From positions 1 through 36,757 of the forward strand of contig JAGPMA010000023.1 in the NCBI GenBank assembly GCA_018053145.1: DNA of 36,757 bases, read 5' to 3'. Positions 1 through 36,757 of the stretch are shown in pieces. A model generated the notes under the pieces. That model was not told where the DNA came from, did not search any database, and saw only the letters and a list, made by a program, of their open reading frames with translations. How positions within the stretch are numbered: position 1 is the first letter of the stretch; every line of letters starts with the position of its first letter. The position numbers and the translations under genes are program-made. The DNA comes from Oscillospiraceae bacterium. GTDB lineage: Bacteria; Bacillota; Clostridia; Oscillospirales; Oscillospiraceae.

Positions 1-799
1 CTTCATCCCCGATTGGAGCCGGACAAAGCTCTGTTGTCAAACCTGCCTGATATTTATTTTTGTAGTAATAGAAGCCCTCTTTGGGGATGATTTCAATTAC
101 GGGCATTGCCTTTCCGTCCATAACGCCGACAGTCAGCTCACGTCCCTTTATGTACTGCTCAACGATGACCGCTCGCTCGTATTTAAACGAAAGCTGAAGC
201 GCGGCATCGTATTCCTCGCGGCTTGAGACAATTGACGTGCCGACGCTTGAACCGCCGGAGCAGGGCTTGACGACGCAGGGGAAGCCTACGTCGGCATAGG
301 GAGTTACACCGGCATAAACTGTTATTCCTGATGGGGTAGCTATGCCAGCGCAGGCGAAAAGCTTTTTTGAAAGTGATTTGTTCATGGCAAGCGCACTGCC
401 CAGATAGCCGCAGCCGGTATATTTAATTCCTGCAACGTCGAAAGTGGCCTGAAGTTGGCCGTTTTCACCCTGTTCGCCATGGAGTGCAAAGAAGGTAATG
501 TCTGCGGCTTGGCATATTTCAAGGACGTTATCGCCCAAAACGCTGGTGTTATCCTGATGCCTGGAGGCCTTGATTTTTTCAAGGTCAGGTTCCTTTTCGC
601 CAACAAGAATGGTTTGGCTTTGTATTTCACGAAGGAATACTTCCTCGGGCTTTTCATATTTCTCCGTATAGCCGAAAAACGAGTCGATAAGGACAACCCT
701 GTGTCCACGCTCTCGCAGAGCCTTTGCAACCATCGTTCCGCTTGTTATTGATACATCACGCTCGGTGCTGATTCCACCGCACAATACAACAATTTTCAT
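1..799 (-). CDS. ddl: D-alanine--D-alanine ligase, N-terminal part (runs off left edge)
   Basis: This gene makes the D-Ala-D-Ala dipeptide for peptidoglycan precursors in the cytoplasm, using ATP. The minus-strand frame from the ATG at 799 reads MKIVVLCGGISTERDVS, the typical Ddl N-terminus with its glycine-rich loop. Further on come HGEQGENGQLQ (the family HGxxGEDG region), GSALAMNKSLSK, and KPCSGGSSVG of the ATP-grasp domain. About 266 residues are visible; the C-terminal catalytic and metal-binding part lies outside the window. A GGGAGG Shine-Dalgarno sits six bases before the start. A consensus-like promoter lies 50 bases upstream. Nothing suggests a defect in the visible part. VanA-type D-Ala-D-Lac ligases belong to the same fold, but no van genes are nearby. 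Confidence 0.95.
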   Translation of the reverse strand, partial: MKIVVLCGGISTERDVSITSGTMVAKALRERGHRVVLIDSFFGYTEKYEKPEEVFLREIQSQTILVGEKEPDLEKIKASRHQDNTSVLGDNVLEICQAADITFFALHGEQGENGQLQATFDVAGIKYTGCGYLGSALAMNKSLSKKLFACAGIATPSGITVYAGVTPYADVGFPCVVKPCSGGSSVGTSIVSSREEYDAALQLSFKYERAVIVEQYIKGRELTVGVMDGKAMPVIEIIPKEGFYYYKNKYQAGLTTELCPAPIGDE

Positions 800-849
800 A
801 ATGTGCCTCCCGGTAAATTTTGCTTAAACAAGATAGTAATTCAGCAATA

Positions 850-878
850 ATTATAGCACAATAATATGGCTTAATCAA
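850..878 (-). promoter_or_regulatory. Sigma-A-like promoter for ddl
   Basis: Read on the minus strand, TTGATT (873-878) and TATAAT (850-855) are separated by exactly 17 bases. Transcription would start near 843 and leave a short leader before the ddl start at 799. Confidence 0.65.
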
Positions 879-894
879 ACAGATTGTGCGGTTG

Positions 895-935
895 AAAAAC
901 AAAAAGCGAGAACTGCCGCTGCAAGGAAGCTCCCG
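895..935 (-). terminator. Probable terminator of the cyclase-family gene
   Basis: On the minus strand CGGGAGC (929-935) can pair with GTTCTCG (907-913), using two G-T wobbles, and is followed by a T-rich run (895-905). It lies about 50 bases past the stop of the 986-1627 gene and before the ddl promoter. The stem is imperfect, so the call is moderate. Confidence 0.45.
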
Positions 936-985
936 TTTGAATTTGAATCTATATTATTCTGTGTGATTAAGTCACAACCTCAGGC

Positions 986-1627
986 TTAATCAATAATCGC
1001 CAGAGACCTAATCGGTGCGCCGTCGGCGTTTTCAAACTTCATTGGTGCTGCGATAAAGGTGAATAGACCCCCGCCGACAAGACCCAAATTGCACAGGTTT
1101 TCGATTATCACAATCGTATTCTGGCTAAGGAGTTTTTTGTGGTTTGGAAGCTCTGCACCTATAGGGTCGAGACTAATGACGTCGAGCCCCACGCCTTTTT
1201 TACCGCTTGCAACGATAAAATCAGCGACTTCGCTTGTGATACACGGAAAGCTTCCAAAATAGTCGGAGGTACCCCATTTTTTGTCCCAGTCCGTTCTGAA
1301 AAGCAGAAAATCCGCACTCTCGGCAAGCTTGCGGTTGCGATTAATGAAGGACATGCCGATTTGGTCGCCTGCCTTTAGCACCGAGCAGTCGATAACAAGC
1401 GCACTGCCCACGAACTGAGATGCGTCGAAGCTATCGAGTGTTGCTCCGTTTTCAAACAGGTGTGCAGGCGCGTCCATGTGAGTGCCGGTATGGGAATACA
1501 GTTGCAGCAGCGTTTCTTTAAAGCCGTCTTTTTCAACGGTGCAGGGGACTGACAGTTTTGGAGGCTCTGTGCCGGGATAGACAGGCATATTCTCGATTAT
1601 TGTATGCGTTAAGTCAATTACTTTCAT
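986..1627 (-). CDS. Cyclase family protein (kynurenine formamidase-like metal-dependent hydrolase)
   Basis: The 213-residue protein matches the putative-cyclase family (PF04199), metal-dependent hydrolases that include arylformamidase KynB and isatin hydrolase. It starts MKVIDLTHTI..MPVYPGTEPP, and HTGTHMDAPAHL carries the family HxGTHxDxPxH metal-binding signature at about residues 46-56. Length is normal for the family. The substrate cannot be told from sequence: no tryptophan-degradation genes are nearby, so kynurenine hydrolysis is not supported by context. An AGGAA site precedes the ATG. The gene lies 66 bases downstream of the prepilin-like gene on the same strand and could be cotranscribed with it, though a functional link is not obvious. 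Confidence 0.85.
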   Translation of the reverse strand: MKVIDLTHTIIENMPVYPGTEPPKLSVPCTVEKDGFKETLLQLYSHTGTHMDAPAHLFENGATLDSFDASQFVGSALVIDCSVLKAGDQIGMSFINRNRKLAESADFLLFRTDWDKKWGTSDYFGSFPCITSEVADFIVASGKKGVGLDVISLDPIGAELPNHKKLLSQNTIVIIENLCNLGLVGGGLFTFIAAPMKFENADGAPIRSLAIID

Positions 1628-1693
1628 ATAGCGTTCCTAGTTATGTTTAATTTGTAAAGAAAATCGCATTAGCAGTACGGTTAACACTTGGCG

Positions 1694-2497
1694 TTACTGC
1701 TTGACCCAAATTCCGCCTAAATATATATAAGTGCCTGCGCCCTGTGAATAATAAACGTCTCTAAAAGAATTGTTTCCACGAAAAACGTTTCCCTCTAAAT
1801 CAACACCCGAGCCTATGGTTACTTTTGTAATATCATTGCCTAAAAAAGCTCCGTAATCAAGCTCGAGAAGGCTGGAGGGCAACACTATTTCTGTCAAATT
1901 ATTATCCTGAAAAGCGCGTGCGTGGATTTTGAATATTTCACTGTCATCAGCAAAACGCACTGAAGTTAATTTTGTGTGGCTATAAGTATAGTTGAAGGCA
2001 TCTTGCCCTATTTGGTTCGCAGTTTTATGTGCAATTGTTTTTTCGATATAAATATCAAGCGCTGTTCCGGAGTAAGGTTTTGAAATAGTATATTCGAAAT
2101 AGCCGCTATCGCTTGCAAAAGGAATGTCGCCTTTAAGTAACACATGCGAAGCTGCAAGCAACCAAACAGCATTGTCGTAATCCCATGTGAATATTACATC
2201 TGTTTGCTTTGGCGTGGGCTTTTCTGACAATAAGCCGGCCGCGATCAGTGCTTGCATCAAGGCATTATCGGTTGAACTGGCCAAATTAAAAGGATTTGGA
2301 GAGGGGCTGGTTGCAGAATAAACCTGAGTGACCTCATTAAGAATACCCAAAGCATTGTTGTCCGAGGCGGCTTTCCCGTTGTTGATATAGCTGAAATATG
2401 ATGGCATAACAACAGCGACCAGAATCCCCAATAAGAGAATGACCACTATTAGCTCAATTAGCGTAAAGCCTTTTTTATCCTCTATAAATCTGGACAT
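1694..2497 (-). CDS. Prepilin-type protein with C-terminal BspA-like leucine-rich region
   Basis: The N-terminus has a textbook type IV prepilin/pseudopilin signal: a short charged leader, then G10|FTLIE with Glu at +5 and a hydrophobic helix to about residue 31. Such proteins are cleaved and N-methylated by a prepilin peptidase, then assembled into pili or secretion pseudopili. The middle (about 40-165) is unlike any domain I recognise. Residues about 170-255 contain LTSVRF, ARAFQDNNLTEIVLPSSL, GAFLGNDITKVTIGS and VFRGNNSFRDVYY, which is the LRR_5/BspA leucine-rich repeat pattern used by surface proteins. No peptidase, ATPase or platform gene is in the window, so it is an orphan. An AAAGG site lies five bases before the ATG. 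The fold fusion is read from motifs, not from a domain search. Confidence 0.8.
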   Translation of the reverse strand: MSRFIEDKKGFTLIELIVVILLLGILVAVVMPSYFSYINNGKAASDNNALGILNEVTQVYSATSPSPNPFNLASSTDNALMQALIAAGLLSEKPTPKQTDVIFTWDYDNAVWLLAASHVLLKGDIPFASDSGYFEYTISKPYSGTALDIYIEKTIAHKTANQIGQDAFNYTYSHTKLTSVRFADDSEIFKIHARAFQDNNLTEIVLPSSLLELDYGAFLGNDITKVTIGSGVDLEGNVFRGNNSFRDVYYSQGAGTYIYLGGIWVKQ

Positions 2498-2527
2498 TTA
2501 AACCTTTCATTTCTGCAAATGTGCATA

Positions 2528-2559
2528 AACTCCCTGTGCTTAATGAAACACAGGGAGTT
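2528..2559 (-). terminator. Hairpin terminator downstream of tRNA-Ala
   Basis: A perfect 11-bp inverted repeat (2528-2538 and 2549-2559) with a 10-base loop starts seven bases past the tRNA 3' end. On the minus strand only a short TTT follows; on plus a T5 run follows. It probably ends the tRNA transcript and insulates the prepilin-like gene. Confidence 0.6.
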
Positions 2560-2565
2560 CCTTTT

Positions 2566-2641
2566 TGGTGGACCCGAAGAGATTCGAACTCTCGGTCTCC
2601 GCGTTGCGAACGCGGCGCTTTACCAGCTAAGCTACGAGCCC
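2566..2641 (-). tRNA. tRNA-Ala (anticodon CGC), CCA encoded
   Basis: The complement folds as a full 76-base cloverleaf: acceptor GGGCTCG/CGGGTCC, D-stem GCTT/AAGC, anticodon stem CCGCG/CGCGG with loop TTCGCAA (anticodon CGC, reading GCG), T-arm GAGAG/CTCTT with TTCGAAT, discriminator A and an encoded CCA. The third acceptor pair is G-T (G3-U70), the identity element of alanine tRNAs, which independently confirms the anticodon reading. Confidence 0.97.
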
Positions 2642-2700
2642 ATATTGAATGCTGATTTCATAAGACTTTCTACGTTTTTTACAGTATCAACCACGCGCAT

Positions 2701-2728
2701 ATTATAGCACAGTTTTCATGTTTGTCAA
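2701..2728 (-). promoter_or_regulatory. Consensus promoter for tRNA-Ala
   Basis: On the minus strand TTGACA (2723-2728) and TATAAT (2701-2706) are both perfect, with a 16-base spacer. Transcription would start near 2694, about 50 bases before the mature tRNA 5' end, as expected for a highly expressed tRNA. Confidence 0.85.
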
Positions 2729-2747
2729 AATATATTTGCCTTCTATA

Positions 2748-2776
2748 TTGATATTTAGCGGGCTTTGTAGTAAAAT
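2748..2776 (+). promoter_or_regulatory. Promoter for SRP RNA
   Basis: TTGATA (2748-2753) and TAAAAT (2771-2776) are separated by 17 bases. The predicted start, near 2783-2785, coincides with the first base of the terminal helix of the SRP RNA. It diverges from the tRNA-Ala promoter, with the two -35 boxes about 20 bases apart. Confidence 0.75.
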
Positions 2777-2784
2777 AACAAAAC

Positions 2785-3082
2785 GTGGCCCGTGACAAGG
2801 CTGCACTAGTCGGGGAGCCAGCGGTGCCCTGTTGCCTGCAATCCGCTACAGCAGGGATGAAGTCCCACCCCAGGATAGTTGATGTGTCGTCTGACCTAAG
2901 AAAGTGGTGTTGAAGACCTGGTCTTGCGCAACGGAAGCCTGTGAACCATGTCAGGCGGGGAACCGAGCAGCATTAAGCGGGTAGATCTGTGTGCCGCAAG
3001 GTAGCCGGGTTCGAGCTAACTGCTTAGGTAACGGACATATCAATTTACTCAAAGGTGGGTGTGCAGTCTTGTCACGGGCCAC
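2785..3082 (+). ncRNA. ffs: Signal recognition particle RNA, large (Alu-domain) type
   Basis: This is the RNA scaffold of the signal recognition particle, which pairs with Ffh to target nascent membrane and secreted proteins. The ends form a perfect 15-bp helix (2785-2799 with 3068-3082). The Alu-domain block CGGGGAGCCAGCGGTGCCCTG with the following CCTGCAATCCGCTA is characteristic of clostridial SRP RNAs. The helix-8 core GTCAGGCGGGGAACCGAGCAGC, split here as GTCAGG/CGGGGAACCG/AGCAGC, is the Ffh-binding site with its GGAA-type loop. Length (about 298 bases) suits the Bacillus/Clostridium 6S-like SRP RNA rather than the short 4.5S form. Its position just before dnaX is the standard Firmicutes order. 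The exact 3' end is inferred from the helix. Confidence 0.93.
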
Positions 3083-3105
3083 ATTTGTTTTTCAAACAAA
3101 TGTGG
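3079..3105 (+). terminator. Hairpin at the SRP RNA 3' end
   Basis: A perfect 12-bp inverted repeat with a 3-base loop (3079-3090 and 3094-3105) overlaps the last four bases of the SRP RNA. There is no following T-run, so it may act in 3' processing or as a weak terminator allowing read-through into dnaX. Confidence 0.4.
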
Positions 3106-3200
3106 GATATTATGGTTCTAGCACATTTGTCGCCTAGTGCATGTATCAGAATTACTGAAAAGATAAGTAAAATCACATTGTAAAGGGGTGGCGCGGCTTT

Positions 3201-4970
3201 ATGTATCAGGCTTTATACAGGAAATGGCGGCCCCGAACCTTTGACGATGTTGTGGGGCAGGAACACGTTACAGATACGCTGAAAAACCAGATTATAAACG
3301 GCAGGCTCAGCCATGCCTATCTGTTCATAGGCACAAGAGGAACGGGCAAGACAAGCTGCGCAAAAATTCTTGCAAAAGCTGTCAACTGCGAGCATCCCGA
3401 AAACGGAAACCCCTGCAACAAGTGCAATAGCTGTTTGGGAATCGACGACGGTTCGATTATGGACGTTGTCGAGCTTGATGCGGCCTCCAACAACGGTGTG
3501 GATAATGTACGAGCTCTTCGCGACGAGGCAATTTATTCTCCGGCTGTTGTCAAAAAGCGCGTTTATATCATTGATGAGGTTCACATGCTCTCGTCCTCGG
3601 CCTTTAACGCCCTGCTCAAAATTCTTGAGGAGCCACCTGAGCATCTGCTCTTCATACTTGCTACAACAGAGCTACACAAGGTGCCGGCGACGATTCTTTC
3701 TCGCTGTCAGCGCCACAGCTTCAAGCGCATCGAGCCAAACCTACTTGCAAAGCGAATATGCTATGTTGCTGAGCAAGAGAACATGAAGATTGAACCGAAT
3801 GCCGCCGAGCTGCTGGCAAGGCTTGCCGACGGTTCGCTGCGTGACGGGCTTTCGCTGCTTGACCAGTGTTCGGGAAACAATGATATAACAACGCAGAGCG
3901 TTCTCTCGGCGATGGGACTTGCGGGCAAGCTTCGTGTTGCTGAGCTTCTTGACGCGATATCCAATGGGGATACTGCAAAGTCAATTAGTATCTTTGGAGG
4001 ATTATGGAGCGACGGGAAAGCTCCGTCGACCCTGCTTTCGGAGCTAAATTCGCTGCTGCGTGACATATTAATGCTTAAGGTTGCGCCTTCGGGCGGAGGT
4101 GAGCTTTTGTCTGGCGGCTTTGACAAAATAACGCTTCAGGGCTTTGCAAAACGCATGACGCCGGAGGAGCTTATCTGCGATATTGATTCGATTCAGGCGC
4201 ATATCGGGTCTTTGCGCGACGGGAGAGATCCGAAAACAACAGCCGAGCTTTGTATAATCGGGCTCTGCGAACCGGAGCTTGGCGATAGTATTGACTCGCT
4301 GAAAAAACGTATAGCAAAGCTTGAAGCGGCCTTTTCGAGCGGAGCGGTGACGTTTGCTAAGACTGAAAGCGGAAGACAAGAACAAAGAAATGTTGAAGCC
4401 AAACCGATTAGGGACTACAAAGATGTGCCGCCTTTCGAAATTGATGAAAAGCGTACGGTATCTCATGAAGATAATAATCCGCGTGAAAATCATGAAGATG
4501 TGTCATATCATGAGAATGTGGAGCCTCAGTCAGAGCCGGCTTCCGCGAGCGGCGAGACTTTTAAAGCTGATAGTTCGAATGAACAGAGTGAAGAAACTGA
4601 ATCCGGAGAGGCTTTTTCAAACGTAGATGACGATGAAAGATCCTTTGGGAGTGAAGAAACAGGTGGCGAATGGGCCGACATTCTCGTTTCCCTTAAAAAG
4701 GCAATGCAGCCCAGCCAATACAGCCTTGTAAGCAATGAGCAAATGACTAAGGGCGAGCTTGTGGGAGATACGCTGACTTTGAGTGTTTCCAACGCTTTTG
4801 TTAAAGGGCAGATAGAGCAGACTCAAGCTATGCACTGCATAAAGAAAGCCGCACAAGAAATAATGGGCAAGGCGATTATGGTGAAGGTGCTTGAGAACAA
4901 GGCGATTCAGAGCGGAAACGCAGGAAAGCTGGACGGCTTATCGAAGTTTGGAAATGTAAAATTTGAATAG
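3201..4970 (+). CDS. dnaX: DNA polymerase III subunit gamma/tau
   Basis: This is the clamp-loader ATPase that loads the beta clamp and bridges polymerase cores at the replication fork. The AAA+ domain begins MYQALYRKWRPRTFDDVVGQ. Walker A is GTRGTGKT at residues 44-51, the four zinc ligands are C63, C72, C75 and C78, and Walker B is IIDEVH at about 123-128. Residues about 395-490 are acidic, Glu/Ser/Asn-rich and low-complexity: the flexible linker before the tau-type C-terminal domain (ADILVSLKKAMQPSQYSLV). At 589 residues it is full length. An AAGGGGTGG site lies about ten bases before the ATG. Upstream SRP RNA and downstream ybaB are the classic neighbours. I saw no convincing programmed-frameshift signal. 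Confidence 0.97.
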   Translation: MYQALYRKWRPRTFDDVVGQEHVTDTLKNQIINGRLSHAYLFIGTRGTGKTSCAKILAKAVNCEHPENGNPCNKCNSCLGIDDGSIMDVVELDAASNNGVDNVRALRDEAIYSPAVVKKRVYIIDEVHMLSSSAFNALLKILEEPPEHLLFILATTELHKVPATILSRCQRHSFKRIEPNLLAKRICYVAEQENMKIEPNAAELLARLADGSLRDGLSLLDQCSGNNDITTQSVLSAMGLAGKLRVAELLDAISNGDTAKSISIFGGLWSDGKAPSTLLSELNSLLRDILMLKVAPSGGGELLSGGFDKITLQGFAKRMTPEELICDIDSIQAHIGSLRDGRDPKTTAELCIIGLCEPELGDSIDSLKKRIAKLEAAFSSGAVTFAKTESGRQEQRNVEAKPIRDYKDVPPFEIDEKRTVSHEDNNPRENHEDVSYHENVEPQSEPASASGETFKADSSNEQSEETESGEAFSNVDDDERSFGSEETGGEWADILVSLKKAMQPSQYSLVSNEQMTKGELVGDTLTLSVSNAFVKGQIEQTQAMHCIKKAAQEIMGKAIMVKVLENKAIQSGNAGKLDGLSKFGNVKFE

Positions 4971-5028
4971 ATAAATGAGCAATATAATACACAGCAAATC
5001 CAATTAATAACATACAGGAGGACTAATC

Positions 5029-5379
5029 ATGGCAAAGGGCGGATTTCACAGTGGACCTATGGGCGGCGGAATGAACATGAATATGATTAAGCAGGCTCAA
5101 AAAATGCAGGCTGATATGTTGAAAATGCAGGAAGAGCTTGAGAAAGCAGAATATACGGCAACGGCGGGCGGCGGAGTTGTAACAGCAGTTATAAGCGGGA
5201 AAAAGGAACTCGTTTCCCTCGTTATTGAGCCTGATGCGGTTGACCCAGAGGACGTTGAGATGCTTCAGGATTTGATTATCGCTGCAGTAAATGAGGCTAT
5301 GCGTAAGGCCGAAACGAGCGCTAGCGAGAATATGTCAAGATTGACGGGCGGACTAAATCTAGGAGCACTGGGACTTTAA
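5029..5379 (+). CDS. ybaB: YbaB/EbfC family nucleoid-associated protein
   Basis: This small DNA-binding protein binds DNA as a dimer and is nearly always encoded between dnaX and recR. The 116-residue sequence has a Gly/Met-rich start (GGFHSGPMGGGMNMN), then the family core MIKQAQKMQADMLKMQEELEKAEYTATAGGG and VSLVIEPDAVDPEDVEMLQDLIIAAVNEAMRKA. A strong AGGAGG site precedes the ATG. It lies 58 bases after dnaX, in the same probable operon, and is closed by an intrinsic terminator. Unusually, recR does not follow. Confidence 0.95.
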   Translation: MAKGGFHSGPMGGGMNMNMIKQAQKMQADMLKMQEELEKAEYTATAGGGVVTAVISGKKELVSLVIEPDAVDPEDVEMLQDLIIAAVNEAMRKAETSASENMSRLTGGLNLGALGL

Positions 5380-5400
5380 AAACTATTATAATAAAACACA

Positions 5401-5445
5401 AACCACCAAACTGTTCTTTGTTGAAGATGTTCGGTGGTTTTATTA
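5401..5445 (+). terminator. Rho-independent terminator after ybaB
   Basis: AACCACCAAAC (5401-5411) pairs with GTTCGGTGGTT (5429-5439) with one mismatch, followed by a T-rich tail. It ends the SRP-dnaX-ybaB transcription unit 21 bases past the ybaB stop. Confidence 0.85.
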
Positions 5446-5499
5446 TTGATAAAATGTACTAATTAGATATATAATATATGCAAATGTCTTGTTGAGATA

Positions 5500-6207
5500 C
5501 TAATACTCAGCGACTTTTCCGAGTGTAACAATCGCTTCGGGGGTTGTGATGATGACATCGGGATAGTTAGAATCAATCGACTGAAGGCGCATTCCGCCAA
5601 CGCGGTCACGCAGGCGCTTAAAATAGGTGGTGCCTTCGTAGGTGAAAACCCCAACATCACCGTGCTCAAGCTTTGCCTGACGAGCTATCCAGACAGTCTC
5701 ATCACTGTGATAATCTGGTTCCATGCTATCACCGGAAACAATAATGCCAAAGGTTGCGGAAAATGGAACTTCACTGCCGACCAAGGTGGGGGTATAATCC
5801 GGTAAATCCAGCAACCTGTCCTTACCAGCCATTGCTTCGAGGTCATATACGGGGAGGGTTCGAGTTTTTGTGCCTCTGGGTGCGTCGAGACTTAAATCGT
5901 CATAAAGTCCGCTGTTAGAAAGCATATTTGCATATTCGAGAACAAGCCTTCTCCCGTCTTCGTTCAAGCCCCGGAGGAAATCGTAGCTTTTGTTACCAAA
6001 AGCACCGCCGATGTCAACGATATCGAGAGCTTCGCAGATGATAAGGAATTGAATAGCATTTGGCTGGGAGGCGCCGCTCTCCCATTTCGAAACGGCTTGA
6101 TTTGTAACCTTGACGCCGTGCTTGCTGAGAACAGCCGCGAACTCGCGCTGGGAAAGCCCTTTCTTCTTTCTGAAAGAGCAAATAATATCACCGAAATTGT
6201 TTGACAT
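5500..6207 (-). CDS. XRE-family repressor with LexA-like S24 peptidase domain
   Basis: Residues 1-65 form a Cro/CI-type helix-turn-helix (QREFAAVLSKHGVKVTNQAVSKWESGASQPN). Residues about 118-235 form a LexA/UmuD-type S24 autoprotease domain: IIVSGDSMEPDY places the nucleophile at S161 and GTTYFKRL the general base at K197. An Ala-Gly pair in PVYDLEAMAGKD (A127-G128) sits where LexA-type proteins self-cleave. By family analogy, RecA-activated self-cleavage would relieve repression after DNA damage. No phage or integrative-element genes are adjacent, so its targets are unknown; the gene points away from the Tim44-like gene and may autoregulate the shared 6208-6427 spacer. GAGGTG lies seven bases before the ATG. 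It interrupts the usual dnaX-ybaB-recR order. Confidence 0.88.
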   Translation of the reverse strand: MSNNFGDIICSFRKKKGLSQREFAAVLSKHGVKVTNQAVSKWESGASQPNAIQFLIICEALDIVDIGGAFGNKSYDFLRGLNEDGRRLVLEYANMLSNSGLYDDLSLDAPRGTKTRTLPVYDLEAMAGKDRLLDLPDYTPTLVGSEVPFSATFGIIVSGDSMEPDYHSDETVWIARQAKLEHGDVGVFTYEGTTYFKRLRDRVGGMRLQSIDSNYPDVIITTPEAIVTLGKVAEY

Positions 6208-6346
6208 AATATATCACCTCATAAATGAGTATATTATAGTATTATCCAAATAGCAAGCACTAATTATAAATAATATCTTAATAGGAGAATATAGACGAAT
6301 TATGAGAGAACGCGGTATAATTTAGGGGTCGAGCTCGTAAATATTC

Positions 6347-6374
6347 TTGCGCAGAATTATATTTCGAGTATAAT
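6347..6374 (+). promoter_or_regulatory. Candidate promoter for the Tim44-like gene
   Basis: TTGCGC (6347-6352) and TATAAT (6369-6374) are 16 bases apart and lie about 50 bases before the start at 6428. A second TATAAT at 6316-6321 has no good -35 partner. Confidence 0.4.
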
Positions 6375-6427
6375 GGAATTCACAGATAATCTAATTTTTT
6401 GTTCGAGGCAATAGGGGGAAGAAGACC

Positions 6428-7345
6428 ATGAGAAGAACAAAATCACTATACATAACGCTGTTTATTGCTGTTTTGCTTTTGAGCATTTTTGCTGTACCGG
6501 CCCTTGCCGATGCCGGCAATTTCTCCGGAGGGTCAAGCTACGGCGGAAGCTTCGGTGGGAGCTATGGCGGCAGTTACGGCGGAAGTTCGGGAGCGTGGGG
6601 ACTACTTGCTCTGGGCGGTTTAGGCGGAGGCTCGGGCGGCATAATAGCATTTATTATAATAGCATTTATTATAATTAACATTATCAGAAAGTTAAAAAGC
6701 ACAGGTTCACAAGCCTCAAGCGGCGCGATGGGCTCAAGCTACACAGATTATTCCGAGCTTGTGCCAATTTCAACAATTAAGGGCGCCGACCCAAACTTTT
6801 CTGAGGCGGCGATGAAAGAAAAAATCGCCAATTTATACGTGCGTATGCAAAACGCTTGGCAGGAGAAGGAATTTGATGGCATGCGTCCGTTCATGACGGA
6901 TGCGCTTTACAGCCAGTTTAAACTTCAGCTAGATGAGATTATCCGTTCTGAATGCACAAACTATATTGAGCGCATAGCTGTACTTGATGTTGCGCTGTCC
7001 GGCTGGAGAACTGACGAGGCGGTCGATGCGATTGTCGCAATCGTAAACACTCGAATTGTTGACTACACCACAAACGATAAAGCAGGCATGCTTGTAAGCG
7101 GCTCGAAGTCTGTTGAAAAGTTCATGACCTATGAGTGGACACTTATCCGTTCAAAGGGCATGACGACACCGGATCACACCGGCGAGGGCAGCGAGGAAAC
7201 GGCGACAATTCATTGCCCATCCTGCGGCGCGCCTGTTGAAATTAATCAGTCGGCAAAATGCCCTTACTGCGACAGCGTGATTAGTGCGGGGGATTACGAT
7301 TGGGTTATTTCAGCCATCAAGGGCATTGCACAGAGAAACGGCTAA
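6428..7345 (+). CDS. Tim44-like domain membrane protein with C-terminal zinc ribbon
   Basis: The 305-residue protein begins with a signal-like hydrophobic segment ending at VPALADA (about 27). A Gly/Ser/Tyr repeat region follows (SGGSSYGGSFGGSYGGSYGG), then a transmembrane stretch of isoleucine/alanine repeats (about 73-88). Next is a Tim44-like domain (about 115-245: YVRMQNAWQEKEFDGMRPFMTDALYSQF). A four-Cys zinc ribbon (CPSCGAPVEINQSAKCPYC) lies near residues 263-281. Proteins with this layout are annotated in Clostridia as zinc-ribbon Tim44-type transport proteins, but their role is not established. GGGGGAAG precedes the ATG. The transmembrane coding DNA contains an exact 15-bp tandem duplication. 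Confidence 0.82.
   Translation: MRRTKSLYITLFIAVLLLSIFAVPALADAGNFSGGSSYGGSFGGSYGGSYGGSSGAWGLLALGGLGGGSGGIIAFIIIAFIIINIIRKLKSTGSQASSGAMGSSYTDYSELVPISTIKGADPNFSEAAMKEKIANLYVRMQNAWQEKEFDGMRPFMTDALYSQFKLQLDEIIRSECTNYIERIAVLDVALSGWRTDEAVDAIVAIVNTRIVDYTTNDKAGMLVSGSKSVEKFMTYEWTLIRSKGMTTPDHTGEGSEETATIHCPSCGAPVEINQSAKCPYCDSVISAGDYDWVISAIKGIAQRNG
6641..6676 (+). repeat. 15-bp in-frame tandem repeat within the transmembrane codons
   Basis: ATAATAGCATTTATT occurs at 6641-6655 and again, identical, at 6656-6670, followed by a partial third copy. Fifteen bases equal five codons, so each copy adds a five-residue Ile-Ala-Phe-Ile-Ile block to the membrane segment without shifting the frame. Confidence 0.95.
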
Positions 7346-7365
7346 CGGCTTAAGAAAGGGCTGGC

Positions 7366-7581
7366 ATGTACTTTAACTACCACGCTAAGGCGAAGCAACT
7401 GATTGTCGAGGGTCATTTGACCGAATATGAAATACTCGAGCGATATAACAATATCAGCCCATGCCTGCTGCTGTATTTTGATAACAACAGACCACTGCCT
7501 ATACGTGAGCACAAATGGGAAGAGTATTTTCTGTTGATAAACAAAAAAACAACTAAAACAAAAGAGAGCAGCCAATTTTGA
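7366..7581 (+). CDS. Conserved-looking small hypothetical protein (71 aa)
   Basis: The product reads MYFNYHAKAKQLIVEGHLTEYEILERYNNISPCLLLYFDN, then RPLPIREHKWEEYFLLI and a Lys/Thr-rich tail. I do not recognise a named family with certainty, though the YFNYHAKAK..ISPxxxLYFDN..PIREHxWxEY pattern looks like a small protein conserved in Clostridia. AAGAAAGGG lies six bases before the ATG. It follows the Tim44-like gene by 20 bases on the same strand and is closed by a strong terminator, so the two are likely cotranscribed. There is no signal peptide or membrane segment, so it is probably cytosolic. Confidence 0.7.
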   Translation: MYFNYHAKAKQLIVEGHLTEYEILERYNNISPCLLLYFDNNRPLPIREHKWEEYFLLINKKTTKTKESSQF

Positions 7582-7591
7582 CTGCAAGAGG

Positions 7592-7626
7592 AAAAGTCCA
7601 CTCTCAAAAAAAGAGTGGACTTTTCG
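7592..7626 (+). terminator. Bidirectional terminator between convergent genes
   Basis: AAAAGTCCACTCT (7592-7604) and AGAGTGGACTTTT (7612-7624) form a perfect 13-bp stem with a 7-base loop. A/T runs on both sides let it serve the plus-strand unit ending at 7581 and the minus-strand gene ending at 7639. Confidence 0.92.
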
Positions 7627-7638
7627 ATTATATACAGA

Positions 7639-8244
7639 TTATCGCTCGCCGCGTTTTTTAAGTACGACCGCAAGCACAACTCCGGCAATTATCATTATGA
7701 CACCAATTACCATAATGAAAGTTCCCATAATAGACACAGGATTATTTACGGTAAAGTTGGAGAAAGGATTGCTCACCTGGTTGCCAAACTGGTCTATACT
7801 TCCATCCGGGAACACGCTGGAGAACGAATTGTCGATGAAACCAGAAAACATCCGGCGAGTCGCATAACGCGCTAACTCTCCAATTCCTGTAAAGCAGGCA
7901 CCGATAACGGCGAGGTACACGCCAAACAGCCAGCCGTATCTGCGCAGCAGCCTTCCAAAGACACCGGGAATAGAATCTACCCAATTGGGGCTCGGAGTAG
8001 TCGGAGCAGGCTCCGGTTCTGGGTAGAAATTCTTTTCTTCTTTCGGCTCTTCCTCGCTTAAAAGCCAGTCAGCCGTCACGCCGAACGCAGAAGCCAGAAG
8101 GCGTAGCTTGGTGATCTCTGGTTCAGCGTCGCCGGTTTCCCATTTGCTGATTGCTTGTCGAGATACGCCAAGCTGTTCCGCCAGTGCGTCTTGGGACAAT
8201 CCGGCTTTTTTTCGACAATAATAAATTTTTTCTTGTAGCTTCAT
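7639..8244 (-). CDS. XRE-family regulator with C-terminal membrane segments
   Basis: The start is set at the ATG at 8244, where GGAGAGGAG lies six to seven bases upstream; an open frame extending to 8352 has no such site. The 201-residue protein begins MKLQEKIYYCRKKAGLSQDALAEQLGVSRQAISKWETGDAEPE, a strong Cro/CI helix-turn-helix. A Pro/Glu-rich linker follows (about 72-92). Two hydrophobic segments come next: one near 105-125 (WLFGVYLAVIGACFTGIG) and one near 172-195 (IMGTFIMVIGVIMIIAGVVLAVV). Regulators of this design are common in Clostridia and may sense membrane signals while tethered. The two lipoprotein genes upstream on the same strand are possible targets; this is inference. Confidence 0.85.
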   Translation of the reverse strand: MKLQEKIYYCRKKAGLSQDALAEQLGVSRQAISKWETGDAEPEITKLRLLASAFGVTADWLLSEEEPKEEKNFYPEPEPAPTTPSPNWVDSIPGVFGRLLRRYGWLFGVYLAVIGACFTGIGELARYATRRMFSGFIDNSFSSVFPDGSIDQFGNQVSNPFSNFTVNNPVSIMGTFIMVIGVIMIIAGVVLAVVLKKRGER

Positions 8245-8418
8245 AAAAAAGCTCCTCTCCGTATTTTTGGCTGATTTCAGTTTACAAAGTGCTCGGTTGC
8301 AAAACAATCGACCGCAGCTTGAAGTGGCGCAACCAATGGTTGCAAATCCCAAAATAATATGCGAAAAACACTCCTTCAGCCATCGGAGCGTGGATGCTCT
8401 TAAAATAATCTGTCATCA

Positions 8419-8447
8419 TTATAGATACAAATCGATATAATTGCAAT
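8419..8447 (-). promoter_or_regulatory. Candidate promoter for the XRE/membrane regulator
   Basis: On the minus strand TTGCAA (8442-8447) and a perfect TATAAT (8419-8424) are 17 bases apart. This gives a leader of roughly 165 bases before the start at 8244. Nothing else is evident in the 8245-8597 spacer. Confidence 0.5.
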
Positions 8448-8597
8448 TGCCATCACGACCTTGATAAAGGAAAAAATCTGATATCGGAAAATTATAATAC
8501 CAAAATTATTGTAGTTTACGAACGTGGAAAACAGGCGAATTTTGTGTGTTTATAAAGCTACACTCTTGAGAACACATATCTAAAAGGTGAAGAGAAA

Positions 8598-8618
8598 GGG
8601 CAGGAATACATCCTGCCC
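8598..8618 (-). terminator. Terminator after the small lipoprotein gene
   Basis: An 8-bp perfect stem GGGCAGGA/TCCTGCCC with a 5-base loop lies 15 bases past the stop of the 8634-9050 gene and is followed on minus by TTTCTCTT. Confidence 0.75.
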
Positions 8619-8633
8619 AATAAAGTAATTTAA

Positions 8634-9050
8634 TTAATGTTGCTTATGATACTCTATATCTGAAGTGCCTGTATTTAGGGTTGTTTTATTCGTAATTTGA
8701 ATCCTATATGTTGTTTTTCCGATTAATTCTCCATTACTGTCAAATGTGCCGGGGTCTTTACCCTCAACTAAATTTTTAGGATATAGGAGTATTTCATTCT
8801 TTTCAACTTCCCATTCACCCGTTTCTACTAACATACCATTAATGGAATCTGCAACTTCTTCTTTATATGTTCCGTCATCGTAAAGATTCAGTGTAATATC
8901 TATAACAGCTCCGGTTTCTTGATTCGTCCAAGTATCCCTGACCCATGTGCCCGCATAATTTCCATCATCCGAACTACTATTACCACATCCTGCCAGAGCT
9001 AAAATGCATAATATGGCACTTAGTGCTAAAATTGCAAATCTTCTTTTCAT
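8634..9050 (-). CDS. Putative lipoprotein, unknown function (138 aa)
   Basis: The start at 9050 is preferred because AAAAGGAT lies about nine bases upstream and it gives a clean lipoprotein signal: MKRRFAILALSAILCILALAGCGN, with lipobox LAGC. A frame continuing upstream to 9107 adds 19 residues that spoil the signal. The mature part has a Ser/Asp-rich spacer and then a beta-rich segment: YAGTWVRDTWTNQETGAVIDITLNLYDDGTY..GEWEVEKNEILLYP. That G-x-W/DGTY/GxW pattern resembles lipocalin-like secreted Firmicutes proteins, but I assign no function. It lies about 95 bases downstream of a second lipoprotein gene on the same strand and ends in its own terminator. Confidence 0.75.
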   Translation of the reverse strand: MKRRFAILALSAILCILALAGCGNSSSDDGNYAGTWVRDTWTNQETGAVIDITLNLYDDGTYKEEVADSINGMLVETGEWEVEKNEILLYPKNLVEGKDPGTFDSNGELIGKTTYRIQITNKTTLNTGTSDIEYHKQH

Positions 9051-9144
9051 TTTCAGTATCCTTTTATTTGATTTATATATAGTCTGCTGCACCAACTGCT
9101 GCCTCATATTGTGTTAACGGTGCATCAGAATTTCCCTATTACTT

Positions 9145-9783
9145 TTATGTTAAGCTAAAAACGGACGCAAAAATATCAGCAAAATTTGACATTGGGACAG
9201 AAAGTAGATATGTTGTTGTAGGTTGTTCGGTTTGCATAATATAAAAACTTACAAAAGCGATATCATTAACTGGCTCTGAGCTTAATGCCTTAATAATAGC
9301 ATCTCTGTTACTAGCATCAATAACTAATTTGTCGTCACCAGCATAAATATATCCTGTCATGTCAATGATTGTTCCGTCAACAGTTTTCATCTGAATATCA
9401 TATTGCTCGTCATACTGCGTAGATGAGTTTTTTACCAGAAGCTGTCCATATTCATAAAGCATAATTGCTATATTTTCACCGTCTACAAGTACATTGGCGT
9501 AAAGAGCCGAATTAGTTGTTGCGCTGTTGCTAAAAGTACCAACGAGAGTCACCGTATTGCAGATAAAGGTCTCATCCGTCGGTTGATTGAAGTTGTCTAC
9601 ATAATAAGATTGTCCCCAAAGCGTTCCTTTTTCTTCTGTTTCAGGCACTGCTGTTGGTTCAGCCGTCTCTGACTCAAGCACCTCTTCTTGATTGGGCGTT
9701 ACAGAAACCTGCTTGCTGTTGCCGCAAGCGCAAAGCGACAAAAGCAACGTGAATGCCATAAGTAAATATAGATGCTTTTTCAT
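9145..9783 (-). CDS. Putative lipoprotein, unknown function (212 aa)
   Basis: MKKHLYLLMAFTLLLSLCACGNS is a lipoprotein signal, with C20 as the likely lipidated residue in LCAC. A Glu/Thr/Pro-rich flexible stretch follows (about 25-50), typical of surface-tethered proteins. The rest (about 52-212) is a beta-rich domain I do not recognise, with GQSYYVDNFNQPTDETFICNTVTLVGTFSN near its start. AGGAGG lies about 12 bases before the ATG and a near-consensus promoter lies upstream. It is the first of two consecutive lipoprotein genes ahead of a membrane-tethered XRE regulator. No transporter components are adjacent, so a solute-binding role has no support. Confidence 0.75.
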   Translation of the reverse strand: MKKHLYLLMAFTLLLSLCACGNSKQVSVTPNQEEVLESETAEPTAVPETEEKGTLWGQSYYVDNFNQPTDETFICNTVTLVGTFSNSATTNSALYANVLVDGENIAIMLYEYGQLLVKNSSTQYDEQYDIQMKTVDGTIIDMTGYIYAGDDKLVIDASNRDAIIKALSSEPVNDIAFVSFYIMQTEQPTTTYLLSVPMSNFADIFASVFSLT

Positions 9784-9815
9784 TTTAGTCGTCCTCCTAC
9801 TGCAAAATTATACCT

Positions 9816-9844
9816 ATTATAGAACATTATGACTTTTTGGTCAA
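9816..9844 (-). promoter_or_regulatory. Promoter for the 212-aa lipoprotein gene
   Basis: On the minus strand TTGACC (9839-9844) and TATAAT (9816-9821) are 17 bases apart, about 30 bases before the start codon at 9783. Confidence 0.75.
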
Positions 9845-9849
9845 GACAT

Positions 9850-10030
9850 CCATTGTCGTAGACCATAGTTTTTACGTTTCTTGCTTAATATCCAAATACT
9901 TGCCAATTGTGTGAAAGTGCTGGCTGTAGGTCTACGTGGTCTTTTCGATTATAAATTTGACAACAAAATAGTGCTAGATTATGCTCAAATGTGCTCAATT
10001 GTATCATTTGAAAATAACGCAAAAAGGCAT
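9850..10030. other. Intergenic spacer without a supported gene
   Basis: This AT-rich stretch lies between the lipoprotein promoter and the tRNA-Pro terminator. A 72-codon open frame crosses it but has no ribosome binding site and no recognisable composition. I see no RNA fold or promoter here. Confidence 0.6.
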
Positions 10031-10071
10031 AAAAAGTACCGCCAAACGCTGAATTATCAACGAAAGGCGGT
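10031..10071 (-). terminator. Terminator of tRNA-Pro
   Basis: On the minus strand ACCGCC (10066-10071) pairs with GGCGGT (10038-10043). An inner stem pairs CGTTGA (57-62 of the 10000s) with TCAGCG (47-52), and a T5 tract follows at 10031-10035. It begins about 31 bases past the tRNA 3' end. Confidence 0.8.
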
Positions 10072-10101
10072 CAATTTGCCTTATTTAGTTAAGGTTTAAT
10101 T

Positions 10102-10178
10102 TGGTCGGAGTGTCGAGATTCGAACTCGAGGCCTCTTGGTCCCGAACCAAGCGCGATACCAAACTTCGCCACACCCCG
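10102..10178 (-). tRNA. tRNA-Pro (anticodon CGG), CCA encoded
   Basis: The complement folds fully: acceptor CGGGGTG/CACTCCG with the C1-G72 pair typical of bacterial tRNA-Pro, D-stem GCGA/TCGC, anticodon stem CTTGG/CCAAG around loop TTCGGGA (anticodon CGG, reading CCG), T-arm TCGAG/CTCGA, discriminator A and an encoded CCA. Its own promoter and terminator flank it. Confidence 0.97.
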
Positions 10179-10193
10179 AAGCGAGCAATTGAA

Positions 10194-10222
10194 AGTATAG
10201 TGAAATAATTCTAAATTGTCAA
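10194..10222 (-). promoter_or_regulatory. Consensus promoter for tRNA-Pro
   Basis: On the minus strand a perfect TTGACA (10217-10222) and TATACT (10194-10199) are 17 bases apart, starting transcription close to the tRNA 5' end. Confidence 0.85.
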
Positions 10223-10255
10223 GAGAAAATGCAAAATGACAAAATAAATGACGCG

Positions 10256-10304
10256 GTTTTCACATAATTGAGGACACCGAAGGTATACGCAATTATGTGA
10301 AAAC
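10256..10304. repeat. Perfect 15-bp inverted repeat with 19-base loop
   Basis: GTTTTCACATAATTG (10256-10270) is repeated inverted at 10290-10304. The loop itself can form a small ACC-GAA-GGT hairpin. It lies 20 bases past the stop of the DUF2344 gene (minus strand) and just upstream of the tRNA-Pro promoter. There is no T-tract after it on minus, so it is an atypical terminator at best. Confidence 0.9.
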
Positions 10305-10324
10305 AAGGGATAAGAACAAGAAAA

Positions 10325-10987
10325 CTATCTGAAAAGATTCATTTCGCTGTCGTAAATCTGCGTTCTGGTAAATGCTGCAAAATCGGGCTTGAGCTGCGGG
10401 ACAAGCTGCTCCAAAGCCGACACGAGAAGCTCGGGGTTGAGCGTCGGCTCCTGCGCGGAAATCAGAGCCTTGAGCTTAACACAGCCATTGCCGACATCAA
10501 AGGTGATGCTCCGTATGCTTTGCGCAATGTCAACCTCGCTGATGCCGCTTTTGGATTTTTTCGAGATTACAATGTTGTCCCGTGCAAAAAAGTCCATCAA
10601 CTCGGGGAGCAAATCCGAGGGGGAGCGGTCATCGTATTCAAAAACACCGTCTACATCAAGCCACTTGATGTTTTTGAATTTGCTTTCCCATTCATAGGCT
10701 TCGATAACGGAAATGCCCTCGGGTAGGGCTTTATTCAGACGAAACGGAATTTCTGAAATATCCATGAAGTTATCAAGCTTGAAATCCATGATTTCACAGT
10801 TGCTTGCAGTTCCGACGGAAAGTGGTAGCGCAAAGGAAATTTGCGCATGAGGGTTGAAGCCCTCGCTGTATTTTAGCTGAATTCCTGCACGAAGAAAGGC
10901 TCTCTGCATTGTGCGCATGAGGTCGAGGTGAGAGATGTAAACCGCCCGACCTGTTTTTGAAAATCTTAGTCTGAGGTTATCCATCAC
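10325..10987 (-). CDS. TIGR03936 family radical SAM-linked protein (DUF2344)
   Basis: The 220-residue protein starts DNLRLRFSKTGRAVYISHLDLMRTMQRAFLRAGI, followed by YSEGFNPHAQISFALPLSVGTASNCEIMDF. This is the diagnostic N-terminal block of the family encoded beside, or fused to, the TIGR03960 radical SAM protein. The function is not established; the constant pairing suggests an accessory role to that enzyme. Its start overlaps the end of the upstream gene by about 8-11 bases, so the two are translationally coupled. Two adjacent ATG codons leave the start uncertain by one residue. In many Clostridia the next gene is ribonuclease G and then ribosomal proteins L21 and L27; here tRNA-Pro follows instead. 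Confidence 0.92.
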   Translation of the reverse strand: MMDNLRLRFSKTGRAVYISHLDLMRTMQRAFLRAGIQLKYSEGFNPHAQISFALPLSVGTASNCEIMDFKLDNFMDISEIPFRLNKALPEGISVIEAYEWESKFKNIKWLDVDGVFEYDDRSPSDLLPELMDFFARDNIVISKKSKSGISEVDIAQSIRSITFDVGNGCVKLKALISAQEPTLNPELLVSALEQLVPQLKPDFAAFTRTQIYDSEMNLFR

Positions 10988-12812
10988 AGCGCCCTCCTTC
11001 CATGAGCGAAAGTGCGCCGCAGTTTGTGCACTTATTGCGGCAGTCGGGAGATAGCTCCGCTTTATAGCACATTTCGCGCTCGTGCCAGAAAAATTCCTGC
11101 TTTACGCCGATGTCAACTCTGCTCCATGGCAATGTTTCGTCATAAGAACGCTCTCGGCAGGCATAAAATTTGGGGTCAAGTCCGCACTTTTCAAAGGCTG
11201 CCATCCAACGGGAGAAGGAAAAGTATTCCGTCCAGGAATCGAGCTTGCCGCCATTTCGCCAAACCTCCTCGATGACTGCTCCGATGCGTCTGTCACCGCG
11301 AGAGAGTACTGCCTCAACAAGGCTTGTGTCCGCGTCGTGCCAGTTGTAACTGATGGCTTTTGCGCGCATATGGTCGCGCAAAAGGTTTACGCGGCGGCGG
11401 TATTCTTGCATTTCCACTTGAGCTTCCCACTGAAAGGGAGTATGCGGCTTGGGAACAAAGCAGGAGGTTGAGACTGTGATGTGAACGCCCTTTGCCTTGT
11501 TCGAGGCATAGGGCTTGAAGAGTGCTAAAACCTTCATAGCAAGGTCGTTTATTGCCAGAACGTCCTCATCTGTTTCGGTTGGAAGGCCGAGCATGAAATA
11601 GAGCTTAACATTGTTCCAGCCACCCTCAAAGGCGATGCGGCAGGTGTTGAGCAGATCCTCCTCGCGCACATTCTTGTTGATAGCGTCGCGTAATCTCTGC
11701 GTTCCGGCTTCAGGCGCAAAGGTCAAGCCACTTTTCCGCACCTTTTGAACCTTGCTCATCAAATCAATCGAGAAGTTATCAGCACGCAGAGAGGGCAGAG
11801 AAAGCCCGATGCTGTGGGGCACGCAGAAGTCCAAAAGCCCATCGCAGAGCTCGCTCAGGGGCTTGTAGTCGCTTGTGCTGAGGGAGGAAAGCGTTATCTC
11901 CTGATAGCCGGTGCTCTCTAATGCTTCGATGCCCTGCTCGACAAGCCTTTTTGAATCTCTGGAGCGGACGGGGCGGTAAACAAAACCGGCCTGACAAAAA
12001 CGGCAGCCGCGCGTGCAGCCACGAAAAAGCTCCAGTGTAACGCGGTCGTGGACAATCTCCGTGGAGGGGACTATTGACTTTGTGGGGAAATAGCTGTTGT
12101 CAAAATCCTTTACTATACGCCTTTTAACAAACTCGGGAGCTCCTTCCAGTGTCTTTAGCTCCTTTAGCGTTCCGTTGTCGTTATATATCGATTCGTAGAG
12201 AGAGGGAACATAGATGCCCTGAATTTTTGCAGCATCAAATAAAAATTCGCGTTTTGACCAGCCCTCCTGTTTTGCCTTTCGCAAGAGCAGCAGCAGCTCC
12301 TTGTCCATTTCCTCGCCCTCGCCTATGAAGAGGAAGTCAAAGAAATCAGCCATTGGTTCGGGGTTTACGCAGCTTGTCCCGCCGGCAAAAACGAGAGGAG
12401 TAAGCTCATGCCGCTCCGCACTTTTGATTGGGATACCTGCAAGGTCGAGCATATTGAGGACGTTTGTATATGCCATTTCGTAGCCGACTGAAAAGCCGAT
12501 GGCGTCGAAGTCTGTCAGTGGGTCACTGCTCTCAAGAGCCCAGAGAGGGATGTTCGCGTTGCGCATTTCGGCTTCCATGTCGCCCCAAGGCGCAAAGACA
12601 CGCTCGCACCAAACGCCGTCCATCTCGTTTATTGCACCGTAGAGAATTCTGATGCCGAGATTGGACATACCTATCTCGTAGGTATCGGGAAAACACAGTG
12701 CCATGCGAAGGTCGACCTCCGCCTTGTTTTTGATTATTTGGTTATATTCGCCGCCGGTGTAGCGCGCGGGCTTCTGCACCTTTGGCAAAATTCGCACAAG
12801 TCTTTTATCCAT
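10977..12812 (-). CDS. TIGR03960 family B12-binding-domain radical SAM protein
   Basis: The start at 12812 gives MDKRLVRILPKVQKPARYTGGEYN, matching the family N-terminus. An alternative ATG at 12854 adds 14 residues. The protein (611 aa) has a cobalamin-binding-like N-terminal region (about 30-170, with FPDTYEIGMSNLGIRILY). Its radical SAM core contains CTRGCRFC, the [4Fe-4S] motif CxxxCxxC at C266, C270 and C273, and PEAGTQRLRDAINKN. A cysteine cluster near the C-terminus (CRNKCTNCG) may bind a second metal centre. The reaction is unknown. It lies 79 bases after the M50 protease gene and overlaps the DUF2344 gene, the usual Clostridia arrangement. The ribosome binding site is weak (CGGATGTG). 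Confidence 0.92.
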   Translation of the reverse strand: MDKRLVRILPKVQKPARYTGGEYNQIIKNKAEVDLRMALCFPDTYEIGMSNLGIRILYGAINEMDGVWCERVFAPWGDMEAEMRNANIPLWALESSDPLTDFDAIGFSVGYEMAYTNVLNMLDLAGIPIKSAERHELTPLVFAGGTSCVNPEPMADFFDFLFIGEGEEMDKELLLLLRKAKQEGWSKREFLFDAAKIQGIYVPSLYESIYNDNGTLKELKTLEGAPEFVKRRIVKDFDNSYFPTKSIVPSTEIVHDRVTLELFRGCTRGCRFCQAGFVYRPVRSRDSKRLVEQGIEALESTGYQEITLSSLSTSDYKPLSELCDGLLDFCVPHSIGLSLPSLRADNFSIDLMSKVQKVRKSGLTFAPEAGTQRLRDAINKNVREEDLLNTCRIAFEGGWNNVKLYFMLGLPTETDEDVLAINDLAMKVLALFKPYASNKAKGVHITVSTSCFVPKPHTPFQWEAQVEMQEYRRRVNLLRDHMRAKAISYNWHDADTSLVEAVLSRGDRRIGAVIEEVWRNGGKLDSWTEYFSFSRWMAAFEKCGLDPKFYACRERSYDETLPWSRVDIGVKQEFFWHEREMCYKAELSPDCRNKCTNCGALSLMEGGRCDG

Positions 12813-12891
12813 AGTCACATCCGTTGAAAAAAGTTGTCGGCTCATGTCCGACATTACAATAGTTATCGACTTATTGTATACCGAAAAACGA

Positions 12892-13506
12892 CTATTTACA
12901 ATACTTGTTCTGCTGCAAAATGAAAAGCCAGCTTCCCGCGAAAAACAGAGCAAAGCCAAATCCCCTAGCGAGAAGGTAAAGACCCCACGCAATTAGAAGT
13001 AAGGCTGTCAATAAACTGATAAACCGCGCAAGAGTTTGTGCTTTGCTTTCACCTATCAGGTAACGGAGAACAAAACCTAACGCCCGACCACCATCGAGCG
13101 GCATTGCCGGCAGGAGATTGAAAAGATTAAGAATTAAACCCAGCCCCCCACACATTAGGAGATACTCGCTATTCCTAAAGCTTCCGAGTTTAGCGCAAAC
13201 AAGTGAGAACAACAGCCCAAACACAGGACCTGAAAGGGCGGTCAGCAGTTCTTGTTTGTCGCTGAGGATGCCTGTATAATCGATTGCAAAGCCAGAAAGC
13301 GTGGCGTTCAGGCGTGTTGGATACGCTCCGAGAAGCAGCATTATAAGAATGTGACCCATCTCATGTATAAGTACCGCGGGAAGAAGAGCCAAAAGAAAGC
13401 CATTGTCATCAAAGAAGAAAATAAGCGAAAAAAGGAGTATAAAGCCACTTCCGAGTTTTATGTGAAAATTTGGCGTGTCAGTTCTATTTACTTTCAAAGA
13501 TCTCAT
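12892..13506 (-). CDS. spoIVFB: M50 site-2 protease, SpoIVFB-like
   Basis: This is an intramembrane zinc metalloprotease. SpoIVFB in Bacillus cleaves pro-sigma-K in the mother-cell membrane during sporulation. The 204-residue protein is strongly hydrophobic with about five to six membrane segments. The catalytic motif HEMGH occurs at H48, E49 and H52, and the second metal-binding motif LLPAMPLDGGR provides D138. Length is typical of the short SpoIVFB class. It overlaps the upstream M23 gene by four bases (ATGA-type), so they are coupled. This pairing with an M23-domain protein, followed by TIGR03960 and TIGR03936, is the conserved SpoIVFAB neighbourhood in Clostridia. A housekeeping substrate cannot be excluded. 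Confidence 0.88.
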   Translation of the reverse strand: MRSLKVNRTDTPNFHIKLGSGFILLFSLIFFFDDNGFLLALLPAVLIHEMGHILIMLLLGAYPTRLNATLSGFAIDYTGILSDKQELLTALSGPVFGLLFSLVCAKLGSFRNSEYLLMCGGLGLILNLFNLLPAMPLDGGRALGFVLRYLIGESKAQTLARFISLLTALLLIAWGLYLLARGFGFALFFAGSWLFILQQNKYCK

Positions 13507-14456
13507 TGCAAATAGAACTCCGGATTTAAGTACTTCCCGTTATAGATAAGCTCAAAATGCAGATGTGGCCCCGTTACATCACCGCTATGTCCGACAAGCG
13601 CAATTCTGTCTCCGCGCTTTACGGAGCTTCCCTGCTTGGCTATAATTTGGCTGCAGTGGGCATAAAGGGTTTGAAAACCGTTCCCGTGGTCGAGAATTAT
13701 TGTCATACCGTAACCACTCAGCTCCGCAACGGAAATTACCGTACCATCGGCAAAGGCCGTTATCGAGTCACCATCGTATGCGCCTAAGTCTGTACCGTAA
13801 TGAAATTTAACAACGCCTGTTATAGGGTGGTCACGGTATCCGAAGCCGCTCGTTGTTGCGCTCAAGCAGGGGGCTGAATATTCAAAGGGCAGAACCGGCG
13901 TGTCGTAGCTTACATTTGCCGGTACGGCATAGTCGGCAAAAGCGGACTGCTCCTTCAAAAAGGCTTCGACCTTTAAGCTCTGAGCCGAAACGGGTACGGT
14001 GATTTCCAAAGGGAGGGTCTCCGGAGGGATAGGGGCAACCACAGAAGTTGCGGCTGCGGTTTGTGCGTTGGGAGCTTCGGAAGGAGGGGCTTCAGCCTCG
14101 GTTATTCCGGCGATAGCCTCGTAACCCTTTAGGTTTTGACCGACCATATCATTTAGCGGAAAGCTATCGGAAGCATCCGCTTTTACCAAGGGCGACAAAT
14201 CCTCTGCCGGCACGGACGGCGAGGGCTCTGACTGAATCTTGTTGTCAGCGTTTATTAAGCGCTCCCAAACATAAATATAGCTGCGCTCGCCGGATATTGC
14301 CTGACCGATGGCGACAATATCCTCCCGGAAGTCTGCGTTGCGTGAAATTGCGGGCATAATATGTGCGCGGATTTTATCAGCCTCCTGAGGGAAACAGAAG
14401 CGGACTGCGCACAGTACGATTAAGATAATTGCCGATACAATAGCTCTTGTTTTCAT
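13503..14456 (-). CDS. M23 (LytM) metallopeptidase, membrane-anchored, in the SpoIVFA position
   Basis: One N-terminal membrane anchor (about 5-22) is followed by a long, poorly structured Ala/Pro/Glu/Ser-rich region (about 65-185) and a C-terminal M23 domain. The zinc ligands appear complete: H219 and D223 in HYGTD, plus H298 and H300 in PHLHFE; H267 in LYAHCS is the catalytic histidine. In Bacillus, SpoIVFA is a regulator of SpoIVFB with a degenerate LytM domain; here the gene holds that position but keeps an active-looking site. GGAGAAA lies four to six bases before the ATG. A wall-hydrolase role or a SpoIVFA-like scaffold role are both possible. Confidence 0.88.
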   Translation of the reverse strand: MKTRAIVSAIILIVLCAVRFCFPQEADKIRAHIMPAISRNADFREDIVAIGQAISGERSYIYVWERLINADNKIQSEPSPSVPAEDLSPLVKADASDSFPLNDMVGQNLKGYEAIAGITEAEAPPSEAPNAQTAAATSVVAPIPPETLPLEITVPVSAQSLKVEAFLKEQSAFADYAVPANVSYDTPVLPFEYSAPCLSATTSGFGYRDHPITGVVKFHYGTDLGAYDGDSITAFADGTVISVAELSGYGMTIILDHGNGFQTLYAHCSQIIAKQGSSVKRGDRIALVGHSGDVTGPHLHFELIYNGKYLNPEFYLQ

Positions 14457-14625
14457 GGGTTTCTCCTTTTTATGACAATGCGCGAAAATTTGGTCAAACG
14501 TATTTATTTATTTAATAAGGAGTGTTATAATCAAAAAGATAAACTGGGAAAAAGTATAATTGAATTCATATTTATTCTTGTTTTGGCTTTCTTCGTTTCA
14601 GCCGGATGACTAATGGATTTCAGTA

Positions 14626-16200
14626 ATGAGTTGGCAGGGGGTGGCCGGTACGGAGAAATTCAAGTTCATTAAATTTCTTTCAAGCAGGCTGTCCGTTACG
14701 CTTATACTCATATTGATTCAGGCGGCATGGATTGCCCTGATGTTCCTAAAACTTGTAGGTTATTCAGGCTATATCTCCGATGCCTTTAGGCTTCTCAGTG
14801 TTGTGATGGCGCTTTATATAATAACCAAGGCTGATGTTCCGGCTTACAGAATGGGCTGGATTTTGGTGATTATGATATTTCCCCTCTTTGGAGGACTTCT
14901 TTATCTCTTGCTTGGCGAAAAGCGTCCGGCAAGATATATGCGCTTGAGATTAGCAAAGGGTATGAAAAACCACGATGCAACATTGGTTCAAAGCGTCGAA
15001 GTCGAGCAGGAGCTGAAGGAGCATTCTCCAAGGGTCGCGGGGCTGTCAAGTTATATAACGAAATACGCGCGTTTTCCCGTGTGGAGAAACACGAGCGTTA
15101 CCTACCATCCATTGGGAGAAAACCAATACGCTGATATGCTCATCGAGCTGCAAAAAGCAAAAAAGTTCATTTTTCTTGAGTACTTTATAATTGATAAAGG
15201 TGAAATGTGGGACTCGATTCTTGACATTTTGAGCAAAAAAGCGGAGGAGGGCGTCGATGTCCGCATCATCTATGACGACATGGGTTGCCTTCGCAAAATT
15301 CCATCAAACTACTACAAAAAGCTGGAAAAGCTGGGCATTAAATGTCTGGTGTTTAATCCGTTTATCCCGATAATATCGCTCGTTATGAACAACCGTGACC
15401 ACCGAAAAATAATGGTTATCGATGGAAACACGGTCTTCACCGGCGGTATAAATCTTGCGGACGAGTATATTAACCACAGGATAAGGTTTGGCCATTGGAA
15501 GGATACAGGCGTAATGCTCAAGGGCGACGCTGTTTGGAACTTCACGGTCATGTTTCTCGAAATTTGGAATTCCTATAACCCTGTTGATGAGGATTTTGCC
15601 CTTTTTAAGCCAAGCCAAGAGCATGAGGCCGACTTTTTTAGTGACGGGTTTGTTCAGCCCTTCAGCGATTCTCCGCTAGACGGCGAAACCGTTTCTGTAA
15701 ATGTTTACCTCGATATTCTTGCCCAGGCAAAAGACTATGTTTATATTTTCACGCCATATCTGGCCATCAGCGACGAGCTGCAGATTGCACTCTGTGCCGC
15801 CGCAAAACGAGGCGTGGATGTCCGCATGGTGCTGCCGGGCACACCTGACAAGAAAATTGCTTACCGTCTGTCGCGCTCATATTACCTGCCCTTAATGGAA
15901 GCTGGCATTAGAATTTATGAATACACACCGGGCTTCATTCACGCAAAAAGCTATGTCAGCGATGACGAGCTTGCTGTTGTCGGAACGATTAACATGGATT
16001 ACCGGAGTTTGTATCTGCACTTTGAGTGCGGGGTAGTTATGTTTGAAAGCAGCGCAATCGAGGAGTTAAAAAAGGATGCTTTGAAAACTTTTGAAGTGTC
16101 GCACGAGGTTACTATTAAGGAACGCAGACGGGGAATGATGAGCCGGCTTTACGGCGGACTTATCGATTCAATTTTAAGGGTGTTTGCCCCGCTGTTCTGA
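14626..16200 (+). CDS. cls: Cardiolipin synthase
   Basis: This enzyme condenses two phosphatidylglycerol molecules into cardiolipin in the membrane. The 524-residue protein has hydrophobic segments near 20-42, 47-63 and 72-95 (the PLDc_N region), then two phospholipase D HKD motifs: HRKIMVID near residue 258 and HAKSYVSD near 437. The sequence GGINLADEY follows the first and GTINMDYRS the second, both typical of Cls. Length fits the family. The ribosome binding site before the ATG is weak, and an in-frame GTG at 14641 is an alternative. The gene diverges from the M23 gene, and the 170-base spacer between them must hold both promoters, though I find no clear pair. argH follows after 44 bases. 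Confidence 0.95.
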   Translation: MSWQGVAGTEKFKFIKFLSSRLSVTLILILIQAAWIALMFLKLVGYSGYISDAFRLLSVVMALYIITKADVPAYRMGWILVIMIFPLFGGLLYLLLGEKRPARYMRLRLAKGMKNHDATLVQSVEVEQELKEHSPRVAGLSSYITKYARFPVWRNTSVTYHPLGENQYADMLIELQKAKKFIFLEYFIIDKGEMWDSILDILSKKAEEGVDVRIIYDDMGCLRKIPSNYYKKLEKLGIKCLVFNPFIPIISLVMNNRDHRKIMVIDGNTVFTGGINLADEYINHRIRFGHWKDTGVMLKGDAVWNFTVMFLEIWNSYNPVDEDFALFKPSQEHEADFFSDGFVQPFSDSPLDGETVSVNVYLDILAQAKDYVYIFTPYLAISDELQIALCAAAKRGVDVRMVLPGTPDKKIAYRLSRSYYLPLMEAGIRIYEYTPGFIHAKSYVSDDELAVVGTINMDYRSLYLHFECGVVMFESSAIEELKKDALKTFEVSHEVTIKERRRGMMSRLYGGLIDSILRVFAPLF

Positions 16201-16244
16201 TTTTTACACACGAAGCTTAAATTCATACAGAAGGGTATTATAAG

Positions 16245-17627
16245 ATGAAACTTTGGTCGGGAAGATTTGACAAAAACACCGATAAGCTGGTAGATGAACT
16301 TAACGCCAGCATCGGCTTCGATTTTCGAATGTACAGACAGGATATCGCCGGAAGCATAGCTCATTCCGCCATGCTCGCCAAACAAGGCATAATACCGAAA
16401 GAGGAGGCTGAGAAGATTGCTCAGGGGCTTAAAGCGATTCTCACAGACATCGAAGCAGGAAGCCTCTCCTTCGGAAACGATGTCGAGGATGTACATATGG
16501 CAATCGAGGGTGAGCTTACAAGAAGAATCGGGGATGCGGGCAAGCGCCTTCACACCGCGAGAAGCCGCAACGATCAGGTCGCGCTCGATTTAAGGCTTTA
16601 CCTTATAGAGGAGATTTCGCTCCTTCGTGAGCTGGTGCTCGAGCTGCTCGAAACCGTATTGAATATTGCCGAGCGCAACACAGATGTTGTTATGCCGGCG
16701 TATACCCATCTTCAAAGAGCTCAGCCTACGACCTTCGCACACTACATGATGGCATATGCAAATATGCTAAGGCGTGATGTTACAAGGCTTGAGGACTGCC
16801 TTGCGAGAATGGACGAATGTCCGCTCGGGAGCGGCGCTCTTACTGCAACGACTTATCCAATTGACAGGGAATATGTGGCGCGTGAGCTGGGCTTTACCGC
16901 GATTACTCAAAACAGTCTGGATGGCGTTTCCGACCGTGATTTTGCCATCGAGCTAATGAATGATTTATCCATACTTATGATGCACCTTTCCCGTTTTTCG
17001 GAGGAGATCATTATGTGGTGCTCTTGGGAATTCAAATTTATCGAGCTTGACGACGCATATTCAACCGGATCGTCAATTATGCCGCAGAAGAAGAATCCTG
17101 ATATTGCGGAGCTTGTCCGCGGAAAAACCGGACGAGTTTATGGAGACCTAATAACACTTCTCACCGTTATGAAAGCGCTGCCGCTTGCCTATAACAAGGA
17201 TATGCAGGAGGATAAGGAGCCGGTGTTTGACGCAATTGATACTGTAAAAAAGTGTCTGCCGGTTTTTTCTGCTATGCTTAACACTATGCGGCTTTACCCG
17301 GAAAATATGCGTAATGCTGCCTGCCGCGGCTTCATAAATGCGACTGACTGCGCGGATTATCTTACAAAAAAAGGCTTGCCCTTCCGCGATGCTTATACAA
17401 TTGTGGGAAGGCTTGTTAACCTTTGCATCGAAAACGGCAAGACGCTGGAGACTCTTGAAATTGAAGAATACCACAAGCTGTCACCGGTTTTTGATAGGGA
17501 TGTTTACGACGCAATTGCACTGGAAACATGCATTGCATCAAGAAAAGTTGCGGGCGGTCCGGCGAAAGAAAGCGTTGAAAAACAGATGAACTTTATTAAG
17601 AGCTTTTTGCAGGAAAGACAGAGATAA
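16245..17627 (+). CDS. argH: Argininosuccinate lyase
   Basis: This enzyme splits argininosuccinate to arginine and fumarate, the last step of arginine synthesis. The 460-residue protein begins MKLWSGRFDKNTDKLVDELNASI and contains RLHTARSRNDQVALDLRLY, PAYTHLQRAQPTTFAHY and the fumarase/aspartase superfamily signature GSSIMPQKKNPD near residue 277. The serine of that flexible loop is the catalytic acid in the family. Length is standard. AGAAGGG lies about eight bases before the ATG. argG, its normal partner, is not in the window; the gene may be transcribed with cls upstream. Confidence 0.97.
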   Translation: MKLWSGRFDKNTDKLVDELNASIGFDFRMYRQDIAGSIAHSAMLAKQGIIPKEEAEKIAQGLKAILTDIEAGSLSFGNDVEDVHMAIEGELTRRIGDAGKRLHTARSRNDQVALDLRLYLIEEISLLRELVLELLETVLNIAERNTDVVMPAYTHLQRAQPTTFAHYMMAYANMLRRDVTRLEDCLARMDECPLGSGALTATTYPIDREYVARELGFTAITQNSLDGVSDRDFAIELMNDLSILMMHLSRFSEEIIMWCSWEFKFIELDDAYSTGSSIMPQKKNPDIAELVRGKTGRVYGDLITLLTVMKALPLAYNKDMQEDKEPVFDAIDTVKKCLPVFSAMLNTMRLYPENMRNAACRGFINATDCADYLTKKGLPFRDAYTIVGRLVNLCIENGKTLETLEIEEYHKLSPVFDRDVYDAIALETCIASRKVAGGPAKESVEKQMNFIKSFLQERQR

Positions 17628-17658
17628 AACAATATAATGGGGTAAAGGTATCTCTAGA

Positions 17659-19386
17659 ATGAAAAAACTATATATAATAATGGCAGCAGTGCTTTTGCTC
17701 TCGTTCTTTCAACCCTGCAGCGCCGCCGAAAACAGTACATATTCGCAGGAAAGTCCAAGCGGTTACATAGTGAAGCTTAAGCAGCTGCAGGGGGGTTCAG
17801 TTGCTTTATTAAAAAATACCGAGCTGCGTGAGCTTAGCTCAGACGCGGGGCTGTACTATGCCGACTCGCTTTCGGACGTTTCCGAGCTTGGTGGCTGCGT
17901 GGAGTATTATGAGCCGGACTACACTGCAACACTTTCTACGTTGCCGAATGATACTTATGCTTCCGAGCAGTGGAGTATCTCAAATCTCGGCATTTCCGAT
18001 GCATGGGATGAGGGCTTTAACGGCAAGGGCGTAAAAATTGCAGTTATAGACAGCGGTATTAACTTAACGCATGAGGATTTCACCGGAACGCACTTTGCCG
18101 AAGGATATAATGTTATGGACGGCTCCAATGACGTTACAGACGAGAATGGACATGGTACTTTTGTTTCAGGCGTTTTGGCGGCGACGCGCAATAACGGGAT
18201 AGGGATTGCAGGTTTTTGCACAGATGCAACAATCGTTCCAATAAAGTGTTTTACTCAAAGCAATGAGACGAGCGCTTCTTATATTATTTCAGCAATCTAT
18301 GAAGCTGTGGATGTGTATCACTGCGATGTGATTAATATGAGCCTTGGTATGGAAGATGACATGAGGAGCATGAAAACCGCGGTCGAATATGCAGCAAGCG
18401 AGGGAGCAATCGTTGTTGCGGCCGTTGGTAACAAGGGGACATCAGAGCTTAGTTATCCGGCGGCATATAGCTGCGTTATAGGTGTTGGCTCAATTGACCA
18501 AAACGGAGGGGTCACAAGCTTTTCGGAGAAGAACAAATCAGTATTTGTTGTTGCTCCTGGGACCAATATTATCGGCTTAAAGTATTCCACGAATTATTCT
18601 TATAAATTTGACGGTGCAGGCACATCATATTCCGCGCCATTTGTATCGGTTGCAGGCGTAATTTTAAAGCAGTATGCGCCAAATGCAACTACCGCTGATT
18701 TTAAAACAATTCTTCAAGCCTCGTGCATTGATGCCGGCGCTTCGGGATATGACACTTCATATGGGTACGGGAAACTTAATATAAGCAATTTTATTAAAAC
18801 GATGAAAAGCAGTACAGTTGGGGATGTCGGCACAGTTTTTCCGGATGTTGAAGGCCACTGGGCCGAGAAATATATCGAGTATTGTGTTAACAGCAGACTT
18901 TTTACAGGTGTGACAACCAGCAGCTTTGAGCCGGAAACAATAATGAATCGAGCAATGTTCGTGACGGTCCTCAGCAGAATGAGCGGTGAAACCATCAGTG
19001 GCTACCAGAACGACTTTTTCGATGTTCCGAGCAATGAGTGGTATGCCCAAGCTTGCTCATGGGGTGCCGCTAACGGGATAGTAAGCGGAACGGGAGAGGG
19101 GATGTTCTCTCCGATGGATTCAGTAACAAGAGAGCAGATGGCCGTGCTTTTATACCGCTATGCTGTCTATTATGGCCTTACCGACGGCTCGTATAACAAT
19201 AGTACACTAGCGGCTTTTTCCGATGCCAAAGACATTTCGGCTTGGGCAAAAAGCGAGATGGCATGGGCTGTCGGGAACGGTCTTATCACGGGACGGACTG
19301 GCAGCACAATTTGCCCAAAAGACAGCGCGGCAAGGTGCGAGGTGGCGACAATAATTGCACGTTTCGCTGAAAAGTTTTGTTCCTAA
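17659..19386 (+). CDS. S8 subtilisin-like protease with three C-terminal SLH domains
   Basis: A signal peptide (1-23, ending CSAA) precedes an I9-like propeptide region (about 34-95). A subtilase domain follows (about 100-390) with a complete triad: D131 in VIDSGIN, H165 in NGHGTFVSG and S323 in GTSYSAP; N258 is the oxyanion-hole residue. Three S-layer homology domains occupy about 395-450, 455-510 and 515-573, starting PDVEGHWAEKYIEY, DVPSNEWYAQACSWG and FSDAKDISAWAKSEM. SLH triplets bind pyruvylated secondary wall polymers, so this should be a surface-anchored protease acting on extracellular protein. GGGGTAAAGG lies upstream of the ATG. It follows argH by 31 bases, but no functional link is apparent. 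Confidence 0.93.
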   Translation: MKKLYIIMAAVLLLSFFQPCSAAENSTYSQESPSGYIVKLKQLQGGSVALLKNTELRELSSDAGLYYADSLSDVSELGGCVEYYEPDYTATLSTLPNDTYASEQWSISNLGISDAWDEGFNGKGVKIAVIDSGINLTHEDFTGTHFAEGYNVMDGSNDVTDENGHGTFVSGVLAATRNNGIGIAGFCTDATIVPIKCFTQSNETSASYIISAIYEAVDVYHCDVINMSLGMEDDMRSMKTAVEYAASEGAIVVAAVGNKGTSELSYPAAYSCVIGVGSIDQNGGVTSFSEKNKSVFVVAPGTNIIGLKYSTNYSYKFDGAGTSYSAPFVSVAGVILKQYAPNATTADFKTILQASCIDAGASGYDTSYGYGKLNISNFIKTMKSSTVGDVGTVFPDVEGHWAEKYIEYCVNSRLFTGVTTSSFEPETIMNRAMFVTVLSRMSGETISGYQNDFFDVPSNEWYAQACSWGAANGIVSGTGEGMFSPMDSVTREQMAVLLYRYAVYYGLTDGSYNNSTLAAFSDAKDISAWAKSEMAWAVGNGLITGRTGSTICPKDSAARCEVATIIARFAEKFCS

Positions 19387-19478
19387 ACCGGAATACATAA
19401 GCACCGCTTGGCGCCATTAAACAAGTAAATTTTGCCTTTTGGCACAGGACACAGCAGAGCATGGGAGAAAAATAAATA

Positions 19479-20459
19479 ATGCCTGAAGAAATATTAAAAA
19501 ACCTCTACCGCCTAAAAATAAATTTGCCGAACAGTCCTTTAAAGAATCTGAACAGCTATGTAATAAAGGGTGTTGAACGAAATATAATCATCGACACCGG
19601 ATTTAACCATCCCGACTGCAAAGAAGAACTGTTAAGCGGACTTAACGAGCTGGATGTCAGTTTGGAGAACACCGATATAATCCTTACACATCTTCACTCC
19701 GACCACTCAGGGCTTGCCCCGGAGATTGCAGTTACAGGCACGCGTGTCTTCATCAGCCGCGAAGAGATACCGTGGATGTTTGGACAGACGCGGCGTGATT
19801 TGTGGGCGATGGACAACAAAAAGCTTGAGCGGGCGGGTTTTGATTTGGAGGCCTTAAAAAATTCACTTAAAAGTGCCGCCTCTCGAAGCATGGCATCAAA
19901 CGACGAATTCGAAAATTATCTCCCAATTGATGCCGGAGATGAGTTTTTCTGCGGGGGCTATACACTGAAAGCCGTTGTAACACCGGGACACACTCCTGCG
20001 CATATGTGCTTCTGGATGGCGGAGCAAAAAACAATTTTTACCGGCGACCATGTTCTTTTTGACATTTCACCGAACATCACGCTTTGGAACAATGTGGAGG
20101 ATTCGCTGGGGGATTATTTGACAAGCCTTAAAAAAATCGACGAGTACGATGTCCGATTAGCACTTCCGGGACACAGAGAAAGCGGAAGCTTTCACGAAAG
20201 GATAGCTTATCTTCTGGAACACCACGAAATGCGGTTGAAGGAGTGCTACAATGAGGTTTTAAACAACCCGAATTCCTCGGTGTTCGATATTGCGGGAAAG
20301 ATGACCTGGAAAATTCGCTGCAATTCGTGGGAGGATTTTCCCATCAACCAAAAGTGGTTCGCCGTGGGCGAATGTCACAGCCATTTGCGCCACCTCGAAA
20401 AGCTCGGAAAAGTCGAGGCTAACGAAGAAGAGCATATTATTAAATATAAAGCAATATAA
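19479..20459 (+). CDS. MBL-fold metallo-hydrolase
   Basis: The 326-residue protein has the metallo-beta-lactamase signature THLHSDHSG near residue 69, later ligands in VTPGHTPAHM and GDHV, and LPGHRES. The C-terminal 70 residues (CNSWEDFPINQKWFAVGECHSHLRHLEKLGKV) resemble the winged-helix tail found in LACTB2-like and related hydrolases. The substrate is unknown; the family includes thioesterases, glyoxalase II and nucleases. GGGAGAAA lies about nine bases before the ATG. A strong terminator follows directly after the stop, so it ends the cls-argH-protease block. Confidence 0.9.
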   Translation: MPEEILKNLYRLKINLPNSPLKNLNSYVIKGVERNIIIDTGFNHPDCKEELLSGLNELDVSLENTDIILTHLHSDHSGLAPEIAVTGTRVFISREEIPWMFGQTRRDLWAMDNKKLERAGFDLEALKNSLKSAASRSMASNDEFENYLPIDAGDEFFCGGYTLKAVVTPGHTPAHMCFWMAEQKTIFTGDHVLFDISPNITLWNNVEDSLGDYLTSLKKIDEYDVRLALPGHRESGSFHERIAYLLEHHEMRLKECYNEVLNNPNSSVFDIAGKMTWKIRCNSWEDFPINQKWFAVGECHSHLRHLEKLGKVEANEEEHIIKYKAI

Positions 20460-20460
20460 C

Positions 20461-20506
20461 AAAAGCTTTGCGGCACGGGTTACCCGTGCCGCAAAGCTTT
20501 TAGCTT
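20461..20506 (+). terminator. Strong terminator between convergent genes
   Basis: A perfect 19-bp stem (20461-20479 with 20483-20501) with a 3-base loop begins one base after the MBL stop codon. The stem ends in A4/T4, so it can act in both directions, also serving cca on the minus strand. Confidence 0.93.
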
Positions 20507-20585
20507 ATCGGTTATGCACATAATTTTATAAGTTTTCATATAATGGTGGGTGCGGAAAAACAACCGTATGCGGGTGTATAAAAAA

Positions 20586-21773
20586 TCAATCGTTATTTTG
20601 TTTAACCATATTGAGAAGAAATGTCTTTTCGTTGCTCTCAGGGTATTCTAACACATGCTCCAGAAGTGAGGACAAAACATCGCCAAGCTCGGCACCGCGA
20701 TAGCCTAAGTTCAATAAGTCGTCGCCGGAAACGGCAAGCTGCTTAAGCGAGTAGCACTCGGTACTTTTAATAACACCTCGCAGGCGTTTTATATGTCCGC
20801 TGCCAAACAGCATTTCGCAGGCCGCGGCGGCACATCCAGCTGTTTCTAAGCCGTTTTTGGAAAGCAGTATTTTCCATGAAAGAACATTCTCCGGAGCTTC
20901 TTTCAAAACGAGCATACAGCCCTTGCTGCAGGCCTGAATGAGGGCGGAATCCAGCCGAAGCGATGTCAGGAAGCTTCTGACATCGGATATAATGCCGTTG
21001 TTAAAAAGCAAGGCGCATAGTCCTGCCCAGCGTAGAGTGCGGTTTTGGGGAAGCATTTTCAGCCTCGCAAGGTTTGGCAAGAAAGAGCCATCGGTTACTA
21101 GCTCACTGAGCAGTCCGTTTTTTATTACTGATGAGATTAGCTGCGGAGAGTTAGAGAGGAGAATCTTTTCAAACTCAGTGCGAACCCGTTCTTTTGCAAG
21201 CCCCCGCGACAAGTGAGCGTTTCTTTCTATAGCCGCAAGGGTCAGCGGTTCGATTTCAAAACCGAGAACAGATGAGAAACGAAAGGCGCGAAGCATACGA
21301 AGAGCATCCTCATTAAAACGTTTATCGGGATTACCAACACAGCGAATAAGTCTTTTCTCAATGTCCTCACGCCCGCCGAATAGGTCACAAATATCGCCCG
21401 AAAGGGGCATGGCAAGCGCGTTTATGGTGAAGTCACGACGCTCGAGGTCTCCCTTGAGGTCGGCAATGAAGCGGACAGAATCGGGATGGCGATGATCCTT
21501 ATATTCACCGTCCGAGCGGAAGGTTGTTATCTCGACAGGTGAGCCGTTAACAGTCGCGGTAATTGTTCCGTGCTTAATTCCCGTTGGACGGGAATGCGGA
21601 AAAACCGCGCTGACCTCTTCAGGAAGTGCCGAGGTGCAGATGTCCCAGTCGTTGGGACGGCGCCCCATAAGAGTATCCCTGACGCAACCTCCTACCAAAT
21701 AAGCGGAGAAACCATGCTTTTCAAGACGTTTAAGCACGTTCAATACATATTTTGGAGCTATAACATCGCTCAA
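20586..21773 (-). CDS. cca: CCA tRNA nucleotidyltransferase
   Basis: This template-independent enzyme adds or repairs the 3' CCA of tRNAs. I place the start at a TTG (21773), because AAAGGAGGAGAGG lies just before it; the in-frame ATG at 21818 is upstream of this Shine-Dalgarno and would bury it in coding sequence. The product (395 aa) then begins with SDVIAPKYVLNVLKRL. LVGGCVRDTLMGRRPNDWDICTSA carries the class II nucleotidyltransferase GG and metal-binding DxD (DWD). RDFTINALAMPL and NEDALRMLRAFRFSSVLGF are family motifs. The C-terminal half is divergent, as usual. Both tRNAs in this window already encode CCA, so the role here would be mainly repair. Confidence 0.94.
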   Translation of the reverse strand: MSDVIAPKYVLNVLKRLEKHGFSAYLVGGCVRDTLMGRRPNDWDICTSALPEEVSAVFPHSRPTGIKHGTITATVNGSPVEITTFRSDGEYKDHRHPDSVRFIADLKGDLERRDFTINALAMPLSGDICDLFGGREDIEKRLIRCVGNPDKRFNEDALRMLRAFRFSSVLGFEIEPLTLAAIERNAHLSRGLAKERVRTEFEKILLSNSPQLISSVIKNGLLSELVTDGSFLPNLARLKMLPQNRTLRWAGLCALLFNNGIISDVRSFLTSLRLDSALIQACSKGCMLVLKEAPENVLSWKILLSKNGLETAGCAAAACEMLFGSGHIKRLRGVIKSTECYSLKQLAVSGDDLLNLGYRGAELGDVLSSLLEHVLEYPESNEKTFLLNMVKQNND

Positions 21774-21859
21774 AAATACCTCTCCTCCTTTGTTGATTGT
21801 TGGTTTGTTAAACCTCACATTGGATAAAATGTTTTTACTTGTATTGCTATCTTGGATGT

Positions 21860-21888
21860 ATTATAATACATTTTTAGTTACTAAACAA
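21860..21888 (-). promoter_or_regulatory. Candidate promoter for cca
   Basis: On the minus strand a perfect TATAAT (21860-21865) lies 17 bases from TTGTTT (21883-21888). The -35 box is a weak match. Confidence 0.45.
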
Positions 21889-22021
21889 TAAAAATGCGGA
21901 CGGAAACGGTTCGTTTGCACTATTACCGACTTCGATACGATTTAATTGTGACGTTTTTTAATATCGTCATTTCATATCCGTAAAAAACTCGAATGCGGAG
22001 CTAATGAAAGGATCAGCATAT

Positions 22022-23422
22022 ATGACAGACTTTGAACAATATCTTGTCCCCACAAGAAAGGGGCATTTAATTGGCATTGGCGGAGTGTCAATGTCGCCCC
22101 TTGCCGAAGTGTTAAACGGCATGGGGCTTTCAATCAGTGGCTCTGATATGAATGAAAGCGAGAAGACTGAACATCTGCGCTCTCTTGGAGTATCAGTCAA
22201 AATCGGGCACAGTGCCGACAACATTACAGACAATACTGACTTCGTTGTCCGCACAGCGGCGGTTCGCGACGAAAACCCCGAAATTGTTGCCGCACATGCG
22301 AGAGGTATCCCCGTTTACGAGCGCACTCAGGCGTGGGGAGCAATCATGCGCGACTATACTAACGCGCTGTGCATTTCGGGAACTCACGGGAAAACCACGA
22401 CAACCTCAATGTCGACGCATATTCTCATGGCCGCCCAGCGTGACCCGACCGTTATGATAGGCGGCACTCTGCCGCTGCTTCAGGCAGGGCACAGAGTCGG
22501 CAAGGGCGATACGATAGTGTTAGAGTCCTGCGAATACTATAATTCCTTTCACGCTTTTTTTCCAACCATTGCTGTAATATTGAATATCGAGGCCGATCAT
22601 CTTGACTTCTTTAAGGATTTGGAGGATGTAAAAGCGTCTTTCCGAAAGTTTGCCGCTCTTGTTCCGGAAAACGGACACATTGTTGCAAATTATGACGACA
22701 AGAACACAATGGAAGCTCTTGCATCCTTGAACCGTAAGCTGTTTACTTTCGGCTTGTCCGACAAGGCTGATGTTTATGCCGAAAACATTGAAAGAAAAGG
22801 CGCTCAAACGGAGTTCGACGTTATGTACAGGGGAGAGCTCTTTACCCATGTCAGTCTGCGAGTTCCAGGTCTGCACAATGTTAAAAATGCTCTTGCGGCA
22901 AGCGCTGCGGCTATCTGCCTCGGCATCGACCCCACCGCAGTTACCTATGGACTGGCTGGTTTTACAGGCGCTGGACGGCGATTTGAGTTTAAGGGTAAAT
23001 TTAACGGGGCTGACGTCTATGACGATTACGCCCATCATCCCGGCGAGCTGAAGGCCCTTATCGATGCCGTTGAGCCTTTGGGCTACAAGCGAGTCATTGT
23101 CGTTTTCCAACCCCATACGTTTTCCAGAACAAAAGCTCTTTTTAATGATTTTATCGAGCAGCTCCGACGCCCGAATATCGCCTATCTTGCCGAGATTTAC
23201 GCGGCAAGAGAGAAGAACACTTTGGGTATTTCGTCTGCGGATTTGGCAAAAAATATTCCCGATTCAAGGTACTTCGCATCGTTTGACGAAATCGAACAGA
23301 GCCTTAAGAAAACCGCCGCTCCCGGAGATATTATTTTGACAGTCGGAGCGGGGGACGTCTATAAGCTTGGCGAAAGACTTGTTGCAAGCGCTGTTAAGCC
23401 TTCTGATTTGTCAAAAAGTTGA
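22022..23422 (+). CDS. murC: UDP-N-acetylmuramate--L-alanine ligase
   Basis: This enzyme adds the first L-alanine of the peptidoglycan stem peptide in the cytoplasm, using ATP. The start at 22022 is chosen because GAAAGGA lies ten bases upstream; an earlier in-frame ATG at 22004 would overlap that site. The 466-residue product starts TDFEQYLVPTRKGHLIGIGGVSMSPLAEVLNGMG, the MurC Rossmann region. The ATP loop GTHGKTTTTSM lies near residue 120; then come ILNIEADHLDFF, AGRRFEFKG and DDYAHHPGELKA. Length is normal. It stands alone, diverging from cca and closed by its own terminator, rather than sitting in a division and cell-wall cluster. Confidence 0.96.
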   Translation: MTDFEQYLVPTRKGHLIGIGGVSMSPLAEVLNGMGLSISGSDMNESEKTEHLRSLGVSVKIGHSADNITDNTDFVVRTAAVRDENPEIVAAHARGIPVYERTQAWGAIMRDYTNALCISGTHGKTTTTSMSTHILMAAQRDPTVMIGGTLPLLQAGHRVGKGDTIVLESCEYYNSFHAFFPTIAVILNIEADHLDFFKDLEDVKASFRKFAALVPENGHIVANYDDKNTMEALASLNRKLFTFGLSDKADVYAENIERKGAQTEFDVMYRGELFTHVSLRVPGLHNVKNALAASAAAICLGIDPTAVTYGLAGFTGAGRRFEFKGKFNGADVYDDYAHHPGELKALIDAVEPLGYKRVIVVFQPHTFSRTKALFNDFIEQLRRPNIAYLAEIYAAREKNTLGISSADLAKNIPDSRYFASFDEIEQSLKKTAAPGDIILTVGAGDVYKLGERLVASAVKPSDLSKS

Positions 23423-23457
23423 TATTATTTAGCTAAAATACAATTTACTGCGATAAT

Positions 23458-23506
23458 AATAAATTTGCGGCTTGAAGAAATTCTTCGGGCCGCAAATTTA
23501 TTTTGC
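23458..23506 (+). terminator. Terminator after murC
   Basis: AATAAATTTGCGGC (23458-23471) pairs perfectly with GCCGCAAATTTATT (23489-23502). An inner GAAGAA/TTCTTC stem extends it, and TT follows. Confidence 0.88.
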
Positions 23507-23621
23507 TATTTCCGGCTATTTCCTCCGCAAATAAATTTTTTTTCCACAGCACAAAACGACCTGCGTTTGTACGTTGACATAAATATAATTATGTTAACAA
23601 TTTAGAACGGAGGGGTGTCCT

Positions 23622-25958
23622 ATGGCGGTTAAACAAAAAGTGAACAGAAGGGGGGAGGCGATACTAAGCCTGATAAGAATTAAGGATAATCCACAGTTAA
23701 AGAGCGTTGGGGGGTATATCCTGAATTTTGTTTTGGGCTTTGCAATGTCCGGCTCGATAATTATGACAAGTCTTGCGCCTTTTGGTATTGGCATTGTTGG
23801 AAGGGCGAGAGCGGATTGGAAGGGCATCAGCTGCCTAATCGGTGCTTGTATAGGCTACATGTTATTGGGCGGCTTTGATTGGGGAATTAAATATGTTGCA
23901 ACGATAACGCTTGTTTTCACAGTAGCCTTTGTCTTTAGAGACACAAGGGTAATTAAAAAAGCGTGGTTTATGCCGGCAGCTGTTTCGCTCATTACGGCGG
24001 CTACCTCGTTTTTAAACACCTATGAATTTCTGGACAGCTTCCCCAGCGCTGTCAGCATATTTTCGGAGGTCGTGCTGGCGGGCGCAAGCACTTATTTCTT
24101 TTCGATTGCTCTCGCACCACAGAAAACCGGCAGTGAGAAAACCGAGAAAAGACAGGCAATCAGCTTGCTTGTGCTGTTTTCGTGTTTGCTGATTTGTCTG
24201 ACTTCAATCGATGTTATGGGCGTGATTTCTGTCGGAAGATTTTTTGCGTTGCTCATTGTCCTGACAGCGGCCTTCAAGGGTGGAATGCTTTCGGGCTGCG
24301 CGGCAGGAACAGCTTTGGGACTTGCCATGGACATGGCATCGGGAAACACTGTGTTTTTCTCAATGGCTTATGCCTTCGCGGGGCTGATAGGCGGCACATT
24401 TTCAAAGCATGGAAGGCTGCTTTTCCTGATAAGCTACATATTGGCAAATACCGTCGCTGTACTCTGGACCTGGGGAGGCGCACTGCATCTTGAGCTGATG
24501 TACGAGGTTTTTGCCGCAACAGTAATATTCGCCTTGTTGCCAGATGCTTTCCTTGAATATGTCGGCGGAATAGCCCAGCTTCCCGCACCCGGCACAGGAG
24601 AATCAGGACTGCGCCGCTATGCGGCAAGCAGAGCCGAAAGGATAAGCACAGCCTTTAGAGAGCTTTACGGAACCGTGTTCAAAAATCTTACAGGCACCGA
24701 AAACGACAATGATATTGCAACGGTCTTTGACAGAGCCGCCGGGACGGTTTGCGCTAACTGTAAAAGCAAGGAGGAATGTTGGAAGAAAGACTTTATGGAT
24801 ACCTTGTCCATCATGAATGACGCAACAGCTTCGATGATGAAAAGAGGAAAGCTTGTAAAGGAAGATTTGGCTGAGCGCTTCACGGAAAAATGCCCGTCGC
24901 ACTATACATTTATTTCAGCGGTTAACTCGGAGCTTCGCGGGCTGATGTACAGGCGGCAGTTCCGCAGCAGACTAAACGAAAACCGGATTGCGGCCTATGG
25001 GCAGTATAAAGAGCTTGCCGATATCATCGAGGGCGTTGCAAAAGAGCTTAACTACGCAAAGGGTGCAGACCCACTTGCAGAGAGAAGAATGAAAAGATTC
25101 CTTCGAGCGATGGACATCGAGGCGGACGTTTCAGTTTTCCGCGACAATCGGGGAAGACTGAGGGCAATTATCGAAAGCGGTCATCTGGGTCCGCTGCTGC
25201 GACAGGGCAACTATCTTGAAATCCTGTCAGGAGTGTTGGGAGTGCGTCTTTGCAAGCCACCGACGGACGATGATATTACTGACAGAAGGCTTATCGTTGT
25301 TGAAGCCGAACCGCTTGTCGTGAGTGTTGGAATTGCGGGCATGAAGAAAAAAGGCGAGCCCGTAAGCGGAGATCGGGGAACGTATTTCAAAACGGATCAG
25401 GGTATTTTGTGCGTTATTCTGGCTGACGGAATGGGCAGCGGCGAGGAGGCTGCACGCGAGAGCATAAACGCCGTAAAAACCTTGGAGGCGTTTTTGCGCG
25501 CAGGAGTTGATCCTGCAGTGGCAATGAAAATATTAAATTCAGTGCTGCTCCTTAAAAACGGCGAGGAATGGGGATATTCCACGATTGACCTTATGTGTGT
25601 TGACCTTTTTACAGGCGAGACCTGCTTTTACAAATACGGCGCGGCACCATCCTTTGTAAAGAACGGCAAAGCGATTCGCCGTGTTCGCTGTGAAAGCTTG
25701 GCCGCCGGAATCTGTGCCGGAGACGGAAGCACGCCGGACATTATACGCATGAGGCTTAAGCCGGGAAACGTTGCGCTAATCGCAAGCGATGGCGTTCTGG
25801 TGGAAAACAGCGACGCATGGCTTCGCGAGATGCTGCTCAATAGCGACGGAGCGGACACAAAAGCTCTTGCAAAGGAAACGCTTCGGGCGGCTGTGCGGCA
25901 GTTTGGCTGTGAAGATGATATGACAGTTCTTGCAATCCGTGTTGACGAAAGGGTATAG
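23622..25958 (+). CDS. spoIIE: Stage II sporulation protein E (SpoIIE)
   Basis: This membrane-bound PP2C-type serine phosphatase dephosphorylates SpoIIAA to activate sigma-F in the forespore. The 778-residue protein matches the family length. Residues about 30-325 hold roughly ten hydrophobic segments. A central region (about 340-560) contains the conserved cysteine stretch VCANCKSKEECWKKDF. The C-terminal phosphatase domain (about 560-778) includes GDRGTYFKTDQGILCVILADGMGSGEEAARES and GCEDDMTVLAIRV with metal-binding aspartates. GGAGGGG lies about six bases before the ATG. A TATAAT at 23584-23589 and a GTTGACA at 23573-23579 (TGTCAAC on the other strand, close to a Spo0A box) lie upstream. 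A small gene follows after three bases. Confidence 0.96.
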   Translation: MAVKQKVNRRGEAILSLIRIKDNPQLKSVGGYILNFVLGFAMSGSIIMTSLAPFGIGIVGRARADWKGISCLIGACIGYMLLGGFDWGIKYVATITLVFTVAFVFRDTRVIKKAWFMPAAVSLITAATSFLNTYEFLDSFPSAVSIFSEVVLAGASTYFFSIALAPQKTGSEKTEKRQAISLLVLFSCLLICLTSIDVMGVISVGRFFALLIVLTAAFKGGMLSGCAAGTALGLAMDMASGNTVFFSMAYAFAGLIGGTFSKHGRLLFLISYILANTVAVLWTWGGALHLELMYEVFAATVIFALLPDAFLEYVGGIAQLPAPGTGESGLRRYAASRAERISTAFRELYGTVFKNLTGTENDNDIATVFDRAAGTVCANCKSKEECWKKDFMDTLSIMNDATASMMKRGKLVKEDLAERFTEKCPSHYTFISAVNSELRGLMYRRQFRSRLNENRIAAYGQYKELADIIEGVAKELNYAKGADPLAERRMKRFLRAMDIEADVSVFRDNRGRLRAIIESGHLGPLLRQGNYLEILSGVLGVRLCKPPTDDDITDRRLIVVEAEPLVVSVGIAGMKKKGEPVSGDRGTYFKTDQGILCVILADGMGSGEEAARESINAVKTLEAFLRAGVDPAVAMKILNSVLLLKNGEEWGYSTIDLMCVDLFTGETCFYKYGAAPSFVKNGKAIRRVRCESLAAGICAGDGSTPDIIRMRLKPGNVALIASDGVLVENSDAWLREMLLNSDGADTKALAKETLRAAVRQFGCEDDMTVLAIRVDERV

Positions 25959-25961
25959 CCA

Positions 25962-26372
25962 ATGAACGCTGAAAGAAGCGACAGTAAAAAAAGAAGAATT
26001 TTTAATGCTGCGAGGCCCTCTAAGCGGAATAATCACATCCCATCGCGGTTAAACTGGGAACATATGGAGTCGCAAGGGGGATTTGATGTGGTAAAAGGTG
26101 TTTCGCACAGAGTTATCGTAGTAAAGTCGCCGAATAAGTATTTTGAGGAGGCAATATTTGTGATACGTGAGGACGTTCTGAGAAGCAGAGGCGCGAGCAG
26201 CGAATCGGTTTTAAAGGAAGCCCGGCGAGTTGCAAATTCATATGTAACGGGCAGAAACAAACCCCAAAAAGGAAAGCTTTTCACATCAAAGCTTCCCGCA
26301 CCGCTATTTGTTGCGGCAGGGGCCGCCGCAACCGGAGTCGCATGGCTTGCCTTGCGGCTGTGCGGTGTATGA
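25962..26372 (+). CDS. Hypothetical protein with C-terminal membrane segment, downstream of spoIIE
   Basis: The 136-residue protein has a basic N-terminus (about 1-45, Arg/Lys/Asn-rich). A central block HRVIVVKSPNKYFEEAIFVIREDVLRSRGASSESVLKEARRVANSYV looks conserved, and one hydrophobic segment lies at about 115-134. I do not recognise a named family. Only three bases separate it from the spoIIE stop, so it is cotranscribed and probably expressed in sporulation. A single C-terminal anchor implies a protein facing the cytoplasm. A shared terminator follows at 26421. Confidence 0.75.
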   Translation: MNAERSDSKKRRIFNAARPSKRNNHIPSRLNWEHMESQGGFDVVKGVSHRVIVVKSPNKYFEEAIFVIREDVLRSRGASSESVLKEARRVANSYVTGRNKPQKGKLFTSKLPAPLFVAAGAAATGVAWLALRLCGV

Positions 26373-26420
26373 AAAAGCAAAAAAGTGGCAAGAGAGCTTA
26401 AGCAAAGTGCAGTAGTATTC

Positions 26421-26467
26421 GCCGGGCAGGGTATACAAGAAGTGTACCCTGCCCGGCACTGCTTTTT
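26421..26467 (+). terminator. Terminator of the spoIIE unit
   Basis: GCCGGGCAGGGTA (26421-26433) pairs perfectly with TACCCTGCCCGGC (26445-26457) around an 11-base loop. ACTGCTTTTT follows. Confidence 0.92.
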
Positions 26468-26504
26468 ATGTCGGTTTATGCGAGCTAACATGGGGGAGGG
26501 AGGG

Positions 26505-26532
26505 TTGTAATTTTCCCTATCTATGATAAAAT
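26505..26532 (+). promoter_or_regulatory. Candidate promoter for mtnN-luxS
   Basis: TTGTAA (26505-26510) and TAAAAT (26527-26532) are 16 bases apart, about 50 bases before the mtnN start. I looked for a SAM or SAH riboswitch in this spacer and did not see one. Confidence 0.4.
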
Positions 26533-26586
26533 AAACTGTAATTAGAGACAAAATTGTAAACGCAAATATATTATAAGGATGAAAAT

Positions 26587-27282
26587 ATGGTAGGAATTAT
26601 CGGCGCTATGAAGGTTGAAGTGGAAAACCTTAAGAGAATAATGTGTGATTATACTGTAGAAACAATCAGCGGTGTTGATTATTATAAAGGGATGCTTTGT
26701 GACACCGAGGTGGTAATAGCTCAATCCGGCGTGGGAAAGGTCAATGCGGCGATTTGTACGCAGACAATGGTATTAATATATTCACCCCAGCTAATAATCA
26801 ACATCGGAGTTGCCGGCGGTCTGAATAATGAACTGAATATCGGTGATGTTGTGATAGCTACAGAAGTTGTACAGCACGATGTCGATACATCAGCCATTGG
26901 AGATCCGATTGGATTGATTTCAGGGATTAATATGATAAACATTCCTTGTTCCCCCAAAGCTGTTGCGGTATTAAAAAAAGTTACCGAAGAATTAAAGGAT
27001 TTTAAATCTATAACCGGGATTGTCGCCTCCGGTGATCAGTTTTTAAACGACAGGGCGAAAACAAAGTGGATATCTGAAACATTCAATGCCGTTGCCTGCG
27101 AAATGGAGGGCGGCAGCATTGGACAGGTGTGCTATATCAACAATGTCGATTTTGGGATTATTAGAGCCGTTTCCGATAAGGGCGATGAGGATTCGGGCAT
27201 AAGCTACAACGAGTTCGTTCAAATAGCTGCAAAGAACTCAATAGATATTATCGTTCGTTTTCTGCAGGAATATAATTATTAA
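26587..27282 (+). CDS. mtnN: 5'-methylthioadenosine/S-adenosylhomocysteine nucleosidase
   Basis: This enzyme cleaves adenine from S-adenosylhomocysteine and methylthioadenosine, yielding S-ribosylhomocysteine for LuxS. The 231-residue protein starts MVGIIGAMKVEVENL and contains VVIAQSGVGKVNAA, IINIGVAGGLN, GIVASGDQFL, AVACEMEGGSIGQVC (the ribose-binding Met-Glu pair) and IRAVSDKGDED, where the Asp protonates adenine. Length is normal. AAGGAT lies about eight bases before the ATG. luxS follows after 25 bases, giving a complete two-step SAH-detoxification operon that ends in AI-2 precursor. Released adenine could feed the adenine-responsive deaminase elsewhere in this window. Confidence 0.96.
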   Translation: MVGIIGAMKVEVENLKRIMCDYTVETISGVDYYKGMLCDTEVVIAQSGVGKVNAAICTQTMVLIYSPQLIINIGVAGGLNNELNIGDVVIATEVVQHDVDTSAIGDPIGLISGINMINIPCSPKAVAVLKKVTEELKDFKSITGIVASGDQFLNDRAKTKWISETFNAVACEMEGGSIGQVCYINNVDFGIIRAVSDKGDEDSGISYNEFVQIAAKNSIDIIVRFLQEYNY

Positions 27283-27307
27283 CGCGGCGAGAAGCGTGGA
27301 GGCTAAT

Positions 27308-27763
27308 ATGGAAAGTATAGAGAGCTTTAAAGTTGACCACAGAAAAATTGAGGTTGGCTTATATATCTCACGGAAGGATTACGACATTGTTACTTATGAT
27401 TTGAGGTTTAAAAAACCAAATACCGATGATTTGCTTGATAACGCAACTATACATTCGATTGAGCATATGTTTGCAACGTTAGCCAGAAATTCGAATTTTA
27501 AGGACAGCATTATATATTTTGGACCAATGGGCTGTCAGACGGGTTTTTATCTTCTGGTTAAAAGCATGAGTGATATTGATGTGATTGGCTTAGTAAAAGA
27601 AACTTTAGTCAATATTGTTAATTATCACGGAGAGATGGTCGGCAAAAGTGAAATTGAATGCGGAAATTATAAAAACTTAGACTTAGCCTTAGCAAAAGCT
27701 GAGTGTGGACGATATTATGACGCAATCATAAATTGTGGAATCAGTGATTTAAAATATAGATAA
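27308..27763 (+). CDS. luxS: S-ribosylhomocysteine lyase (AI-2 synthesis)
   Basis: LuxS cleaves S-ribosylhomocysteine to homocysteine and DPD, the precursor of autoinducer-2. The start at 27308 is set by GTGGAGG six bases upstream; a frame opening at the GTG at 27296 would include that site. The 151-residue product has the metal ligands H49 and H53 in HSIEH with catalytic E52, the catalytic cysteine C76 in GPMGCQTGF and the third ligand C118 in IECGNY. All key residues are present and length is typical. The mtnN-luxS pair looks slightly richer in A+T codons than its neighbours. Whether AI-2 is used as a signal here cannot be judged; no lsr genes are present. Confidence 0.97.
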   Translation: MESIESFKVDHRKIEVGLYISRKDYDIVTYDLRFKKPNTDDLLDNATIHSIEHMFATLARNSNFKDSIIYFGPMGCQTGFYLLVKSMSDIDVIGLVKETLVNIVNYHGEMVGKSEIECGNYKNLDLALAKAECGRYYDAIINCGISDLKYR

Positions 27764-27779
27764 GCACATATTGAATGTA

Positions 27780-27836
27780 ATCAAAGGAAAGCGCTCTGAA
27801 CGAAGCTTGTTCAGAGCGCTTTCCTTTGATTAATCT
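27780..27836 (+). terminator. Terminator of mtnN-luxS
   Basis: A perfect 22-bp inverted repeat (27780-27801 with 27809-27830) with a 7-base loop follows 16 bases after the luxS stop. TAATCTTTT comes after it. Confidence 0.93.
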
Positions 27837-27945
27837 TTTAGGCTTAATTAAGGTTAACGCTTTTAAATAGTCCTAATAGAAGACTGTAAGGCTTCTACAA
27901 GGCAGAGTGAAAATAGACTCATTATTTTTGACAGTGAGGAAAAAA

Positions 27946-29592
27946 ATGCAAAAAGGATTGACAAAAATTGCTTTGATTCCGGCATTCGAGCCGGAGAATG
28001 AGTTGATTAACCTGGTTATACAGCTTTATGATGCGCATTTTAAGGTAATCCTTGTGGATGATGGCAGCGGTGAAAATTATCGAAGAATTTTCTCGACGGC
28101 TAAACGCTTTGCTGATGTGCTCGTTCACGAAACGAACATGGGTAAGGGTAAAGCAATAAAAACGGGGCTTGCATATGTAAAACGGCATTATTCGGAAAAT
28201 GCGGTGGTTGTTACTATGGATGCGGACGGACAGCACAGCGTTTCCGATGCCGCGAGGGTAGCAGAAGCGGCGGCCGAAGACACAAAAAGCCTTGTGTTGG
28301 GAGTTCGCTGCTTCGGTCGAGATGTTCCGAAACGAAGCCGATTTGGGAACACCGTCACACGCTTTGTTTTCCGAGCGGTAACCGGGCTGGGGGTCAGCGA
28401 TACGCAGACAGGCCTTCGTGCTTTTGGGTCGGAACAAATACCCTTTATGTTGGGTGTTGACGGCGAGCGGTACGAATATGAAATGAATGTCCTTTTGAAA
28501 TACGCTAAGGGGAAAATTCCAATCATAGAAGTGAAAATCGCAACTATTTATTTTGACAACAATGAGGGCTCGCATTTCGGAACATTTAAGGATTCCTTTA
28601 GAATCTACCGCTCCATTTTCAAGTTAGATAAATCTAAAAAATCTAGCGTTTGGACAAAGCTTTATTCAGCGGTGCTTACCCTGTTTACCGTTTTTGTCCT
28701 GCTCGATACCTTTGTAATTCCCAGAGCTTATGTGGTTGAGGCGGAAACCACGAAGTATGAAAGCGAAAACACAGCCTCGACTATTACTAGTACAGAAGCT
28801 GCTTTGGATAACAGCATGGCTTCAACGACTGACAGCTCAAGCGCCGGCGCTTCCGCTGTCGTTTCGGGAAACTCCTACAGTGACGGGAATATCACTATTA
28901 CGATAACTGAATACCGCGAATACGACACCAGCATTTACGTTGCGGACGTGACGGTTGCGGACGCAGCATATCTTAAAACAGCTTTTGCACAGGCGACTTA
29001 CGGTAAAAATATTACGGAAAAGACTTCCGCAATTGCCGCCGAAAGCAACGCGATTCTGGCGATAAACGGTGACTATTATGGAGCGCAGAACAGCGGATAT
29101 GTAATCCGAAACGGAGTAATCTATAGGGATACGGGTTCCGATTCCTCTAAGGAGGATTTGGTTGTATATGCCGATGGGACATTTGAAATAATAAGCGAAG
29201 GCTCAGTTTCTGCCGAGGAGCTGCTTTCATACGGCGCCCAGCAGGTGCTCTCCTTCGGCCCCGGGTTAATCGAAGACGGGCAGATTTCCGTTACGGAAGA
29301 CGAGGAGGTCGGAAAAGCGATGACCAGCAACCCTCGCACAGCAATCGGCCAGATTTCGGCTTTGCATTATCTTCTGGTCGTTTCCGACGGCCGTACCGAC
29401 GAGAGTGAAGGACTGTCACTTAGTGAGCTTGCGGAGTTTATGAAGGGGCTGGGAGTTACTACGGCATATAACCTTGACGGCGGCGGCTCGTCGACAATGG
29501 TGTTTAATGGTACGGTTATAAATAAGCCTACTACAAACGGAAGTACTATCAAGGAAAGGAGCGTGAGCGATATTGTCTGCATCGCATATTAA
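27946..29592 (+). CDS. Fusion: GT2 glycosyltransferase + transmembrane segment + phosphodiester glycosidase (NAGPA) domain
   Basis: The start at 27946 has GTGAGG six bases upstream. Residues about 5-215 are a family 2 glycosyltransferase like polyprenyl-phosphate mannosyl/glucosyl transferases: IALIPAFEPE, VILVDDGSGE, GKGKAIKTGL and the MDADGQH metal-binding DxD at 92-94. One membrane segment follows at about 240-258. A Ser/Thr-rich linker (about 265-310) leads to a phosphodiester glycosidase domain (about 315-548; NAGPA, PF09992) with AINGDYYGA, NPRTAIGQ and NLDGGGSSTM. Topology implies a cytoplasmic transferase and an exported hydrolase, on the two sides of the membrane. The likely field is cell-surface polysaccharide or teichoic-acid-type polymer metabolism; the substrate is unknown. 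The reading frame is continuous, so this is not two adjacent genes. Confidence 0.88.
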   Translation: MQKGLTKIALIPAFEPENELINLVIQLYDAHFKVILVDDGSGENYRRIFSTAKRFADVLVHETNMGKGKAIKTGLAYVKRHYSENAVVVTMDADGQHSVSDAARVAEAAAEDTKSLVLGVRCFGRDVPKRSRFGNTVTRFVFRAVTGLGVSDTQTGLRAFGSEQIPFMLGVDGERYEYEMNVLLKYAKGKIPIIEVKIATIYFDNNEGSHFGTFKDSFRIYRSIFKLDKSKKSSVWTKLYSAVLTLFTVFVLLDTFVIPRAYVVEAETTKYESENTASTITSTEAALDNSMASTTDSSSAGASAVVSGNSYSDGNITITITEYREYDTSIYVADVTVADAAYLKTAFAQATYGKNITEKTSAIAAESNAILAINGDYYGAQNSGYVIRNGVIYRDTGSDSSKEDLVVYADGTFEIISEGSVSAEELLSYGAQQVLSFGPGLIEDGQISVTEDEEVGKAMTSNPRTAIGQISALHYLLVVSDGRTDESEGLSLSELAEFMKGLGVTTAYNLDGGGSSTMVFNGTVINKPTTNGSTIKERSVSDIVCIAY

Positions 29593-30004
29593 TCCGAAAA
29601 AGAAACAAATGCGCAGAACCTCCCTGATGTTTTTGAGTGTTTCGCTTTTCTGCGGACTTTTCTGCGCGGTTTACGAACACTTCAGCCACGGCGTGTATTC
29701 CGGATATATGGTATATCTTTTCATGTTTCCGCTTTTTGGAGGCGTTTTGCCTTACGCGGTTCTAGGGTTTGTGCAAAAAATCAAATGTCCTTCGCCGACC
29801 TCGGCAAAAATATTCAATTCCGGGGTGGCGGCGCTTACTGTCGGAAGCTGTGTTAAAGGCGTTCTGGATATCTACGGTACGAGCTCAAACTATTTGACGA
29901 TTTATTGGGCGGCGGGTATTTCTCTTATGGCTTTGGGCTTGGTTATGTATCTTGTAAATCAATATTCTCTCAGGAACGCAAGGCAGATGCACAGTAAAGA
30001 TTAA
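29573..30004 (+). CDS. Four-helix integral membrane protein, unknown function
   Basis: The start is taken as a TTG at 29573, with AAAGGAG eleven bases upstream; the frame overlaps the end of the fusion gene by 20 bases, implying coupling. A later ATG at 29609 has a weaker site. The 143-residue product has a basic N-terminus (PKKKQMRR) and four hydrophobic segments at about 17-35, 43-66, 82-100 and 107-127. I recognise no family. Coupling to the glycosyltransferase/glycosidase gene suggests a partner in the same envelope process. A short terminator follows. Confidence 0.75.
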   Translation: MSASHINPKKKQMRRTSLMFLSVSLFCGLFCAVYEHFSHGVYSGYMVYLFMFPLFGGVLPYAVLGFVQKIKCPSPTSAKIFNSGVAALTVGSCVKGVLDIYGTSSNYLTIYWAAGISLMALGLVMYLVNQYSLRNARQMHSKD

Positions 30005-30029
30005 TTTTCGTATGCCTTTTTTAATATAA

Positions 30030-30056
30030 AAAAGGGCGCGTTATATGCGTCCTTTT
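30030..30056 (+). terminator. Terminator between convergent genes
   Basis: AAAAGGGCGC (30030-30039) pairs with GCGTCCTTTT (30047-30056) with one G-T wobble and a 7-base loop. It lies 26 bases after the membrane-protein stop, facing the Fur gene on minus. Confidence 0.75.
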
Positions 30057-30081
30057 GGTTGATTATTAAGAATAATTGAGA

Positions 30082-30510
30082 TTAATGTAAGCCAGATATC
30101 TTTTTGTCACAGTCCTTGCAGTAGCCGTACATCTCTACCTTGTGACCTAAAACGCGAAAGTCGTTTTCCGCAATTTGCGGCTCGAATTTTTCCATAGGGC
30201 AATTGACTAGCTCGATGACCTTGCGGCAGTTGACGCAAACGGCATAGTGCTTGTGCTTGTTGCAATTGAGCTCATAAAAGGCCATGCTGCTGTCCAAAAC
30301 CGTAGTTTTGACAACTAAGCCCTCGCTTACAAAATAATCTAAAATCCTATAAACGGTAGATAGCCAGATGGACGAGTCCTCGTTTTGAACTTGGTTATAG
30401 ATTTCGAGGGCGCTTATGGGTGAAGCTGCCCGTTCAAGGACTGAATACACACTTGTTCTTTGTTTCGTTTTTTTAATACCGGAGGGCCATGATGAAGGAT
30501 TGGTATTCAA
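30082..30510 (-). CDS. zur: Fur-family metalloregulator, probably Zur
   Basis: The start is a TTG at 30510 with AGAGGTG seven bases upstream. The 142-residue protein has a winged-helix DNA-binding half (about 1-82: TKQRTSVYSVLERAASPISALEIYNQV, STVYRILDYFVSEGLV) and a dimerisation/metal half. The latter carries HKHYAVCVNC (H86, H88, C92, C95) and CKDC (C131, C134), which make up the structural zinc site of the family. It sits at the end of an operon with metal ABC-transporter ATPase and permease genes, the same order as zurAM-zurR in Listeria, which favours zinc repression over iron or peroxide sensing. It probably represses its own operon. Confidence 0.88.
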   Translation of the reverse strand: MNTNPSSWPSGIKKTKQRTSVYSVLERAASPISALEIYNQVQNEDSSIWLSTVYRILDYFVSEGLVVKTTVLDSSMAFYELNCNKHKHYAVCVNCRKVIELVNCPMEKFEPQIAENDFRVLGHKVEMYGYCKDCDKKISGLH

Positions 30511-30544
30511 CTTCGTTCACCTCTTAAATAGTAGGATGACTGAA

Positions 30545-31363
30545 TTAGCTTGCTTTATTAGCAGCGCTAGCGCTGGAATACAGCTTTTTGCCGACCATGA
30601 CTGCAACGAGCACGAAAACCGAAACAAGGGCCGTGAAGCCGCCGGGCGCTACATTTAGATAATACGAGATGAAAAGGCCTGACATAATGTCAATCATGCT
30701 GAAGACGATGGAAAAAATCAGCGTGGTTTTAAAACCGCGTTCAAGCTGGAGCGCCGTGGCAACAGGCAGCGCAATCATTGAACTTAGCACCAGCACACCT
30801 ACGATTCTGATTGAAACGGAAATGGCGGAGGCAACCAAAATAAAGAAAACGTAGTTGATGAGTCCGACCTTTACACCGGCGACCCGGGCCGCCTCCTCGT
30901 CAAAGGCAATATAGACCATTTGATGATAAAGAAAAAGCAGCGTAAGCACAGAAATAACGCTCAAAATCAGCACCATCACCATATCTGTTTTTGTAACGGT
31001 GAGAATGCTGCCGAACATAAAGGAATCGGCGCTTGTGTGAAGTTTGCCTGAGCTGATGATTGTAATAGCTGTCCCAACGCTGAGCGCGAGGACGATTGAT
31101 AGTATGAGGTCAGTGTATTTCTTGAAGTATTTTCGCAGAAATTCAATCAGCGCACCACATATGGAAGTGAAGATAAACGCACCGAGGACGGGATTTTGCT
31201 CATACATAAGCCCGATTGTGATACCTGCAAGGGAAGCGTGCGAGAGGGTATCGCCAATCATGGAGTAGCGCCGAAGCACAAGAAAAACTCCGATGCATGG
31301 GCACAAAACCGAAATAAAAAGCGAAACAAAAACAGCGTTCTGCATGAAGCCGTAGCTAAGCAT
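30545..31363 (-). CDS. znuB: Metal (zinc/manganese-type) ABC transporter permease
   Basis: This is the membrane subunit of a cluster-9 ABC importer for zinc or manganese. The start at 31363 is supported by AAAGGA eight to nine bases upstream; the ATG three codons earlier is too close to it. The 272-residue protein has seven to eight hydrophobic segments and the family stretch GVFLVLRRYSMIGDTLSHASLAGI near the N-terminus. FDEEAARVAGVKVGLINYVFFILVA and LVSSMIALPVATALQL-like segments follow. It overlaps the ATPase gene by eight bases and precedes the Fur gene by 34. Substrate is inferred from the adjacent Zur-like regulator. Confidence 0.92.
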   Translation of the reverse strand: MLSYGFMQNAVFVSLFISVLCPCIGVFLVLRRYSMIGDTLSHASLAGITIGLMYEQNPVLGAFIFTSICGALIEFLRKYFKKYTDLILSIVLALSVGTAITIISSGKLHTSADSFMFGSILTVTKTDMVMVLILSVISVLTLLFLYHQMVYIAFDEEAARVAGVKVGLINYVFFILVASAISVSIRIVGVLVLSSMIALPVATALQLERGFKTTLIFSIVFSMIDIMSGLFISYYLNVAPGGFTALVSVFVLVAVMVGKKLYSSASAANKAS

Positions 31364-32024
31364 GGAGGTCATCCTTTCTCAAGTATTCCTCGGAGTATTT
31401 TTGCGGTGTGCAAAAATGCCCCTGTCCGCCGTGGAGGTGATAGATAGTTGTGGAGTTCGAAATTGCTGCGTCCAGATTATGCTCGACGGATATTATCGTT
31501 ATGCCCTGTTCGGAGTTGAGCCTTTTTAAAAACGAATATATTTCACGCTGGCTGTCAATATCCACCCCGGCAGAGGGCTCATCCAGAATGAGCAGGTCTG
31601 GATTACCCATTAACGCCCGGGCAATAAGCGCTTTTTGTGCCTGACCACCGGAAAGATTGCCCATGAGCGAGCGTGAAAAATCGGAGAGACCCACCTGTCG
31701 CAAGCTTTCGGCGACTACGTGCTTATCTTTGATTTTGAGAAGCTTTCTGTAGGAGTTGAGCATTTCATAGATTGTAATCGGAAAACCCGAATTGATTGAA
31801 TCACTTTTTTGCGGCACATAACCGATTTTTTTGGCGGCAGTAACAATGCTCCCGTGTGTTGGCTTCAAGAAACCTAATATTAGCTTCATAAGCGTTGACT
31901 TTCCACAGCCGTTATCTCCGACTACCGAAACATATTCACCGTTATTAATTTCCAAATCGATTCCGTTAAGAATAAACGGAGTAGAGCCGTTATAGGAAAA
32001 AGTGAGGTTCTCGGCTTTAATCAT
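31356..32024 (-). CDS. znuC: Metal ABC transporter ATP-binding protein
   Basis: This is the ATPase subunit of the importer. The 222-residue protein has Walker A GDNGCGKST near residue 36, the Q-loop YVPQKSD, the ABC signature LSGGQ near 130, Walker B LLILDEPSAGVD and the switch histidine in SVEHN. Length is typical of ZnuC/ZurA proteins. The ribosome binding site is weak (GGTGAT). It is the first gene of the three-gene operon ATPase-permease-Fur. No periplasmic-type binding lipoprotein (ZnuA) is encoded in or next to the operon, so it must be supplied from elsewhere. Confidence 0.94.
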   Translation of the reverse strand: MIKAENLTFSYNGSTPFILNGIDLEINNGEYVSVVGDNGCGKSTLMKLILGFLKPTHGSIVTAAKKIGYVPQKSDSINSGFPITIYEMLNSYRKLLKIKDKHVVAESLRQVGLSDFSRSLMGNLSGGQAQKALIARALMGNPDLLILDEPSAGVDIDSQREIYSFLKRLNSEQGITIISVEHNLDAAISNSTTIYHLHGGQGHFCTPQKYSEEYLRKDDLHA

Positions 32025-32111
32025 GGGTAATCACCAATTTCTTATAGAGAATTTCGTCTGTGCTTGAGGCACAAGTCGTTTATATAGCTGTGCACTTAAG
32101 CACTAATGTTC

Positions 32112-32139
32112 ATTATACGCAAATGCGAACTATTTGCAA
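32112..32139 (-). promoter_or_regulatory. Promoter of the zinc operon with overlapping palindrome (candidate Zur operator)
   Basis: On the minus strand TTGCAA (32134-32139) and TATAAT (32112-32117) are 16 bases apart. An inverted repeat GCAAAT-7 bases-ATTTGC (32119-32124 and 32132-32137) covers the -35 box and most of the spacer, the usual place for a repressor. The operator assignment is inference; the half-sites are not the Bacillus Zur consensus. Confidence 0.5.
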
Positions 32140-32178
32140 GTAAAAATTCGGAGTGAGCGTGACTTCGTAACTGAAAAC

Positions 32179-32210
32179 AAAAAGATACACCCCTAAGGGT
32201 GTATCTTTTT
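32179..32210 (-). terminator. Terminator of the zinc-ribbon gene
   Basis: A perfect 14-bp stem AAAAAGATACACCC / GGGTGTATCTTTTT (32179-32192 and 32197-32210) with a 4-base loop lies 20 bases past the stop at 32231. T5 on either strand makes it bidirectional. Confidence 0.93.
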
Positions 32211-32230
32211 GTTCAAATTCAAATCCGAAA

Positions 32231-32500
32231 CTATCTCTGCTTGGAGAAGCAGTCACTGCAATATACAGGACGATCGTCTCTGGGCTGGAAAGGAACTTTT
32301 GCCTCGCGTCCGCAGGAAGCGCATATAGCGGTGAACATTTCCTTCTTGCCGGCTCCGCCATTTTTTCTGGCGTCGCGGCAGGGCTTACATCTCTGGGGCT
32401 CGTTTGTGAAACCCTTTTCGTTGTAAAAGTCTTGTTCACTGGCGGTGAAAATGAATTCTGCGCCGCAGTCTTTGCAAATCAATGTTTTGTCCTGTGCCAT
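32231..32500 (-). CDS. Small zinc-ribbon protein with four CxxC motifs
   Basis: The 89-residue protein has eight cysteines in four CxxC pairs: C9/C12, C38/C41, C60/C63 and C81/C84. This suits two zinc-binding knuckles or ribbons. The sequence TLICKDCGAEFIFTASEQDFYNEKGF followed by RCKPCRDARK matches the probable zinc-binding CxxC family (zf-trcl type) common in Clostridia. The spacing (CKDCG, then ERC..CR) is typical. The function is unknown; such proteins are predicted to bind nucleic acid or other protein. AAGAGG lies upstream, and a perfect-consensus promoter precedes it, so it should be strongly expressed. It neighbours the zinc operon but has its own promoter and terminator. Confidence 0.88.
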   Translation of the reverse strand: MAQDKTLICKDCGAEFIFTASEQDFYNEKGFTNEPQRCKPCRDARKNGGAGKKEMFTAICASCGREAKVPFQPRDDRPVYCSDCFSKQR

Positions 32501-32554
32501 TAAATGATATACCTCTTGTTTTTAATATATGCTGTTTGTACCAACATTATAAAC

Positions 32555-32583
32555 ATTATATAGGTATAGAGTTGGCTTGTCAA
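32555..32583 (-). promoter_or_regulatory. Perfect-consensus promoter for the zinc-ribbon gene
   Basis: On the minus strand TTGACA (32578-32583) and TATAAT (32555-32560) are both perfect with the ideal 17-base spacer. This implies high constitutive expression of the 89-residue protein. Confidence 0.88.
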
Positions 32584-32738
32584 TGACACAAGTGGGAAGA
32601 AGTATTAAATATTCAAAAATATTATTTACATAATTTGTGAATTTGCTGCATTAAGCCATGGCTTTCTTGTCTAATTTGAGTTAAGAGCGCATTTTTCTCT
32701 GTTGGGTGATAAAAATGTCGTCAAAATGGGGTTGAAGC

Positions 32739-34019
32739 TTAAATCACTTTTCTCACCTTGTACATTGAGTCGAGTACAAGCCAGTTAGGGGCGTAGAAGG
32801 TGTTTGTTGTCCAGTAGCTGATGCCGCCCAGATCGTAAATATCCACCAGCTGCAATCTCGCCTCGATGCTTCTGGCGTCGTCAAACCAGACTTCATGCCG
32901 TCTCCCGTTGTTGTCATAGTAATTAAAATAAGGCGCTTGGGATATATTATTATAGCGAATGTTTGCCCCGACTTGTGCTGCCAGCAAAACGGCGCCGTCG
33001 TTGGTAAGGATTCTGGCAGCGGAGCCTCGTACAAAAGGAAGAGTCCAGTCGTAGCCATAATTTGGCATACCCATAAGGATTTTTTCGCTGGGAATGACGC
33101 TGGTGGCGTAGTTGAGCACCTTGCGTATCTGGTCGACTGGGGCAACTGCCATTGCGGGGCCGCGTAGATAACCCCATTCGTATGTCATTAGAATCACATG
33201 GTCTGCGAGCGCGCCGATGGCCGCATAATCGTGAGCTTCGTATAGCAAGCCCTTTTGGTCACCGCTGTTTTTTGGAGCCAGCGCTACTGAAACCGTATAG
33301 CCCAAGGGGCGTAGTCTGTTCACTACATTGTTTATGAAATTGACGTAGTTTTGTCTGTCTTCTGGGAAAATATACTCGAAATCAATATCTAAGCCATAAT
33401 AATTATTTCCATTTAGAACGCCCAGCACATTTTCAATCAGCGTGTTCTGCGCCTGCTTGTCGGTTAGGACTGCATGTGCAATCTCACTGCTGAAACCGGC
33501 GCCCTCCTCAATATTCGTGATGACCATTATTGGGGCTACACCGCCTTGACGTGAGGTTTGGATTAAAGCGGCATCGTCAATACCCTTCATGCTGCCGTCG
33601 GGTCTGGCCTGATAGCTGAATATGCTTAAGTAGGTCAGATATGGCAGAGTGCTTTGCACAACTTCGGAGGAAACACTTGGAAATACATAACCATTTACAT
33701 ATATAGTCTTTCCTTGCTGCGGGGAAAGCGGGATAACAATGCTTTGACCGACATGGAGAAAGCTTGGGTTTGCAAGCTCGGGATTGGCTTCAACGAGTGA
33801 ATTCAGGGGTAGTCCAAAGTCCTGAGCGATGGAATACATCGATTCACCTCGCTGAACCGTATAACTAAAAAAATCACCGGGGATTACAATCGCCTGACCT
33901 ATGACAAGATTGTTGGGATTTTTCAACCTGTTTTCATTTATTATAAGGTCAACAGGGACTGAGTATCTCTGAGATATTTTATATATACTGTCGCCCGGTT
34001 TTACTACGTAAATAATCAA
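32739..34019 (-). CDS. LysM-GH18 spore cortex-lytic/germination protein (SleL/YaaH-like)
   Basis: The start is a TTG at 34019 with GGAGTGTG upstream. The 426-residue protein has two LysM peptidoglycan-binding domains (about 2-46, YVVKPGDSIYKISQRYSV; and 51-96, YTVQRGESMYSIAQDFGL). A glycoside hydrolase 18 domain follows (about 105-420) with the catalytic DxDxE as D211-I-D213-F-E215 in YYGLDIDFEYI. The substrate-assisted GH18 mechanism requires that Glu, which is present. This matches SleL/YaaH, which degrades cortex fragments during spore germination as an N-acetylglucosaminidase. There is no signal peptide, normal for SleL, which is placed in the coat from the mother cell. It fits the sporulation genes elsewhere in the window. 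Confidence 0.93.
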   Translation of the reverse strand: MIIYVVKPGDSIYKISQRYSVPVDLIINENRLKNPNNLVIGQAIVIPGDFFSYTVQRGESMYSIAQDFGLPLNSLVEANPELANPSFLHVGQSIVIPLSPQQGKTIYVNGYVFPSVSSEVVQSTLPYLTYLSIFSYQARPDGSMKGIDDAALIQTSRQGGVAPIMVITNIEEGAGFSSEIAHAVLTDKQAQNTLIENVLGVLNGNNYYGLDIDFEYIFPEDRQNYVNFINNVVNRLRPLGYTVSVALAPKNSGDQKGLLYEAHDYAAIGALADHVILMTYEWGYLRGPAMAVAPVDQIRKVLNYATSVIPSEKILMGMPNYGYDWTLPFVRGSAARILTNDGAVLLAAQVGANIRYNNISQAPYFNYYDNNGRRHEVWFDDARSIEARLQLVDIYDLGGISYWTTNTFYAPNWLVLDSMYKVRKVI

Positions 34020-34161
34020 TTAATATCACACTCCTATTTTGAATAGCTATGCTTGCATGATATATTTTATGCTCACGCGAATTTATCTGACATCATCTTT
34101 CAATGCGAGCGCGCTATACGGACTTTTCTCAACAATTATTAAAAAGAAATTTAGAAAGCAG

Positions 34162-34190
34162 TTTACTTTTTACGTAATAGAACTTATAAT
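34162..34190 (+). promoter_or_regulatory. Promoter of the riboswitch-ade unit
   Basis: TTTACT (34162-34167) and a perfect TATAAT (34185-34190) are 17 bases apart. Transcription would start near 34197, about 20 bases before the aptamer. The rest of the 34020-34160 stretch shows nothing I can support. Confidence 0.65.
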
Positions 34191-34218
34191 ATGAGGCAAC
34201 AATCGTATATTCGTTATT

Positions 34219-34285
34219 GATTTATATAAGCTCATAATATGGTTGAGCGTTTCTACCAACTACCGTAAATAGTTGATTATAAATC
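34219..34285 (+). promoter_or_regulatory. Purine riboswitch aptamer, adenine-specific
   Basis: All conserved parts of the purine (xpt/add/pbuE) aptamer are present. P1 is GATTTATA (34219-34226) with TATAAATC (34278-34285), a perfect 8 bp. P2 is GCTCA (34230-34234) with TGAGC (34244-34248), with loop end ATGG. The junction GTTTCTACC lies at 34249-34257. P3 is AACTA/TAGTT (34258-34262, 34270-34274) with loop CCGTAAA, whose CC can kiss the GG of L2. The J3/1 strand is GATTA: the base equal to position 74 is T (34277), which pairs with adenine, whereas guanine aptamers have C. It lies in the leader of adenine deaminase, the expected target. Confidence 0.95.
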
Positions 34286-34331
34286 TTCATTTTTCATGTG
34301 AAGATTTATAATCAACTATTTACGGTTTTTT
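34262..34331 (+). terminator. Riboswitch expression platform: intrinsic terminator
   Basis: A perfect 28-bp stem (34262-34289 with 34299-34326) with a 9-base loop is followed by TTTTT. The left arm consists of aptamer sequence: the L3 loop, the P3 3' strand, J3/1 and the P1 3' strand. The aptamer and terminator therefore cannot coexist. Adenine binding would hold the aptamer and block termination, an ON switch like pbuE. Confidence 0.93.
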
Positions 34332-34422
34332 ATCAATTTGCAGCAAGATAAGTCCATATCCTTAAGTCGAAAAGCATAACTATAAATTACTCAAGTCAGT
34401 GTTTAAAAAAAGGGGTAACACG

Positions 34423-36129
34423 ATGCAGGAATTTAACTCGAAATTAGAAGAGAAGCGCAGAATCATTTCAATTGCAGCAGGCAATGAGCCGGCTGAGCTG
34501 GTGTTAAAAAACGCCACATATGTCAATGTGTTTTCAAATGAACTCTGCACTGACGACATTGCTGTTTTTAACGGCGTTATTGCAGGAGTGGGTAAATACA
34601 CGGGTGAAACTGAAATCGACATGACCGGAAAAATTGTTTGTCCCGGGTTTATCGACGCGCATATTCACATAGAAAGCTCTCTTGTTTCACCTAAGGAGTT
34701 TGTCAATGCCACCTTGCCACACGGTACAACGACGGTAATAACCGACCCTCATGAAATAGCAAACGTTATGGGCGAAGATGGCATCGAATACATGATGCAG
34801 GCAACCGAAAAACTGCCGATGGATGTTTTGTTCATGCTGCCGTCATGCGTTCCTGCAACGAAGCTTGACGAATCAGGAGCAATTCTTGACTATAGCGCGC
34901 TTGATTCGTTTTATAACAGTCCGCGTGTGCTTGGACTGGCAGAAATGATGGATTACGAGGGCGTTATCGCTCGTGATGAGAATGTGCTGAAGAAGCTTAC
35001 TGCTACGCAAATACACAAAATGAAAATTGACGGGCACGCACCGGGCCTTGTTGGAAACGATTTAAATGCTTACATCGCCGCAGGAGTCGGCTCCGACCAT
35101 GAATGCTCCGCAATTTTTGAGGCAATGGAAAAGCTAAGGCGAGGCCAGTATATCATGATCCGAGAGGGCACAGCTGCTCATAATCTTGAGGCGCTCGCAC
35201 CAATTTTGATGGAAAAATGCGCGGACCGCTGTGTGTTCTGCACAGATGATAAGCATCCCAATGACCTTTTGGAGAAGGGCCACATGGATTACATTATTAA
35301 AAAAGCAGTTTCTCTGGGCGCAGACCCTATTGCCGCGGTTAAGGCGGCAAGTTTCAACACTGCGCAATATTTTAATTTGAGTGACCGAGGCGCGATTGCG
35401 CCGAGCTATAAGGCTGACTTGGTTGTACTGGACAGCTTTGGAAGCTTTAAGGTTGAGCGGGTGTATAAGAGTGGAAAGCTGATGTTTGATGGTGAAATGA
35501 AGGCCTTTACAAGTCCGGAAATCGAGCGGCGCTTACTTGACCGAGCTCACAATTCTTTTAAAATATCGCGGCTTTCTCCAAACGATTTTGCCGCGAATAA
35601 GCCGCTTGGGGTGATAGGCTTGGTTGCGGGAGAAATCGTTTCTACCGACTGCGGCCTAGCCGAAGGGATAGATTTAGAAAAGGATGTTTTGAAAATTGCC
35701 CTTGTTGAGAGACATAAAAATACACACCATATTGGGGTTGGGTATATCCATGGCTACGGCCTTAAGCAGGGCGCAGTGGCAACAAGCATCTCACACGATT
35801 CCCACAACATAATTGCTGTCGGCGTGAGTGATGAAGAAATTTGTTCTGCTGTTAATGAGGTGGTTGAATGTAACGGAGGGATCGTCGTTATGAGAAGCGG
35901 TGCAGCTCTTGGCAAGCTAAGGCTTTGTGTTGCCGGACTTATGAGCGACGATACACTAGAAAATGTCAACCGAGAACTGGAGAATGCCAAAAACCGTGCC
36001 TTCGAGCTGGGCGTTTCGAGTCAGATTGATCCGTTTATGACCTTGAGCTTCATGAGTCTGCCTGTTATTCCAACGCTCAGGATAACTACCCACGGAATAT
36101 TTAATGTTACGAAGTGGGATTACGTATAA
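34423..36129 (+). CDS. ade: Adenine deaminase
   Basis: This amidohydrolase converts adenine to hypoxanthine and ammonia for purine salvage. The start at 34423 has AAAAGGGG eight bases upstream; the GTG at 34399 would include that site. The 568-residue protein begins QEFNSKLEEKRRIISIAAG and contains the metal site PGFIDAHIHIESS near residue 85, GTTTVITDPHEIANVMG, GHAPGL, VCTDDKH-type residues (FCTDDKHPNDL) and the C-terminal cap GGIVVMRSGAALGKLRLCVAGLMSD. Length is normal for bacterial Ade. It sits directly behind an adenine riboswitch, giving substrate induction. No permease or phosphoribosyltransferase is in the same unit within the window. Confidence 0.97.
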   Translation: MQEFNSKLEEKRRIISIAAGNEPAELVLKNATYVNVFSNELCTDDIAVFNGVIAGVGKYTGETEIDMTGKIVCPGFIDAHIHIESSLVSPKEFVNATLPHGTTTVITDPHEIANVMGEDGIEYMMQATEKLPMDVLFMLPSCVPATKLDESGAILDYSALDSFYNSPRVLGLAEMMDYEGVIARDENVLKKLTATQIHKMKIDGHAPGLVGNDLNAYIAAGVGSDHECSAIFEAMEKLRRGQYIMIREGTAAHNLEALAPILMEKCADRCVFCTDDKHPNDLLEKGHMDYIIKKAVSLGADPIAAVKAASFNTAQYFNLSDRGAIAPSYKADLVVLDSFGSFKVERVYKSGKLMFDGEMKAFTSPEIERRLLDRAHNSFKISRLSPNDFAANKPLGVIGLVAGEIVSTDCGLAEGIDLEKDVLKIALVERHKNTHHIGVGYIHGYGLKQGAVATSISHDSHNIIAVGVSDEEICSAVNEVVECNGGIVVMRSGAALGKLRLCVAGLMSDDTLENVNRELENAKNRAFELGVSSQIDPFMTLSFMSLPVIPTLRITTHGIFNVTKWDYV

Positions 36130-36217
36130 AGAAAGCTTCGTGGTTGCAGAGGCAAAGAGCTTAACATGCCTAATATTGTGCGGAATGTATAATTAATGCT
36201 GTAAATTAGGTATATAT

Positions 36218-36246
36218 TGTTCATAACGGCTATTGAGTTATGAACA
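36218..36246. repeat. 10-bp inverted repeat downstream of ade
   Basis: TGTTCATAAC (36218-36227) and GTTATGAACA (36237-36246) form a perfect 10-bp palindrome with a 9-base centre. It lies 90 bases past ade. There is no T-tract, so an operator is as likely as a weak terminator. A poor promoter-like pair, TTGAGT (36233-36238) and TAATAT (36257-36262), overlaps its right half. Confidence 0.85.
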
Positions 36247-36304
36247 GTTTATGTAATAATATAGACAGATAAAATAACAGTGTATATAAGTCCGAATTTA
36301 ATAT

Positions 36305-36361
36305 AGGCAAAGAAGCCTTTGATAGACCGAAACATCGGTCATATCAAGGGCTTCTTTGCCT
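36305..36361 (+). repeat. Long leader hairpin upstream of the EAL gene
   Basis: A 26-bp stem is formed by AGGCAAAGAAGCC-TTTGATA-GACCGA (36305-36330) and its complement (36335-36361), with one wobble, one bulged A (36341) and an AACA tetraloop. It ends 17 bases before the EAL start codon, directly against its Shine-Dalgarno region (GGGGGAAG). Only three T follow, so it could be a terminator or a leader RNA element. Confidence 0.85.
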
Positions 36362-36378
36362 TTAATGGGGGAAGTGCA

Positions 36379-36757
36379 ATGGAAAACGCGACTTTAGCGA
36401 GCACTGCGTCGGAACTGACTGAAATCCGAAATGTCCTTGAGCCAGAAAGTCTTGTCGCATATTTTCAGCAAATTGTTTCGGTGAGCAGAAAAATGGTTAT
36501 CGGAGTAGAAGGACTGATTCGGGGAATTGACGCGCAAAGTGGGGAGATAATTTCGGCAAGAGAGTTGTTTGGCGAAGACGAGCGGGGAATTTCGCTGGAG
36601 CTTGACAGGAAATGCAGAACCGAAATCCTTTATGCGTTTAGCAAAATATATCCGTTTGACAAAGAAAAACTTCTGTTTTTAAATATCGACGCGGCTATTT
36701 TGGAGCATTCAATCGGTTCGGGCTATTTGATGGAGCAGGTTAATCAATACGGCATTA
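36379..36757 (+). CDS. EAL-domain protein (c-di-GMP phosphodiesterase-like), N-terminal part, runs off right edge
   Basis: The frame from the ATG at 36379 stays open to the window end (126 codons). After about 20 residues it reads LEPESLVAYFQQIVSVSRKMVIGVEGLIRGIDAQSGEIISARELF. It continues LELDRKCRTEILYAFSKIYPFDKEKLLFLNIDAAIL. This follows an EAL domain: the EAL tripeptide is EGL here, keeping the metal-binding Glu, and the usual FQPI is FQQI. EAL proteins hydrolyse cyclic di-GMP; the variations may mean reduced activity or a binding-only role. The rest of the domain lies outside, so catalytic status is undecided. GGGGGAAG lies about five bases before the ATG. Confidence 0.82.
   Translation, partial: MENATLASTASELTEIRNVLEPESLVAYFQQIVSVSRKMVIGVEGLIRGIDAQSGEIISARELFGEDERGISLELDRKCRTEILYAFSKIYPFDKEKLLFLNIDAAILEHSIGSGYLMEQVNQYGI

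Follow-up and report, generated by a model that had tools for sequence, protein, structure and literature searches.

Whether the leader of an adenine deaminase gene (ade) in an Oscillospiraceae bacterium constitutes an adenine-responsive switch, in which the aptamer itself serves as the antiterminator, is the question raised by this locus. The window, namely the whole 36,757-nt stretch of DNA analyzed here (contig JAGPMA010000023.1, positions 1-36,757), is described throughout by the coordinates of its plus strand. The aptamer, its specificity base, the terminator, the overlap between aptamer and terminator, and the downstream gene were established by the analysis described below, and we assigned a probability of roughly 93% to the reading that the leader controls adenine deaminase as a riboswitch of the pbuE type, turning transcription ON when it senses adenine.

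As had been proposed in the initial annotation, the sequence was searched with the Rfam covariance models. The cmscan search matched the purine riboswitch model RF00167 at 34202-34299 on the plus strand with 70.9 bits (gathering score, 37; E value, 9.6e-11), and the alignment covered model positions 1-102, i.e., the full length, with no non-standard pairs marked. The outcome that the initial annotation had named as refuting, the absence of such a hit, thus did not occur. P1, P2, L2, J2/3, P3, L3, and J3/1, which had been considered legible from the letters, were all arranged as described, and the aptamer displayed the three-way junction of P1, P2, and P3, the conserved J2/3, and the loops L2 and L3 by which a purine riboswitch is recognized. 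Its elements were as follows:

34202-34299, plus strand: aptamer including its flanks, RF00167 (cmscan, 70.9 bits)
34219-34226, plus strand: 5' strand of P1, GATTTATA, 8 of 8 pairs with 34278-34285
34227-34229, plus strand: J1/2
34230-34248, plus strand: P2-L2-P2 (P2 strands, 34230-34234 and 34244-34248)
34249-34256, plus strand: J2/3 core, GTTTCTAC, in agreement with the RF00167 consensus
34257-34275, plus strand: P3-L3-P3 (P3 strands, 34257-34262 and 34270-34275)
34263-34269, plus strand: L3, CCGTAAA
34276-34277, plus strand: J3/1
34277, plus strand: T at position 74, the specificity base of the adenine type, where the GACUA consensus has C
34278-34285, plus strand: 3' strand of P1, common to the left arm of the terminator

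The gene that follows the riboswitch was confirmed to encode adenine deaminase, since its product scored 616.2 bits against the equivalog model TIGR01178 (cutoff, 472.5); against the E. coli-type model NF007457 it remained at 462.8 bits, under the cutoff of 768. A promoter-like sequence was found in front of the aptamer; such sites numbered five in the region against a shuffle mean of 2.9, and this one was therefore weak alone and yet well placed. The features surrounding the switch were as follows:

34162-34190, plus strand: promoter-like TTTACT-17-TATAAT, 28 nt before P1 (10 of 12 consensus bases)
34410-34415, plus strand: Shine-Dalgarno-like AAGGGG, 7 nt before the ATG, read from the sequence
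34423-36129, plus strand: ade, adenine deaminase, 568 aa plus stop (TIGR01178; PF13382, PF01979)

A second and more distant Ade-like frame was observed elsewhere in the same genome, G000 (G000:C104:3203-4336), with 37% identity over query residues 201-563.

Position 74 was T34277, as the initial annotation had read it, and a U at this position is the sequence mark of the adenine-sensing subclass. From these letters we infer adenine binding and the ON direction of the response. The aptamer could alternatively recognize guanine, or be another purine variant binding 2'-deoxyguanosine or some other ligand, on the same ON platform. RF00167 gave 41 matches in 39 of 150 genomes of the family (3 below the cutoff), and when base 74 was read in all of them (by hand in L019, L024, L029, and L126 and by eye in L135) the window was the sole adenine-type member of this sample, the other 40 aptamers having C; moreover, some aptamers on the same platform precede guanine deaminase-like genes. 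This alternative was nevertheless judged very unlikely, given the T at position 74 together with the consensus J2/3, the adenine deaminase gene downstream, and the description in PMC7707468 of C74U (C89U in the numbering of that paper) as shifting a guanine aptamer to adenine/2-aminopurine.

The 3' half of the aptamer was found to be built into a terminator, composed of the following parts:

34262-34289, plus strand: left arm, consisting of L3, the 3' strand of P3, J3/1, the 3' strand of P1, and 4 further nt; exact reverse complement of 34299-34326
34286-34289, plus strand: toehold TTCA, the end of the left arm
34290-34298, plus strand: loop, TTTTTCATG, which includes a T5 run, a possible pause site by analogy to pbuE
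34299-34326, plus strand: right arm
34326-34331, plus strand: U tract, T6

The two exactly complementary 28-nt arms (34262-34289 and 34299-34326) enclose a loop of 9 nt and are followed by T6, T34326 being counted twice, as the last base of the right arm and as the first T of the U tract. The left arm starts at the last base of the P3 5' strand (34262) and takes in all of L3, and P3 by its 3' side only; it is thus drawn from the aptamer 3' half, as had been claimed. The further claim that there is no separate terminator or antiterminator also held, in that the downstream bases made no terminator without the aptamer 3' half: the best hairpin was -3.1 kcal/mol without it and -41.1 kcal/mol with it, and none of 60 shuffled aptamer 3' halves reached the observed hairpin energy. 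Since no terminator forms without that half, the aptamer and the terminator should be mutually exclusive with no separate antiterminator, and because they exclude each other, ligand binding should prevent termination. A terminator left arm taken from the aptamer 3' half, with no separate antiterminator, is the arrangement of a pbuE-type transcriptional ON switch.

No perfect hairpin in the window was longer than that formed by the 28-nt arms (loops of 3-12 searched), and chance was excluded as their source because the longest perfect arm in 20 order-1 Markov sequences of the window's length was only 13. Long stems are not unique in the window, however, since a perfect hairpin of 24 bp (27778-27832) came next in length. 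The description of the stem as unusually long and perfect accordingly stood as far as its rank in the window is concerned, and was weakened by the second perfect stem of 24 bp and by the invasion of L3 already described for pbuE. The stem is A/U-rich except for its base, CCG/CGG, which was counted against the ON-switch reading. A simple terminator scan found none at the terminator site; it probably missed this one because it counted at most 20 pairs and sought the T run too far inside the stem. A bidirectional terminator was rejected, as the minus-strand side of the hairpin carries no T run.

Other features of the window were observed besides the leader: the 24-bp hairpin mentioned above has a loop of 7 and lies between two open frames, a perfect 19-bp hairpin with a loop of 3 lies just past the end of an open frame (20461-20501), and a bacterial large SRP RNA (2801-3066, 201.4 bits) lies just before dnaX.

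As to how the switch would operate, RNA polymerase would transcribe the aptamer before the right arm of the terminator. In the absence of adenine, the short hairpin TTCA-loop-TGAA would serve as a toehold, and the right arm would displace the 3' strand of P1, J3/1, and the 3' strand of P3 into L3, giving a terminator of 28-29 bp before ade. Adenine bound at U34277 would lock P1 and the three-way junction and block the strand exchange; the terminator would not form in time, ade would be transcribed, and adenine would thereby induce its own conversion to hypoxanthine and ammonia. We infer kinetic control, pausing in the U5 loop, and the induction of ade by adenine. The folding energy of the aptamer alone was -14.3 kcal/mol and that of the terminator hairpin alone -39.7 kcal/mol, a predicted advantage of about 25 kcal/mol for the latter. 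This difference makes a switch operating at equilibrium unlikely, and the modeled energies suggest that the decision is taken kinetically, before the right arm is complete.

The same predicted excess of about 25 kcal/mol would also suit a decayed or constitutive leader, in which the perfect 28-bp terminator always wins and adenine is without effect, and the lack of a switch at the other ade loci scanned (see below) is in line with it. Such a leader is highly improbable in view of the full-length match of the aptamer to its model with no non-standard pairs marked, of the unbroken pairing over the entire 28 nt, suggestive of selection acting on the two structures alike, and of pbuE, for which PMC7707468 describes a strand exchange that proceeds during transcription through the aptamer and into L3. 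Translational control, with the aptamer mainly gating the ribosome-binding site as in Vibrio vulnificus add, where the same pair of ligand and gene is regulated in that manner (PMC8191784), is just as implausible, since the Shine-Dalgarno-like site starts at 34410, 79 nt beyond the last base of the U tract (34331), and the complement of the aptamer runs into T6, the competing hairpin ending there instead of sequestering the ribosome-binding site.

The transcriptional adenine-ON reading was then viewed against the distribution of purine aptamers. RF00167 matched the window's genome once, at the leader itself. In the order, 39 matches were obtained in 37 of 245 genomes; none of the 29 newly fetched loci had T74 (L157, L158, L166, and L178 being read by eye), and the other 10 comprised the window and G074 (L133), both read earlier, and 8 outside the base-74 reading. 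A strict adenine pattern applied to 391 genomes of the class gave three matches, the window, G536, and G483, the latter two with T74 and RF00167 scores of 85.2 and 65.7 bits. A looser pattern gave 12 matches in the 391 genomes, of which RF00167 matched only the window and G483, G536 being missed; the counts from both patterns are lower bounds, and three cases are few. All three adenine-type leaders have ade directly downstream (TIGR01178 scores of 616.2 for the window, 651.8 for G536, and 579.2 for G483; cutoff, 472.5) and carry overlapping terminators. The G536 (L123/L148) and G483 (L124/L149) leaders thus resemble the window in T74, terminator, and gene; the G483 aptamer (L124) is 86% identical to the window's over 66 nt, and at the protein level the Ade of G536 shares 41% identity with that of the window and the Ade of G483 shares 39%. 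Within the same family, the guanine-type leader L014 (G010) has an aptamer 83% identical to the window's with an identical P3-L3, and its terminator likewise pairs with L3 and P3; it differs from the window in having C74 and a guanine deaminase-like gene downstream. Judging from these sequences, the window's switch may have originated by C74U from a guanine switch, or from an adenine/ade leader elsewhere.

No purine aptamer was found with Rfam at any of 87 other ade or ade-like loci (58 + 29). The 58 were taken from 62 ade loci in named genomes, the N-terminally cut L085, L086, L089, and L092 being left out; L079 and L080 among them had no upstream DNA, and flanks of up to 3000 nt were scanned. 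The 29 were ade or ade-like loci of the family, some repeating the 58, with flanks of up to 1500 nt, and 14 of them (L109-L122) shared no more than 32-44% identity with the window's Ade. With RF00167 at 0 of 58 and 0 of 29 loci, the idea that the switch belongs to a conserved ade regulon of the window's clade was not supported. About 1.5 kb upstream of one of the family loci, L121 (G074), and just outside the scanned stretch, there is a C74 aptamer (35.6 bits, below the cutoff). At this locus (G074:C7:1241827-1245154, minus strand; L121/L133) the weak C74 aptamer, a guanine deaminase-like gene, and an Ade-like gene were observed on the same strand, an order that looks as if one operon handled both bases. 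Synteny with G003, the only genome sampled from the window's genus, yielded nothing of use: it had neither an RF00167 nor an ade match, and searches of it for the 628 bases that follow ade and for the GH18/LysM protein encoded upstream gave no match. A quick tree of 88 rows, which gave long-branch warnings including one for the window's own branch, placed the window's Ade in a clade of 71 rows (SH-aLRT, 99), and no switch was found at the scanned relatives in that clade. The Ade proteins of G536 and G483 fell outside it in the same tree, and it therefore seems that more than one ade lineage carries the adenine switch. An M-box (magnesium) riboswitch was also seen in a Dysosmobacter contig (L047, 2620-2781), where it lies close to ade and on the other strand.

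To relate terminator architecture to the downstream gene, the best hairpin at a U tract within 65 nt was compared with those obtained from shuffled aptamer 3' halves (60 shuffles in the family, 40 in the order), and a leader was scored as overlapping when at most 5% of the shuffles equaled the observed value. In the family, where the xpt, BMP, NCS2, MATE, and ABC labels and the remaining guanine deaminase and FAD labels were given by eye from sequence, overlap was found for 9 of 12 aptamers (11 genomes) before guanine deaminase-like genes (exceptions: L026, 9/60; L027, 33/60; L133, no U tract), 3 of 3 before FAD oxidoreductase-like genes, and 1 of 1 before a MATE-like gene. It was found for 1 of 12 before BMP-type lipoprotein genes (two without a U tract), 0 of 7 before xpt-like genes (one without a U tract), 0 of 3 before NCS2-like permease genes (L128, 5/60; L015, no U tract), and 0 of 1 before an ABC gene; the unassigned L011 (4/60) was not scored as overlapping. 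The ade leaders overlapped in 1 of 1 case in the family, the window, and in 2 of 2 outside it. In the order, where genes were labeled by blastp matches to the family sequences labeled by eye, the counts were 4 of 5 for guanine deaminase-like (L161, 4/40), 3 of 3 for FAD-like with L166 (C74) set aside, 3 of 8 for BMP-type (all from a single genus and with strong separate hairpins in addition), 2 of 7 for xpt-like, and 0 of 2 for NCS2-like genes; L168 was negative, and the aptamer core was not located in L157 and L158. The family thus showed a clear split by downstream gene and the order a weaker one, and the positives L019b, L132, and L171, which in addition have a separate hairpin at least as stable as -18 kcal/mol, count against such a split.

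A 17-nt complementarity test with 300 shuffles singled out the window, L123, and L020 at the 5% level (0/300 each), with L024, L026, L025, L124, L012, and L132 at 3-7%; it did not set the guanine deaminase-like leaders apart, most of these not standing out, which likewise counts against the split. Separation was better, with exceptions, when the full 3' half of the aptamer and the U tract were used.

Several of these leaders deserve description. C74 leaders of ON-like form, in place of the usual OFF form, before guanine deaminase-like genes were L007, L014, L019, L023, L025, L029, L131, and L132 in the family and L159, L165, L170, and L171 in the order. L019 (G078:C1:1471868-1471965 and 1472024-1472122) consists of tandem C74 aptamers 58 nt apart, both of which have an overlapping terminator of their own, followed by a single guanine deaminase-like gene. 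The two guanine deaminase-like proteins that were searched against NCBIfam had TIGR02967 (guanine deaminase) as their best match, with scores of 340.6 and 312.5 bits that did not reach the cutoff (375.4). Overlapping terminators also precede FAD-dependent oxidoreductase-like genes in L020, L126, L129, L160, L169, and L172; the L020 product, the one FAD protein searched against Pfam, matched PF21688 and PF07992, and our guess is that this protein is tied to purine metabolism. L024 (G013:C4:6060-6157) combines a C74 aptamer and an overlapping, L3-invading terminator with a MATE-like transporter, labeled by eye. The purine aptamers of L157 and L158 have an altered J2/3, TCTATG instead of TCTACC, and the genes downstream of them received no label from the reference sequences.

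For the window's family and the other families of its order, these patterns raise the notion, for which we consider the odds even, that the logic of purine riboswitches follows the gene and not the ligand: purine deaminase and FAD oxidoreductase-like leaders would share the ON platform, and most C74 leaders of uptake and salvage genes would be OFF-like with a separate downstream hairpin. The window thereby hints that guanine deaminase-like genes may have guanine-ON leaders as a group; if the notion is true, guanine deaminase is under guanine-ON switches in nature, with the window as their adenine counterpart. No report of a guanine riboswitch with guanine deaminase, or of a guanine ON switch, was found in the titles and abstract openings of the open-licence papers that literature searches on these subjects returned.

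The pbuE riboswitch precedes a purine efflux pump, whereas the window's leader precedes an adenine deaminase gene. Bacillus subtilis pbuE (ydhL) is, like the window's switch, adenine-type, with aptamer sequence in the terminator, invasion of L3 through P3, and a nucleating hairpin with a U run; as described in PMC7707468, its terminator must invade through P3 into L3, breaking the L2-L3 contact, and the nucleating hairpin and a hexauridine run assist switching. The two differ in that the window's stem is a perfect 28 bp, and in that the U run lies on the 3' side of the P4 helix in pbuE and, as U5, in the terminator loop in the window. Certain adenine riboswitches of ON logic are described as burying pieces of their terminator stems (PMC2258182), and a purine riboswitch model with a downstream hairpin has 19 of 21 pairs covarying according to PMC13273304. 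V. vulnificus add shares with the window the adenine aptamer before an adenine deaminase gene and the ON logic, and according to PMC8191784 it controls translation, whereas the window has a terminator before the ribosome-binding site. The pairing with a catabolic ade gene, which the initial annotation had stressed, is therefore correct as to the gene and was already known as a combination from add. The pbuE-like architecture and the ade partner are each already known, and the window joins both in one leader; it offers a natural example for strand-exchange riboswitches, in which a perfect 28-bp exchange separates kinetics from stem mismatches.
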